Part shown: in pieces, positions 1-62,874 of the stretch
How the letters are laid out: every line of letters begins with the position of its first letter
Numbering within the stretch: the first letter of the stretch is position 1
Origin: Methanobacteriota archaeon
GTDB taxonomy: Archaea > Thermoplasmatota > Thermoplasmata > Thermoplasmatales > GCA-001856825
Assembly: GCA_017857235.1 (NCBI GenBank)
Contig: JAFMDN010000005.1
Span: 1 to 62,874 of the forward strand
DNA: 62,874 nt
Direction of reading: 5' to 3'
Program-made: the position numbers and the translations under genes
Notes under the pieces: generated by a model
What the model saw: only the letters and a program-made list of their open reading frames with translations
What the model was told of the DNA's origin: nothing
Database searches by the model: none

Positions 1-336
1 TGCCAAGATTGTGGCCATAAATGGAACTGTTGCCACAATTCAGACTGATATAGGAGCAATAAATACAAGCTTGGCAAGCATAAATGCTCAGCTTACATCA
101 ATACAAGGTAATATAGCCACTATACAGACATCCCTTGGAACAATACAGGCTTCACTGAACTCCTTAAATGCCAAGATTGTGGCCATAAATGGAACTGTTG
201 CCACAATTCAGACTGATATAGGAACAATAAATACAAGCTTGGCAAGCATAAATGCTCAGCTTACATCAATACAGGGTAATATAGCGACTATACAAACATC
301 CCTTGGAACAATACAAGGAACGGTAACAAGCATCAA
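1..336 (+). repeat. 168-bp tandem direct repeat (two copies, 1-168 and 169 to ~315, then divergent)
   Basis: tgccaagattgtggccataaatggaactgttgccacaattcagactgatatagga... begins at 1 and again at 169; about 4 mismatches over the first ~147 bp. Confidence 0.9.
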
Positions 337-556
337 TGGATCGGTCGCTACCATTAAGACACAGTTGGGTACTTTGCAGACATCGGTAAATGGAGTTACA
401 AGCTCTGTAAATGCAGCTAAATCATCAACATCCAATGCTGTGACATTTGAGGTACTCATAATGGTCCTAGTGCTTATAACTTTAGTTGTAGCAATAGGAA
501 CCCTGTTGATTGCTAATAGGATGATTAAAAGATTGGAAGAATTAAAGAAGCAGTAA
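11..556 (+). CDS. Heptad-repeat coiled-coil surface/stalk protein with C-terminal TM anchor (5' end probably outside the window)
   Basis: Repeats of INGTVATIQTDIGxINTSLASINAQLTSIQGNIATIQTSLGTIQ with strict 3-4 spacing of I/L/V; C-terminal hydrophobic segment FEVLIMVLVLITLVVAIGTLLIANRMIKR. Confidence 0.75.
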   Translation: MAINGTVATIQTDIGAINTSLASINAQLTSIQGNIATIQTSLGTIQASLNSLNAKIVAINGTVATIQTDIGTINTSLASINAQLTSIQGNIATIQTSLGTIQGTVTSINGSVATIKTQLGTLQTSVNGVTSSVNAAKSSTSNAVTFEVLIMVLVLITLVVAIGTLLIANRMIKRLEELKKQ

Positions 557-641
557 ATTTATTTTTCTTTCCTTATTTTTATCTTTATTAAGTAGATTTT
601 TTTAGGAAATATTAAAATACAAATTTGTTGATTCATTTTGA

Positions 642-3600
642 ATGAGAAATATTGTAAAGTTAGAAGAATCAGGTGTATCAGAGGTAGTCGGAACGATTTT
701 AATTTTGGTTATAACGGTAATTTTATTTGCCACTGTATTCACTTACGTTCAGCATATTCCACCCCCCTCCAAATCAGCCCAATTGGTAATACAATCGAAT
801 ATTTACGGGACCGGGGAGAATATTAGTATTCAGCTTAAGGACTTGGCAGGGTCAACGTTAAATTCCAATGAAACTTATCTTGATATATTTGTAAATGGCA
901 CATTTAAATCATTCAATTTATATTCCCTTACCAAAAAACCCACATTTGGGCCTGGTTCTTATTTAAATATAAATCTTTTTGATTTGGGTATCCAAGTGGA
1001 CAATATATCCAGCTTGGGACTTTTAATATTCTCTGAACAGTACAATCAAATTTTATGGAAATTGAATGGTTACACTTTCTCTGGAATTTATATTTTAAAT
1101 GCTTACGCAACCCCATTACCAATTCAACCCAATATTCAGTTTTATGTATATGCTTCTATTTTTACTCCATACAACAACACAACTGTCTCGATAAATTTGA
1201 CCAAATTATTTGGTGAGAAATATATTGTCCAGATGACTAATTTGAGTTCGAATGGAAATTTTAGATATTATTATTCACAAATTACTACTCCTTCATCCTT
1301 TAATTATAATGCCGAATTTGCCATCATAAAAGCTCAATCCGGAAATCATATAAGTTCTTATAACCTTAGCCTTTATTCATCAAGTTCGGCATCTCCCGAT
1401 GTAACCATAGAACAGGGTGGCATTATTTTAGAGAATTCAAGGCCTGTACACGGTTCAAATGATCCCGTGCAAATTATTGTTAGGGATAATGCACCCATAG
1501 CTGCAACATTTAATTTGTTTGTTTATGATAGATATCCCAATGGTACGCAATTACCCATTCAGAACAATTTTGGTAATATTAAAGTTAATAATGAATGGGT
1601 AATTGATGGAACATTTTCAGTTGGTGCTTTTTCTGTTGCCACAATATCATTTATCTGGGAAAATGTAGGAGGTAATGGTCCAGGAGCGGGGAATAATGTA
1701 TTAATTGCAGGGTTAACTAATATAACTGGTATCAATGGGGTAATTCAAATTCCAAATCCACCGAATGTTACGCAACAGGTTTTTGTTCAACCTAAAATAT
1801 TGTTAATGAATGAGCAGGGAATATATTCCGGTACCAATTCGGATGTATCGGAATATTATAAAGTTACGCTAGAATACACTGGTTATACCAGTGATTATCT
1901 TACAGTTCCTTATGGTGGAGCTGTAAATTTGACAGGTTACGATTTAATAATATGGTTTACAGGAAGCAATAATCAAGGGATATCATTAACGCAACTTAAT
2001 CAATTAGCCAATTTTTATTCTAACGGCGGAAAATTGTTCATAATAAATCCAACTGTAATGAATATACAGTCGTTCCAATCATATAATGTTAATTACAATG
2101 CTACCGTAAATATCTCAAGTAGCGCGAAATTCACATTTGCAATAAATCAAATCAAAAGCCTTAATTTGATATATCAACCTAATATGAATTCATATGTATC
2201 TTCTGATGGAATCTTATTCAATGCATCCGTATTTGGAGGAACATGGAATAATTTAACTTATTTCCATTACAATGGACTCAATTTGGCTATTTCGGGGTAT
2301 GCAAAGAATGGAAACGGTGGAAGAATCGTATATTTAGGCTTTGAATTCGCTAGGCTTCCATTATATCAGCAAGATTACCTAGGAAATAAAATATTGATGT
2401 GGTTATTTAATGTTACATTTATGCCGGGCTACCAACTAGCATTAACTGACATAGTTCCATCAACCTACACTCCATTGTTCTCTCAAAATATCAATATCTC
2501 GTTTTATATTACCAACCTGTCACCTGTAAATCTAACAACCCAGCTAGAAGTACTAATGAATGGTAATTTTTATAATTATTATTCTATTCCACAAATTCCG
2601 AAAAATGGGGGTTTCATAATATATAATATTAGTTGGAATGCCACTCCACCTGGATACACTTATATCACAGGGATCCTTGATCCATTCCATGAAATACCAC
2701 AGATAAATTATGCGTTGGACGAGGCGTCATCTATTGTGAACACCACAATATTTGTTCAATATTCAGTTTTGATTTTAAAATTACAATCACTCAATGGAGA
2801 AAGTACCCATGGAACACCAAATCTCAATTCTACTCTCCAAAGCCTCGGGGTAAAATATAACTGGATGCTTTATAATCCTTCCTCATCTGTTAATTATTCT
2901 AATGTCTTCAAGAGATATAATACAGTTATTTTGGATTCAGACAGTTCACTATTATCAAATTCGGGCAGTTCGTTTTCCTTATCCAATTTGAATTACGCAA
3001 TTGAATCATATTATAGCCTGGGGACAACAACTATGTCGGGACTATACTCTATGTTCTTTATTGGAAATGGGACTTATGCGTTAATAACTAAAGATTTATC
3101 TTCATCTGGGACCCAAATTATCGGGCAAATATTTAATGTAAATTTCGGGCAGACCGCTAATCTACCATTTGGTCCCGACGGGTTATATCTATCATTCGGT
3201 AATAATATAACCAACCCCAATTACGGTTTCTTTGGCAGCTATATGACAAATTCCATTGGATATCTTTTAACGCAAAATTCTAGAGCACCAATTTATTACA
3301 TAAAAAGCAGTCAGAATCTTTGGCCTATTTTGGGAACGAAGTGGAATGGGACAGGAAATGCTATAGCTGTAATAGGAAATCAGAACGGATTTAGGTACTT
3401 TATAGGTGACTTCGGTCTTTCCCAAATTTCGGGATTAATTCAATATCACAGTTCGCAATATTCACCATTGAATCCATCTATGTCTTCAAGGCTTTATTTT
3501 ATGCTTATGTTAATGGGATTTGTAAACTATACAGTTAATAAAATAATACCAGACGTACTCGCTTCATCAATAAGTTACTCTTCTTCCATTTTGATGATAA

Positions 3601-5267
3601 ACAGATATTATGTTGTGAATGGAGCTATTTTAAATCTGGGCGATAAGGGAGGTAGTGCGGAAATAGAAGCATTCGATGGATCTGGACTGTTTGGAACTCA
3701 AACTGTTTACCTTCCACCATTATCGGAAGTTCCAGTGCAATTTATTTGGGACCCTCAATTTGCAGCGATGCCACAAAATCCTAGAGATATTAGAATAGTA
3801 GTCAGTTATGTAACGGGAAGTTACATAAGCTCCCTTAATTTCCTTCGTGAGGCTATTAATCAAACTCCAGTTTATGTTTTCTACGATAACCTCAGCACAG
3901 GGGATAATTGGAATTCATATTCAGTGGTCTGGGCATATACTGGAGTTAATTTCTATGGGACACAAAATTACCTCATATCGGCTGAACCTTATAATACTGA
4001 AGGATACGTAGCAACTTCTGTTTCTGAGCTGTCTCCGGGTGTATATTATTCTTCGTCCAGCAATCTATTCAGCTATATTGATTCAAGTGCCTGGGGATTT
4101 TTCAACAACAGCATTTCGGGTGGATACAGTCTTGGAACCAGCTACGATTATTATAGTGCAATGAACGGCTATGGTTGGGATTGGAGTTATACTGGCAGTT
4201 ATTATGTAGTCCAAACTGAGAACTTGAAAATTCATGGATCTGCCTATGTATATTTGCAAATGGACGCCAACTTTATGCTTTCATTGGGTGGTGAGGGTGT
4301 AGCTGTGTTTGTAAGTTTTGCCGGAAATTCTGAATGGTATGAAGTGATGCCTACGCAGGGTTATCCGGGTAATGTGAACGCTTCGGGTCTCAGTAATAAG
4401 TACATATATCCCAGTAACAATGCAGATTTAATGCCTGCCTTTACTGGAGTTTCAAGCGGCGAATATCACGGCTGGGAGCATTTTACTTTCAATTTAAGTA
4501 GTGTTCTCATTCAAAACATTCCTTCAGGACAGCTTTATAAGGATAATGCTATAAGCATAGCATTCGTATTAGTTATAGGGCCATATGGTTATAATTACAA
4601 TATTTATGGAAATGACTATTTTTATGCTGACAATATAAAAGTAATTGAAAATGGAACAAGCGGCTTAGGTGGGGCACCATCCCAAATGTGGCACAGGGTA
4701 AAGTATGGAAATAATTATGTTTTCAACAGTAGCACGATAGTTAATAGTGAAGTGGCATCTGTGGTTTCAGTGCCTATAACTCTGATTGACCTTTATAATG
4801 CCACGCTTAACTTCATGACTAATTATTCTATATATGCATGGTTTGCAGACGCAAATGATCCGCTAGATACTCCTTATGGATTCAGATTGTATGTCGGAAT
4901 TCCTGGTCAATTTGGACAAATTATATGGAATCAAATAGATACTAGATGGGCGGGGGAAGCAGGAGCATTTCCATCATTGTCGAATGCAGCTACCATTCCT
5001 AGCGCTTATTATAGCGGACTATATGCATTCCATGAAACCGGTACTTCTATAAGCCTTAGTGGTTATATAGGATCAACTATATATATAAAGTTTGAAGTCA
5101 ATGGGGATTACTATAATTATAGCAGCAATCCGCCATATGGCTTCTATGGTTCAACAGGTATGTACGAACCATCAATGAATAGTCCTTACTGGGCCGACTT
5201 TACAGACGTGATTATAACGGGTCAAAGCTACGCTGATTTAATCCAGGTTAACGAGTACTGGTATTAG
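642..5267 (+). CDS. Giant secreted/surface protein with archaeal type IV pilin-like (class III) N-terminus
   Basis: N-terminus MRNIVKLEESGVSEVVGTILILVITVILFATVF matches archaeal pilin/archaellin signal; followed by ~1500 aa of Asn/Tyr/Ser-rich extracellular-type sequence. Confidence 0.8.
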   Translation: MRNIVKLEESGVSEVVGTILILVITVILFATVFTYVQHIPPPSKSAQLVIQSNIYGTGENISIQLKDLAGSTLNSNETYLDIFVNGTFKSFNLYSLTKKPTFGPGSYLNINLFDLGIQVDNISSLGLLIFSEQYNQILWKLNGYTFSGIYILNAYATPLPIQPNIQFYVYASIFTPYNNTTVSINLTKLFGEKYIVQMTNLSSNGNFRYYYSQITTPSSFNYNAEFAIIKAQSGNHISSYNLSLYSSSSASPDVTIEQGGIILENSRPVHGSNDPVQIIVRDNAPIAATFNLFVYDRYPNGTQLPIQNNFGNIKVNNEWVIDGTFSVGAFSVATISFIWENVGGNGPGAGNNVLIAGLTNITGINGVIQIPNPPNVTQQVFVQPKILLMNEQGIYSGTNSDVSEYYKVTLEYTGYTSDYLTVPYGGAVNLTGYDLIIWFTGSNNQGISLTQLNQLANFYSNGGKLFIINPTVMNIQSFQSYNVNYNATVNISSSAKFTFAINQIKSLNLIYQPNMNSYVSSDGILFNASVFGGTWNNLTYFHYNGLNLAISGYAKNGNGGRIVYLGFEFARLPLYQQDYLGNKILMWLFNVTFMPGYQLALTDIVPSTYTPLFSQNINISFYITNLSPVNLTTQLEVLMNGNFYNYYSIPQIPKNGGFIIYNISWNATPPGYTYITGILDPFHEIPQINYALDEASSIVNTTIFVQYSVLILKLQSLNGESTHGTPNLNSTLQSLGVKYNWMLYNPSSSVNYSNVFKRYNTVILDSDSSLLSNSGSSFSLSNLNYAIESYYSLGTTTMSGLYSMFFIGNGTYALITKDLSSSGTQIIGQIFNVNFGQTANLPFGPDGLYLSFGNNITNPNYGFFGSYMTNSIGYLLTQNSRAPIYYIKSSQNLWPILGTKWNGTGNAIAVIGNQNGFRYFIGDFGLSQISGLIQYHSSQYSPLNPSMSSRLYFMLMLMGFVNYTVNKIIPDVLASSISYSSSILMINRYYVVNGAILNLGDKGGSAEIEAFDGSGLFGTQTVYLPPLSEVPVQFIWDPQFAAMPQNPRDIRIVVSYVTGSYISSLNFLREAINQTPVYVFYDNLSTGDNWNSYSVVWAYTGVNFYGTQNYLISAEPYNTEGYVATSVSELSPGVYYSSSSNLFSYIDSSAWGFFNNSISGGYSLGTSYDYYSAMNGYGWDWSYTGSYYVVQTENLKIHGSAYVYLQMDANFMLSLGGEGVAVFVSFAGNSEWYEVMPTQGYPGNVNASGLSNKYIYPSNNADLMPAFTGVSSGEYHGWEHFTFNLSSVLIQNIPSGQLYKDNAISIAFVLVIGPYGYNYNIYGNDYFYADNIKVIENGTSGLGGAPSQMWHRVKYGNNYVFNSSTIVNSEVASVVSVPITLIDLYNATLNFMTNYSIYAWFADANDPLDTPYGFRLYVGIPGQFGQIIWNQIDTRWAGEAGAFPSLSNAATIPSAYYSGLYAFHETGTSISLSGYIGSTIYIKFEVNGDYYNYSSNPPYGFYGSTGMYEPSMNSPYWADFTDVIITGQSYADLIQVNEYWY

Positions 5268-5342
5268 TATTGAATTTAAACTTTAAAGATTAACTGGAGA
5301 TTTCTTTCTTTTTTATTATAATAGGGATAAATCCTTTTATTA

Positions 5343-5915
5343 ATGCGAAATATTATAGTTTGGATGGATTCAATTGTAGTATTTTCAGATTCAAGCGCGA
5401 TAACCGTTATAGTTCTGGCATTATTGAGCATTGTTATGAAAGATGGTAAGTTACACATTCCCATAGCAAGAAAATTCATTTCAGTATCCATGATATCAAT
5501 TATTGCCATTCTCAGTAGTCTATTTTACAGTTATTCCTACGCACTATTCGTATTTTTTATATTTCAATTCATTTCTATTGTTATTCTCTACCATACGTAT
5601 TTAAAATCCATACTATATCAAATTTTCTTTATACCACTTGGACTAATTGAGGAAATTGTCGTTGCCCTTTCATTATACTTTTCTTTCTTCATTACATTTT
5701 CATTCATGGAAAAGAAGCAGCTTGAAAGAAAAGGTACAACCATAATTCTTTTATCACTACTATTTCTTAATATTTCAGTCCTTTTAGAGCTATTGAATTT
5801 CATATTTATCGAAAATAACATTTTACCTCTTTCAATCGCTTTATATGACTTATTCCTAATATTATTTTTCGCACCATGGGTCTTGCCAAGTGAATTAGTG
5901 TATGAGAAAGAATAG
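5343..5915 (+). CDS. Multi-pass membrane protein, unknown function
   Basis: 190 aa with about six hydrophobic segments. Confidence 0.6.
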   Translation: MRNIIVWMDSIVVFSDSSAITVIVLALLSIVMKDGKLHIPIARKFISVSMISIIAILSSLFYSYSYALFVFFIFQFISIVILYHTYLKSILYQIFFIPLGLIEEIVVALSLYFSFFITFSFMEKKQLERKGTTIILLSLLFLNISVLLELLNFIFIENNILPLSIALYDLFLILFFAPWVLPSELVYEKE

Positions 5916-6183
5916 GAATGAAATTCAGGTTATAGTAGATTTCCTGAAGTGCGTTCAGGAGGCCGATAGCGAAAGTCAGGTATCATTTATAATGAGGAAG
6001 GTAAACATAACACATTCAAAATATAGAGAAATATCCGAGTACCTCATATCCAATGGAATGATGGAGATGGTTGAAAACGGTGAAAAGAAGATTTTAAGAT
6101 TAACAAGCAAGGGTGCGAATTTTATAAGAGATTATGAAAGATTTAAAAAAATTATTGAAGACAATTACGGTTTTAAGATTTAG
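5902..6183 (+). CDS. Small winged-helix protein
   Basis: MRKNRNEIQVIVDFLKCV...VNITHSKYREISEYLISNGMMEMVENGEKKILRLTSKGANFIRDYERFKKII, typical archaeal wHTH layout. Confidence 0.75.
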   Translation: MRKNRNEIQVIVDFLKCVQEADSESQVSFIMRKVNITHSKYREISEYLISNGMMEMVENGEKKILRLTSKGANFIRDYERFKKIIEDNYGFKI

Positions 6184-6197
6184 AAAAGCTTTTTTTC

Positions 6198-6524
6198 ATG
6201 TTTAAAATACGTTATTTGATAAATATGTCAGAGGAAAACTTGGATAACATTAGCGGGTCAAAGGTTGTAACTGCAGTTATACATGTTAAAACAAGTACTG
6301 ATAAGATTGAAGAAATATCAAAATCATTGCAGGAAATTAACTATGTTGAGGACATATACTTGGTGACCGGAGAATGGGATCTTATATTAAAAGTTCGTTT
6401 CCCCGATGTTGATTCGATGAAGAAATTCTTACTTAAGGATCTGAGAAATAAGGAAGGGATAAAAGATTCTCAGACATCTATGGTAATTAGTATTTTCAAA
6501 GATAGAGGCATAGTTTTCAAATAG
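6198..6524 (+). CDS. Lrp/AsnC ligand-binding (RAM)-domain protein without HTH
   Basis: VVTAVIHVKTSTDKIEEISKSLQEINYVEDIYLVTGEWDLILKVRFPDVDSMKKFLLKDLRNKEGIKDSQTSMVISIFKDRG. Confidence 0.8.
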   Translation: MFKIRYLINMSEENLDNISGSKVVTAVIHVKTSTDKIEEISKSLQEINYVEDIYLVTGEWDLILKVRFPDVDSMKKFLLKDLRNKEGIKDSQTSMVISIFKDRGIVFK

Positions 6525-6526
6525 GG

Positions 6527-6820
6527 GTGATTTTCATGGACAGTGAAACACAACAATTATTTGATGAATCCCTAAAAATGCTAGATGAACTGCTTACGGA
6601 TTTTTCAATACCAAGAAACATAAGGAAAAACATACAAAATATAAGGACAAAGCTTGCATCAGATAAAACCCCCATAGATGTGCGAGCTGCATCTTCTGTT
6701 ATTTCTTTAGACGAAATTGTTAACGATCCTAATATGCCCCCTCATGCAAGAACAGCGGTCTATATGATAATGGGCAAATTGGAAATAGTGCAGAAAAAAA
6801 CTTCCGGTTCAAATAATTAA
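6527..6820 (+). CDS. UPF0147 family protein
   Basis: LTDFSIPRNIRKNIQNIRTKLASDKTPIDVRAASSVISLDEIVNDPNMPPHARTAVYMIMGKLE. Confidence 0.85.
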   Translation: MIFMDSETQQLFDESLKMLDELLTDFSIPRNIRKNIQNIRTKLASDKTPIDVRAASSVISLDEIVNDPNMPPHARTAVYMIMGKLEIVQKKTSGSNN

Positions 6821-7287
6821 TTTTTGCTTTCTTTTTCTTTTAATTCCAACTCCCATTTTTTATATGCTGCCTTTTTAATGTGGTCTATTATAATTGATAA
6901 TGGTGTTCCCGGACCGTAATTCCCAGTGATTCCCATCATTTCAAGTTTCTCTCTATCTTCTGGCGGAATTATACCTCCTCCAACACATTGTATATCACTC
7001 GCACCAAGCTTATCTAACCATTTTTTAACTTCTGGAAATGCCGTGAGATGGGCACCATTATGGAGACTCAGGGCTACAACATCAACATCCTCATCCACGG
7101 CAATTCTGGCCACTTTTTCAGGTGTTGGAAGAAGACCGGCATATAAAACTTCCATTCCAGCATCTCTTAGAGCTTTAGCTAGCATTAAAACCCCTCTATC
7201 ATGCCCATCTAATGCAGGCTTAGCTACAAGAACCCTGATTTTTCGTCCAGGGAATTTGGATTCTATATTATCATAGGCTCCTTCCAT
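6817..7287 (-). CDS. Methylmalonyl-CoA mutase, cobalamin-binding small subunit
   Basis: RVLVAKPALDGHDRGVLMLAKALRDAGMEVLYAGLLPTPEKVA; DGHDRG B12-binding motif. Confidence 0.95.
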   Translation of the reverse strand: MEGAYDNIESKFPGRKIRVLVAKPALDGHDRGVLMLAKALRDAGMEVLYAGLLPTPEKVARIAVDEDVDVVALSLHNGAHLTAFPEVKKWLDKLGASDIQCVGGGIIPPEDREKLEMMGITGNYGPGTPLSIIIDHIKKAAYKKWELELKEKESKN

Positions 7288-8900
7288 CCCCCGAACACCT
7301 CCCTTCCCACATTGGCGATTTCTTCAAGTGTGGCATAATTTCTTACTGCCTCTATAACGGCCTCCATAGAATTTTCGTCACTTAAGTATACTTCCCTAAG
7401 TTTTTCTAGACTTTCCTTAACCTTCCTTTCATCCCTCTTCATTTTTAACTTTCTCAATCTTTCAATCTGTAGATTTTCAGCTGTATAGTCAATTTTCAAA
7501 ATATTTATTGGTTGCTCATTTTCCTTTTGGAATATATTAACTCCTACAACCTTTTCCTCTCCAGTTTCAATTTTCTTTTGATGCTCATATGAAGTTGCAG
7601 CTATTTCCCTTTGCAAATAACCATTTTTTATGGCGTTAACTACTCCTCCCATGCTTTCAATTATTCTAAAATACTTGTAAGCTTCTTCTTCCATCTTGTC
7701 TGTAAGATATTCCACATAGTATGAGCCTCCCAGGGGGTCAATCACATCTGCGACTCCTGTTTCATATGCTAGTATCTGCTGGGTCCTCAATGCTATCTCA
7801 ACCGCCTGCTCAGAGGGGAGAGCCCAAGCTTCATCAAATGAATTTGTATGTAAGCTCTGGGTTCCACCCAACACTGCCGCTAAGGCTTCAATCGCAGTTC
7901 TAACTATATTGTTATAAGGTTGTTGCCATGTAAGAGTATACCCTGATGTTTGAGTATGAAAACGGAGAATCATGCTTCTTGGGTTTTTTGCACCGTAGGT
8001 TTCTTTCATTTCTCTAGCCCATATTCTTCTTGCCGCCCTGAATTTAGCAATTTCTTCGAAGAAATTTATTGAACTATTAAAGAAGAAACTGAGCCTTGGA
8101 GCAAAGCTATCAACATCCAACCCATTTTCAATGCCCATTTTAACATATTCAAATCCATCAGCAAGAGTGAAAGCAAGTTCTTGAACAGCGCTGGCTCCAG
8201 CTTCCCTAATATGGTAACCAGAGATTGATATGTAATTCCATTTAGGCATGTATTTCGTTGAATATACCATCATGTCTCTAATAATCCTCATGTGAGCTTC
8301 TGGGGGATATAGCCACTCTTTCTGTGCAATATATTCTTTCAAAATATCAGCTTGAACAGTTCCTGAAAGCCTTTCCTTAGGGACACCCTGCTTTTCCCCT
8401 ACTACTATGTACATTGCCATGAGAATATTTGCAGGGGCATTAATGGTCATTGAAGTTGAAACTTTATCGAGAGGTATATCTTTAAATATTGTTTCCATGT
8501 CTTGAAGGCTGGATACATTTACACCACATTTTCCAACTTCACCGTGTGCTCTTTCTGAATCAGCATCATACCCGTATAAAGTGGGCATATCAAATGCAAT
8601 ACTTAGACCAGTTTCTCCATGGGATAAAAGATACTTTAATCTCTTGTTTGTATCTTCTGGGGTACCAAAACCTGAAAACATCCTCATGGTCCAGAGTTTT
8701 CCCCTATACATGTCCGGATATACTCCCCTTGTAAATGGATACTCACCCGGAAAACCGAGATCTTTGTCATAATCAATATTAACATCCCATGGACCATAGA
8801 TGAGCTTTAGCTCTATATTAGAACTGTTCACCCTCTTTTCAATTTTACCTTTATTCCAGGGGGTTAGAGTTTCATCAATCCACCTTTTTTCATCAGGCAT
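7263..8900 (-). CDS. Methylmalonyl-CoA mutase large (catalytic) subunit
   Basis: PGEYPFTRGVYPDMYRGKLWTMRMFSGFGTPEDTNKRLKYLL...GGTQSLHTNSFDEAWALPSEQAVEIALRTQQIL; start taken at MPDEKRW. Confidence 0.95.
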   Translation of the reverse strand: MPDEKRWIDETLTPWNKGKIEKRVNSSNIELKLIYGPWDVNIDYDKDLGFPGEYPFTRGVYPDMYRGKLWTMRMFSGFGTPEDTNKRLKYLLSHGETGLSIAFDMPTLYGYDADSERAHGEVGKCGVNVSSLQDMETIFKDIPLDKVSTSMTINAPANILMAMYIVVGEKQGVPKERLSGTVQADILKEYIAQKEWLYPPEAHMRIIRDMMVYSTKYMPKWNYISISGYHIREAGASAVQELAFTLADGFEYVKMGIENGLDVDSFAPRLSFFFNSSINFFEEIAKFRAARRIWAREMKETYGAKNPRSMILRFHTQTSGYTLTWQQPYNNIVRTAIEALAAVLGGTQSLHTNSFDEAWALPSEQAVEIALRTQQILAYETGVADVIDPLGGSYYVEYLTDKMEEEAYKYFRIIESMGGVVNAIKNGYLQREIAATSYEHQKKIETGEEKVVGVNIFQKENEQPINILKIDYTAENLQIERLRKLKMKRDERKVKESLEKLREVYLSDENSMEAVIEAVRNYATLEEIANVGREVFGGWKEPMII

Positions 8901-8974
8901 TAAAAGTATATTTAAGTTTATAGTATAATTTTTTCCTTGATTAAGGTTTAATAATGGGTAAATCATATAGGTAT

Positions 8975-9340
8975 ATGCGAATAGCCATAGTTTCCAAAAA
9001 TGGAAAAATTGCCCCCATGGATGAGGGTGAAAATGCTAAAATATTCGAAGATGGTCTGGAATCTAAAATTATAGAATTGGATCGATTTGAGGACCACCCC
9101 GGGCTACAAAAAATCATGGACCTCTTAAAAAAAGATTCCTCTATTGATGCCATTATAACTGAAAGATGTGGGCCTCCATGCATAAGATTAGCTTCCAGCA
9201 GGGGCAAGAAAATATACTTTTATTCAGGAGATATCCAGGATGTCTTTATGAAATTGCTAGAAGGTGAGCTGAAACCAGCTACAGAGGATGATGCATTAAA
9301 ATTCCACGGGATGCACAGGAATAAACAACACCATCATTGA
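8975..9340 (+). CDS. NifX/NifB-like dinitrogenase iron-molybdenum cofactor-type domain protein with His-rich tail
   Basis: MRIAIVSKNGKIAPMDEGENAKIFEDG...DAIITERCGPPCIRLASSRGKKIYFYSGDIQDVFMKLLEGEL; tail HGMHRNKQHHH. An upstream start at 8954 is possible. Confidence 0.7.
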   Translation: MRIAIVSKNGKIAPMDEGENAKIFEDGLESKIIELDRFEDHPGLQKIMDLLKKDSSIDAIITERCGPPCIRLASSRGKKIYFYSGDIQDVFMKLLEGELKPATEDDALKFHGMHRNKQHHH

Positions 9341-9379
9341 ATATCATAAAGAATAATTAATCAATAATAATATAGATGC

Positions 9380-12034
9380 ATGTCTTCGGAACTAGAAATT
9401 AATGGTAAGAAATTTAAATTTTTTTCATTTGAATCTCTTGATAAGGAGAAAGTTAGTAAGCTTCCATATACAAAGAAAATAGTATTGGAGAATCTATTAA
9501 GGCATTTGGGTAATGGGATTGTTACACAGGATGACATAGATAACTTCCTCTCCGGTAAAAAAGTGGAAATTCCCTATTATCCTTCAAGAGTAATTTTGCA
9601 AGATTATACCGGTGTGCCTGTAATTCTTGATATAGTAGCCATGAGAAATGCCTATTCGAGGAGAGGCAAAAACCCTGAAGACATAAACCCGGTAATTCCG
9701 GTAGATTTGGTGGCAGATCACTCGCTTCAGGTCGATAAATTTGGAACATCATTGGCCATACTAGAAAATAGAAAATTGGAATATGAAAGAAATAAAGAAA
9801 GGTACGCGCTGCTAAAATGGGCCCAGGAAAACTTCAGGAATATGAGAGTTGTCCCACCTGGAAATGGAATTGTCCACCAAGTAAATATCGAATTTTTAGC
9901 AGACGTAGTTTCAAATAGGGATGGAGTAGTATTCCCAGATACCGTAATTGGTACAGATTCCCATACAACCATGGTGAATGGAATTTCGGTCCTCGGATGG
10001 GGAGTGGGAGGTTTAGAGGCAGAGGCAGTCATAGTGGGCGAACCTTCCTATATACTTGTTCCAGAAGTTGTTGGTGTTAAATTATTAAATGCACCAAGAG
10101 AGGGGGTTACAGCTACTGATATAGTACTATCCATTACTGAATTTTTAAGGAAAAATAATGTAGTAGGGAAATTTGTAGAATTTTACGGGCCTGGACTATC
10201 TTATTTAACCACGCAAGACAAATCTACCATTGCAAATATGGCTCCAGAATATGGTGCTACTGTTGGATTCTTCCCTTTGACTGAAGATACATTAGACTAT
10301 TTATATAAAACTGGCAGAGACGAAGAGCACATTGAATTAATCAGGGAATATGGTAAAAAAATTGGCTTGTTCTATGATGGAAGTGATAAGGAATACGATA
10401 GGTACCTCGAATTTGATCTTTCATCAGTAGAACCAAGTATAGCAGGTCCTGCAAATCCAGAAGATAGAATACCTCTAAATGAAAACAAAATTTTAAACAA
10501 TCTAATTAATGAAACCATAATAAAAGAAAGAGGAAGCAATGAAAGGAAATCCAAAATATTGAGAATAAATGGCAACTTAGATGAACTTAAGGATGGTTCT
10601 GTGGTTATTGCTGCCATAACTTCGTGTACAAACACATCTAATCCAGATGTATTGGTAGGAGCTGCTCTACTGGCTAAAAATGCAGTGGAAAGAGGGCTAA
10701 GGACAAAATATTACGTGAAAACCAGTTTTGCTCCAGGGAGCCCAGTAGTATCGGAGTATTTGAGAAGATCTGGATTAATGCCGTATTTGGAGGCTTTAGG
10801 GTTCCATATAGTTGGTTTTGGATGCACGACATGTATAGGTAATGCAGGTCCATTAATACCAGAGGTGGAGCAAGCTATCAAGAGTGAGAAAATTTATACA
10901 GCTGCAGTCCTAAGCGGAAATAGAAATTTTGAAGGCAGAATAAACCCATACGTTAAGGGAGCATTTTTGGCTTCTCCATTGCTTGTGGTGGCTTATGCCA
11001 TATCAGGAAGGATAGATATAGATTTCTATAATGAGCCTTTAGGATATGACCCTAATGGAAATCCAGTTTATCTGAGAGACATTTGGCCTGAGAAAAAGGA
11101 AATAAGGAAATACGAGGACATGTTTATAAGTAGAGACCTATATATTGAAAGAAAAAAGAGGATATTCGAGGGAGTAAAGGAATGGAAAGATCTAGAAATT
11201 CCAAAGGGGAATGTGTATGAATTTGATGAGAGATCCACGTATATCTTGGAGCCACCCTGGTTTGAGAACATCAAAAAGATAGGAAATGTCAAGGATGCAA
11301 GAATTTTGGCAATTTTCGGAGACAGAATAACCACTGATCATATATCTCCAGCCGGGAACATTGTAACAGATCTTGAGAAATATAGAAAAATATGGGATGA
11401 ATTTAAGAAGATCGGACCAAAAGCCTTGGAAACCGTAGAAATACCTGCAGCAAAATATCTAATGGAAAGAGGAGTCCCTCCCGATGAATTCAATACATAT
11501 GGTGCCAGGAGGGGAAATCACGAGGTAATGGTTAGAGGTGGCTTTGCTAATGTAAAAATTAGAAATTTGATTGTGGATAAGCAGGGAGGATATACTATAC
11601 ATTACCCGGATGGAAAGCTTATGACCATATTTGATGCTTCGATGGAATATCAAAAAGAAGGTAGGGAGTTAGTCGTAGTTGCGGGAAAAATGTATGGTGC
11701 TGGTAGTAGCAGGGATTGGGCTGCCAAGGCTCCTTATCTACTTGGGGTCAGGGCCATCATAGCTGAAAGCTTTGAGAGAATCCACAGGAGTAATCTTGCT
11801 GCTATGGGGATCTTACCTATAGAAGCCAAAACATCAGATATTAAGCTGAAAGGAAACGAGATTGTTTCCATCGAAATAGAGAAATTGGTTCCTGGTGCCA
11901 AGGTCACAATAAAGTTCAAAGGTGAGAATGATACGGTTTTGGAAGGCAAGCTTAGGCTTGATACTGAGGCCGAGATTCAATATGGAGAAAATGGAAACAT
12001 ATTAAATTATACATTAGGGAAATTATTAAAATAA
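9380..12034 (+). CDS. acnA: Aconitate hydratase (AcnA/IRP type)
   Basis: 884 aa; VFPDTVIGTDSHTTMVNGISVLGWGVGGLEAEAVIVG, ITSCTNTSNPDVLVGAALLAKNAV, GAGSSRDWAAKAPYLLGVRAIIAESFERIHRSNLAAMGILPI. Confidence 0.98.
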   Translation: MSSELEINGKKFKFFSFESLDKEKVSKLPYTKKIVLENLLRHLGNGIVTQDDIDNFLSGKKVEIPYYPSRVILQDYTGVPVILDIVAMRNAYSRRGKNPEDINPVIPVDLVADHSLQVDKFGTSLAILENRKLEYERNKERYALLKWAQENFRNMRVVPPGNGIVHQVNIEFLADVVSNRDGVVFPDTVIGTDSHTTMVNGISVLGWGVGGLEAEAVIVGEPSYILVPEVVGVKLLNAPREGVTATDIVLSITEFLRKNNVVGKFVEFYGPGLSYLTTQDKSTIANMAPEYGATVGFFPLTEDTLDYLYKTGRDEEHIELIREYGKKIGLFYDGSDKEYDRYLEFDLSSVEPSIAGPANPEDRIPLNENKILNNLINETIIKERGSNERKSKILRINGNLDELKDGSVVIAAITSCTNTSNPDVLVGAALLAKNAVERGLRTKYYVKTSFAPGSPVVSEYLRRSGLMPYLEALGFHIVGFGCTTCIGNAGPLIPEVEQAIKSEKIYTAAVLSGNRNFEGRINPYVKGAFLASPLLVVAYAISGRIDIDFYNEPLGYDPNGNPVYLRDIWPEKKEIRKYEDMFISRDLYIERKKRIFEGVKEWKDLEIPKGNVYEFDERSTYILEPPWFENIKKIGNVKDARILAIFGDRITTDHISPAGNIVTDLEKYRKIWDEFKKIGPKALETVEIPAAKYLMERGVPPDEFNTYGARRGNHEVMVRGGFANVKIRNLIVDKQGGYTIHYPDGKLMTIFDASMEYQKEGRELVVVAGKMYGAGSSRDWAAKAPYLLGVRAIIAESFERIHRSNLAAMGILPIEAKTSDIKLKGNEIVSIEIEKLVPGAKVTIKFKGENDTVLEGKLRLDTEAEIQYGENGNILNYTLGKLLK

Positions 12035-12054
12035 ATAAAATAATTCAAATAAAA

Positions 12055-13953
12055 TTATTTCTTCCTTTTTCTAATTATTACCAGAGATACAGCAATAATG
12101 AGTATCAAAGCGAATGCAATTATAAATTCAGGGAGGTAATAACCTGAAGTTACTTTTTGGAGCCCTGTATAATTAACGTTAACGTTAAAATTGTATACTT
12201 CAAAGAAAGCATAAGGTGAATTATTGAGTCTGTATGATATGAAGAGCTGTGATGGATATTGGCCTATAGAAGTGGAGGATCTAACGTCAATTATAAAAGT
12301 TATTATAAGGGAATGTCCAGGCTGTAGGCTTCCAAAGGTGATATTATCCGCTGTCAGATAACCGAGGGCATTGGAAGATGGTACATCAATATAGAATACA
12401 TCTGGGGTTAAGAGATGTATGTTAATACCGTATATGGTTTCGGGCCCGTAATTCGTCAATTTAAAAACAAAGAGGTTTTTGTTAGAACCAGGATAAACTG
12501 TTGGGATACTGTATGTCATGTTTAGCACTGGTGCAGGCAGGACATTTACATATAGGGAAAAATTTCCAAATGTTGTGGAAAGAACAATTGAATAATTTCC
12601 GCTCATATTTTTAGTCGATATAACATATGTGAGGTTTAATATTTGACCAGGAGCAACCAAGGGGAAATGGTATTGTATTTGAGATATATTGAACATATCT
12701 GAGCTTGCTGTTACATTGAAATTCCTTGCAAAAGCATTGCCTGAATTTACAAATATCGCTTTTAAAATTACATATTGTTCATTTTCATATACCCACATCG
12801 GTTCAGTGTAATATGTAACAAGATTAATCTTTGGGGCTCCAGAGATTACCACTTGGAAGGATAAGGTTTTCCAACTGCCATTATAGTAAATATTAATTGA
12901 TTCGTTGGCAACATAAGCTGATCCAGTTATGTTTACTATAAAATTTAATGGCAAAATACCGTAAGATGGTATTGCGCTAATGTTTATATGCTGTACTGCT
13001 CCTGTTAATGGATATTTGGGATGAAAAACAACGGTTACATTTGTAGCAGGAACAACGGAAGCATCTTCAATATACAAAGTTAATGGTACACCATTTAATC
13101 CCTTGGATGGTGCTACATTGCCAAGATTTATGTAAGATTGAGATATTTTTATAGATGGATAACCTGCTAGGAATAATGAAAAGGTTAAGTTTCTCTTGAT
13201 ACCATTGTTATAGGTTATGGATAAATTCTGTTTTATCTTCTCTGTTGCATTACCAATGTTTACAAGAAAAGTGACCGGAATAGCACTATATTGTGGAATC
13301 CCGGAAATAGGCACCAATTGATTGAAACCACTCAGGGGGTATGATGGAGTAAAGTTCACACTTAAGTTAAATGCAGGTGAGTTTCCCATGTTTTCAATTA
13401 TAACGGTGATAGGAACATTGTTCATGAAGGAAGTGGCATAGATTGAGTTATTTTTAGTGCCAAAGAATGCATTGGCAATAACGGGTTCGGCATAACCGAG
13501 TACGGGTACTATGAAGGGTACTGTACCGTTATATGAAGATGTAGACGTTTCATAAGAATAGTCTAAATACATTTGGTAATATCCAGTGGGTGTTTGAGGG
13601 CTTATATTTAATAGTTGGATAATACTGAAATTTTCTCCAGGATTTGCCTCTGGAATATTGTAATAATCTCTTACATCCCTGTTCGGGCCATGGATGTAAC
13701 TGTAATTAAAATATTGGTTGTAGGTAGCGTTTACGGACACATTAAGATTATAAATTGTTGAAGGTGTTTCTACCACGAAATTAACAACAAGTGGGACATT
13801 GTTCATACCAGGTTCCACAAGCTGCGGATTCTCAAGGCTAAACCAACCAGACCTATCTACCACAATGCTGGCAGGGGACTGGCTATAAACAAAACCTAGG
13901 CTACTAATTATAATTAATCCCATTAAAACAAATCCAGCTATTTTCTCATTCAT
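12055..13953 (-). CDS. Secreted, C-terminally membrane-anchored CARDB/COG1361-like protein
   Basis: N-terminal signal-like segment, repeated Ig-like blocks with NxS/T sequons, C-terminal TM FIIAFALILIIAVSLVIIRKRKK. Confidence 0.75.
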   Translation of the reverse strand: MNEKIAGFVLMGLIIISSLGFVYSQSPASIVVDRSGWFSLENPQLVEPGMNNVPLVVNFVVETPSTIYNLNVSVNATYNQYFNYSYIHGPNRDVRDYYNIPEANPGENFSIIQLLNISPQTPTGYYQMYLDYSYETSTSSYNGTVPFIVPVLGYAEPVIANAFFGTKNNSIYATSFMNNVPITVIIENMGNSPAFNLSVNFTPSYPLSGFNQLVPISGIPQYSAIPVTFLVNIGNATEKIKQNLSITYNNGIKRNLTFSLFLAGYPSIKISQSYINLGNVAPSKGLNGVPLTLYIEDASVVPATNVTVVFHPKYPLTGAVQHINISAIPSYGILPLNFIVNITGSAYVANESINIYYNGSWKTLSFQVVISGAPKINLVTYYTEPMWVYENEQYVILKAIFVNSGNAFARNFNVTASSDMFNISQIQYHFPLVAPGQILNLTYVISTKNMSGNYSIVLSTTFGNFSLYVNVLPAPVLNMTYSIPTVYPGSNKNLFVFKLTNYGPETIYGINIHLLTPDVFYIDVPSSNALGYLTADNITFGSLQPGHSLIITFIIDVRSSTSIGQYPSQLFISYRLNNSPYAFFEVYNFNVNVNYTGLQKVTSGYYLPEFIIAFALILIIAVSLVIIRKRKK

Positions 13954-15400
13954 TAAATTTCACCTCTTTTTTCTCAGATATCCTCACATTATCCATGAGG
14001 AGCGTAAATATTAAGGAAATCAACATGGTCATAAAACCAATAGTATAAATATAACCAAAGGCCAGAGAAGATGGGAAATCTGCGAAAATGGGAATAAATG
14101 GTAAACCTAAGAAATTGGACGGAAGAAATCCAACCATTGCCGGTTGGACAAAATTTGTTTCAATTGCCCCAGCAATTGCAGGGGATAGACTGCTTCCTAT
14201 ATTTCTAAAAACAGTATTCATTCCAGTTACCTGTCCTGTATCTCCTCTTGGGGCAGAAACTATTATGGTATTGATTATTCCGACAAAAACAAAGGAAGTT
14301 CCAGATCCTATAAATGCTGCATCTTCTGTGATCGCTGTAACAGAACCACGATTGAAATAAAGTAACAAGAATGCAAATAGCATTATGACTGTTCCTATAA
14401 TAACTGAAACCTTAGGTCCATATTTCCTTACTACTAATGCTGCTATTGGTGCAACAACTATACCTAATAAGGATGCAGGAACCATAACTAAGCCTGAAGT
14501 GAAAATATCCTTTCCAAATCCGGCAGGTGGAGGGTCCTGAAGTATGGGCGGAATTGAATAAAACAGATAGAACATTCCACCAGATGCAAAAAGGCCTGCT
14601 AAGTTTGGGAGCATTATGTTTTTTTGTTTCAAGAGGTTGATATTTATAAATGGTTCGTCCACTGTTCTCTCATAAAATATGAATAAAAATAATGCGGTTG
14701 CACCCAGGAAAACTAAAGATAATATTAAAGGGGAGGTCCAACCCCAATAAACCCCTTCGGAAAGTACTAAAATGATAGACACGATGAAAATTGAAATAAG
14801 TGAAATACCTCCAAAATCAATCTTTTCCTTTTTTCTATATGGCGACTCTTCAAGAAGAATTAAGGCCGCTATAAAAAGTCCAATGGCAACAGGTACTGCT
14901 GAATGGTATGACCACTGCCAGTCAAAATTCTGAGTAATCCAAGCACCTACCACTAGCCCAATAGAAGCACCAATGGTAAAGGTTGCGGATATTATCCCTT
15001 GGGCCAGGGGAAGTTCCTCTTTAGGCAATTCATCATTTAGTAGGGAAAATGCCACAGGTAACATACCCATCCCTAATCCCTGTATTGTTCTAATAGCAAT
15101 AAACTGAGTTAAATTCTGAGCAAAGCCACCGAAAGAAACGGCAATTGCATAAATTAGTGATAGTATTACAAAGATTCTTTTCTTTCCATAAATATCAGCA
15201 AGCTTACCGAATATAGCCGCTGAAATAGTTCCGCTTATTAGATATGAGGTTATGATCCATGATAAACTATCATAATCAGCATTAAAGAATTTGGATAGAA
15301 CAGGTAAAGCCGGGGTAACCATGGTTTCCACATACATTATTAAAGTCCCGGCCATGGCCATAATAGCAATTGTGGTCTTTGTCCTAGTGGTGAAAGCCAT
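13946..15400 (-). CDS. MFS transporter, DHA2 (EmrB/QacA-like) family
   Basis: ALPVLSKFFNADYDSLSWIITSYLISGTISAAIFGKLADIYGKKRIFVI...IQGLGMGMLPVAFSLLNDELPKEE. Confidence 0.92.
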   Translation of the reverse strand: MAFTTRTKTTIAIMAMAGTLIMYVETMVTPALPVLSKFFNADYDSLSWIITSYLISGTISAAIFGKLADIYGKKRIFVILSLIYAIAVSFGGFAQNLTQFIAIRTIQGLGMGMLPVAFSLLNDELPKEELPLAQGIISATFTIGASIGLVVGAWITQNFDWQWSYHSAVPVAIGLFIAALILLEESPYRKKEKIDFGGISLISIFIVSIILVLSEGVYWGWTSPLILSLVFLGATALFLFIFYERTVDEPFININLLKQKNIMLPNLAGLFASGGMFYLFYSIPPILQDPPPAGFGKDIFTSGLVMVPASLLGIVVAPIAALVVRKYGPKVSVIIGTVIMLFAFLLLYFNRGSVTAITEDAAFIGSGTSFVFVGIINTIIVSAPRGDTGQVTGMNTVFRNIGSSLSPAIAGAIETNFVQPAMVGFLPSNFLGLPFIPIFADFPSSLAFGYIYTIGFMTMLISLIFTLLMDNVRISEKKEVKFNE

Positions 15401-15876
15401 TAGGCGAGTACCTCCTTAGAAATCTCAAAGAATCTTTTAAGTTTATCATCCCCTTTTCTTTCAAATAAAATGAATAATCTAACTATTATATAATTCAAGT
15501 CATTGCCGTATTCTTCAACAAATTCTATAACATCTTTCACGAAGTTTTCACTCAGTAAATCCTCATTATTTATTGCTTCAGAACCAAGTAAATCCTCTTT
15601 AGTTAAATTTTCTAACAGATCATTCCTCAACTTTTCTCTGATTGTTCTAATCGATTCAAGATAAACTCTTCCTTTCTCTGTTATCCTGTATTTTTTATAT
15701 CTTCCCTCTTTATAGTTTTCAATATATCCTAATTGTTCGAGCCTCCTTAAAGCGGGTAATATGGTTCCATTTGAAGCTCTCTTTTTGGAATTTCCAAATA
15801 TTTTACTCATACTATAGAGAGTTTCATCACCGTTGTTGAGGACCCCTAATATCCTTATGGAATATGTTAGATTCAT
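15400..15876 (-). CDS. PadR family transcriptional regulator
   Basis: IRILGVLNNGDETLYSMSKIFGNSKKRASNGTILPALRRLEQLGYIENYKEGRYKKYRITEKGRVYL. Confidence 0.85.
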   Translation of the reverse strand: MNLTYSIRILGVLNNGDETLYSMSKIFGNSKKRASNGTILPALRRLEQLGYIENYKEGRYKKYRITEKGRVYLESIRTIREKLRNDLLENLTKEDLLGSEAINNEDLLSENFVKDVIEFVEEYGNDLNYIIVRLFILFERKGDDKLKRFFEISKEVLA

Positions 15877-15894
15877 ATGTCGATTTCGACATAT
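15875..15894. promoter_or_regulatory. Perfect inverted repeat ATATGTCGA-TT-TCGACATAT, candidate PadR operator
   Basis: 9-bp arms, 2-bp centre; contains ATGT-N8-ACAT; overlaps the start codon of the PadR gene. Confidence 0.8.
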
Positions 15895-15980
15895 TTATCT
15901 CATACAAATAGTTTCTATTACTATTAAAGAGAATAGGCTAGTAAAGGAAAATATATTAAACGAGCAAAATATATTAAATT

Positions 15981-16484
15981 ATGGATGTGGATTTATTCGT
16001 AAAGGAGCTCTTAAAGGAGTATGCAGATCAGAAACAATTGATACAGTTATATCACGAAACAATGTTTGCAATACTTGAGAGCTCCAGACCCGGACAATCC
16101 AATACAAATCTAGTGATCGAAGTAGTCAATGAGCTCAGGAATATTCTGCCTTCAGAGATAGAAAATATTAAAATAATCCACAAGCTAATTGAAAAATATG
16201 GCTATATGAATGCAGGTCATCTTTATGAAATGGAAAATTTAGTTCCAAATTGCAGAATAGTTTCCCCTAAAGATATATCTAAAGGTGGTATGGGAGAATT
16301 GATTAGTAATCTATCAAGAGCCGAAATATGTACGAATGAGTATCTTAGAAAAATCACGAGGCAAGTTAACAATGGGGAAATTGTTAAAGACTTACAGAGT
16401 ATAGTAATCTCACATGAGAAGCATGTTGTAAGACTTCGAAAACTTTGGGATAAAATAGACTATTTAGGTATGGATATTTCTTAA
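15981..16484 (+). CDS. Conserved-looking helical protein, function unknown
   Basis: 167 aa helix-rich protein MDVDLFVKELLKEYADQKQLIQLYHETMF...; divergent from padR. Confidence 0.6.
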   Translation: MDVDLFVKELLKEYADQKQLIQLYHETMFAILESSRPGQSNTNLVIEVVNELRNILPSEIENIKIIHKLIEKYGYMNAGHLYEMENLVPNCRIVSPKDISKGGMGELISNLSRAEICTNEYLRKITRQVNNGEIVKDLQSIVISHEKHVVRLRKLWDKIDYLGMDIS

Positions 16485-17278
16485 ATATAAAAGTCTTTAT
16501 AATAATTCATAGAACTGTTAATGTTATCAATATCTACCCCCTCCTGCATAAGCATTTTAACCCTCCTGGGTACTGAATCAAGAGGTAAAACGAAATTGGG
16601 ATTATTTTCGTCTCCCGCGAAATCAGTTTCAAGAAAAAATCCTTTTTTGCCCCAAGGAGCTTTTCTTGCATTATCACGTGATGCAGGAACAGAGGGAATT
16701 ATCCCACAATTTAAATTATAAATAGGTTTTGAAAAATGTTTTACTATTTTTAAACTGCCACAACTTTTAGTCAGTTCATTAGAAAGCTGGCACATCCCTC
16801 TATCATCAAGTGATTCACTATGTATTATCAAAGGGATATTCTGGTCATGAGCTTCACAGGCTATCATTTTTAAAATTTCGTTGGCTTCTTCTTGGTATGT
16901 TCTTTCAACTTCAAAATGAAATCTCCCCACTTCCCCGATTGCATTAGCCTTGCCCTCGGAAATTAATTTTATTGCGTGTTTTGTAGCCATTCTATATATT
17001 TCAAAGATTTCTGTGGAATTAAAGATTTTATGCATAGCCAGTATATTAATGGGATAAGGACCGATTGTTACAATCACATCCAATCCGCTTTCACGTAAAA
17101 TCCTTGAAACTTTAATATTCCGTTCATATTCGGCAATGAAACATTCTAAATTAACACAATTTTCTGTTAAATTTATTAAGTTCAATGCAGTACCACCGCT
17201 TTTTTTATATCCTTGAACATAGAAATCAATAGATTCATTCTTGATATGGACGTGATTGTCAAATATGGTTAAATTCAT
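16481..17278 (-). CDS. TatD-like metal-dependent hydrolase
   Basis: MNLTIFDNHVHIKNES...ANAIGEVGRFHFEVERTYQEEANEILKMIACEAHDQNIPLIIHSES...GFFLETDFAGDENNP. Confidence 0.8.
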   Translation of the reverse strand: MNLTIFDNHVHIKNESIDFYVQGYKKSGGTALNLINLTENCVNLECFIAEYERNIKVSRILRESGLDVIVTIGPYPINILAMHKIFNSTEIFEIYRMATKHAIKLISEGKANAIGEVGRFHFEVERTYQEEANEILKMIACEAHDQNIPLIIHSESLDDRGMCQLSNELTKSCGSLKIVKHFSKPIYNLNCGIIPSVPASRDNARKAPWGKKGFFLETDFAGDENNPNFVLPLDSVPRRVKMLMQEGVDIDNINSSMNYYKDFYI

Positions 17279-17334
17279 AATTTCACTTAATTACATAGAA
17301 AATTGCTAAATAACTTTTATTAATAAGGCGAGAG

Positions 17335-20300
17335 ATGCTTGAATCACAATTTGAAAAATTCGGATATTTTATAGAAAGGAATTACAAGATCATTATAGCA
17401 ATTTGGATAGTTATTTTCATAATCTCAACCCCATTTGCAATAAAGGCTACAAGCATTGTAAATTACAATGTGGAATTTACAGGATCAAATCAGAATTCAC
17501 TTTCACAAAAGGCACAGGCAATATTGAATACAGAATTCAAAAATAATTCAGATCCAAATGGAACAGCGGTTGTTGTCTTCGTAAATAAATCATTCAATTC
17601 AACCATCTCTTATGAACTATGGGTTTATTTTAATTCAACATATAAAAATGGATTAAAGGGATCATCATATTCAAGCATTGTATCCCCCTATGAAATATAT
17701 TCGAGATTTCTCAACTCTATTGGTAATAGTACATACGTTTTCTATAAAAACGTTGAAAACATTTCGTTTAAGTTAAATTCATCCTTTTTGAAAATACAAA
17801 ACTTCAGTAAGCTCGTAAATAAAACATTTGAAAATATTAATTTGCTCGATAATCTCTATAAGGGAACTTACTTCAAATTAAAAAATGCCACAAATTCTCT
17901 CTATCTATTGATTTCAAAATATTATGAAGCAACTAACTTTTCAGCATTTGTAATTTATGGAATACCGCTAGCGTATGAGAACATATATATAAAAATAAGC
18001 CAAATGGAACCAAATTTAAGTAACTCAACCAAAGATTCAATGGCGCGGAACATATTTCTCAACGATACCCATAATTTGTATAATAATTCTCTGGGATTGA
18101 TTTATTTTAATTATTTTTATAATTATTGGAATAATAGCAGCGGTGAGATTAGTTTAAGATTAAACAATTCAATAACCAATGCATATTATTCAACCTCTGT
18201 CTTACTAAATACTACAGAATATGAAATATTTCAAAGCGTATTTGAAAACTTAAATCTGCAAAGTTACATGAGCAATATTACAAGAAATTCTGTAATCCTG
18301 AACATCACATATTCCCTTGGATACAATTATGGAAAGCAGAATCCTATTGTGTATAATGCCACTTTCCAAACTTTCGTAAACAAGGGAAATTTAACAACAC
18401 TAACATATAACTTAACCCTGAACTTTCTTAATGGAACTTCAAATGCAATTGAGGAATTATTTAATGAGAGCCCCCTTAATTTCTTAAACTACATAATTTC
18501 AGTTCCCATAAATAACTCAACAGTATCTATGCAGATTTTATCAAGTTCTATAGGGAATTATTTAAAGAATATCTCTGCATCACTAAATTTAAGCGCCAAT
18601 TATTTTATAAACATCTCAACAAGCAGTTCGTTCAATATATTGAAAATGTATTACGTAACAAAGGTTTACCCGGAATTAAATAAATTTTCTAATCTTACCC
18701 ACATGGATCCTAGGTTAATCGCATGGGAAATGTTAAACAACACAACACAAAACTATTCTTACATCACAAAGAATTTCGTTGTTTCACTTCTAAAATATTC
18801 ACCCTTTGCCCAATTAGGAAATTTTTCAGCACTACTAACAGACTCTATAATTACAAAGGGATATCTCACTGAATTAGCTCCTTATGGACCACAGAGTGTG
18901 GGGATATCTATTAATTATAGCCTTTATGGACTACTTATACCACCAAATTTTGGTGGTTTTACATTTATAATAACCTTCAATCAATCATCTCTAAACTCCA
19001 CACAGTTAACCATAGTTAACCAATATTTGAGCGATCTGCAATCAAATTTTCCTGAATTGACAATTTATTATACCGGTTCTGATGAAATAGCTCATGGTCT
19101 CGAAAAAATAGCTAATCAGAGCTTAATACAATCCATAATCATTGGAGTAATTATATCCATAATAATAGTGGGTTTATATTTTAGGTCAATAAAGCTCGCA
19201 TTCATTCCCATGGGTTTCTTTATATTTTCTATGACAATCACCCTTGCATTATCTTACATAATGTTCGGGTTGTTACAACATTCCTCTCTTTCGTTTATAG
19301 TAACTACATTAAGTGCAATATTAATCATGGGTTTGAGTACAGATTATAGCGTATATATTATAAATAGATACCTAAGGACATCTCAAGATGAAAGGGTTAA
19401 GACAACCGTGCAATGGGCAGGCCATGCAGTATTTACCTCAAGCGTCATAGTAATCATTTCCTATTTAGTCATGGCTTTATTTAACATTCCACTAATAGGC
19501 GATGGAGGTTATTTGAATGCCCTGGGAATCTTAATCACATTACTGGTAGCTTTAACTCTGCTTCCATCTTTCCTCCATTATTCACACGGTAAATCTGTCT
19601 TAAAACACAAATTTAATTTCAGCAAAGTCGCATCTATATCCAGAAATCACAAGTATATGTTCACAGCATTCCTGGTAATATTACTGGTAGCATCATTAAT
19701 AATCTATGAAATTACCCCTACGAGTTTCGATCTACTTTCTCTGATACCAAACAATCCCGGAAAAATTGGTTATTATCAAATTGTTAAATCCTATGGTTTT
19801 GATCCGTTTGACAATAATTATATAATACTGAAATTGCCTTATAAAATTCTGAATAACGGAACTTTCAATTCAACCGATTTGAAAATTGTACAGAGTTTTG
19901 ATTGGCAAATTCTCCAAAGCGGTTATATAAATAAAATAGAAACGGTTGATTATCCGTTTGGTAGCTATGTTGATTTATTATCACTCAACAGTTCATATCC
20001 GTCTTATCATATCATTGTAAACCAGTCGTATAGTTTCATTGGTAAATCTGCTTATTATGTTTTAATAAATATTTACCCAGTAAGTGTAAGCTTTTCTCAG
20101 AATGCAGTAAATAGTATGTCAAAACTAGATAAGTTAGTATCAGAGTTATCTAAAAATTATGGCATTAATTATTGGATCGGTGGTCCATCACAAAGCCTTT
20201 TAGATAGCTCCAATTTCATAAAGGCTTCTACCTATACCATAGTAGAAGTCCTTTCCATAATAATATTCGTTGTGTTAAGTTATCAACTATCAGCATTGCT

Positions 20301-20757
20301 TACTCCATTAAGATTACTGCTAAATGTAGGAGTATCAACATTAACATCCGTTGCAGCATTCTATATTATATACAATTACACTTTGCATTACCCCATTATA
20401 GTATTCGGGCCGCTTTTCGTTATAGTTACACTGTTCGGAGTTGGCCTTGACTATGACATTTTCCTAATCACAAGAACCAGAGAAGAGGTCTTTAAGGGAA
20501 AGAGTGATGAAGATGCAATTGAAGAGGCATTGAAAGAGAACGCTGGAGTGATAATAGCTCTCGGACTCATCATCTCAGCAGTTTTCGGTGCGCTGATATT
20601 TAGTCCAATAAGGATAATAAGTGAAATCGGTGTTTCTATAACCATAGGAGTCTTGTTTGAAACACTTATCTCTTGGATGTTCCTTATACCTTCATTAATG
20701 CTAATAATGAAAAAATACAACTGGTGGCCTTCCAAAATTAGGGGGGATAAAAACTAG
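17335..20757 (+). CDS. MMPL/RND superfamily transporter with very large Asn-rich extracytoplasmic loop
   Basis: ILIMGLSTDYSVYIINRYLRTSQDE and FGVGLDYDIFLITRTREEVFKGKSDEDAIEEAL motifs; two 6-TM-like blocks. Confidence 0.9.
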   Translation: MLESQFEKFGYFIERNYKIIIAIWIVIFIISTPFAIKATSIVNYNVEFTGSNQNSLSQKAQAILNTEFKNNSDPNGTAVVVFVNKSFNSTISYELWVYFNSTYKNGLKGSSYSSIVSPYEIYSRFLNSIGNSTYVFYKNVENISFKLNSSFLKIQNFSKLVNKTFENINLLDNLYKGTYFKLKNATNSLYLLISKYYEATNFSAFVIYGIPLAYENIYIKISQMEPNLSNSTKDSMARNIFLNDTHNLYNNSLGLIYFNYFYNYWNNSSGEISLRLNNSITNAYYSTSVLLNTTEYEIFQSVFENLNLQSYMSNITRNSVILNITYSLGYNYGKQNPIVYNATFQTFVNKGNLTTLTYNLTLNFLNGTSNAIEELFNESPLNFLNYIISVPINNSTVSMQILSSSIGNYLKNISASLNLSANYFINISTSSSFNILKMYYVTKVYPELNKFSNLTHMDPRLIAWEMLNNTTQNYSYITKNFVVSLLKYSPFAQLGNFSALLTDSIITKGYLTELAPYGPQSVGISINYSLYGLLIPPNFGGFTFIITFNQSSLNSTQLTIVNQYLSDLQSNFPELTIYYTGSDEIAHGLEKIANQSLIQSIIIGVIISIIIVGLYFRSIKLAFIPMGFFIFSMTITLALSYIMFGLLQHSSLSFIVTTLSAILIMGLSTDYSVYIINRYLRTSQDERVKTTVQWAGHAVFTSSVIVIISYLVMALFNIPLIGDGGYLNALGILITLLVALTLLPSFLHYSHGKSVLKHKFNFSKVASISRNHKYMFTAFLVILLVASLIIYEITPTSFDLLSLIPNNPGKIGYYQIVKSYGFDPFDNNYIILKLPYKILNNGTFNSTDLKIVQSFDWQILQSGYINKIETVDYPFGSYVDLLSLNSSYPSYHIIVNQSYSFIGKSAYYVLINIYPVSVSFSQNAVNSMSKLDKLVSELSKNYGINYWIGGPSQSLLDSSNFIKASTYTIVEVLSIIIFVVLSYQLSALLTPLRLLLNVGVSTLTSVAAFYIIYNYTLHYPIIVFGPLFVIVTLFGVGLDYDIFLITRTREEVFKGKSDEDAIEEALKENAGVIIALGLIISAVFGALIFSPIRIISEIGVSITIGVLFETLISWMFLIPSLMLIMKKYNWWPSKIRGDKN

Positions 20758-20785
20758 AAAAAGATTTTTAAGTAATTTTGAATAG

Positions 20786-21127
20786 ATGACCATGAGTTCC
20801 ATAGAGTTTCTTAAAAAAACAGTTGAGATGCTAGATCAAAAACCGGAAATTAAAAAAGAAATTCTATCATTTAAGAAAGTTTTCCAAATTGAGATAAGTG
20901 ACGGAAATCCATATTATGTGGATTTAACATCTGATAGTGTAAAGATAATAGAAGGAAAACACCCTTCTCCTAATGCCACCATAATTGCCCAGGACCAGGT
21001 TCTTGAAGATGTTTTCTCCGGGAAACTAGATGGTGTGAAAGCTTTCATGACAGGCAAATTAAAGATTAAGGGTGATGCATTTTCAGTCCAGAAACTATCC
21101 AGTACCATAAATAAGGCAAGGAAGTGA
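20786..21127 (+). CDS. SCP2 sterol-carrier-like domain protein
   Basis: VFQIEISDGNPYYVDLTSDSVKIIEGKHPSPNATIIAQDQVLEDVFSGKLDGVKAFMTGKLKIKGDAFSVQKL. Confidence 0.9.
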   Translation: MTMSSIEFLKKTVEMLDQKPEIKKEILSFKKVFQIEISDGNPYYVDLTSDSVKIIEGKHPSPNATIIAQDQVLEDVFSGKLDGVKAFMTGKLKIKGDAFSVQKLSSTINKARK

Positions 21128-21131
21128 TTTT

Positions 21132-23135
21132 ATGAAGGTAGCTGTTATCGGCGCCGGTGAAATGGGTAGAGGAATTGCTCTGGTTTTTGCATCATCAAAA
21201 TTTGAAGTAGCACTTGAGGATGCTTTTCCTCAGGCTCTTGAAAAGGCAAAAGCATATATAGAAGAAAATTTGAAAAGATCAGTAGAAAAAGGTAACATTA
21301 AGAAAGGGGAAGATCAGGAAATTTTAGGAAGAATCAAATTTACATCTAGTTTAGAAGAGGCAGTTAAGGGTGTCGATATAGTTGTTGAGGCAGTGCCTGA
21401 AATAGTAAACCTGAAGCAAGAGATATTTGAAAAACTCGATAAATTGACTCCTGAAAACGTTATATTAGCGACAAACACCTCCAACATTAAAATTTCTGAG
21501 ATATCAAAGAACGTGAATCATAAGGAAAGAGTAATAGGAATGCACTTCTTCAACCCTGCAAACAGAATGAAGCTTGTGGAAGTTATCAAATCAGAGTACA
21601 CTTCAGATGAAATATTTAACAAAACATTCGAAATATCGATGCAAATAGGTAAGGTACCAGTAAAGGTACTAAAAGATTCACCAGGTTTCATAGTTAATAG
21701 AATAAATGCACCAGACATGCTATTCTTTTGCAAAATTATAGATATGGGAATAGCAAAGCCGGAAGAAGTGGATGCATTTGCAAAGGAGCAGGGTCTTCCT
21801 ATGGGCCCTTACGAATTAATGGATTTCGTAGGTTTAGATGTTGTAATTCATTCAATGGACTATTATGCGGAAACTATATCTCCAGAGTATAGGGAATGTA
21901 ACTTTGTAAGGGAATTAGTTAATAAAGGTTTCCTCGGTAAAAAAACTGGAAAAGGGATTTATGATTGGTCAAGCGGAAGGGCAAATATACCAAAGGCAGA
22001 ACCTACGGATAAAGTTTCTCTCATGGATCTATTTTCCATAGAAATCAATGAGGCTATAAAATTAATAGAGGAGAAAGTAGCAGTTCCAGATGATATTGAA
22101 ACAGCAGTAAAATTGGGCCTAAATAGGCCATTCGGTCCGATTTCTGTGGCCAAATCTTCCACAACTGCTGAAATAAAGAAAAATCTTGAAGATCTGGCCT
22201 CCAGATTCAAGGTTAAGGTCTTTGAACCAACAGAATCCATAAAAAATGGCAAAATGAAAGAACTTTTGAATATCAAATCGTTCCAGGAAGAATCTAAAGA
22301 AAAACCAAAGGAAGCACAAAAGTCTATAGGAACAGTGAGTGAGGCCAAAGCTGTTAGAAGATATGAAACACTTTACATAGAAAAGATGGAAAATTACGTG
22401 GCTAAACTCGTTTTAAATCGCCCTAAGCATAACCTTATAAATACTGATTTATTGAATGATTTAGAAGCGGCTATTAAGGAATTATGGGAGGATAAGGAGA
22501 TTAGAGTTGTAATAATAACAGGTTCAAACGAAAATTTCTCAGCAGGCGCGGAGCTTTCCCAATTCATACCCGGTATGTTTGATTTTGTCGAATATTCAAG
22601 GAAAGGGGAGAGGGTGTTCAAACTACTTCAGGAAATTCCCAAAGTAGTCATAGCAGAAATCAAAAAGTACGCATTAGGGGGCGGGTTTGAAATGGCACTT
22701 TCTTGTGACATCCGGGTTTCCACTCCAGATGCTCAAATCGGATTCCCAGAGGTTACTCTCGGGTTAATACCTGCTTGGTCAGGTTCTCAAAGACTGGCTA
22801 AATTGATAGGTATGTCAAGAGCTGCAGACCTTATATTAACTGGTAGAAAATTCACGGGAAAGGAAGCATATGAGATGGGTATAGTTACACATGTGTATGA
22901 CAACGATAAAGTTGATTCTGAGACTATTAAGCTTGCAGAATCAATTTCTCTTGGCACCTCGCCAATAGCTGTGGCTTTGGCAAAGCGGCTGATAAACAGA
23001 GGATCCGAAATATCTTATGATAACGGTCTTGAAATGGAATCCCTCGCTGCTGGAATACTTTACGGCACAGATGATTTGAAGGAAGGAATATCTGCCATGT
23101 TACAAAAAAGAAAACCAGAATTCCAGGGAAAATAA
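21132..23135 (+). CDS. 3-hydroxyacyl-CoA dehydrogenase / enoyl-CoA hydratase (crotonase) fusion
   Basis: N-terminal KVAVIGAGEMGRGIALVFASS Rossmann and HFFNPANRMKLVEVI; C-terminal ITGSNENFSAGAELSQF, EIKKYALGGGFEMALSCDIRVSTPDAQIGFPEVTLGLIP. Confidence 0.96.
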   Translation: MKVAVIGAGEMGRGIALVFASSKFEVALEDAFPQALEKAKAYIEENLKRSVEKGNIKKGEDQEILGRIKFTSSLEEAVKGVDIVVEAVPEIVNLKQEIFEKLDKLTPENVILATNTSNIKISEISKNVNHKERVIGMHFFNPANRMKLVEVIKSEYTSDEIFNKTFEISMQIGKVPVKVLKDSPGFIVNRINAPDMLFFCKIIDMGIAKPEEVDAFAKEQGLPMGPYELMDFVGLDVVIHSMDYYAETISPEYRECNFVRELVNKGFLGKKTGKGIYDWSSGRANIPKAEPTDKVSLMDLFSIEINEAIKLIEEKVAVPDDIETAVKLGLNRPFGPISVAKSSTTAEIKKNLEDLASRFKVKVFEPTESIKNGKMKELLNIKSFQEESKEKPKEAQKSIGTVSEAKAVRRYETLYIEKMENYVAKLVLNRPKHNLINTDLLNDLEAAIKELWEDKEIRVVIITGSNENFSAGAELSQFIPGMFDFVEYSRKGERVFKLLQEIPKVVIAEIKKYALGGGFEMALSCDIRVSTPDAQIGFPEVTLGLIPAWSGSQRLAKLIGMSRAADLILTGRKFTGKEAYEMGIVTHVYDNDKVDSETIKLAESISLGTSPIAVALAKRLINRGSEISYDNGLEMESLAAGILYGTDDLKEGISAMLQKRKPEFQGK

Positions 23136-23150
23136 AGGTGAGTAAATAAG

Positions 23151-25160
23151 ATGTATCTTTTTTCAATTATAGTTTTAATTTTCTTATTGATTTCATTAGG
23201 TTTGTTCCTCTTTGCAATTTATAAATTACTATGGTACATGATAAAGATCCCACAAAAGAAAAAAGAGATTAAACCAAATATCGGCTGGCGAATTTATCTG
23301 GGTTTCAGAAATGTCATATTCCAAGGAAAACTTTTCAAGGAAACCAGCGGAGGTATATTGCATGCTTTAATGTTTTGGGGATTCCTGGCCTTTGCATTTT
23401 ACTCTTCTGATCTTTTAATAACCTCATTGAACCCGTCTTTTGTATTTCCTATACACGGGGTTGCAGAATATGCTATTTTCTTCACGGTTGATTTATTTGC
23501 TGTTATAGTTGCACTTGACGTAATCTATGCCGTTTACAGGAGATGGATAAAGAAGATCAAAAGATATCAGGGGTTCAATGGGTTTGAGGCTGCATTCATA
23601 CTAGCCTTAATAGAAACACTTATGATTACATATCTTTTATTATCAGCATTAAGAATAGATGGTTATACTAAAGGAATTCCCGGGAGTATAATGGAGGGTT
23701 TACCACCAACAGTAACACCATTCAGCTATCTTGTATCAAGACTAATACCACACTTGAATGGTCCTGAGGCCTCGGTTTTATATTGGATAATTTATTCGAT
23801 ACACATTGGGGTATTTCTAATATTTCTAGCGTATATTCCAAATTCTAAACATCTCCATATAGTTGCAGCCCCATTCAATGTACTTCTGGCAGATGACAAG
23901 CCAAGGGGGGCGGTAGAGCCAATTGATTTTGAAAAGCAAACGAGATTTGGAGCCACTGACTTAAGGGACTTTTCTTGGAAAGACTATCTTGATTTTTATT
24001 CATGTACCGAATGTGGAAGATGTACTGCTAATTGCCCAGCTAACCTGACTGGAAAAACATTGTCGCCAAGAAGCATAATATGGGATATCAGGATGGACTT
24101 AATGCAGGAGGGAGAAGAATACAGGAAGAGGGGGGCCCCTTCTGATTTTACGTTCAAGGAGATACCTGGCAATGTAATATCTGAAGAGGATCTGTGGGCC
24201 TGCACAACATGCAGTGCATGTGTTGAAGCTTGTCCTGTAATGATCAATCATGTTGACAAAATAATTGAAATGAGAAGGTCTCTTGTTCTTAATAAAGGTA
24301 GTGCACCAAAGCAAGTACTAGAAATGTATAGAAATATGGAATCTTATGGGAGTCCGTGGGCGAATGACCCGTCTACCAGAGCGGCATGGGCAGAAGGTTT
24401 AAACGTTCCAGATCTTTCAAAAGATCCAGAAACAAAATTCGAATATCTTTTCTGGGTAGGATGTTCAGCTTCATACGATCCTAGGAATCAAGAGATTGCG
24501 CGATCATTTGTTGAGATTTTAAATTCAGCGGGTGTTTCATATGCTATATTAGGCTCTCAGGAAACATGCAGTGGAGACCCTGCGAGGAGATCGGGAAATG
24601 AGTACTTGGCACAAATGTTAACAAACAACAACATCGAAACTTTCAAAAAATACAATGTTAAAAAGATTATAACCATATGTCCCCACTGCTTCAACACTTT
24701 CAAAAATGATTACAAAGGTATAGATCTGGAAGTTATACATCATACTGAATTAATAGATGAACTTCTCAAATCTGGAAAGATAAAGTTACAGGAGAAGAAA
24801 AATACTGAAAAATTTACATATCACGATTCATGCTATTTGGCAAGGTACAACAGAGTTATTGATGCACCCAGGGAGATTATTCTGAACCTTACGGACAATT
24901 TCCAGGAAATGGAAATGAATAAGACCAAGGCACTATGTTGCGGGGCTGGTGGCGCAAGAATGTGGATGGAAGAAAACGTAGGCACTAAAATATCTCATGC
25001 AAGGATTGAACAGGCAGATAAGATAAATGCTAGTACTGTAATTACTGCGTGTCCCTACTGTATGACCATGCTGGATGATGCAAGAAAAGTGACAAATAGG
25101 GAAGATAAAATTAAAGTAAAGGATATAGCAGAATTTGTAGCGGAAAATTTAAAAAATTAA
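23151..25160 (+). CDS. Membrane Fe-S oxidoreductase (NarI-like membrane domain + HdrD/CCG domains), putative ETF:quinone oxidoreductase
   Basis: N-terminal TM block; CTECGRCTANCPAN and CTTCSACVEACPV 4Fe-4S motifs; two CCG-type domains (GSQETCSGDPARRSGNEYL, ALCCGAGGARMWMEE). Confidence 0.9.
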   Translation: MYLFSIIVLIFLLISLGLFLFAIYKLLWYMIKIPQKKKEIKPNIGWRIYLGFRNVIFQGKLFKETSGGILHALMFWGFLAFAFYSSDLLITSLNPSFVFPIHGVAEYAIFFTVDLFAVIVALDVIYAVYRRWIKKIKRYQGFNGFEAAFILALIETLMITYLLLSALRIDGYTKGIPGSIMEGLPPTVTPFSYLVSRLIPHLNGPEASVLYWIIYSIHIGVFLIFLAYIPNSKHLHIVAAPFNVLLADDKPRGAVEPIDFEKQTRFGATDLRDFSWKDYLDFYSCTECGRCTANCPANLTGKTLSPRSIIWDIRMDLMQEGEEYRKRGAPSDFTFKEIPGNVISEEDLWACTTCSACVEACPVMINHVDKIIEMRRSLVLNKGSAPKQVLEMYRNMESYGSPWANDPSTRAAWAEGLNVPDLSKDPETKFEYLFWVGCSASYDPRNQEIARSFVEILNSAGVSYAILGSQETCSGDPARRSGNEYLAQMLTNNNIETFKKYNVKKIITICPHCFNTFKNDYKGIDLEVIHHTELIDELLKSGKIKLQEKKNTEKFTYHDSCYLARYNRVIDAPREIILNLTDNFQEMEMNKTKALCCGAGGARMWMEENVGTKISHARIEQADKINASTVITACPYCMTMLDDARKVTNREDKIKVKDIAEFVAENLKN

Positions 25161-25176
25161 AAATTAATTTTTTTAT

Positions 25177-26058
25177 TTATAACATCTCAATCAATTTTGG
25201 AACTGCTTTGTACAGGTCAGCAACCAAACCTAAATCACATTCTTGGAATATGGGTGCATTTTTATCTTTGTTAATAGCTATTACAGTCTTAGAATCTCTC
25301 ATTCCTGCAATATGCTGTATCTGTCCAGATATTCCAATTGCTATGTATAATTTAGGTCTAACCTTCTTACCGGAGTATCCAACCTGCCTTTCTTCACTCA
25401 GCCAGTGGTAATCCAAACAGACAGGTCTTGAACCAGCTATTTCTCCCTTGACCTTTTTCGCCAGCTGTTCAATTAATGCTAGACCCTCCTTTTTGCCGAG
25501 TCCCCTTCCCACTGAAACTATGACTTCTGCCTTTTCTATATCCACTCCCTGGGATTGCTTTGGGTTAATCGCAAGAACTTTTATTGGGCCATCAGGGATC
25601 TTTAGTTCTTCTGATAAACTTTTCCTTTCAGATTTTATCCCTTCTCCAACTCCTGGTGTTACTGTTAGAATTTTAGCATCACTCTCTTCCTCAAGCACAA
25701 CCTTTCCTCCTAATGAAAATCTCTTTGTAATCAGTTTATTACCATCGAATCTGTAATTGAAAACTTCAGGCATATAATCTAAATTTAGTTTACTGGATAC
25801 GTATGCTGCCACATCCCTGCCGATGGTGGTTGAACTAATTAATATAAAGTCATACCCTTTTTTAAATTCGGATATCAAGGTCTCTCCTATACAACTATAT
25901 ACTGGCTGACCCTTTAGGAATATTACTTTTTCAGCTCCGAAATATAGTAAATCTTCATTTGATTCTGTAGTCATAAGTGTGAATTGGGAATCCTGCATAG
26001 CCCTGCCCATGATTTGCTTTGCCATATCATAGTTATCTGAAAATATAAGAGCCTTCAT
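25177..26058 (-). CDS. etfA: Electron transfer flavoprotein alpha subunit
   Basis: VSVGRGLGKKEGLALIEQLAKKVKGEIAGSRPVCLDYHWLSEERQVGYSGKKVRPKLYIAIGISGQIQHIAGMRDSKTVIAINKDKNAPIF. Confidence 0.96.
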   Translation of the reverse strand: MKALIFSDNYDMAKQIMGRAMQDSQFTLMTTESNEDLLYFGAEKVIFLKGQPVYSCIGETLISEFKKGYDFILISSTTIGRDVAAYVSSKLNLDYMPEVFNYRFDGNKLITKRFSLGGKVVLEEESDAKILTVTPGVGEGIKSERKSLSEELKIPDGPIKVLAINPKQSQGVDIEKAEVIVSVGRGLGKKEGLALIEQLAKKVKGEIAGSRPVCLDYHWLSEERQVGYSGKKVRPKLYIAIGISGQIQHIAGMRDSKTVIAINKDKNAPIFQECDLGLVADLYKAVPKLIEML

Positions 26059-26801
26059 TTTACCACCTCTTTTATAACTTTTACGATCTCAGGCAATCCC
26101 TTATCCATATCTTCAAATATTATTCTCTTTCTCTCGCTCTTCGGAGCCATTTTGCTCAGTACCTTTGAATAGGATTCAACAGGCAAATTCAATGGCTCAA
26201 TATTTATCTTCTTCTGTCCTGCCTTCATTATCATCATTACCGGTGGAAAACGAGGTTCATTGGTTTCCTGTGTCACTGAAATTACACAAGGTAAAGGAGC
26301 AGTTTCATCTGCTACAAATTTTTCAGCTCCCTCGGAAGCGATTGCTGTTTTATCGTTAATTTCAATTTTCAGCGCGTTGGATAACAGAGGGTAATTTAGC
26401 TGGGTGGCGAGAAAACTTGCAAGCATTCCAGACATTGAATCTGCTGACTGATTACCCAGAATAATGATGTCATGGGGGATTTGTTTTATTTTGTTTGCCA
26501 ATACTTTCGCGGTAAATCTTGGATTGCTTTCAGTATATCCAGTTATAATGTAGCCATCGTCAACGCCCATGGCATACGCCTCTTTCATGACCTGTGTTCC
26601 TTTCTCATTCCCAAACATAACGGCAGTTACCTTGCCACCATATTTTTCTTTTAATCGAACTGCTGCCTCTACTGCATTTTTGCTTAAATTCTCAAATCTG
26701 TACGGGACACCTTCGAGTATGGGAGCACCCGTATCTTTGTTAATTTTTATTAATTCTAGATCCGGTATCTGTTTTATGAGAACTATAATATTGTAAGGCA
26801 T
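26055..26801 (-). CDS. etfB: Electron transfer flavoprotein beta subunit
   Basis: IIVLIKQIPDLELIKI...NAVEAAVRLKEKYGGKVTAVMFG...LGNQSADSMSGMLASFLATQLNYPLLSNA. Confidence 0.95.
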   Translation of the reverse strand: MPYNIIVLIKQIPDLELIKINKDTGAPILEGVPYRFENLSKNAVEAAVRLKEKYGGKVTAVMFGNEKGTQVMKEAYAMGVDDGYIITGYTESNPRFTAKVLANKIKQIPHDIIILGNQSADSMSGMLASFLATQLNYPLLSNALKIEINDKTAIASEGAEKFVADETAPLPCVISVTQETNEPRFPPVMMIMKAGQKKINIEPLNLPVESYSKVLSKMAPKSERKRIIFEDMDKGLPEIVKVIKEVVK

Positions 26802-26918
26802 ATTAGCACCAAACTAAAATTCCTTCCAAATATTATTACTTTTTCAAGTTATTGTGACATTCATTGGAGTTTTACTTCGGTAAACAATGCGATTTAATTA
26901 AATACGGGATTATCATGA

Positions 26919-28115
26919 TTGAGTATGAGCCTTCGAGACGCTTATTTGGTCTATTTCAAGAGAAGTGCATTTTCTAGGTCTAGACCCACTGATCCTTCAA
27001 AAGATGTTTTTAATAATATAAGGATGGACGAAGTTCTAGCCATGTTAATGAAAGATGCGGTTAAAACCACAGGAATCAGAGCAAAAGAGATTAATGATGT
27101 AATCCTAGGTTCAGCATTTCAGGTTGGGGAACAGTGGATGTATGGTGGCAGGCAGCCTGTTCTCTTAGCACAGTTGCCTGTAGAAGTTCCTGCTATGGCC
27201 TTGGACAGAGCATGTTCATCCTCAATGAATGCGATTACCATTGGAGCCATGGAGATAATGACAGGCAATTCAGATATAATAATGGCCGGAGGAATGGAGC
27301 ATATGACTCATGTCCCATTAAATAACAATCCTCATGTAGAACCAAATCTGAAATTGCTACTAAGACCTGAATATATGAGATATGATATGAAAACAGGATT
27401 TTCCATGGGTTTAACAGCTGAAAAACTTGCCAAGGTAAAGGGAATAGGGAAGAAAGAAATGGATAAATTTTCTTTTGAAAGCCATAAACTAGCTGCAAAG
27501 GCATACGATGAAGGTTATTTCAAGGATGAAATCCTGCCGGTTGAAGTTGAATACAACGGTGAAATGATTAAGGTTGATAAAGATCAAAGTGTTAGACCAG
27601 ATACGACCCTCGAGCAAATAGAAAAACTTCCACCGGCGTTCCAACAGGATGGGGTAATAACTGCTGGAAATTCATCTCCTTTAAATGCAGGTGCTTCATT
27701 GGTAATGGTTATGTCAGAAAAAGCTATGGATGAATATGGATTAAAACCACTGGCAAAAATTAAGTCTTTTGGATGGGCTGCTGTGGATCCTTCAATAATG
27801 GGAGAGGGCCCCGTCCCAGCCTCAAGAAAGGCTCTTGCTAAGGCAGGATTAAGCGTTGATGATATTGACCTATGGGAGATTAATGAGGCATTTGCAGTAG
27901 TTGTACTCAATGCCATGAAGGAATTGGGAATCCCAAGAGAAAAGGTTAATCAGAAAGGCGGTGCTATTGCTTTAGGTCATCCTTTGGGTGCATCAGGTGC
28001 CAGACTTGTAGGAACATTAGCTAGACAGTTAAAGCAATCAAATAAGAAATTAGGAGTAGCCACACTTTGTGTGGGGGGAGGCCAGGGTTATTCTGTTGTT
28101 TTGGAAAATGTATGA
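26919..28115 (+). CDS. Acetyl-CoA acetyltransferase / 3-ketoacyl-CoA thiolase
   Basis: DRACSSSMNAITIGAMEIMTGNSDIIMAGGMEHMTH; INEAFAVVVLNAMKEL; GGAIALGHPLGASGARL; CVGGGQG. Confidence 0.96.
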   Translation: MSMSLRDAYLVYFKRSAFSRSRPTDPSKDVFNNIRMDEVLAMLMKDAVKTTGIRAKEINDVILGSAFQVGEQWMYGGRQPVLLAQLPVEVPAMALDRACSSSMNAITIGAMEIMTGNSDIIMAGGMEHMTHVPLNNNPHVEPNLKLLLRPEYMRYDMKTGFSMGLTAEKLAKVKGIGKKEMDKFSFESHKLAAKAYDEGYFKDEILPVEVEYNGEMIKVDKDQSVRPDTTLEQIEKLPPAFQQDGVITAGNSSPLNAGASLVMVMSEKAMDEYGLKPLAKIKSFGWAAVDPSIMGEGPVPASRKALAKAGLSVDDIDLWEINEAFAVVVLNAMKELGIPREKVNQKGGAIALGHPLGASGARLVGTLARQLKQSNKKLGVATLCVGGGQGYSVVLENV

Positions 28116-28119
28116 GGTG

Positions 28120-29250
28120 ATGAAAATGGATTTTGAAATGGATGAAGAAATGATTTCCGCAATTAATAAAGCCAAAGAATTTGCAGAAAAGTATTTCACA
28201 GAGGAATTAGCAGACAAGATGGATAGGGAAGAACAATTCCCAATGGAACTCTTAAATTATTCAAACAGGGAAGGTCTAATGGATTATTCCAATCCATGGA
28301 AGATTCTTGTGACCATTGAAGAGCTATGCAGGAAAGATCCTGGTTTGGGAATATCTACAACTGTCCCTGCTTTTGGTTCTGAAGTATTGATGCTATATGG
28401 ATCTGATATGTTAAAGGAAAAGTATCTTGATCCAGTTCTAAAAGGACAAAAAATAATGGGTCTTGCCGTTACTGAGCCAGGAGGTGGCTCAGACGTAGCT
28501 TCTTCAAAAACGGAGGCAAAACTGGAAGGGGATTATTACATTTTAAATGGTGCAAAGATGTTTATTACCAATGGAGGAATAGCAGATTATTTTGTTGTTT
28601 TAGCCAGAACATCGCCTCCTCCATCCCCAGATAAAAGGCACAGAGGAATGAGTGTATTTATCGTCGAATCTAAATGGGAAGGTTTTAAAGCAAATAAAAT
28701 TCACGGCAAAATGGGAGTACGAGCTACAAATACCGCAGAGTTGGTGTTTGAAAATGTAAGAGTACCCAAGGAGAATTTGGTAGGAGAGGAAGGAAAGGGT
28801 TTCTACTACATCATGACATTTTTCAATATATCTAGAATATATGTTGCTGCCCAGGGATTAGGAGTGGCTCAAGGTATTCTAGACAGGCTCATGGAACACA
28901 TAAAGAAGTATGGTCCAGTGAATAGTCAGGGAGAACCGATAGAAAATATTCAATTCAAGCTTGCGGAAATTGCCACGAGGATCGAGGCATCAAGAGGATT
29001 GACTTACAAGGCCGCATCATATCTTTTCAAATTTAACCCCAACCCCGTTTTAACTTCCATGGCGAAATATTATTCCGGTGAAACTGCAATTTTAGCTTCA
29101 AAGGTAGCTATGGAGATTATGGGATTAAAGGCATTAAACAGCGAATTAGAGAGATTTTATAGGGATGCAAGAATATTGGAAATATGGGAAGGTACAAGCG
29201 AAATTGAAAAACTTATAATCTCAAGAATGATGCTGAAAGGAGGGAAATAA
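28120..29250 (+). CDS. Acyl-CoA dehydrogenase (catalytic)
   Basis: MGLAVTEPGGGSDVASSKTEA; KMGVRATNTAELVFENVRVPKENLVGEEGKGF; RFYRDARILEIWEGTSEIEKLIISRM; start by ggtgatg context at 28120. Confidence 0.95.
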   Translation: MKMDFEMDEEMISAINKAKEFAEKYFTEELADKMDREEQFPMELLNYSNREGLMDYSNPWKILVTIEELCRKDPGLGISTTVPAFGSEVLMLYGSDMLKEKYLDPVLKGQKIMGLAVTEPGGGSDVASSKTEAKLEGDYYILNGAKMFITNGGIADYFVVLARTSPPPSPDKRHRGMSVFIVESKWEGFKANKIHGKMGVRATNTAELVFENVRVPKENLVGEEGKGFYYIMTFFNISRIYVAAQGLGVAQGILDRLMEHIKKYGPVNSQGEPIENIQFKLAEIATRIEASRGLTYKAASYLFKFNPNPVLTSMAKYYSGETAILASKVAMEIMGLKALNSELERFYRDARILEIWEGTSEIEKLIISRMMLKGGK

Positions 29251-30282
29251 ATGGAAGAGGAGTATAGGATATTGGAAAATTCTGTAAAAGATTTCAATTC
29301 AAAATATCTGGATAACATAGTTCTTAAAATAGAAAAGGAAGGCATACCCGAGCAAGTAAGAAAGGCAATGCTAGAGCAAGGTTTTCTTGGTATGGTTCAA
29401 TTATTGGATGGGAATAAAGTAATGGATAAAAAGGCTCTATCAATAATAATCGAGGTTCTATCAACATCCAGTCCATCGGTCGCTATGGAAGTATTCTTAA
29501 CAAATGTTCTTTTCCACAAGCTTGCAGATGAGCAAAGCATCAATGAAGTATCTCAAGGTATAAAAAGAGGAACTGTTGCATTCGCTGAGCTTATGAGCGG
29601 TTATGACAACGAGAATGAACTTCATATGGAGAGTGAAAAATTAATTGGAACAAAGAAATATGTTTTAAATTCTGACGCCGATTTGATAATTGCTTCAGCT
29701 ACAGACGGCAATTTGTATATTATAAAAAGCGGCTTTAAAGAAATAGAAACACATAGAAAATTAGGCTTCAGGGGGTTAAAATTTGGTAAAGTTGAGTTTA
29801 ATACAAAAGACTATGTCAAAATAGGTACAAAGGAGGATCTAGTGAAGGCCTATGAAGAGGCTCACCCTTTTATAACAGCTTTGGCCATAGGTATAGCTGA
29901 AGGTTCATTGATGAAAGCCATAGAATATTCCAAAGTCAGATCTGCATTTGGGAATCTTTTGAAGGATTTTCAGCCAATTGCCTTCCCCATAAGTATGCAA
30001 TATAATGAGCTAAGCATGCTTAAAAACTCCCTCTACTTGGCTCTATCCAATGAATCAGAAACGGCAGATATACTGTTTTTAAAAATGAAATCCATCGAGC
30101 TTGCCAAAGAGATTACTAAGAATTCAATCCAAGTACATGGGGGCTATGGGTACATAGAGGATTATGGTGTTGAAAAGTTTTACAGGGACATAATGTCACT
30201 TTCCGTTCTATTGTATAACGAAGAGGAGGAAAAGAAGAAACTTGCTTCAAAGCTTTATGAAACTGAAGCAGGATACATCTAA
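29251..30282 (+). CDS. Divergent acyl-CoA dehydrogenase-like protein lacking the EGT motif
   Basis: RKLGFRGLKFGKVEFNTKDYVKIG; SKVRSAFGNLLKDFQPIAFPISMQYNE; NSIQVHGGYGYIEDYGVEKFYRDIMSLSVLLYNEEEEK; abuts the preceding ORF. Confidence 0.85.
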   Translation: MEEEYRILENSVKDFNSKYLDNIVLKIEKEGIPEQVRKAMLEQGFLGMVQLLDGNKVMDKKALSIIIEVLSTSSPSVAMEVFLTNVLFHKLADEQSINEVSQGIKRGTVAFAELMSGYDNENELHMESEKLIGTKKYVLNSDADLIIASATDGNLYIIKSGFKEIETHRKLGFRGLKFGKVEFNTKDYVKIGTKEDLVKAYEEAHPFITALAIGIAEGSLMKAIEYSKVRSAFGNLLKDFQPIAFPISMQYNELSMLKNSLYLALSNESETADILFLKMKSIELAKEITKNSIQVHGGYGYIEDYGVEKFYRDIMSLSVLLYNEEEEKKKLASKLYETEAGYI

Positions 30283-31928
30283 TTTTTATTTCCTTCATTT
30301 CTTAATTCTCTTCTAAGAATTTTCCCTACCATAGTCTTCGGTAATTCCTTTCTAAATTCTATTACTCTGGGTATTTTAAACTTGGCAATTTTTCCATCAA
30401 AAAACTTTTTAATTTCCTCTTCAGTTGCGGTTTCTCCATCTTTTAAGACGATAAATGCTTTAACTACTTCTCCATGTATTTCTTCCTTAACCCCTACAAC
30501 TGCGGCCTCCTTCACTTTAGGATGCTGATATAATATTTCTTCTACTTCCCTTGGATATACATTGAATCCTCCCACTATTATAACATCTTTTTTCCTATCT
30601 ACTATATAGAAGTGTCCGTCTTCATCCATCTTTGCAATATCACCGGTATATAACCAGCCATTTTTTAGAACATTTTTGGTTTCTTCTTCATTATTCCAGT
30701 AACCTTTCATCACTTGAGGCCCTTTTATAATTAATTCACCCTCTTCCCCTATGGGAAGTTCTTTTTCCCCTGTTTCAAGATCAACAATTTTGGCATACGT
30801 TGATGCAACTGGAACCCCTATCGAACCTGCTTTGATCTTTCCTTTCAATGGATTAAGGTGCGTAACAGGAGAGGCTTCAGTCAGTCCGTATCCTTCAACT
30901 AAATGGCCACCGTTAGTTACTTTTTCCCATCTTCTTATTACATCGACAGGCAGGGGGGCAGAACCTGAAATGCAGTACTTCAATGGGGTCATATCTATTT
31001 CCTTTATCTTTTCATTGTTGAGCATGTTAATATAAATCGTTGGGACACCTGGTAAAAACATAGGTTTATACTTTTTAATTAGTTTGAAAATTCCGTCTAT
31101 ATCTGGTTTAGGCTGCAAAAGCATAGTGGCACCAATTTTTACAGGAAAGTTGAGTGCTACAGTCATTCCGAAAACATGGAAGAAAGGTATTGCAGAAATT
31201 ACATATTCTTTCCCCATCTCTACATCTGGAATAACCGATAGCGATTGCAGAGTGTTGCACACTAGATTGTAATTAGTCAACATTGCGCCTTTCGGTGTAC
31301 CTGTTGTTCCTCCGGTATACTGGAGCACAGCAACATCATTCCTGTCCCCTATTCTATCTTTGAGCGGCTTATATTCCTCAAACTTATTGAAGGGAATGAA
31401 AGAATTATCCAGTTTTATGTATTTTTTCTTTAATTTTTGATTAAGGCTATATAAGGATGATAATGGAAAATTTAGATAATCTTGTATCCTTGTTACAACT
31501 ATCTTCATTTCCTTGTAATTAACATCCTTCAGCCTGGGTACAACGTCATCAAAGGTTATCAATACTGCGGGTTTAGAATCAGATAGAATGTGATTCAATT
31601 CAGTTGAGAAATATGTAGGCGATATTTGAACTTCAATTGCACCTATTTTATTTATGGCATAATAGGCAATAATATATTGGGGTGAATTAGGGAGATCTAA
31701 GGCAACTCTGTCCCCTCTTTTAACTCCTAAATCTATAAGGAAGGAAGCAAATTTATCTACTTTCTCCTTTAATTCACCGTATGTTAATTCATAATTGAAG
31801 AAGATGATCGCATCCTTCCGTGGGAATTTTTCACTAGATTCATTCAAAAAATCAAATGGTTTTTCAATATTGCATTCAATGTCATATGGGACATTTGGAT
31901 CATAATTCTTCAGCCAAATTCGTTCCAC
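30279..31928 (-). CDS. Long-chain-fatty-acid--CoA ligase (AMP-forming)
   Basis: VLQYTGGTTGTPKGAMLTNYNLV; YGLTEASPVTHLNP; YTGDIAKMDEDGHFYIVDRKKDVIIVGGFNVYPREVEEIL. Confidence 0.97.
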   Translation of the reverse strand: MERIWLKNYDPNVPYDIECNIEKPFDFLNESSEKFPRKDAIIFFNYELTYGELKEKVDKFASFLIDLGVKRGDRVALDLPNSPQYIIAYYAINKIGAIEVQISPTYFSTELNHILSDSKPAVLITFDDVVPRLKDVNYKEMKIVVTRIQDYLNFPLSSLYSLNQKLKKKYIKLDNSFIPFNKFEEYKPLKDRIGDRNDVAVLQYTGGTTGTPKGAMLTNYNLVCNTLQSLSVIPDVEMGKEYVISAIPFFHVFGMTVALNFPVKIGATMLLQPKPDIDGIFKLIKKYKPMFLPGVPTIYINMLNNEKIKEIDMTPLKYCISGSAPLPVDVIRRWEKVTNGGHLVEGYGLTEASPVTHLNPLKGKIKAGSIGVPVASTYAKIVDLETGEKELPIGEEGELIIKGPQVMKGYWNNEEETKNVLKNGWLYTGDIAKMDEDGHFYIVDRKKDVIIVGGFNVYPREVEEILYQHPKVKEAAVVGVKEEIHGEVVKAFIVLKDGETATEEEIKKFFDGKIAKFKIPRVIEFRKELPKTMVGKILRRELRNEGNKN

Positions 31929-32043
31929 ATTGGAAAATTTTAATCAATAATTAAACCTTTTGATCAACGGTTAATTTTTCAAGGAAAATAAGTTATTATT
32001 TCTAGAACATACAATGTAAATAAGATGTTTCTATCTTGTATTC

Positions 32044-32532
32044 ATGGACAAAATTATTGAAAAATCTCCTTCGGAAAGCTATTCAGAAATATCTAGATTA
32101 ATGTTGCCGCCCGATGCAAATCCTATGGGCAATGTATTTGGTGGTACCATATTGAAAATGATAGATGAAATAGGTGGAATCGTTGCAGTCAGACATTGTA
32201 GAAAAAATGTTGTTACTGCGTCTATAGAACATATGGATTTCCTGTACCCAGTGCATATAGGTAACCTTGTGAAATTAAAGGCAAGATTGAACTTTGTGGG
32301 AAGATCATCCATGGAAGTGGGTGTTGAGGTTTATGCTGAAGATCTTTTGAAGGATGAGATACATTTTACTGGGAGGGCCATAATAACTCTTGTTGCCATA
32401 GACGAAAATGGTAAACCAACAGATGTTCCGAGGTTAAAGTTGGAAACTGAAGAGGACAAGAAATTATTTGAAGAAGGCTATCAGAGATATCTTGCCAGGA
32501 AAAAGAGATTAAATTCCAATAATGGGACATAA
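32044..32532 (+). CDS. Acyl-CoA thioesterase (hotdog fold)
   Basis: RLMLPPDANPMGNVFGGTILKMIDEIGGIVAVRHCRKNVVTASIEHMDFLYPVHIGNLVKLKARLNFVGRSSMEVGVEVYAED. Confidence 0.95.
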   Translation: MDKIIEKSPSESYSEISRLMLPPDANPMGNVFGGTILKMIDEIGGIVAVRHCRKNVVTASIEHMDFLYPVHIGNLVKLKARLNFVGRSSMEVGVEVYAEDLLKDEIHFTGRAIITLVAIDENGKPTDVPRLKLETEEDKKLFEEGYQRYLARKKRLNSNNGT

Positions 32533-32562
32533 CAATAAAATATGATGTAATATTTACTAATC

Positions 32563-33021
32563 ATGGAAACTGCAGTAGATTTTGAACTTCCGAATACAGA
32601 ATTGAAGATGACGAGGATATCCAGCTACAAGGGATCCCCTATTATACTGGCTTTTTTCCCCGGTGCCTTTACAAGTGTATGCACAAAGGAACTATGTACA
32701 TTTAGGGACAGTATGGCAAAATTCAATAAATTTAACGCGAAGGTCTTTGGGATAAGTGTTGATCATCCTTTCAGTCTCGCAGCATTTAAAGCGCAAAACG
32801 GTTTAAATTTTGAACTACTTAGCGATTTTAATAAAGAGGTAAGTGCAAAATATGGCGGGCTTCACGACAATTTTGCAAATATAAAGGGATTAAAAGTAGC
32901 CAAGAGGGCTGTATTCATAATAGATAAGAATTTTAACATTGCATATAAATGGGTATCAGAAAACCCAGGAGTAGAGCCTAATTACAAAGAAATAGAAGAA
33001 GAACTCTCTAAATTGAATTAA
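32563..33021 (+). CDS. Peroxiredoxin (AhpC/TSA family)
   Basis: AFFPGAFTSVCTKELCTFRDSMAKFNKFNAKVFGISVDHPFSLAAFK. Confidence 0.95.
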   Translation: METAVDFELPNTELKMTRISSYKGSPIILAFFPGAFTSVCTKELCTFRDSMAKFNKFNAKVFGISVDHPFSLAAFKAQNGLNFELLSDFNKEVSAKYGGLHDNFANIKGLKVAKRAVFIIDKNFNIAYKWVSENPGVEPNYKEIEEELSKLN

Positions 33022-33027
33022 AATATT

Positions 33028-33672
33028 ATGCATTATTTATTTATCAATTTTAAAGCTTATAAAGAATCAACCGCAGAGAATTCAATTAGGTTAATAAAAG
33101 AAATTGAAGAAAATTTTCCTAATCAAGACAATATAATACCCATCTTGAATCCATTAGATGCCATGGTTCATACAAGATTGAAGAAGTTCATTCAGCATGC
33201 TGATCCGGTCTTATCTGGGGCGAGAACAGGTCAAATTCCAGTTGATTTATTGCCTTCCTATGGTTTCAGGGGAGTTTTACTAAACCATTCAGAGAAGAGG
33301 ATTAAAGAAGAAGATCTTAAAAACACAATCAAATTATGCAAAGAAAATAATATTGAAACTATTGTATGCGCGGAAACATTGGAGGAAATAAGGAAATTTC
33401 TTGAATTAAAACCTAACTTTATAGCATACGAACCTCCTGAATTAATTGGAGGAAACATTTCGGTTTCAAAATCTAAACCAGAAGTTATATATGAGGCTGC
33501 TAAAGTTGTAGGTGAGAATTCTATCTTCATTGTGGGGGCAGGCATCAAGACAAAGGAAGATGTTACGAGAAGCATAGAACTAGGAGCTAAGGGGGTTTTG
33601 GTAGCTTCGGGAATAGTTTTATCCAAGAATCCAATTATGGCCATTCGGGAGATGCTCGCATGGAAGGTATAA
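33028..33672 (+). CDS. tpiA: Triosephosphate isomerase (short archaeal form)
   Basis: FINFKAYKEST...GFRGVLLNHSEKRI...TIVCAETLEEI...FIAYEPPELIGGNISVSKSKPEVI...IVGAGIKTKEDVTRSIELGAKGVLVASGIV. Confidence 0.95.
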   Translation: MHYLFINFKAYKESTAENSIRLIKEIEENFPNQDNIIPILNPLDAMVHTRLKKFIQHADPVLSGARTGQIPVDLLPSYGFRGVLLNHSEKRIKEEDLKNTIKLCKENNIETIVCAETLEEIRKFLELKPNFIAYEPPELIGGNISVSKSKPEVIYEAAKVVGENSIFIVGAGIKTKEDVTRSIELGAKGVLVASGIVLSKNPIMAIREMLAWKV

Positions 33673-33959
33673 ACTCAGAATTTTCAAGGGAAAAATATGC
33701 AAAAGCTGATATTATAAGAGGAAAGGTCATGTTATTGTCTTTTTTAATATCACTTATTTTTGGTGTTCTATCAGGTCTTCTGGGAATGAATTACACATGG
33801 CTTGGTGGAATTCTTTTGATCCTTACACTGGCCATTTCTATCTCACTAATTAGAAGAGCTAATTATTATACAAAAAAATCAAGTGATTATTTAATAGTTT
33901 TTCTACTCTCATTGTTTACATATCTATCTTTCTGGATTATTGCTTTGAATGTTACCTAG
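33660..33959 (+). CDS. Small membrane protein
   Basis: 99 aa with about three hydrophobic segments; overlaps tpiA end. Confidence 0.55.
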   Translation: MEGINSEFSREKYAKADIIRGKVMLLSFLISLIFGVLSGLLGMNYTWLGGILLILTLAISISLIRRANYYTKKSSDYLIVFLLSLFTYLSFWIIALNVT

Positions 33960-35260
33960 AGCAAGAAGGTTAAAGGTCTATCTATTATACCATTTTTTAT
34001 CAATTTTTCAATTTCCTCTGGACCGATTATTTTTATTGAAGTTCTGTCAAAGTCCCCAGCTAATTTTAATTTCTCAATTTCTCTCTTCAAGTAATCATTA
34101 AAATTGATGAATTTCCTTTTTGCAATTACATAAATGGTATCTCCAATGATTAATGGTGGGCCATAATCTAAATTATTAATCCATTTATTTGCAAAATCTT
34201 CCAGATTCCCTCTATCAATCTTGGGACCCTTATGCAAATATGTAGATCCAAGACTGTTAGATTCTGGTAAAAAAACAATCATTCCTGAATTTGTAAGAAA
34301 TAATGTCGAAAAATATTCTATTTTGAAGCCATAAATTTTTGCATTATTTATTATCGATTGGGCAACCCTCCTTAAATTTGAGACAACCACGTCCTCCTTA
34401 CATTTTTTACAATTTATAACTAAGGCAATAGCATTTTCTGGAACCTTATATGTCCTTTGTTTTGGGTTGAAAAATTTTTCTGAATTTTCCCAAGAAAATA
34501 ACTTGGAGGCAGCTATAAGTGTCCAGAGATTCTCAATAGAAACGTTAGCTGTTACGTTCCTGTTAAGATCTACTGGATCTATTAGCACCAGTGGCTCCTG
34601 AAATTTGGAATAATTCTTATCACTTATTCCCGGTATATCAATAATAATTGGCGGAGATTGATTTTTAAAAAATCCTAAAACTTTATCAAAATCCCCAAAT
34701 TTATATATTAATAATTCTGCCGCATAGCCGGAAAATCCTCTTACGGATGATTCCGCCCCATATACACCTATTTTCTTAAAGAAATATTTCAATATCCTAG
34801 CCTCATCCTTTTGTAATTCTGAAAGATGGTATTTTATAAATTTGACATGTAACGGAGTTCTGTCAACCGATGTTTTAATCTTTTCTCCTTCTTCAATATA
34901 AAAAGCGGGCACAATATCGATTTCCCTATTATCAATTAATAGAGTTATGTAAGGGTGTTCAGAATAATTTTCAACCGCATCCTTATATTGGGTCTTTAAT
35001 ACCTCAATTACCTCTTTTGGATTGAAATCTTCATGAAACAATATGAAAAAATCTAAGTCTGAATCTAGTAAATCAGTGCCTTTAGCAACAGAACCTCCCA
35101 GAAAAAATTCTGCATTCCAACTGTTCTTTTTTATTATTTCTTCAATCTCATTTTTAAATTTTACAATTAATTTGTTGATGGGTTCATATTCACTTTCCTT
35201 TTTCTTAATAAGCCGGAGCAATTCTTCCCTATTCATTGAATTCATCTTTTTGTCATGCAA
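33956..35260 (-). CDS. cca: Archaeal CCA-adding enzyme (tRNA nucleotidyltransferase); true start may be an internal Met near 35245
   Basis: EFFLGGSVAKGTDLLDSDLDFFILF nucleotidyltransferase motif; KYFFKKIGVYGAESSVRGFSGYAAELLIYKFGDF; IDPVDLNRNVTANVS. Confidence 0.95.
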   Translation of the reverse strand: MHDKKMNSMNREELLRLIKKKESEYEPINKLIVKFKNEIEEIIKKNSWNAEFFLGGSVAKGTDLLDSDLDFFILFHEDFNPKEVIEVLKTQYKDAVENYSEHPYITLLIDNREIDIVPAFYIEEGEKIKTSVDRTPLHVKFIKYHLSELQKDEARILKYFFKKIGVYGAESSVRGFSGYAAELLIYKFGDFDKVLGFFKNQSPPIIIDIPGISDKNYSKFQEPLVLIDPVDLNRNVTANVSIENLWTLIAASKLFSWENSEKFFNPKQRTYKVPENAIALVINCKKCKEDVVVSNLRRVAQSIINNAKIYGFKIEYFSTLFLTNSGMIVFLPESNSLGSTYLHKGPKIDRGNLEDFANKWINNLDYGPPLIIGDTIYVIAKRKFINFNDYLKREIEKLKLAGDFDRTSIKIIGPEEIEKLIKNGIIDRPLTFLL

Positions 35261-35610
35261 TAGATAATCGCTTCAGCAACCATGTAATTATTTGATTTAA
35301 GAGCCTCTATGGCTTTTTCCCTTGTTACTCCTGCCTTTTCCATAACAAGCTTGATGTCCTCTTCTTTCAAATTTGTATCCTCAATTGTTTGTTTATCCAT
35401 TTGTCCCTGGATTATTTCCTCCTTTCCCACAACAGTGTATGTTTTGTTTCCCTGGACCTCTATTACGCTAACATTTGGTTCCTTTATTATTATAGTTTTA
35501 TCTTTCAAAACAATTCTAACCTCTACAACATCGTCAAGATCGTTAGACTTTATGCCCATCTGCTGCATCATTCGCTTGACTTGTCTTTCATTAACCCTTC
35601 CCTTTATCAT
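35242..35610 (-). CDS. Nascent polypeptide-associated complex protein (NAC with UBA)
   Basis: VKRMMQQMGIKSNDLDDVVEVRIVLKDKTIIIKEPNVSVIEVQGNKTYTVVG...EEDIKLVMEKAGVTREKAIEALKSNNYMVAEAI. Confidence 0.95.
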   Translation of the reverse strand: MIKGRVNERQVKRMMQQMGIKSNDLDDVVEVRIVLKDKTIIIKEPNVSVIEVQGNKTYTVVGKEEIIQGQMDKQTIEDTNLKEEDIKLVMEKAGVTREKAIEALKSNNYMVAEAIIYCMTKR

Positions 35611-35730
35611 TAGTTAGTAATGAATAACGGTTTATTTAACCTAACGGGATATAATTCCTGACAAAATTGGTGGTTTTGATTTCTTTTATGAAATAAAATA
35701 GATAATAAAGAGAGGGGATTTCATAAAACT

Positions 35731-35752
35731 TATATATCATGATAGTGATATA
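35731..35752. promoter_or_regulatory. TATA-box region overlapping inverted repeat TATATCA-N6-TGATATA, candidate RHH autoregulatory operator
   Basis: cttatatatcatgatagtgatatattg about 26-48 bp upstream of the RHH start codon. Confidence 0.5.
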
Positions 35753-35778
35753 TTGTCTGACAAATCTAGGGAAGTGAA

Positions 35779-36135
35779 ATGACTTTGTCAGATGAAAAAT
35801 CACAATCAAGAATTACAGTTCGATTACCCCCAGAGTCATTGGAGAAAATAGAAAGACTCATAGCCGAAGGCAAATTCAAAAATTTATCTGATTTTATTAG
35901 GCAAGCTATTGATTCATTCCTAGAAGAGCTCGCACATGAGGGACCAGCGCAAAAGGTAAGCGTGAGGTTATCAAGGAGCGAAATGACTCAAATTATAAAC
36001 GCCATAGAAAATGGAGAGGCTGTTGATGAGGAGGATTTAATAAGGATAGCCGTGAGAGAATATATTAGAAGAAGGTTAAGAGAAATTCAAAACGAAAATC
36101 TAAGAAAGGATGCAGGCAATGAAGGGTTCCAATAA
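35779..36135 (+). CDS. Tandem ribbon-helix-helix (CopG/Arc-like) regulator
   Basis: Two RHH units: SRITVRLPPESLEKIERLIAEGKFKNLSDFIRQAIDSFLEE and QKVSVRLSRSEMTQIINAIENGEAVDEEDLIRIAVREYIRRRL. Confidence 0.85.
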   Translation: MTLSDEKSQSRITVRLPPESLEKIERLIAEGKFKNLSDFIRQAIDSFLEELAHEGPAQKVSVRLSRSEMTQIINAIENGEAVDEEDLIRIAVREYIRRRLREIQNENLRKDAGNEGFQ

Positions 36136-36976
36136 TGAAGAGATAAGAATCATTGGAATTGGAGAATACTCTTCTAACCTAATATCTAAATTGACGGAAC
36201 AATTTGAAACAATTTCCATATTGAACAAGCACCATTCTAACATAGAGAATAGAGTTATTTTTGTTATGAAGGAATTTGATTATACAGTATCTCAGGAAAT
36301 TAATTCAATCCTTGAATACGAAAGGGAAAATCTTCTAAAATTTACCTTTGCCAAGGTCTCCTTTGTGGTTACACAAGTGGGGGATAAATTCAATGAAGTA
36401 TTTGCTAGGGCCCTTTGCAATTTTCTTTCCAGGCGTGGTAGTTTTGTAGTTTTATTACTAGTTATACCACTTGGAATGAGCGTAAATAGATATACAGATT
36501 ATATCAAAGATGTTAGAGAAAGCGTGGACATTATCGAAATAACAGATCCAGACGAAATAATATCCAAAGAAAGCTCATATAAAATAAATGAAATTTCCGA
36601 AATTTATACAGAAAGAATTGAACAACTACTATACACATTGAAACTTATATTAAATAATGGAAACCTGCTAGGTTTTAACTTGAGAGATTTAAAGGAAATG
36701 TCTGGTATTTTTGGGCCACTTCGTGTCATAACTATAAAATATGGTATAAGCAACTTCCAAATCCTGGAAAGGGATGTAAAAGCTGCAGATAGCATATTCA
36801 AACCCGATTATGTAAGGAGGGTTTATGTTATATTAATATACAACCAGAATAATTCTGTCACAGATGCCCTCGGAATATTGAAGTATCTTAAGTCTAAATA
36901 TCAGGAGGTTAGGAATGCGTTTTACAGAAGTGATGATGATTTCGGAGCTATTTTGATATATTCTCTGACTTCATAG
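36110..36976 (+). CDS. Putative degenerate FtsZ/tubulin-fold protein (pseudo-GTPase)
   Basis: Collinear with FtsZ from memory: IRIIGIGEYSSNLISKL (beta1/T1), KVSFVVTQVGDKFNEVFARALCNFLSRRGSFVVLLLVIPLGM (T4 region, GGGTGTG absent), VDIIEITDPDEI, NLLGFNLRDLKEMSG (T7 region), VRRVYVILIYNQNNSVTDALGILKYL...GAILIYSLTS (C-terminal domain). Confidence 0.65.
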   Translation: MQAMKGSNNEEIRIIGIGEYSSNLISKLTEQFETISILNKHHSNIENRVIFVMKEFDYTVSQEINSILEYERENLLKFTFAKVSFVVTQVGDKFNEVFARALCNFLSRRGSFVVLLLVIPLGMSVNRYTDYIKDVRESVDIIEITDPDEIISKESSYKINEISEIYTERIEQLLYTLKLILNNGNLLGFNLRDLKEMSGIFGPLRVITIKYGISNFQILERDVKAADSIFKPDYVRRVYVILIYNQNNSVTDALGILKYLKSKYQEVRNAFYRSDDDFGAILIYSLTS

Positions 36977-37029
36977 AATTAAAAATCGGACGAGAAATAT
37001 TAAATCTATTAAACAATTAATCATGTAAT

Positions 37030-40000
37030 ATGCCCAACCCTTTCGCCGAATCTACAAAAATAGCAAAAAAACTACAAGAAGAAGCTAAAAAAATCCAAGA
37101 AACTAGAAATAGTCTTGCTAAAGAGCTCGAAGAATTAGAGAAATTTTTACCCATTCTAAAAAGGTTGAATGCTAACATCCAGAAAGAAGAATATGCAATA
37201 AATTCAATTAAGGAATCGCTAAATAAGAAAGCTTTGGATCTTGATGGAGTAAGGAATTCACTAGATGTTTTAAGACATGATTTATTGGAAGAATTTCAAA
37301 GATCGATTAATGAGAAAATCTCTAAAGGTCTTAAGAAGTTATTGGAAACCTATAAGGATACATCATTAGAAATTAAAATACAGGAATTTTTAAAGCTGGC
37401 AGAATCAGATTACAGATTGGAGGATGTCACAAAAATAATAAACTCTTTTGAGGAAATATTCCAATTTATAAAGGCTAGGATTAAGTGCGAAATCTCAGAC
37501 CCATTGTCAGAATTTGACAATTGTGTAAACTATTTAAACGAAATAAAAAGAGATTACTCCTATAAATTGCAAAAACTATTGATGGAAGTATCAAAAAGTG
37601 AGGCCTTTTTAATAAGGAATAAAATAGATTTTAATAACTTAGCTGAGTTGAAAGAAAAATCTAGAGATTATTATAAAAACATAGAACTTGATAAATCCAT
37701 ATCTTCTTTGGAAGAATACAATAATAAACTAAAGGAGTTAATTGAACAGAAATTAGAAAAAGACTTAGAAGAAATAAAGGCAAAGCTTTCAAAATTGGAA
37801 GGGAAAGGTGTTGATGTCTCACCCATAAAGGAAAGTTTGTTATCCATAGATATAAAGAACTATGAAGATGCATCTAAAACTTATCAGATGCTTAAGAAAC
37901 TTAATGATCAGCTTGATACCCTCCTGCTGGACTTCGCATTAAAAAAATTAGCCACTATAAATTCTAAGGTTGACTCCCTTCAGCCATTGATAATAGGTCA
38001 AGGGGTTAAAAATGAAATAGAAGATATTAGGAATTTGATAAAATCTCAGAAGATAGAAGATGCCATTATCAAGATGAACATTCTGGAAAGTAACTTAGAT
38101 AATCTTAAAAATGCAATAGCTAACATAAAGAACGAGTTAAAGAATTATGCGACCATTGTTGAAGAGAATCAAAATTTATTTACAAAGGAGATATTAAATC
38201 AATTCAGGAGTCTTTCAAGTTCAGAGAAAATTGATTTGGAGAAATGGAATGAGCTTAAGGAAGCCTTAGATATTGCCATTAAAGGGAAGATAAATGAAAT
38301 GAAAGGTGAAATAAAAGGGGCTACGGAATTAATTGAAAAAATTGGAATTAAGATACCGGTTCATCCTGATTTTTCTAAATTCGATACAGGAAAAAATATT
38401 GTTGAACAGTTCAAAGAATTGAGTGAAATTTATTATAAAATAGCCGATGAATTATCTAAAAGCTACCTAAGCATGATTAACCAATTTAGAGAACTGGATG
38501 TTGATCAAGAATGCCCTAATCCTGAAAGAAACCTCAAGTTTTTAATCAACAATTATAGTACATGCGAGCAAAAACTCATTTCCAAAGCTAATGTAGAACT
38601 AGAAAATCTTTTTAATGATTTAAGAAAATTAAATGAAAAACTTTCCATTATTAATCTGAAATTCCAAAGGATTAATGAGAGCTTGCTGAGGATATACAGC
38701 ACTAATAATCTCCTTTTGAAAATTAGGCTTTTCCGTGAAATTAAGGATAAAGAATTCGGATTAGTAAAATATATGATAGAGGCAATAGAAGGCATCTTAA
38801 ATTTAAATTCCCAAAATAAGAGTGAAGCTGAAAGTGTTGATTATCTTATTACTTTATATGAATCATATAAAAACTCCGTATCAAAATCAATTGAGAAAAT
38901 TATTAATGGCACGTTAGATCTAATGAAATTCGAACTTGGAATTCAGGATAAGAATGCAATAAAGGAGGATGCTGATAAGATTTTAGAAGTTAAGTTATCT
39001 GAACAATTAAATAAAATAAAAGTTTTCAAATGGTATAGAGTTCTGATAAATGAAGATAAAAATGCAGATGATCTATTATCTGTGATCGCAAAAAGGGTAT
39101 TACAGTTATATTACACCAATAAGATATCATCTGAAGCATTATTGAAAATAATATGCCTTCAAGATGGAGATTTAGATTTAAATTCATTGGAATTGACTCC
39201 GGATTTAATAATAAAAAGGGGCATAGACGAAGAATTTAAAATTTTCTTCAACGTCATTAATGAAGGAAGTTTTCAGGATGCCTTAAGAGATAAGGTAATT
39301 AAACTGATTAGGGAAAATGGCATAGATAAAAAAACTGAAGACTTATTATTGAGAAATATTACCGCGGATCCTGCAGGCACATATTTTAAAGTATTAAGTG
39401 AAATTGCAAAAAGGAACAATGATTATGTTTTGGCAGAAGTAACCAATGTTATATTGCATTATATGTCAATAGATTTTGTTAAGGATTATATTCTAAGGGA
39501 TGCTACTTTATCTAAAAAATATGACGCGGAAGTGTTAAATAAAATAACAAACAACGATTACCTTGGTGCATATTTAGGATTGTATGAAATACTTAAAGAT
39601 TATTTGCCACTATTCGGTCTATTAAAGATTGCAAATCATTATTACGCTCTTTTTTCGAGCGATTCAGATTTCAAAAACAAATATGGAAAGGAGCTAGAAA
39701 AACTTGAAGATTCAATCAGGAAACTAGATTTTACAAATCTCTTCAATTCTTTAAATTTCTTGATATCAGAATATAATCGCTATAAGAATGAAACAGCGGA
39801 TGAAAAAGTTCAAAAGAATTTAAAATTTGTAAGGGGCTTAATAGGTATTAATATCCTTTTGGGAAATTATTGTGCTAATGTTAATTTGGACTTTGAAGAA
39901 TCATACAGAGTTGTTGTACAAAAAGCTAAGAACGATCTCAAGGAATTGGGTTCTGAATTAAATTATGATCTAAAATTATACGTAGGAGTTCCTGAAAAGA

Positions 40001-40887
40001 TTGGAGAGTACCTTTTAACCGAGAAGATAAATATCCTGAAATCCTACTTCAATATAATTATAAAGTTAAGTTCAGACATCGAAAATGCACTACTCCATTT
40101 CGCTGAACCGGAAACAATGAAAACAAAGAATAAAATAGATTCGATCAATATTACAAATATTAATGAAGTTTTTAATAATTTAAGGCTTTTAAAGGAGGAA
40201 ATTAATGAAAAAGTTAAAAAGTATTCCTTATCTATTGATAAGAATATAGAACCTGTCCTAAATGGTGAAATAGATTATTCTACATTGTTTGTCGAGCTGG
40301 TCTCAAAACTTGTATTGCCAAATGAATTCATTGAAAAGATAATAGATAAAGATAAAATTGCAGAAAGAATCAAGGAATTAAATTCGAATGGCTACAATTT
40401 AGCCCCAGATGATGTAGATGCTCTAAAAGAACTTGCAAAAGAATTGAAGCCTGAAATCATTTTGCAGTATGAGAAAGCTAAAGGGGAAAGAAAATTCCTC
40501 TTGAAAATAAATATTACCAATGCAGGAAATTGGAAACTCTATGATGCCACTGTAGCGTGGCTAGATAAGGAAAAAACAATTGGCGATATAGAACCTAAGA
40601 AGATAATTGAATTAAATTATGATTATAACATTAAGAAAGATGAACCGTTTAAGGTGTATGGTCAAACGCTTGATTTTTCAACATATGAGAAGGTATTTAC
40701 TATTAAAAAACTGGAAACTCTATTAAAGTTTAAATCAAATTCTAGATTAGTATGCGCCTCATGCAGGGGAGCAATTCTGCCCGGTATTGATGCTGGTAAA
40801 TGCGAATATTGCGGTTCTATGTATCATCTAAAATGTGCCGAAAGATCTAAATCTTGTAAGGTCTGTGGGATTGAATTCAACCTATGA
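37030..40887 (+). CDS. Giant coiled-coil protein with C-terminal Ig-like segment and RING/PHD-like zinc finger
   Basis: 1285 aa, mostly charged helical sequence; C-terminus LVCASCRGAILPGIDAGKCEYCGSMYHLKCAERSKSCKVCGIEFNL = C-x2-C-x12-C-x2-C-x4-H-x2-C-x6-C-x2-C. Confidence 0.8.
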   Translation: MPNPFAESTKIAKKLQEEAKKIQETRNSLAKELEELEKFLPILKRLNANIQKEEYAINSIKESLNKKALDLDGVRNSLDVLRHDLLEEFQRSINEKISKGLKKLLETYKDTSLEIKIQEFLKLAESDYRLEDVTKIINSFEEIFQFIKARIKCEISDPLSEFDNCVNYLNEIKRDYSYKLQKLLMEVSKSEAFLIRNKIDFNNLAELKEKSRDYYKNIELDKSISSLEEYNNKLKELIEQKLEKDLEEIKAKLSKLEGKGVDVSPIKESLLSIDIKNYEDASKTYQMLKKLNDQLDTLLLDFALKKLATINSKVDSLQPLIIGQGVKNEIEDIRNLIKSQKIEDAIIKMNILESNLDNLKNAIANIKNELKNYATIVEENQNLFTKEILNQFRSLSSSEKIDLEKWNELKEALDIAIKGKINEMKGEIKGATELIEKIGIKIPVHPDFSKFDTGKNIVEQFKELSEIYYKIADELSKSYLSMINQFRELDVDQECPNPERNLKFLINNYSTCEQKLISKANVELENLFNDLRKLNEKLSIINLKFQRINESLLRIYSTNNLLLKIRLFREIKDKEFGLVKYMIEAIEGILNLNSQNKSEAESVDYLITLYESYKNSVSKSIEKIINGTLDLMKFELGIQDKNAIKEDADKILEVKLSEQLNKIKVFKWYRVLINEDKNADDLLSVIAKRVLQLYYTNKISSEALLKIICLQDGDLDLNSLELTPDLIIKRGIDEEFKIFFNVINEGSFQDALRDKVIKLIRENGIDKKTEDLLLRNITADPAGTYFKVLSEIAKRNNDYVLAEVTNVILHYMSIDFVKDYILRDATLSKKYDAEVLNKITNNDYLGAYLGLYEILKDYLPLFGLLKIANHYYALFSSDSDFKNKYGKELEKLEDSIRKLDFTNLFNSLNFLISEYNRYKNETADEKVQKNLKFVRGLIGINILLGNYCANVNLDFEESYRVVVQKAKNDLKELGSELNYDLKLYVGVPEKIGEYLLTEKINILKSYFNIIIKLSSDIENALLHFAEPETMKTKNKIDSINITNINEVFNNLRLLKEEINEKVKKYSLSIDKNIEPVLNGEIDYSTLFVELVSKLVLPNEFIEKIIDKDKIAERIKELNSNGYNLAPDDVDALKELAKELKPEIILQYEKAKGERKFLLKINITNAGNWKLYDATVAWLDKEKTIGDIEPKKIIELNYDYNIKKDEPFKVYGQTLDFSTYEKVFTIKKLETLLKFKSNSRLVCASCRGAILPGIDAGKCEYCGSMYHLKCAERSKSCKVCGIEFNL

Positions 40888-42335
40888 GATACATATTGAG
40901 AAAGTACGGAGAATTTAATGGATTAAAGGTACCAACAATTATACGTGCTTTGAAGGACCTCATTCCAAATGAAATTCCTTTGGAATATAGGAATAAGGAT
41001 ATATTTGAAACCGATTTTCTAATCATAATTCAAAATTATAACAGATACAACATAAGGGAATTAGTATCCACAGTTTTAAAATTAAGGAGGAAGGATCTTG
41101 GAAAGCTTATTTATCTGCCAGGTCCATTCAACCCTTACGATTTCCCTGTACTTTTCTATTTGGGCATTGACATACTTGATGCAAGTTTTTTAGACATAAT
41201 GGGTGAGGAAAGTTGTATATATCCTACAGGAATAAATAATGGAGTAAATTGCAGGGAATGGAATAATAGACTTTTAGACAGAATAATGAATGAGATAGAA
41301 ATTTCTTTGAAAACGTTCAATTTCAGGGAACTTGTTGAATTTTATTCACATTCTTCATTTTCCCAAGAGATCTTAAGGCTTTTGGATATGGAGTACTATG
41401 ATGAAATTAAAGAATTCCTTGACCATGAACCAAAAAATTTAAAATCATCTGGCTTAGAAAGTATTTTTAGAGCTGAATTTAGGGAGTACAGGGAACGAAT
41501 AATGAACTTTAAACAGAAAGCTAACAATTTGCTTTTGATCCCTTGTTCTGCCGTTAAACCATATTCAATGTCGAAGTCACACAGAGTTTTGCACAGCTAT
41601 ATCGGAAAATATTTAAAATATATCGATGAGGTAATAGTAACTTCTCCACTAGGCCTTGTTCCGAGAGAAATTGAGTCATTTTATCCTGCGGCCTTTTACG
41701 ATATACCGGTAACAGGATATTGGTTTGAAGAAGAGAAAAAAATGTTGATAGAAACTGCTAAAAATTATTTCAAAGATAAAAAATACGACAGAGTTTTTTA
41801 TATTTTACCGGAGGGGGAAGATGCAATTTTAAATATCTTCGATGAAAAAATGGGAATCAGGGGGAAATTGAATGCAGAAAACTCTGAAAAATTGGTTCAA
41901 ATTTTAGAAAGAGAAATTGTAAAAAAAAGTTTCGATAAAAGGAAAATTGAAATCTTAAATATACTCAATTATTACTACGAGATAGTTCTTGATAATGAGG
42001 ATATAAAAATAGTTGATCAGGGGAATAGGGAAATTGTTTATGTCAATGGTATTGAATTTGCTAAAATAACCAGAAATGGCCCATATCCAATGAAAGGGCT
42101 TGCCCAATACCTAGCTTCAAATAGAAGAAAAGTTATTGAAATAAAGGAATCCGTAAAGTCATCAAACATATTCATACCTGTTGTGGCAGAAATTTCCGAT
42201 GATATAAGACCAGGTGACCCAGTAATAATTCTAAACAATGGAAAGATTGAGGGATATGGGTTTGCTGCTATATCAAAAAATGATTTAAATTATATTAAAA
42301 AGGGAATTGCTGTTAGAGATTTTAAGAGGTTGTAA
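40884..42335 (+). CDS. ArcS-like (archaeosine synthase / TgtA2-type) protein with C-terminal PUA domain
   Basis: LLLIPCSAVKPYSMSKSHRVLHSYIGKYLKYIDEVIVTSPLGLVPREIESFYPAAFYDIPVTGYW; PUA-like EFAKITRNGPYPMKGLAQYLASN...VVAEISDDIRPGDPVIILNNGKIEGYG. Confidence 0.85.
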   Translation: MRYILRKYGEFNGLKVPTIIRALKDLIPNEIPLEYRNKDIFETDFLIIIQNYNRYNIRELVSTVLKLRRKDLGKLIYLPGPFNPYDFPVLFYLGIDILDASFLDIMGEESCIYPTGINNGVNCREWNNRLLDRIMNEIEISLKTFNFRELVEFYSHSSFSQEILRLLDMEYYDEIKEFLDHEPKNLKSSGLESIFRAEFREYRERIMNFKQKANNLLLIPCSAVKPYSMSKSHRVLHSYIGKYLKYIDEVIVTSPLGLVPREIESFYPAAFYDIPVTGYWFEEEKKMLIETAKNYFKDKKYDRVFYILPEGEDAILNIFDEKMGIRGKLNAENSEKLVQILEREIVKKSFDKRKIEILNILNYYYEIVLDNEDIKIVDQGNREIVYVNGIEFAKITRNGPYPMKGLAQYLASNRRKVIEIKESVKSSNIFIPVVAEISDDIRPGDPVIILNNGKIEGYGFAAISKNDLNYIKKGIAVRDFKRL

Positions 42336-42385
42336 TAAACGAGTCTTTAGTAAAATCTATTAATAAGTAAAAATATACTTATTCA

Positions 42386-45300
42386 ATGGAGAACAAAGTT
42401 AAGACAGTGCTTGTAATTGTTATATTATTAATTTCATCGTTATCCATATTGAGCTTGTCCAATCAGGTTTCGGCTGGCAGTGTTATTCAACCCAATACCA
42501 ATATTTATGTTAATGGAGTAATGATAATTAATGAAAGCACTATAGACCCTCTTACAGGTCTGCCTGGACAATATGGGGTTAGGGGGAACTTGATTGTAAA
42601 TTCTACTGGGACCCTTATAATTGAAAATGCGACATTGTACTTTGACCAGGATGTATTTCACCATTATAAGTTGATAGTTAACGGTACTCTAATAATGTAC
42701 AATGCAGAAATTACGGTATCTACTGAATCCTTACAACCATATTTGTTGTTTAATGCATCGTTTTTCGGTGCAAATGTAAAGATACATAATTCCATAATTA
42801 AATTCCCTGGAAATGTCTATTTTCAGAATTCAAATGTCTTAATAGTAGGCACAAAATTCTCAGGTATTCAGAACGCCACCTCCATCTTCAATAATAATAG
42901 ATATTCTTTTGCTCCAACCCCATTCTTCTCCTCAAGCACTGTCTACTTGGTCAACGATTATTTTGGTGATTTCTTTTCCCCCACACCGATTAATACAATA
43001 ATGGTCGCGAACCTAACATCTAACCCATTATCCAAGAATTTTACTGGAACCGCTAACTTTAGTGCAGTTCAGTCAAGTTTGAATTATCCAAATTATATGA
43101 TGATAGATGAGATTAACCTGTTCATAGTTTATAAGAGTAACTCTGAATCAAATGTTTCTATTTTTACGGGAAAGTACAAATTGGGTAACAGCTCCTTACC
43201 CTCTACAAATAATCAGGTGATATCATATAATTTAACATTTATGATTCCATCTTTCGTACCATTAAGTAAAATTGAGGAAAGCCTATATTCACTAATCTAC
43301 CAGAATAATTCTAAGGGTTATACTGATATCATAAGTGAAAACTTCGAAATATATACTAATGATACTTTTAGTTATTATGGGGGTTACAGTAATTATTACA
43401 TAAATTTAGTAAATTCTGTTATTTACGGAATGAACGACTATTTTGACGTGAATTTTTATAATTATACAGTTGATCATGGATTGTTAAAGAATCCTCTTAA
43501 AAATGGCTTTTATTTAGTTAATTCAAATATTTATATAGCAAATTTGACAGTCAACAATGTTACCAGTAAGCCATTAATAAATCAGGATCCACCCTTTTTA
43601 GTAGACCAAAACAGCAATGTCTTAATTTATAGGTATATTGAACTCAATTTAACAAATTATCAAGGGTATCCCATAAATCACTATGATGCGGTATTTTACC
43701 CAAATGAGGGAAGTGCAAGTACCAATTCTTTGGTAAGCAGCCTGAACAACAATTTCCAAACACAAATGATATCCATGGGATTCTTGTCTAATCAGTTCAA
43801 TTACACAATAAATGGTATAGCTAAAATTCCGGTACTTACTGATGTATTCAATTTTGAAACAAATCCGAATACCAATGTTTTCGGGAAATATATACTAAAT
43901 TCAGAGGGCATTCATGCCAATGTAACTCTACCCGCATTTCCATTATTAAGTAACTCAACCAATTTAAGATTGGTTAATATTAAAACCAATGATACATTTG
44001 TGAATTATTGGATAACGAAGATTACAGAGCCAATCTACGGATCTAATTTCTATATATATGTAAATGCCACATCTTTTGGTAGTTCAATTTCCGGAAACTT
44101 TGTAATTTTCTTAAATTCCCAAGAATATTATAGTTCCTCAAATTACAATTTGCCGGCTAATTCCTCTAAGGCGATAGTTTTGAACGTGCCAGATAGCCTT
44201 TCCCCAGGTCCTTACAATATGACTTTACAATTTTTTAGTCAAACAATGTTCAGTTCAAATCAGCCAATTAAATTTTCAATAGTTTCGCATTCCAATGTCT
44301 CTGTAATACTTTCAGGCGCAATCGTACCAACTTATTCTTACGGAGGCAGCTGGATATCAGGGTATGGAGGTAAGGTTATCGTAAATGTTACAAATACAGG
44401 TTCTCAGTCCACAGGTACTTTTAATCTTTTAATAAAAGTACAATACCCCAATGGAACAATGTTTTACTATAATTCTACTCTGGAGTTATCGGGTTCAAGC
44501 TCCTACACATTACAGATAGTATTGCCAATTGTAACGGTATTATCTAACGGAACTTTAAAAGTAATGGCAAGAGCTCTCCTATCTAAAAACGTATATCCGG
44601 CAAATTCTAGCAGGTCATCACTGAATATGACAGTTTCAGTTATACCCAGGCCCGTGGTTACTATCCTAAGTTTCACGCAGTCTCAAACTCCTTTCATCGG
44701 AATGCCTTTGGACGGATTACTGCAAGTTTATGCAAACGAACCTATAAATAATTTAATTCTAACTTACGATGTAAACGGAAAATATGGAAATATACAACTA
44801 ACTCAAACCTTAAATGGGCAACAATTTCTGCCTATAAATTTAAGTGCGAATCTGTTCCACGTTGGATACAATTACTTTTCAATTAAATTTAACAATTCAA
44901 CCCAGCCCTATGTGGAATCAATTTCTAACGTTGCTGAAAGTTTGTATTTCTATCCGAATTACTCCTTTAAGATTGGGCAATCATCATTTATTTTGAATGG
45001 AAATATAAGTAATTATGTCAACTTTACTAATTTGCTATTTATAGTAAATACGGGCTTTAATTCCTCATCTCAGGTTCCAGTGGAAATATTGTACAATGGC
45101 CAGATTTTGTTCATGGGAAATGTCTCATCCACTTCTTTATTCCCTATTAATATGAGTGTTAGTTATTCAAACAACATGTCACTAACTTATATTTTGGATT
45201 ACAATGATATCCTGCCATCCCCAAATGGGGCAACCATGTATCAAATGTCAATACCTATCCCTTATTATTATGTCATTTCAAATTTACCATCTTCAATGGA

Positions 45301-46777
45301 AAATGGCTCAATAATGACGGGAAATATAGTTATAAACAAAGTTGCAAATTATCCTTCCTTAAATACGGTTGCATATCTCAAGCTCGGTAGCTATACTCTA
45401 TTGAGTTACAATTTGGGTAACATTTCATTAGGTAGCGGAACGGTAATTCCAATAACATTTAATACATCAGATATACCCGGAATTATGCATGGGCAGAATC
45501 AGATATCATACCCATTGACTCTGGATCTAGAAACTTCCAATACAACCCCTTATTTCATAAGTTATAATCTAGGTACTTTAACCATTTATGAGAGACCAAA
45601 TTTCTCAGTCACCAATATGACAATTTCACCAGCTCAGCTATTTGAAGGAGAAAATTTCAATATATCATTCACAGTTGTTAACAATGGAGGTTCTTATTTC
45701 AAAGGTCAAGTGCCTTATAAGATAGTTGCATTTACACCAGAACCTTTAGTATTATTAACAAATAATGCAAGCTTATCTCTATATGCAGGTGAGAGTGAAA
45801 TCATAAATGTATCCAATCTGGTTTATAATCAACCTGTAATTGGGACGATCCAAGTTTATCTAAACTATAACCACAAGATATTTACCAAAAATTATGACGA
45901 ATACAACGTAACATTACCTTTTAATGTTCTAGTTCCAAAAATATTGTTTACTTATTCCTTATCAAATCCAACTCCAACATCCGGTCAATCAGTAGTTTTA
46001 GTATTGAGATCGATAAATACTGTTATTAATAAACCGTGGCCAGCCAATTTCAGCCTTACCATTGTATCCAATGGTAAGATAGTATTTGTATATAGTGGCG
46101 AAACATCCTCATCAGGAATAGCGGTTTTAAATGTAAGGTTACCTTATGCAGGAAAATATACATTAACAGTAGTAACTGGAACGGGAAATAATAAGGAAGT
46201 TTATCAATATACCAACTTTATAACTGTAAAACAGGCTCCATTAGTCATTCCTATATATGTATACCCATTGGTTATTTTAGGTGCCCTTGGATTGGCTTTT
46301 GTTGCAGGCGCATCTTACATAAGGAGAAAGACATCAAACTTAATGCAGTGCAGCGTTTGCGGTGCTTTAATACCGGCCGACTCACTTAAGTGTCCAAGAT
46401 GCGGAACTGAATTCGAGAAGGATATGGTTAAATGCAGTGAATGCTCATCATGGATACCTGAAAATTCAAAGTACTGCCCGAATTGCGGTGCAGTTTTCAT
46501 TAGCAAAAAAGATCCTGAATACCAGGTTCTTATAAAGCTTAAAGCTGACTATGATAAATTTGTGAATGAATATAGAGCAAAAGCCAAGATTGTTTTCGGG
46601 GAAAAGATGAGTGAACAAGAATTCCAGAAATGGTGGAAGAGCAATCCGGAATATAAAGGGTTTAGAGAGTGGTTAACTGACAAGGGAGTTTCACCCGATC
46701 TGTCAAATCTGACATCCACAGGACAGAACAAAACTGGAAAATCTGGATCTAAGCTATTTAAGTTATTCAGAAAATAA
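42386..46777 (+). CDS. Large surface protein with one C-terminal TM and cytoplasmic tandem zinc ribbons
   Basis: N-terminal signal-like LVIVILLISSLSILSLSNQVSAG; TM YVYPLVILGALGLAFVAGASYI; then CSVCGALIPADSLKCPRCG and CSECSSWIPENSKYCPNCG. Confidence 0.85.
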   Translation: MENKVKTVLVIVILLISSLSILSLSNQVSAGSVIQPNTNIYVNGVMIINESTIDPLTGLPGQYGVRGNLIVNSTGTLIIENATLYFDQDVFHHYKLIVNGTLIMYNAEITVSTESLQPYLLFNASFFGANVKIHNSIIKFPGNVYFQNSNVLIVGTKFSGIQNATSIFNNNRYSFAPTPFFSSSTVYLVNDYFGDFFSPTPINTIMVANLTSNPLSKNFTGTANFSAVQSSLNYPNYMMIDEINLFIVYKSNSESNVSIFTGKYKLGNSSLPSTNNQVISYNLTFMIPSFVPLSKIEESLYSLIYQNNSKGYTDIISENFEIYTNDTFSYYGGYSNYYINLVNSVIYGMNDYFDVNFYNYTVDHGLLKNPLKNGFYLVNSNIYIANLTVNNVTSKPLINQDPPFLVDQNSNVLIYRYIELNLTNYQGYPINHYDAVFYPNEGSASTNSLVSSLNNNFQTQMISMGFLSNQFNYTINGIAKIPVLTDVFNFETNPNTNVFGKYILNSEGIHANVTLPAFPLLSNSTNLRLVNIKTNDTFVNYWITKITEPIYGSNFYIYVNATSFGSSISGNFVIFLNSQEYYSSSNYNLPANSSKAIVLNVPDSLSPGPYNMTLQFFSQTMFSSNQPIKFSIVSHSNVSVILSGAIVPTYSYGGSWISGYGGKVIVNVTNTGSQSTGTFNLLIKVQYPNGTMFYYNSTLELSGSSSYTLQIVLPIVTVLSNGTLKVMARALLSKNVYPANSSRSSLNMTVSVIPRPVVTILSFTQSQTPFIGMPLDGLLQVYANEPINNLILTYDVNGKYGNIQLTQTLNGQQFLPINLSANLFHVGYNYFSIKFNNSTQPYVESISNVAESLYFYPNYSFKIGQSSFILNGNISNYVNFTNLLFIVNTGFNSSSQVPVEILYNGQILFMGNVSSTSLFPINMSVSYSNNMSLTYILDYNDILPSPNGATMYQMSIPIPYYYVISNLPSSMENGSIMTGNIVINKVANYPSLNTVAYLKLGSYTLLSYNLGNISLGSGTVIPITFNTSDIPGIMHGQNQISYPLTLDLETSNTTPYFISYNLGTLTIYERPNFSVTNMTISPAQLFEGENFNISFTVVNNGGSYFKGQVPYKIVAFTPEPLVLLTNNASLSLYAGESEIINVSNLVYNQPVIGTIQVYLNYNHKIFTKNYDEYNVTLPFNVLVPKILFTYSLSNPTPTSGQSVVLVLRSINTVINKPWPANFSLTIVSNGKIVFVYSGETSSSGIAVLNVRLPYAGKYTLTVVTGTGNNKEVYQYTNFITVKQAPLVIPIYVYPLVILGALGLAFVAGASYIRRKTSNLMQCSVCGALIPADSLKCPRCGTEFEKDMVKCSECSSWIPENSKYCPNCGAVFISKKDPEYQVLIKLKADYDKFVNEYRAKAKIVFGEKMSEQEFQKWWKSNPEYKGFREWLTDKGVSPDLSNLTSTGQNKTGKSGSKLFKLFRK

Positions 46778-47021
46778 TTTATTTAATTTATATCATTTCT
46801 ATTTGTCTAATACATTTTCATGAATTTTTAGCCCTCTCTTCCCGGCAGTGATCTCATTTAAAATGTTCTGCTATTATTAATCCAGTCCTATAATAATTTT
46901 ATCATCTATTAATTTCTGAAAATCAGACCGATTTATTCCATTTTCTGACAATTATTTTTAAACGGCATCTCATCCCGCGGTGTTTATATAAATAATGGAT
47001 AGACTTCTATCAAGTGTATTG

Positions 47022-47397
47022 TCATTTTATTAAAAAGTCATCTACTCCATAACTTTTCAAATATTCTGTTATCTCAATAAATATTTTATCGGATGTTATT
47101 TGGTAGGCCCTAAAAATAAATTCATTAAAAAGCAGCCTAGCCCATATTTTTGCTAATGGGCGAGTCGTTATAGATATATATAATTTCTTAAATTTACAAG
47201 TAATTTGAGAAAGGCAAAAATGCATTACTTTCTTGCTCATTTTGAGTTCGTTCAACCAGCATATCTTCTGTTTTCAAATATCCATTAGAAGTTTTAGAAA
47301 GATCCTCTATAAGATCCAAAATTTTGCTTAAATTGATTTTGGGATGAGATCTATTGATTTTTAGCCATTTCTCTTCGTTAGCAGTTTCGAATCTCAA
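47022..47397 (-). pseudogene. Possible frameshifted/decayed ORF (two overlapping ORFs 47194-47397 and 47022-47255)
   Basis: Two short minus-strand frames overlap inside a ~700-bp gene-poor interval; no family recognised. Confidence 0.25.
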
Positions 47398-47490
47398 ATA
47401 CTAATTGCATGTAGTTATATTTTTTGAAGCACTGAATCTTCCCCTTATTATCCGTGCGATTCAAAATATTCGGTCTTGGGAATAATAAAT

Positions 47491-48333
47491 TTAAAATTGG
47501 GATTGTGAAACAAATATTGTATAAACTTGTAGGTTGACAAAACCTATTCCACTAAATGAAAGCATTAACTCACCATTGTGGAAAGAAGGTATTAGGCTAA
47601 AAGAATTTGCAGTCTGATTTAGATAAGAATAAAAATACCTATTCAAGAATTGATATGAGTTTGCCTTTATAATTAAACTAGATCCATCAACCATAAAGGC
47701 ATAACTGTTTCTTGCCAAGGTTTCCAAACTTATAGTCACTGGACTCCCACTTCCCAAAATTAAGGGCCCACCAACTAAGTTTATAAGAGTTATAGTAATA
47801 TTTGGATGTGATTCCACCGGGGTGTTGATTGAAAAAAGTTCGCTTTCCATCACACTACCTATTTTGCCACCGCTCCCAACCTGATTGAAAATTAATGATG
47901 AATATTCATAAACATATTCCTCATCCGTAAAATATCTATTATTTGTATAAACTTGTATAGAACCACCTACTGTGACATTGGTATTATTATATATAACGGA
48001 TATAGTTCCTTCGCCATTGGTACCTGTAGGTGGAGTTATATTTATCGATCCATAGGTTGGTGTGGAAAATAGTGGTACATAATTAGATGCTAGGTCAAAT
48101 GGCACTAAAAGGATTGATTGTGCCTTATAATTAGAAATAAGAAATGATATATCACTTGTGAGCTGTACCATACTATTTAAAATTCCTTCACTGTATTGCT
48201 CTTCATAAGATTGCATGGTGGCAGGGACATATGTTGTAATTACTATTCCCAGTACAGTGACGAATATAAGTATTGCAAATATAGTACCAACAGCACTGGC
48301 TACCCCTTCCTCTTTATACAATACTTGATTCAT
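47491..48333 (-). CDS. Type IV pilin-like secreted protein
   Basis: MNQVLYKEEGVASAVGTIFAILIFVTVLGIVITTYV class III-like N-terminus; last gene of pilus-type operon. Confidence 0.75.
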   Translation of the reverse strand: MNQVLYKEEGVASAVGTIFAILIFVTVLGIVITTYVPATMQSYEEQYSEGILNSMVQLTSDISFLISNYKAQSILLVPFDLASNYVPLFSTPTYGSINITPPTGTNGEGTISVIYNNTNVTVGGSIQVYTNNRYFTDEEYVYEYSSLIFNQVGSGGKIGSVMESELFSINTPVESHPNITITLINLVGGPLILGSGSPVTISLETLARNSYAFMVDGSSLIIKANSYQFLNRYFYSYLNQTANSFSLIPSFHNGELMLSFSGIGFVNLQVYTIFVSQSQF

Positions 48334-49931
48334 GGTATATCCTCTCCAAGAACCTGTCTTAAGTTATCAAGAAATTCTCTCTCATTTCTGTTGTATTGAT
48401 ATATCACATTTACAAAGTCTCTAAAATTATTTATACCAATGAGTTCCATATAATCGAATATCTTTTCCCTTCTCTTGAGTTCTATATCAATTCTTGACTG
48501 ACTCCAGTTTCTAATATTCTTTATTTTATCTAGAACATAGGAATGACCCATGTATCTAAATTCATCAAATGTTTGTTCCCAGGAGTAAACACGATTAATA
48601 TTTAACTCATCAGAAGATGATTCAGGTACGATTTCAGATATATCCTTTATTCTTCTAGTTAATTTACCTTCAACTTTTACCTGTCCTTGAAGTATAACGA
48701 GGTCCAGAGAAGTCAACATAACCCTAGGTAAGTTTATGGGTTCGCTCTCTAATCTGTGTACCATAGCTCTAATTTCATCCGCGTGGAAAGTAGTATACGC
48801 TGTATGACCAGTAGCCATTGCCTGGAAGACTGTATAGGCCTCCTGGCCCCTGACCTCTCCTACAACTATATAGTTCGGTCTCTGTCTTAATGCGGCAACT
48901 AGCAGGTCAAACATATTCACTTCTCCAACCCTCTTATTAGTTATGGGGTTTACCTCACCTATTCCCGGTTTAGTTACTGCCGGTATCCAATTCTCATGAG
49001 GAATATTAATTTCTCTTGTATCTTCAATGCTTATAATCTTTTTTCCAGGGGGAATAAAGAGCAATAAAGTGTTTAATGTAGTTGTTTTACCGGATGCTGT
49101 TCCTCCGACTACAAAGGCTGACATTCCATGCTCCACAGCTAACCATAGAAAAGAAAGCATCTTCTTATCCAAAGTTTTAAGTTTGACCAGATCAAGTGGT
49201 GTGAACGGGCTTTCCTTAAATCTTCTTATGGTAAATGTTGAACCCTTCTTTGTGACTTCTCGGCTCAATGTTGCCTGAAGTCTAGAGCTGTCAGGTAGAC
49301 TGCAATCTACCATTGGATTGGCAACCGATATATGCTTACCAGATTTCTGCACAATCCATACGACATAAGTATCTAAATCTTCATCGGACTCAAATTGTAC
49401 GTTCGATTTCATGGAACCGTATCTTCTGTGGTAAATGAATACTGGAAGCCTTGGGCCATCGCATGAAATATCTTCTATATCGGGGTCTATCATCATCACC
49501 TGTATGGGGCCATAGCCGACAAAGTCTCTGAATATGTAATAAAAAATTTTCTCCTTATCAAGGTTAGAAATGGCCAGGGATTTCTCTATAACGTATTTAT
49601 CAATTATATCTCTAATAAAATTAGCCTTCCTCTCATTACTACTAAATGAATCATTTATTGAATATACTATGAAGTCTTTTATTGACTTTATTATATTCTT
49701 TAGAACGTCCGATATAGGCGGTTCCTGAACAAAATATATCATTTCGCTTGTTTCCTTGTTCTGAACTATTGAAACCCTAGAGTATGGTTTTTCTATATCC
49801 TTTTTTTCTAAAACATACCATTCCTTTCCCCATGTTATTTCAGGGTTAATGTCCTCGGATATGTTAGAATAGAAAATCCCTCGCTGCTTTATGGGTTTTC
49901 TTCCTATTATGAGACCGGTGGTTAAATCCAT
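48330..49931 (-). CDS. Type II/IV secretion system ATPase (archaeal TadA/VirB11-like), copy 1
   Basis: Walker A VVGGTASGKTTTLNTLLLF; IISIEDTREINIPHENWIPAVT; LRQRPNYIVVGEVRGQEAYTVFQAMATGHTAYTTFHAD. Confidence 0.95.
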   Translation of the reverse strand: MDLTTGLIIGRKPIKQRGIFYSNISEDINPEITWGKEWYVLEKKDIEKPYSRVSIVQNKETSEMIYFVQEPPISDVLKNIIKSIKDFIVYSINDSFSSNERKANFIRDIIDKYVIEKSLAISNLDKEKIFYYIFRDFVGYGPIQVMMIDPDIEDISCDGPRLPVFIYHRRYGSMKSNVQFESDEDLDTYVVWIVQKSGKHISVANPMVDCSLPDSSRLQATLSREVTKKGSTFTIRRFKESPFTPLDLVKLKTLDKKMLSFLWLAVEHGMSAFVVGGTASGKTTTLNTLLLFIPPGKKIISIEDTREINIPHENWIPAVTKPGIGEVNPITNKRVGEVNMFDLLVAALRQRPNYIVVGEVRGQEAYTVFQAMATGHTAYTTFHADEIRAMVHRLESEPINLPRVMLTSLDLVILQGQVKVEGKLTRRIKDISEIVPESSSDELNINRVYSWEQTFDEFRYMGHSYVLDKIKNIRNWSQSRIDIELKRREKIFDYMELIGINNFRDFVNVIYQYNRNEREFLDNLRQVLGEDIP

Positions 49932-50780
49932 CTAAACACCTCCAAGCAAAAGCAAGAATATGTATCCTGATATCGCAAGGGCAGCGGCCATAATAAATCC
50001 ACTTTCATATCTCCCATCTTTAAGGACACCGGCCATAATACCGTCCCCTACTGCGCTAATCAAAACTGCAGCTGCGAATATTAATTTTACATATGGAATT
50101 ATTGAGACATTAATTGAAGCTATGCTGTTAGAGGCTACATTACCTGTTATACTACCTGCTGATTTTATCATTTCAGGGAAGAACTGAACATTCAATATCA
50201 GTATTGTTACGAGAAATACACCAAATGATATTAGAAGAACTACATTGTAAGTTCCCAACTGACTATATTTTTCCTTCGTTAATTGTTGTACTTCTCTGGC
50301 GTATTGAGCAACTTTGCTAAGGACATCTGAAACGTTTCCCCCTGCTTCATTAGCTTTAATAATAGTACCAACGACCCTCTCTGTTAAAGGAGTCCTCGTC
50401 CTTTCAAGAAAGTCTTCCAGAGCTATGCTCACAGGGACCCCCCATTCTAGCTGACCTGCCATCTTTTTAATGTCATTTGTCAAAATTCCATATTTTCCTT
50501 TCGATGTTGATATTATGGCATCTGCCAATGTCATCCCAAATCTGCTGGCTTCTGCTACATCTTGAAGGAAATCGGGTATTCTGTTCTCTATTTCCCTTAT
50601 TCTCCTAATATAAATATAATCGATTATGCCTGATGGTATAAGGGCTATCGCAATAGAGAAAACAATTAAATCTAGAAGGATCTCAACAGAAATTAAGTTG
50701 TAAAGATATAAAAGTGCACCTAAAATAGATATTACTGAAGCCAAAGCTATGGATACCATCAGTACTATTTTGTTAATCAT
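49932..50780 (-). CDS. TadC/GspF-like pilus assembly membrane protein, copy 1
   Basis: RIPDFLQDVAEASRFGMTLADAIISTSKGKYG...LEDFLERTRTPLTERVVGTIIKANEAGGNVSDVLSKVAQYAREVQQL; ATGA overlap with upstream gene. Confidence 0.9.
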   Translation of the reverse strand: MINKIVLMVSIALASVISILGALLYLYNLISVEILLDLIVFSIAIALIPSGIIDYIYIRRIREIENRIPDFLQDVAEASRFGMTLADAIISTSKGKYGILTNDIKKMAGQLEWGVPVSIALEDFLERTRTPLTERVVGTIIKANEAGGNVSDVLSKVAQYAREVQQLTKEKYSQLGTYNVVLLISFGVFLVTILILNVQFFPEMIKSAGSITGNVASNSIASINVSIIPYVKLIFAAAVLISAVGDGIMAGVLKDGRYESGFIMAAALAISGYIFLLLLGGV

Positions 50781-51793
50781 ATGGCGACCTCCTTGGATAC
50801 GCTTGCCATTATCCAAATAAATACTCCCATTATAACCGGTATAACCAAGAAAACAAACACAGATAGTAATACAATTGTGCTTGATCCAGCCGAACCTGAA
50901 ATAACTCCCATTATTGCTAAAATTATTATCAAGAAAAGTGGGAATGCTACGCCAACGGTGACATATGTTTCTGCAAATAACCCAACATTTTCAGCATTTC
51001 TCCTGAGAGCTATTCTCAATTCGTTTTGATACTCTTCTGCTTTGCTTATGAAATATGGCTTGAGTCTGCCACCTGTTGTCGAAGTTGTAATAACTCCCTG
51101 TAAGAATTCCTGCCATCTTGTTGATGGGCTGTATCTAGCAGCTTCACCCAAAGCAGTTAATATATCCATTCCAAATAATTCAGTATTTCTTGTAATTCTT
51201 AAAGCCTCTTTTCTAATTTCTCCGTATTCTGGTCTTTTAGCTAATTCTTTAAATATAACGTAAACCGGAACATCAGCAGAAGCCATTGAAGCAATGAATG
51301 ACATTGCCCCACCTAAATTTGCATCTATTTTTTTCTTCCTACTACCTGCGACAGATTGAGGATAATAGATATAAACCAGGTAGGTAATCCAGCTAGACAA
51401 AGGTATCAAGATGAGTATAAAAATATTTAAAATTATGTTGACTCTTAATATTAGCATTATTAAAAGGATTAAAACCGAAATTGCACCAACCAAAAGAGAG
51501 GTCAGGAGGGCACTTGCAATATATTCTTCAGCCCTAATATCAATTGCTGCCATCTTCAATGAATTTTGCAAACTAACCTGAGACTTGAAATTTCTTCCCT
51601 GTATGATTTTACTAAACAGTTTCCAGGCTAGTTTATAATAAGGCGAGAGCGTGGTATTTCCATAATAGCTGCCCTTAATACCTCTTACCTTATGCGCTTC
51701 ATATTTTAGCTTATTTCCTGATTCGTAGGTTTGAAGAAATTTTGATTTTTTTACTTTAAGGCGGTCAAATATTGAACTGCTCAAAATCCTCAC
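50777..51793 (-). CDS. TadC/GspF-like pilus assembly membrane protein, copy 2
   Basis: KIDANLGGAMSFIASMASADVPVYVIFKELAKRPEYGEIRKEALRI...RWQEFLQGVITTSTTGGRLKPYFISKAEEYQNELR. Confidence 0.9.
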   Translation of the reverse strand: MRILSSSIFDRLKVKKSKFLQTYESGNKLKYEAHKVRGIKGSYYGNTTLSPYYKLAWKLFSKIIQGRNFKSQVSLQNSLKMAAIDIRAEEYIASALLTSLLVGAISVLILLIMLILRVNIILNIFILILIPLSSWITYLVYIYYPQSVAGSRKKKIDANLGGAMSFIASMASADVPVYVIFKELAKRPEYGEIRKEALRITRNTELFGMDILTALGEAARYSPSTRWQEFLQGVITTSTTGGRLKPYFISKAEEYQNELRIALRRNAENVGLFAETYVTVGVAFPLFLIIILAIMGVISGSAGSSTIVLLSVFVFLVIPVIMGVFIWIMASVSKEVAI

Positions 51794-53423
51794 CCCACTT
51801 TTCTTTCATCTTCTCTCTTATTAGGTTGGAATAATCAATAGGATTTCTATAATATTCATTGATGTATTTCCATATTTCCAAATAATCAGTAATGCCTTCC
51901 CTTGTTAAGTAATCGATTAATAGTACTCTCCTCCTGAACTCTTCTTCGACCTTTTCCTCTGTCATATTTTTAATATCCCCAATATATCTAAAAAGATCTG
52001 GCGAACCCTTCATTTCAATCTTGTCATTTTTCACGTTCCATTCAAATACTGTGTTTGTTTCTATTTCGTCACTGTCAATATCATAACCTGTAATTTCATG
52101 CATGAATTTTATCCTTCTAACCAATTGATTTCTATATCTAACTTGCATTTGAACAGAGACATTATTCAGTGAAGTAAGCATTATTTTTGGTATGTTAATT
52201 GGCTTATTTGTCAATCTTGAAACCATGGATTTTATGGATTCGGCATGCATAGTGCCATATGTTATGTGACCGGTTGCCATTGCCTGAAAGAGGTTGTATG
52301 CTTCCTGACCTCTAACTTCACCAACTATTATGTAATTCGGTCTCTGTCTTAATGCTGCCCTTACTAGATCAAACATATCAATCTCGCCTATTCCCTTTCC
52401 AGTTGATAGGCCCTTTTCCGTAGTTCCGCTCCTAGTTGTCGATGCAATCCAGTTAAGATGGGGAAGATTTATTTCTCTTGTATCTTCAATGCTGACAATC
52501 TTAGCATTTGGTGGTATAAATAAAGAAAGTGCATTTAGAGTTGAAGTTTTCCCTGCGCCAGTTCCTCCTAAAACCATTGCATTTCTGCCATGTTCAACCA
52601 TCATCCACATGTATGCTACCAGTTCGGAACTAGCTGTTCTTCTAATTACAAGATCAATAGGAGTAAATGGCGTCTCCCTGAAAAGTCTAATTGTAAATGT
52701 ACCGCCCTTTGCTGTAACTTCATCACCAAAAGTCGCATTAATTCTATTACCTTCAGGTGTTGATGCGTCCAATATTGGTTCCGAAACAGAAATTTGCTTA
52801 TTCCCTTTTTGTGCTAAATATACAATAAAACTGTTGAGTTTTTCAGGGGTTTCAAATACAATATTGGTTTTCAAATTCTCATATTTACGATGGTAGACAT
52901 ACACTGGAATGTTGACACCATCACAGGATATGTCTTCTATATTGGGGTCTTTCATTAGGGGATCAATTACTGAATAACCTAAAAAGTCCCTGATCAAATA
53001 ATACTCCACCTTCCTTAAAGTAACGCTATCTATCCAAAGCTCTCTAGTTCTTATGAAATCTCTTACCGTTTCTTTAATAAATTCTTCTTTATCCTTGACT
53101 TCCTCAATATTTTCAATAATGTGAGTAACACTTTCCAAACCTGTTTTTAACGTATCAAGTAGATTGGAATCCCTGATGGTTAGCAGAGGCTCGCTAACCC
53201 AGTATATGTTCTCATTGGTTAGCTTATCTGTTAAAATATTAACATATGAATATGGTTCCCTTATTGGATACCTTTCCTGTGAATAAAATCTTGAGTGATC
53301 ATAATTTTCTGAATTGGATATGTTTTGCTCTATGATCATCGACCCTTTGCTATCCCTTTTTTTGAGAGGAGTGTTAATTAAATATACAGGAATAATATTA
53401 ATTTTAGGTAACAATCTAGGCAC
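51765..53423 (-). CDS. Type II/IV secretion system ATPase (archaeal TadA/VirB11-like), copy 2
   Basis: Walker A VLGGTGAGKTSTLNALSLF; IVSIEDTREINLPHLNWIAST; LRQRPNYIIVGEVRGQEAYNLFQAMATGHITYGTMHAE. Confidence 0.95.
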   Translation of the reverse strand: MPRLLPKINIIPVYLINTPLKKRDSKGSMIIEQNISNSENYDHSRFYSQERYPIREPYSYVNILTDKLTNENIYWVSEPLLTIRDSNLLDTLKTGLESVTHIIENIEEVKDKEEFIKETVRDFIRTRELWIDSVTLRKVEYYLIRDFLGYSVIDPLMKDPNIEDISCDGVNIPVYVYHRKYENLKTNIVFETPEKLNSFIVYLAQKGNKQISVSEPILDASTPEGNRINATFGDEVTAKGGTFTIRLFRETPFTPIDLVIRRTASSELVAYMWMMVEHGRNAMVLGGTGAGKTSTLNALSLFIPPNAKIVSIEDTREINLPHLNWIASTTRSGTTEKGLSTGKGIGEIDMFDLVRAALRQRPNYIIVGEVRGQEAYNLFQAMATGHITYGTMHAESIKSMVSRLTNKPINIPKIMLTSLNNVSVQMQVRYRNQLVRRIKFMHEITGYDIDSDEIETNTVFEWNVKNDKIEMKGSPDLFRYIGDIKNMTEEKVEEEFRRRVLLIDYLTREGITDYLEIWKYINEYYRNPIDYSNLIREKMKEKWGEDFEQFNI

Positions 53424-53470
53424 GTTATGTTATTATACAATTTACTTATAAGTTTTTCTATCGCAAAAGT

Positions 53471-55789
53471 TTAAAGGAAATCCTCCAGTGTACTCTTTTT
53501 TCTGACTTCGTTTGATTTCAATGATATTTCATCCATATTAAATACTTCCGTGATTCTTGCTAATGTTTGAGCTACTCTGTCAGCATAGTATTCGTAATCA
53601 GGTTTCTTTTTGAATGGAATACTGGGAATGTAAGGCTCAACTTCTTGAGGTCTTTTTTTACTGTCCGTAACTATCCACGAAACTTTCATACCCGGTACAA
53701 ATTCCATTCCCATTTCCTGCAATTTTCTTGCAGCTTGTACATTTGCCAGTGAATCTGCATCTTTATATGTATCGAAATCCTTTACTGACCTTGAAATTAC
53801 AAGTTTTTCTATATCAACATTTCCACTTTTCACATCCTGAATTATCTGTTTGGCTCTGCGAAGTGCACCCGTAACATCCCTATCTAAAATATGATTGAAA
53901 ATCTCCATAAGGGCTTCTGACTGGAGGTCAAATGAGTCAGTTCTTCTTATTTCATATCCCCTTACTATTATGTTACCCTTTTCCTGCTCTGGATATATTA
54001 TTCTTCCAGCGTATCTTTTCTTAGCTCCGTGGGAAAACATAGGATCTAAAATCCTTTCAACTTCTAGTTGTATTCCTAATTTATTTGATATCTCATCCCT
54101 TATTTGGAAAGCCAACTTTAGAGCTTCCTCCAGAGTTTTTTTCTCTGTTTTAATAAATATAGAATCAGTATCCCCATACACAACTTTTATACCTCTCGAT
54201 TCCAAATCCCTTATAATTCCTTTAATTGTTTCCCTGGCAAATGCAGTTATTGCAGCACCAATATTTTGATCAGTGAATCTATAGAAGTTTGATGCAAAAA
54301 CTCCATAGAAAGAATTCATCAAAATCTTTACAGAATTCTGCATACTATTTAGGTATCTTTTCCTATCTTCATTTTTTTCATTTTTCATCATAGACTTGTA
54401 CATATCCCTTGTCTTCATTAATTCCTGCAACTTTTCAGGGACTAGCCCTTTCTTTACCTCTGGTGCTAAAAATCTCACCCCGTTGGGAGCAACAATAGTT
54501 CCGTTGGGACTGAGAGTCGTAAAGCAAATATTATATTTTATCATGAGACTGGGATACATAGATTTAAAGTCAAGAACTGCAACCATATCATATAGCCCAG
54601 GTTCAATGGTATGGACGTATCCTCCCTCTATCTTTTCTTCTTGCTGATTTGTGAAATTGTTCATGGGTACAGCAATATTCCTTCTGTCAGCCTCCCTTAT
54701 TAATAAGGAATCTATGAGTGTAGAGTTACCTGAGTTCCACACATCGTCTAAGGGAAGCAGAGACACTGTGCTCATATTTAGGTATTTATCAACAACATCG
54801 ATCTTCTCAAGGATCAAAAGGGCTAACCTAGAATCTTTTATACAATATTCTATGACTTTATTCCTATTGTTCTCCCATTCATTATCTATATTAATTCTAT
54901 CAACATCCAATTTTGACTCCCCTAATAACTCTTTTGAAACAGCTGCTAGAGTTTCTTGTTTTGGATGGATCTCGCGTTTTACATTCCACCATGCATCTGC
55001 AACAACTCTCCCATTAATTTTCCAGAATTGGTTCTGTACTCTTTTGGGTTCTTGGTCGTCTCTTGATAATTGCATCTTAATGTTATTGTTCTTAGCGAGA
55101 TCACTTAGAAATGGTAGATCGTATCCATCTATGTTGTAACCGGTTATTATATCTGGGTCGTTTTCTCTGACAACTTCAATAAATCTTTTCAATATATCGG
55201 TAGGTTCACCGGTTATACTTCCATTTTTTTCTTTATCCTTAAATTTTATAGTGTATCCAATCACATACAATTGCTGAGTTTTTATGCTGTTTTCTATGTC
55301 AAAACTCATGATTTTAAGGGGAGGTTTAAAGTCATTAGTTTTTGATATGCTAGTTAAATTTACAACATGATCCGTCGTAAATCTATCATCCTTTATTTCC
55401 TCTCCTTCGAATTTAACACATGATCCTAGATCCATATCATAGTAAAACCTAAAATGGAACGGAATATCGGCAGCCAATACCCTACTCTGCTCTTGTATTC
55501 CTTTTCTAAATTCTGGAACTTTCCAAGGTGATTTGCAAACAAATTTTACAGCATTAACATCTCTCCCCTTAAGCCAGAGAGTCTTTTCTTCAATTGAAAC
55601 CTTTTCTGAAATGCTATTTAAATAATTTAGCTCAGAAGCTGTAGGTTCTGCTACAAAAAAATAAGGTTTAAATCCTCTATATAATAGTGTATAGGAATCC
55701 CCATTTATGTCTCGCCCAAATATTTCTATTACAGGCTCATTATTTTCAACTAAATAGGAGGCTCCAATTACTCTAATTTCACCTTGCAT
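53471..55789 (-). CDS. polB: Family B DNA polymerase (no intein)
   Basis: Exo I MSFDIENS; VLDFKSMYPSLMIKYN; VKILMNSFYGVF; VVYGDTDSIFI; C-terminal KKSTLEDFL PIP-like motif. Confidence 0.97.
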   Translation of the reverse strand: MQGEIRVIGASYLVENNEPVIEIFGRDINGDSYTLLYRGFKPYFFVAEPTASELNYLNSISEKVSIEEKTLWLKGRDVNAVKFVCKSPWKVPEFRKGIQEQSRVLAADIPFHFRFYYDMDLGSCVKFEGEEIKDDRFTTDHVVNLTSISKTNDFKPPLKIMSFDIENSIKTQQLYVIGYTIKFKDKEKNGSITGEPTDILKRFIEVVRENDPDIITGYNIDGYDLPFLSDLAKNNNIKMQLSRDDQEPKRVQNQFWKINGRVVADAWWNVKREIHPKQETLAAVSKELLGESKLDVDRINIDNEWENNRNKVIEYCIKDSRLALLILEKIDVVDKYLNMSTVSLLPLDDVWNSGNSTLIDSLLIREADRRNIAVPMNNFTNQQEEKIEGGYVHTIEPGLYDMVAVLDFKSMYPSLMIKYNICFTTLSPNGTIVAPNGVRFLAPEVKKGLVPEKLQELMKTRDMYKSMMKNEKNEDRKRYLNSMQNSVKILMNSFYGVFASNFYRFTDQNIGAAITAFARETIKGIIRDLESRGIKVVYGDTDSIFIKTEKKTLEEALKLAFQIRDEISNKLGIQLEVERILDPMFSHGAKKRYAGRIIYPEQEKGNIIVRGYEIRRTDSFDLQSEALMEIFNHILDRDVTGALRRAKQIIQDVKSGNVDIEKLVISRSVKDFDTYKDADSLANVQAARKLQEMGMEFVPGMKVSWIVTDSKKRPQEVEPYIPSIPFKKKPDYEYYADRVAQTLARITEVFNMDEISLKSNEVRKKSTLEDFL

Positions 55790-55877
55790 TGAGATAATGA
55801 ATGCAATTAAATAATTAAGTATACTGATATGAATCCCTTATTAGGAAAATCATTTAAATCGGAATAAAATATTGGAT

Positions 55878-57500
55878 ATGCACTATGTTGTAATCACAGG
55901 AGGAGTCATTTCAGGAATTGGAAAAGGAACTATTACATCTTCATTGGGATATCTCCTCAAAGAAAGAGGATTAAAGGTTAACATATTAAAAATTGATCCT
56001 TACTTAAATTATGATGCTGGAACCATGAATCCATATCAGCATGGGGAAGTTTTTGTCCTAAAGGATGGTTCAGAAGTTGATTTAGATTTAGGAAATTATG
56101 AGAGATTTTTGGATAGGGACTTGACTAGCGATAATAATATTACTACGGGTAAAGTCTATAGCACTGTTATAGAAAGGGAGAGAAGGGGTGATTATTTAGG
56201 AAGTACAGTTCAAATAATTCCCCATATTACAGACGAAATAAAAAGAAGAATTAGAAACGTTACGCAACAGAGCGAAACAGATATTCTCTTAATAGAAGTA
56301 GGTGGAGTTGTGGGAGATATAGAGAGCATGCCCTTCTTGGAAGCTCTAAGGCAGATGAAGTTGGAAGAAGATGGAAGAATGTTTTTCATTCATGTAACAT
56401 ATGTTCCAATGCTCTCAAGCGTTGGCGAATTAAAGACAAAGCCCACACAGCATAGTGTGAAGGAGCTAAGGTCAATAGGTATTCAACCAGATTCCATAAT
56501 AGCTAGATCCCCCGGCATATTGAGCGAAGATGTTAGGAATAAAATTGCGTTATTTACTCAGGTAGATAATAAAGCAGTCATTGGTGTTCCTGATGTTTCA
56601 GATATTTTCCAGATGCCTTTAGTTATAAACGAATCAAATCTCGTTGACATAATTTTAGAGAAATTTAGAAAAGAGGGAAACAATATTGAGAATGTAGGCA
56701 AATCAGAACTTATCCAATGGAAAAATTTGCTAAGAAACATATTGAATCCTAAAGATAAAGTTGAAATTGCAATCGTAGGAAAGTATGTTAACCTAAAGGA
56801 TTCATATATTTCACATGAACACGCATTTATGCATGTCACCGGAAACACGGGAATCGGTGTTAAGATAAGGTGGGTTAATTCTGAGACAGAAATGAATGAT
56901 TTTGAGAAATTAAAGGGTGTACATGGCATTTTAATTCCGGGAGGGTTTGGCAGTAGGGGAATAGAAGGTAAAATTAAAGCTATTACGTATGCCAGGAAAA
57001 ATAAAATACCAATTCTAGGTATATGCTTAGGATTCCAATTGCAAGTGGTGGAATATTCAAGAAATGTTTTAGATTTTAAAGATGCAAATTCAACAGAATT
57101 TGAACCCGGTACCCACTATCCAGTAATAGATCTATTACCTGAACAGATCGGTATCACAAAATTAGGTGGAACTATGAGATTAGGGGATAAGCCAGTTCTT
57201 ATAAAAGAGGGTACGAAGGCATACAGCCTTTATAGAACTAATTTAATTCATGAAAGACACAGACACAGGTATGAAGTGAATCCACGGTATTTAAAAGATC
57301 TAGAACAAAGCGGCCTTAAATTCGCAGCAACCGATGAAACTGGATATAGGATGGAAATATTGGAGTTAGTTGATCATCCATTCTTTATGGGATCTCAATT
57401 CCACGCAGAGTTTAAAAGTAGACCTTTCAAACCATCAGTACTACATTTAGGTCTGGTAGAAGCTGCCTACCAATATAAGAAATTTTTGAGAAATGATTAA
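55878..57500 (+). CDS. pyrG: CTP synthase
   Basis: [75 protein letters not shown]; amidotransferase GICLGFQ. Confidence 0.98.
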
Positions 57501-57526
57501 ATATTAATTCCAATTTTTTCGAAAGG

Positions 57527-57536
57527 TTTAAATATA
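57527..57536 (+). promoter_or_regulatory. BRE/TATA promoter GAAAGG-TTTAAATATA of the gar1-tfb operon, probably leaderless
   Basis: TATA centre about 26 bp before ATG at 57557, consistent with archaeal leaderless transcription. Confidence 0.6.
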
Positions 57537-57556
57537 CGATATTAATTCAATAAGAT

Positions 57557-57772
57557 ATGGCAGAATCCCTTAAAAAAATAGGTATTATATTAGGAGTAAG
57601 GGAAGGAAAATTAATTGCAAAATTGCAAAAAGAGGTTCCACTTTCCACCAAAGTGTACAACAAAGATGGAAAAACTATTGGGAAGGTTGCAAGGATATTC
57701 GGTCCGGTTAAGCAACCCTATGCTGCTATAGATGGTAAAGGGGATTCTGCAATGGAAATTTATGTGAGGTGA
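57557..57772 (+). CDS. H/ACA RNP protein Gar1
   Basis: [46 protein letters not shown]. Confidence 0.9.
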
Positions 57773-57777
57773 TAAGA

Positions 57778-58719
57778 ATGGTGGATGAGAAAAAGAAGAA
57801 GGATCTATTTGAAGAGGTTACAAAATGCCCTGAATGCGGATCTACGCATCTTACTAGGGATTACGAAAGAGGAGAACTAGTTTGTAATGATTGTGGTTTA
57901 GTAATTGATGATAGTTTCATAGACCAGGGACCAGATTGGAGGGCATTTGACTCTGAACAGTCAGAAGCTAGAGCTAGGACCGGAGCGCCAATGACTTATA
58001 CTATCCACGATAAAGGACTATCAACCGAAATTTCATGGAAAAATAAAGATTCTTATGGTAAAAGTATACCTACTAAATCTAGGGCACAACTTTACAGACT
58101 GAGGAAGTGGCAGAGAAGAATAAAAGTCTCTAACGCAGCAGAAAGGAATCTTGCGCAGGCCCTTCAAGAGCTTGAAAGAATGGCATCAAATTTGTCATTG
58201 CCTAAGGACGTTAGGGAAACCGCCGCTGTAATTTATAGGAAAGCGGTCAAAGAGAACATGATCAGAGGAAGGTCAATTGAGGGGGTCGTAGCTGGCTCAA
58301 TATATGGGGCTTGCAGGAAAATGGGCGTTCCAAGGACACTAGAGGAGATAGCATCGGTAACTAGGATTAAGAAAAAGGAGATAGGAAGGACATTTAGGAT
58401 GATGTCTAGGATCCTGCAATTAGGTATAATGCCATCAAAGCCAGAGGATTATATCACAAGGTTCTGCAATAGACTAAGACTTAGCAATGAGGTTAAGAAA
58501 AAGGCCATGGAAATATTGAAAATGGCTGAGAATAAAGACCTCACAAGCGGAAGGGGTCCCACAGGGGTTGCTGCCGCGGCCATTTACATAGCCAGTATAG
58601 CACTCAATGAAAGGAGAACTCAAAGAGAAGTTGCTGAGGTCGCAGGGGTAACAGAGGTTACTATTAGGAACCGATATAAAGAGCTAACTGAGAAGTTAGG
58701 GATTAATGTAGAAGTTTGA
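57778..58719 (+). CDS. tfb: Transcription initiation factor IIB (TFB)
   Basis: [42 protein letters not shown]; two cyclin repeats; start at ATG 57778 (MVDEKKKK). Confidence 0.97.
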
Positions 58720-58757
58720 TCAATAATTTTATATTATCTTATTTTATATGGCCCGAG

Positions 58758-58831
58758 GGGCCCGTAGCTCAGCCAGGTAGAGCATCTGGCTTTTAACCAG
58801 GTGGTCAGGGGTTCGAATCCCCTCGGGCCCG
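58758..58831 (+). tRNA. tRNA-Lys (anticodon TTT), no intron, CCA not encoded
   Basis: Acceptor GGGCCCG/CGGGCCC, D-arm GCTCAGCCAGGTAGAGC, anticodon loop CTTTTAA, T-arm AGGGGTTCGAATCCCCT. Confidence 0.96.
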
Positions 58832-58939
58832 TCTGTATTTTGTAAGCGAATACGTCATAATCACCATGTTCCCTATATATACTTTTGTAAAATTCTTTTT
58901 TAATAACCATTATAATTAAGTTAATTTTCCAGAAATAAT

Positions 58940-61525
58940 ATGATAGAATCAATCATAAAGTATAGAAGGATTGTTTTAATAATCTGGATAATAGCTATTA
59001 TCGCCATGGTTCCACTAACTTCTCACTATAATTCTTACATCAATTATGGAAATTCAACTTCTGGCATACCAAATACTGAATCTTCTCAGGTACAGTCAAT
59101 AATATCTAAAATTTCTTCCCAGAATTCTTCACTCTATGTTCTTCTGATATCTAACCCATATAACATTACTACAGAAAAAGAAGTTCTAAATTTTCAAAAT
59201 AAAATAGATAATTCCGGAATTAAAAATCTCAGTTCAACTAATTCTGTTTATACAGCTTATGCCTCCTTCCTTGATAAATCTATAGGGAGCATAAAACCAA
59301 AAATAATTCAATTGTATGATAATTTTTCACATTATTCTTATTTAATGCTATCATTTCCATCAAACTTTTATAGGAATTATTCAAATGAATATTCAATAAA
59401 CTACATTGCTAATATCTCGGGATACAATGGCTCTTCTTACGAAAAAACATTCCTTCAATTTTTCCAATATTCCCCAGCAAATTTGAGTATATTGAAGAGA
59501 ATCAACTTGGCTGTTGAAGAAAGCGCATTTTCTTATTTCCATGATAATGAGAGTATTTTTTACGCAACAATGGTTTTGAAATACGTTAATATCACAACAT
59601 TTCCTGGAAGTCTAATAAATAATGCTACCCAGTTTATATCTGGTATTTCTAAATTCAATTTTACAAAAGATGATTTGTTGGCAGCTCTTATGGAAGGTGA
59701 CTTTGGAATGAATTATGTTCAGAATTTTGGGTTAAATGGGGTCCCTTCCTTTATCAGGGAGTCGTTCATAAATTCAAATGATTCAGCATCTTTGATTGTT
59801 ATCACATTCAATGTTCCTAGCGGTTATATATCACCAAGTGGCTTCTATCCAGCTGCGGCCGCAACTCCAGTCGTAGAAAAATACGTTCATTATTACTTTG
59901 GGAATTCCGGATATCTCACCGGAAATGGTGCCATATATTATCAAACACAGCAACAGACATCAAAATCTGGTGCCTTTTTTGGAGCTATTTACATAATTCT
60001 ATTCATAGCTGTTTTATTAACACTCTATTCTTACAAACTATCCATACTCAATTTGATCCTTGTTTCTGTAACGGTATTATTTGGATATGCAGCCATAATA
60101 CTAACTGGGCTTATAGCCGGAAAAGTTTCCTATGTGGTAACATATACTTTGACAGCGGTCCTTTTAGGGATAACAACTGATTATGTAGTTTTCGTACTTT
60201 ACAGATTTAGAAGTGAGCTAAAAAGAGGAAAATCTAAAGAGGAAATCCTTGGAAAGCCGCTTTCCAATTCATTGAAGGCTGTATTAATTAGTGGTTTAAC
60301 AGTTGCATTCAGTCTTGGAATGTTCACGTTCATAAAATCTTTTGAAACCTGGGGCATTACATTGCTGATTGCGATTCTTATTACTCTTCTTGGAGTCGTA
60401 ACATCATTACCGGCCATAATACCCTACCTTGGTCCTAAATCATTCATGAAAAGAGGTCTCAAAAGAGAGGATGAAATGGATATAAAAAAGTCTTACTTTT
60501 ACAGAACTTCCAATTTCTCTGTCAAAAGATCTTTTACAGTATTCATAATAATAATTTTGTTGGCAGTTCCATCAGTCTATCTTTTTACAGAATATCCTAC
60601 TACATATAATTTTAATGCGGGTCTTCCACAAAATTTAGAGAGCACCGAGGGATTAAACAAATTAAACTCCTATTTTGGGGCGAATATTTTATATCCCGTT
60701 TATGTCTTAATATCAAATGAAAATAGTTCTATTAATTCTTCATTTAATAATAAGCTCTATTATTTCACTACTTACTTGTTTTCCCTCCAGGGTACAAAAG
60801 AAGTACTAGGCCCATTTTCAAATGGATCAAGTATATCCAAGAATGTTTCGGCAGATTCATTTTTAGTGGATAATAATAAATATGTTCTATACACTATTTT
60901 CCTGAATTACAATCCATATTCACAGAATGCCATTTCTTATGTTGAACTGTTGAGAAGCAATAAATCTCTGTTAGTAGGTGGTGTTACATCCTCCATTATA
61001 GATGAAGAGAGGCAGAATAATATTGATTTTACCGAGTTGGCTATTCTCATTACTCTAGCGATTTTTATCATTCTCTCTATTTCCTTCAGGAACATTAAAT
61101 ACCCGATAATATCACTTTCAGGAGTTTTTATATCGATTGTTTGGACTCTATCAATTCTGTATTTTATATCAACCTACATTCTTCATCAAACTATAATATA
61201 CCTTATTCCAGTCATATTATTTGTCATTCTTATGTCCCTTGGAAATGACTATTCAGTATTCATCTTCTCAAGAGTAAGGGAAGAGCAGGAGAAATTCGGG
61301 AACTTAGAAGGTATTAACAGAGGAATGCAAACATCTGGAAAGGTTGTAACATCTTTAGGACTTATTCTTGCTGGATCACTTGGAGCTTTAGGCCTTGTGC
61401 CTGTTGGATTTCTAGAACAGATGGGAATAGCCTTCGCTGTATCTCTTACCATTGACACTATGATCATTAGAACATTCTATTTCCCTTCAATGATTAAAAT
61501 CCTAAAAGTAAATTTTAAAAATTGA
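58940..61525 (+). CDS. MMPL/RND superfamily transporter
   Basis: VLLGITTDYVVFVLYRFRSELKRGKSKEEILGKPLSNSLKAVLISGLTVAFSLGMF; MSLGNDYSVFIFSRVREEQEK. Confidence 0.9.
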   Translation: MIESIIKYRRIVLIIWIIAIIAMVPLTSHYNSYINYGNSTSGIPNTESSQVQSIISKISSQNSSLYVLLISNPYNITTEKEVLNFQNKIDNSGIKNLSSTNSVYTAYASFLDKSIGSIKPKIIQLYDNFSHYSYLMLSFPSNFYRNYSNEYSINYIANISGYNGSSYEKTFLQFFQYSPANLSILKRINLAVEESAFSYFHDNESIFYATMVLKYVNITTFPGSLINNATQFISGISKFNFTKDDLLAALMEGDFGMNYVQNFGLNGVPSFIRESFINSNDSASLIVITFNVPSGYISPSGFYPAAAATPVVEKYVHYYFGNSGYLTGNGAIYYQTQQQTSKSGAFFGAIYIILFIAVLLTLYSYKLSILNLILVSVTVLFGYAAIILTGLIAGKVSYVVTYTLTAVLLGITTDYVVFVLYRFRSELKRGKSKEEILGKPLSNSLKAVLISGLTVAFSLGMFTFIKSFETWGITLLIAILITLLGVVTSLPAIIPYLGPKSFMKRGLKREDEMDIKKSYFYRTSNFSVKRSFTVFIIIILLAVPSVYLFTEYPTTYNFNAGLPQNLESTEGLNKLNSYFGANILYPVYVLISNENSSINSSFNNKLYYFTTYLFSLQGTKEVLGPFSNGSSISKNVSADSFLVDNNKYVLYTIFLNYNPYSQNAISYVELLRSNKSLLVGGVTSSIIDEERQNNIDFTELAILITLAIFIILSISFRNIKYPIISLSGVFISIVWTLSILYFISTYILHQTIIYLIPVILFVILMSLGNDYSVFIFSRVREEQEKFGNLEGINRGMQTSGKVVTSLGLILAGSLGALGLVPVGFLEQMGIAFAVSLTIDTMIIRTFYFPSMIKILKVNFKN

Positions 61526-61565
61526 TTTAAAAATATTCTTATATTCTTTTTTATTAGTTCAGTGA

Positions 61566-62423
61566 ATGGATGAAATTGATCGGGAAATATTAATTTCGCT
61601 TTTAATGAAAGGGGGCATTTCTCAATCTGAAATTTCTAAGATGATCGGATCATCTACACAGAGAATAAACTATAGAATGAAGAAAATGTTAGAAGAAGGT
61701 ATAATAAAAAATTTCAAGGTCCATATTAATCCCTATTTTCTTAATGGAATGAATTTATTTGTTGCGTATGAAGGAACAAAGAATATAGATTTAAGGGGAA
61801 TAGGGTCTGTCTTTCGATGTTTAGAAAGAACTGATTTCTATGAATTGCAGGCTATGAATGAGAAAGAGCTTTTAGATCTGACGAATTATATGAGTGTTGA
61901 ATTCGGAAATAAAATAATGCAATATAGGCCGAGGGTACCGGAGTTGAAAAACAAAATTAATTACTATGACCTATTGATTTTGCGCGAACTTTTAAAGAAT
62001 CCGACTATAGATTATATTAAATTATCTCAGATATTGGGAATAAGAGCCCCATTGATAAGGAAGAGAATAAATAGGATGAAATCTATGGGAGTATTCAGCA
62101 TAATTCCCATAATCGACCTTTCGAAAACTGATATTTTTCTTTTCACAATAATTTCTGGAAGAAGATTAGAGACCAAACTAAATGTTAGCAATACTATATT
62201 AAAAATTATTGATGATAATGCATCTATTTATGTGGGCATTGAAAAATCCATGTCGAATATACGCAAAAACTTAAGTTATGTTAGGAAGATAGATAAAAAT
62301 GCGGAAGTAATGGTGGTTTATGATTATGATTTTAGATCAGATTTTGCTGAAAGGGCAATAAACAATTTAATAGAGGCGGAAGAAAGCAATATGAGAAAAA
62401 TTCTGCCAGAGGAAACTCCTTAA
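61566..62423 (+). CDS. Lrp/AsnC-like regulator with two winged-helix segments
   Basis: DEIDREILISLLMKGGISQSEISKMIGSSTQRINYRMKKMLEEGIIKNFKVHINPYF; second HTH YDLLILRELLKNPTIDYIKLSQILGIRAPLIRKRINRMKSMGVF. Confidence 0.8.
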   Translation: MDEIDREILISLLMKGGISQSEISKMIGSSTQRINYRMKKMLEEGIIKNFKVHINPYFLNGMNLFVAYEGTKNIDLRGIGSVFRCLERTDFYELQAMNEKELLDLTNYMSVEFGNKIMQYRPRVPELKNKINYYDLLILRELLKNPTIDYIKLSQILGIRAPLIRKRINRMKSMGVFSIIPIIDLSKTDIFLFTIISGRRLETKLNVSNTILKIIDDNASIYVGIEKSMSNIRKNLSYVRKIDKNAEVMVVYDYDFRSDFAERAINNLIEAEESNMRKILPEETP

Positions 62424-62450
62424 CTTATTTTATATTCATTCATTTAATAG

Positions 62451-62812
62451 AAATTATCACTAAAAAATATTTATCTAAAATATTCCCTTAACAGACTGTT
62501 TAGCTATATATTATTAATTTTAATAATACTCGATATATTTATATCCCTGGGGCTTCTGATAATAAAGATAGGATGGATCGATTATAAAAAAGATAAATAT
62601 AATGAAAATGATATTTTTAGTCCTGAAGTCCTCATAATTCTGCCCGTCAAGGGAAAGGATTTTGAAATGAGTTATAATTTAAAATCTCTGAAAGAACAGT
62701 CATATAGCAATTTTAGAATTATGCTGTAGCTAATGATGAAAATGATGGATCTCTTACATTAGAGGAAGAAAAAGAAATTGAAAATATTTGTTCAATCTTG
62801 AATTATCAATAA
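62451..62812 (+). pseudogene. Remnant of a membrane glycosyltransferase (GT2-like) N-terminus, frameshifted
   Basis: My translation: ...LLILIILDIFISLGLLIIKIGWIDYKKDKYNENDIFSPEVLIILPVKGKDFEMSYNLKSLKEQSYSNFRIML* then +1 frame AVANDENDGSLTLEEEKEIENICSILNYQ**; no ATG start in frame. Confidence 0.55.
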
Positions 62813-62874
62813 TAATAGGACTATATATTACCATTTGGATACGGGTGAATAGGATTTATTTAGACTCTTAATAC

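Follow-up and report, generated by a model that had tools for sequence, protein, structure and literature searches.

The 288-aa protein encoded at positions 36110–36976 of the window (the whole 62,874-nucleotide stretch of DNA analysed here) is very probably a degenerate FtsZ: it appears to be this lineage's version of the FtsZ that lies behind a CdrS-like ribbon-helix-helix (RHH) gene, in a decayed FtsZ2-type operon slot. Homology, origin, motif loss, purifying selection and the conservation of operon and operator are all read here from sequence comparison. The explanation that we favour, by a modest degree, is that the protein serves as a non-enzymatic, co-regulated partner of the intact FtsZ proteins of the same genome.

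The operon and its source genome

The window contig (C7) belongs to a 1.28 Mb genome that is 89.5% complete. Its nearest relative is a deposited Thermoplasmata archaeon MAG (L006), in which the 288-aa protein is 84% identical. A preliminary description of this DNA had reported a tandem RHH gene whose frame overlaps that of the 288-aa open reading frame (ORF); both ORFs were recovered as described, sharing 26 bp (36110–36135), and the upstream product carries two RHH stretches. The features of the operon are as follows.

35730..35737, + strand: TATA-box-like TTATATAT, putative operon promoter (sequence; alignment of 12 family promoters)
35754..35762, no strand assigned: palindrome TGTCTGACA, proposed RHH operator, approximately at the expected transcription start (sole TGTCNGACA in the window)
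35779..36135, + strand: tandem ribbon-helix-helix regulator, CdrS-like, 118 aa (Pfam RHH_1 E 5e-12, two RHH stretches)
36110..36976, + strand: 288-aa probable degenerate FtsZ (pseudo-FtsZ) (ORF; family profile, hhalign, tree)
36155..36178, + strand: T1-loop equivalent, GIGEYSSN replacing GxGGxGxN (profile and operon-FtsZ alignments)
36380..36400, + strand: T4-loop equivalent, GDKFNEV replacing GGGTGTG (profile and operon-FtsZ alignments)
36665..36688, + strand: T7-loop equivalent LLGFNLRD, in which the second Asp is retained but Asn and the first Asp are not (family and operon-FtsZ alignments)
37030..40887, + strand: 1285-aa coiled-coil protein with a zinc-ribbon/RING-like C-terminus, gene 3 of the conserved run (Prok-RING_1 E 1.6e-4, under the curated cut-off)
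40884..42335, + strand: 483-aa DUF5591 and PUA-domain protein, gene 4 of the conserved run (Pfam)

The 1285-aa coiled-coil protein (37030–40887) is tied to the operon in two families and may be a division scaffold. Elsewhere in the window, positions 47491–48333 encode a possible archaeal pilin-like protein with a hydrophobic N-terminal segment.

Relationship of the 288-aa protein to FtsZ

Taken alone, the 288-aa sequence has no match in Pfam or the PDB. Neither PF00091 nor PF12327 matches it, and it is absent from the PF00091 search of the genome even at E 1. PF13809 (Tubulin_2) does not appear among the Pfam matches of any family member at E up to 1, and single members scanned against Pfam and NCBIfam gave just sub-threshold matches with unrelated names. 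A profile built from ten family members and searched with HMMER against 177,635 PDB sequences placed FtsZ on top (E 4.4e-4), with further FtsZ entries at 0.005–0.014. The match forms one colinear stretch, profile positions 7–197, spanning T1 to T7 of bacterial FtsZ structures; this search listed FtsZ and no CetZ. The preliminary description had matched the protein to archaeal FtsZ over its whole length, with IRIIGIGEYSSN at T1, VSFVVTQVGDKFNEVF in the T4 region, VDIIEITDPDEI, and NLLGFNLRDLKEMSG at T7. These pairings were returned by the blind HMMER profile alignment, and the correspondences at T1, T4 and T7 recurred in the alignment with the operon FtsZs.

Profile–profile comparison with hhalign matched the 288-aa family to the RHH-operon FtsZs at 91.8% (E 7e-7) and to a second degenerate FtsZ type at 97.5% (E 7e-12), whereas the controls, 13 unrelated families and four reversed alignments, all fell below 1%. 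Against a narrow FtsZ1-type alignment alone the result was weak (1.8–6.4%), the broader operon set being needed for a clear one. Among the ORFs examined, the intact FtsZ that scored best with the family profile came from an RHH operon in the sister family (E 8e-11). The reverse search, in which the order's operon FtsZs supplied the profile and the window's own genome was the target, did not recover the 288-aa protein, so the similarity lies at the edge of sequence methods. AlphaFold with a two-sequence input reached a pLDDT of 36.6, and Foldseek with that model returned no match at E below 0.001; the tubulin/FtsZ fold is therefore predicted from sequence rather than from a confident structure model.

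Motif loss and residual conservation

Where FtsZ carries the T4 signature GGGTGTG, the window protein has GDKFNEV and most relatives have EG(K/R)FQE(T/A). In the T7 motif NxDxxD, the Asn is replaced by Gly188 and the first Asp by Asn190; Asp193 is kept and is invariant in the family. The alignments thus agree with the preliminary description, which had called the T4 glycine signature absent and the T7 Asn and first Asp replaced. Against the operon FtsZs, T3 is shortened, T6 reads DPDEI and T7 reads GFNLRD, and no tail follows the C-terminal domain. With a nucleotide face (T1, T3, T4 and T6) that has been either remodelled or removed and a T7 loop that has lost its catalytic residues, the protein is predicted not to hydrolyse GTP and not to bind it in the usual manner. 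Thirty-six residues are invariant in the family, and 13 of them fall within the 40 residues 183–222 around T7 (scan p 0.012), an enrichment noticed after the fact. The T7 side of FtsZ contacts the neighbouring subunit.

Distribution and selection

The 288-aa protein occurs in 13 of the 101 genomes of the order, all from the window's own family. Within that family, 13 of 15 genomes in four genera carry it, with 24–29% identity outside the genus; the two genomes lacking it are 82% and 52% complete. An RHH gene lies directly upstream on the same strand, with overlapping frames, at every family locus that has upstream DNA (12/12). Between the window and L006, dN is 0.09 and dS is 2.9 (saturated), giving a dN/dS of about 0.03 that resembles those of neighbouring housekeeping genes. 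This ratio and the family-wide retention indicate that the ORF is a functional gene under purifying selection.

Probable origin in the RHH operon of Thermoplasmata

Of 200 genomes from the class Thermoplasmata, 180 encode a homologue of the tandem RHH protein. In the neighbourhoods examined, the gene after it is usually an FtsZ, and all 28 that were scored have GGGTGTG or GGGSGTG at T4. The operon of the sister family (f4) consists of RHH, FtsZ, a long coiled coil with a Zn C-terminus and a DUF5591/PUA relative, which is the window order gene by gene, and its FtsZ is bona fide (PF00091 E 1e-36, FtsZ_C E 9e-16). The C-terminus of the 1285-aa protein shares 51% identity over 51 aa with gene 3 of the sister-family operon, and the 483-aa protein is 33–34% identical to gene 4 of these operons (E 3e-52 to 7e-59).

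Phylogenetic analysis also groups the 288-aa family with the order's operon FtsZs (support 99/99), in a tree whose other members were the FtsZ1-type genes and a single additional full-length paralog, with types B and C (described below) left out. Placement beside the FtsZ1-type genes is less probable, although the AU test does not reject it (p 0.108), and placement beside the other full-length paralog is borderline (p 0.0495). When all fast degenerate types are included, long branches join and the placement of the 288-aa family is lost. Gene order is the firmer argument for the origin. Together with the profile searches and the phylogeny, it supports the suggestion, made in the preliminary description, of a diverged CdrS-FtsZ2-like locus.

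Across the class, the slot behind the RHH gene is found in several states. It is intact in most families. In family f3 T4 is kept and T7 is lost (LHISYSE, FHISFSE, ININFSE); at L201 (1581–2701, family f11) the RHH gene precedes a shortened, 266-aa FtsZ relative that keeps GGGTGTG; in the window's family the slot holds the probable pseudo-FtsZ; and in family f6 FtsZ is gone, the RHH gene being followed by a gene that, read from its sequence, resembles pheT. Among the f6 loci (L190–L199), some come from genomes with no PF00091 match at all, and several RHH promoters still carry the palindrome.

Its gene context and its lower similarity to Methanocaldococcus FtsZ1 lead us to assign the slot, with moderate confidence, to the FtsZ2 type. 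PMC9871819 reports RHH_1 genes beside archaeal ftsZ2; the three intact FtsZ genes of the window genome form a clade of their own that excludes the operon FtsZs; one of them (L001) is followed by a gene resembling spt5; and another (L002) scores 381 bits against Methanocaldococcus FtsZ1, compared with only 248 bits for an operon FtsZ.

Other FtsZ-family genes

A search of the rest of the genome for canonical FtsZ, as proposed in the preliminary description, found three intact genes, all FtsZ1-type, and SepF is also encoded; the division ring can therefore do without a GTPase activity of the 288-aa protein. Two additional degenerate types were observed in the same genome. Type B forms a second RHH and FtsZ-like pair (L004 1225–2407, contig C5; 264 aa), with T4 reading GMGGSSAYA in the window genome and GGGTGSG in other genera; it lacks the usual C-terminal domain, and its promoter lacks TGTCNGACA. 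Type C, the third degenerate FtsZ (L005 1102–1854, contig C12; 250 aa), has SSPAGLFSS at T4 and adjoins an Orc1/Cdc6-like ATPase gene, an arrangement conserved family-wide; the type C start codon overlaps with TGTCNGACA. Families f3 and f4 contain one more full-length FtsZ paralog, about 355 aa long (L155, L157, L160, L163, L165, L166 and L172), which was not found in the window's family; several copies have TGTCNGACA at the promoter.

A palindrome at RHH promoters

The palindrome TGTCTGACA lies about 20 bp downstream of the TATA-like box. TGTCNGACA is present in 11 of the 12 RHH promoters of the family and in 22 of 31 other RHH promoters, against an expectation of about 0.002 per promoter. 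Of 12 RHH genes examined in families f6 and f11, most without an FtsZ in the slot, 7 have it nearby. Other ORFs of the same loci, taken as a control, had it in 39 of 455 cases, a figure inflated by ORFs that share those intergenic regions. Genome-wide, TGTCWGACA is not enriched, with 5 sites observed and about 8.6 expected by base composition. Three of these five sites lie at FtsZ-family genes, namely the window operon, the intact L002 FtsZ and the type C start (P about 3e-8). Sites at RHH promoters that have no accompanying FtsZ speak for binding of TGTCNGACA by the RHH protein, and we propose the palindrome as its operator.

Proposed function and competing readings

In the mechanism that we propose, the 288-aa protein would retain the FtsZ backbone with a rebuilt or partly deleted nucleotide face and no T7 catalysis, and would be produced together with the RHH regulator, whose putative operator also fronts one of the three intact FtsZ1-type genes and the third degenerate type. 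Its conserved T7-side face may dock onto FtsZ1 subunits or filament ends, and the opposite face would be unable to accept a further subunit, so that FtsZ1 filaments would be capped or tuned. The capping or regulatory role is put forward tentatively, at somewhat less than even chances. The preliminary description had likewise suggested that the protein could be a regulator or scaffold.

The main rival, which we consider rather unlikely, is that the protein acts as a co-regulator, binding its translationally coupled RHH partner and changing how that partner binds DNA. It might, for example, sense free FtsZ, so that division genes would answer to the state of the ring. The RHH pairing with overlapping ORFs throughout the family would fit such a role, as would the type B pair in the same genome and the persistence of the RHH gene where FtsZ has been lost, which implies that the RHH protein has targets of its own. 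However, the class-wide norm is an RHH gene before an intact FtsZ, so co-expression alone accounts for the pairing. Less probable again is a structural filament subunit that does not hydrolyse GTP: it would polymerise, alone or with paralogs, and still bind some other nucleotide or ligand. A remodelled site of this kind, kept by selection, is suggested by the GxG in T1 and by a T4 stretch (Q..F.E) that is new and strictly conserved, but T3 is shortened and T4 and T6 are unrecognisable.

We give very little credence to a protein outside the FtsZ superfamily whose likeness to FtsZ reflects chance or a common Rossmann-like topology. No family model is significant with any single member, and the two-sequence AlphaFold model and Foldseek yielded nothing; these points are countered by the PDB match at E 4.4e-4, the 91.8% in hhalign with controls below 1%, the conserved gene order and the tree, which together argue that the likeness is not chance. 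A decaying pseudogene of an FtsZ2-type gene, as the loss of every catalytic motif might suggest, was dropped on the dN/dS of about 0.03 and is scarcely credible given a frame of 288–300 aa open in 13 of 15 genomes across four genera and 36 invariant residues.

Many archaea have both FtsZ1 and FtsZ2, and the need for both is still being worked out. A whole archaeal family may, as we tentatively suggest, have converted its FtsZ2-type division protein into a regulatory subunit that has lost GTPase activity and is controlled within an RHH/TGTCNGACA regulon spanning division genes, with intact, T7-lost, pseudo-FtsZ and gene-lost states represented in the class. An FtsZ2-type slot without a predicted GTPase that is nevertheless strongly selected offers a direct test of the GTP-independent part of FtsZ2 function. 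Furthermore, the common palindrome provides a testable division regulon for an RHH protein that is almost class-wide.

Comparison with known systems

FtsZl1 and FtsZl2 (Tubulin_2) are diverged prokaryotic members of the FtsZ/tubulin superfamily (PMC2875224); the window protein differs from them in having no Tubulin_2 match and another gene context. Plant chloroplast ARC3 contains an FtsZ-like domain and acts on FtsZ rings (PMC4593956 and references therein). The likeness to ARC3 is confined to the proposed mode of action, in which a divergent FtsZ domain works on genuine FtsZ; ARC3 is a plant protein with other domains and a separate origin.

The RHH-operon FtsZs of Thermoplasmata (L086–L114) occupy the same slot, and family f4 shares the four-gene order. 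Unlike the window protein, they keep GGGTGTG, mostly keep the T7 NxDxxD and are usually 320–380 aa long. The cdrS-ftsZ2 locus of haloarchaea is described in PMC7439475 and PMC8406309. As there, the window has an RHH gene directly upstream of, and probably co-transcribed with, an FtsZ-family gene, and haloarchaeal CdrS likewise acts on a further ftsZ gene. Haloferax CdrS is a 61-aa protein with a single RHH (PMC8406309), whereas the window encodes a 118-aa tandem RHH, an FtsZ partner lacking T4 and T7, and a coiled-coil/Zn gene after it.
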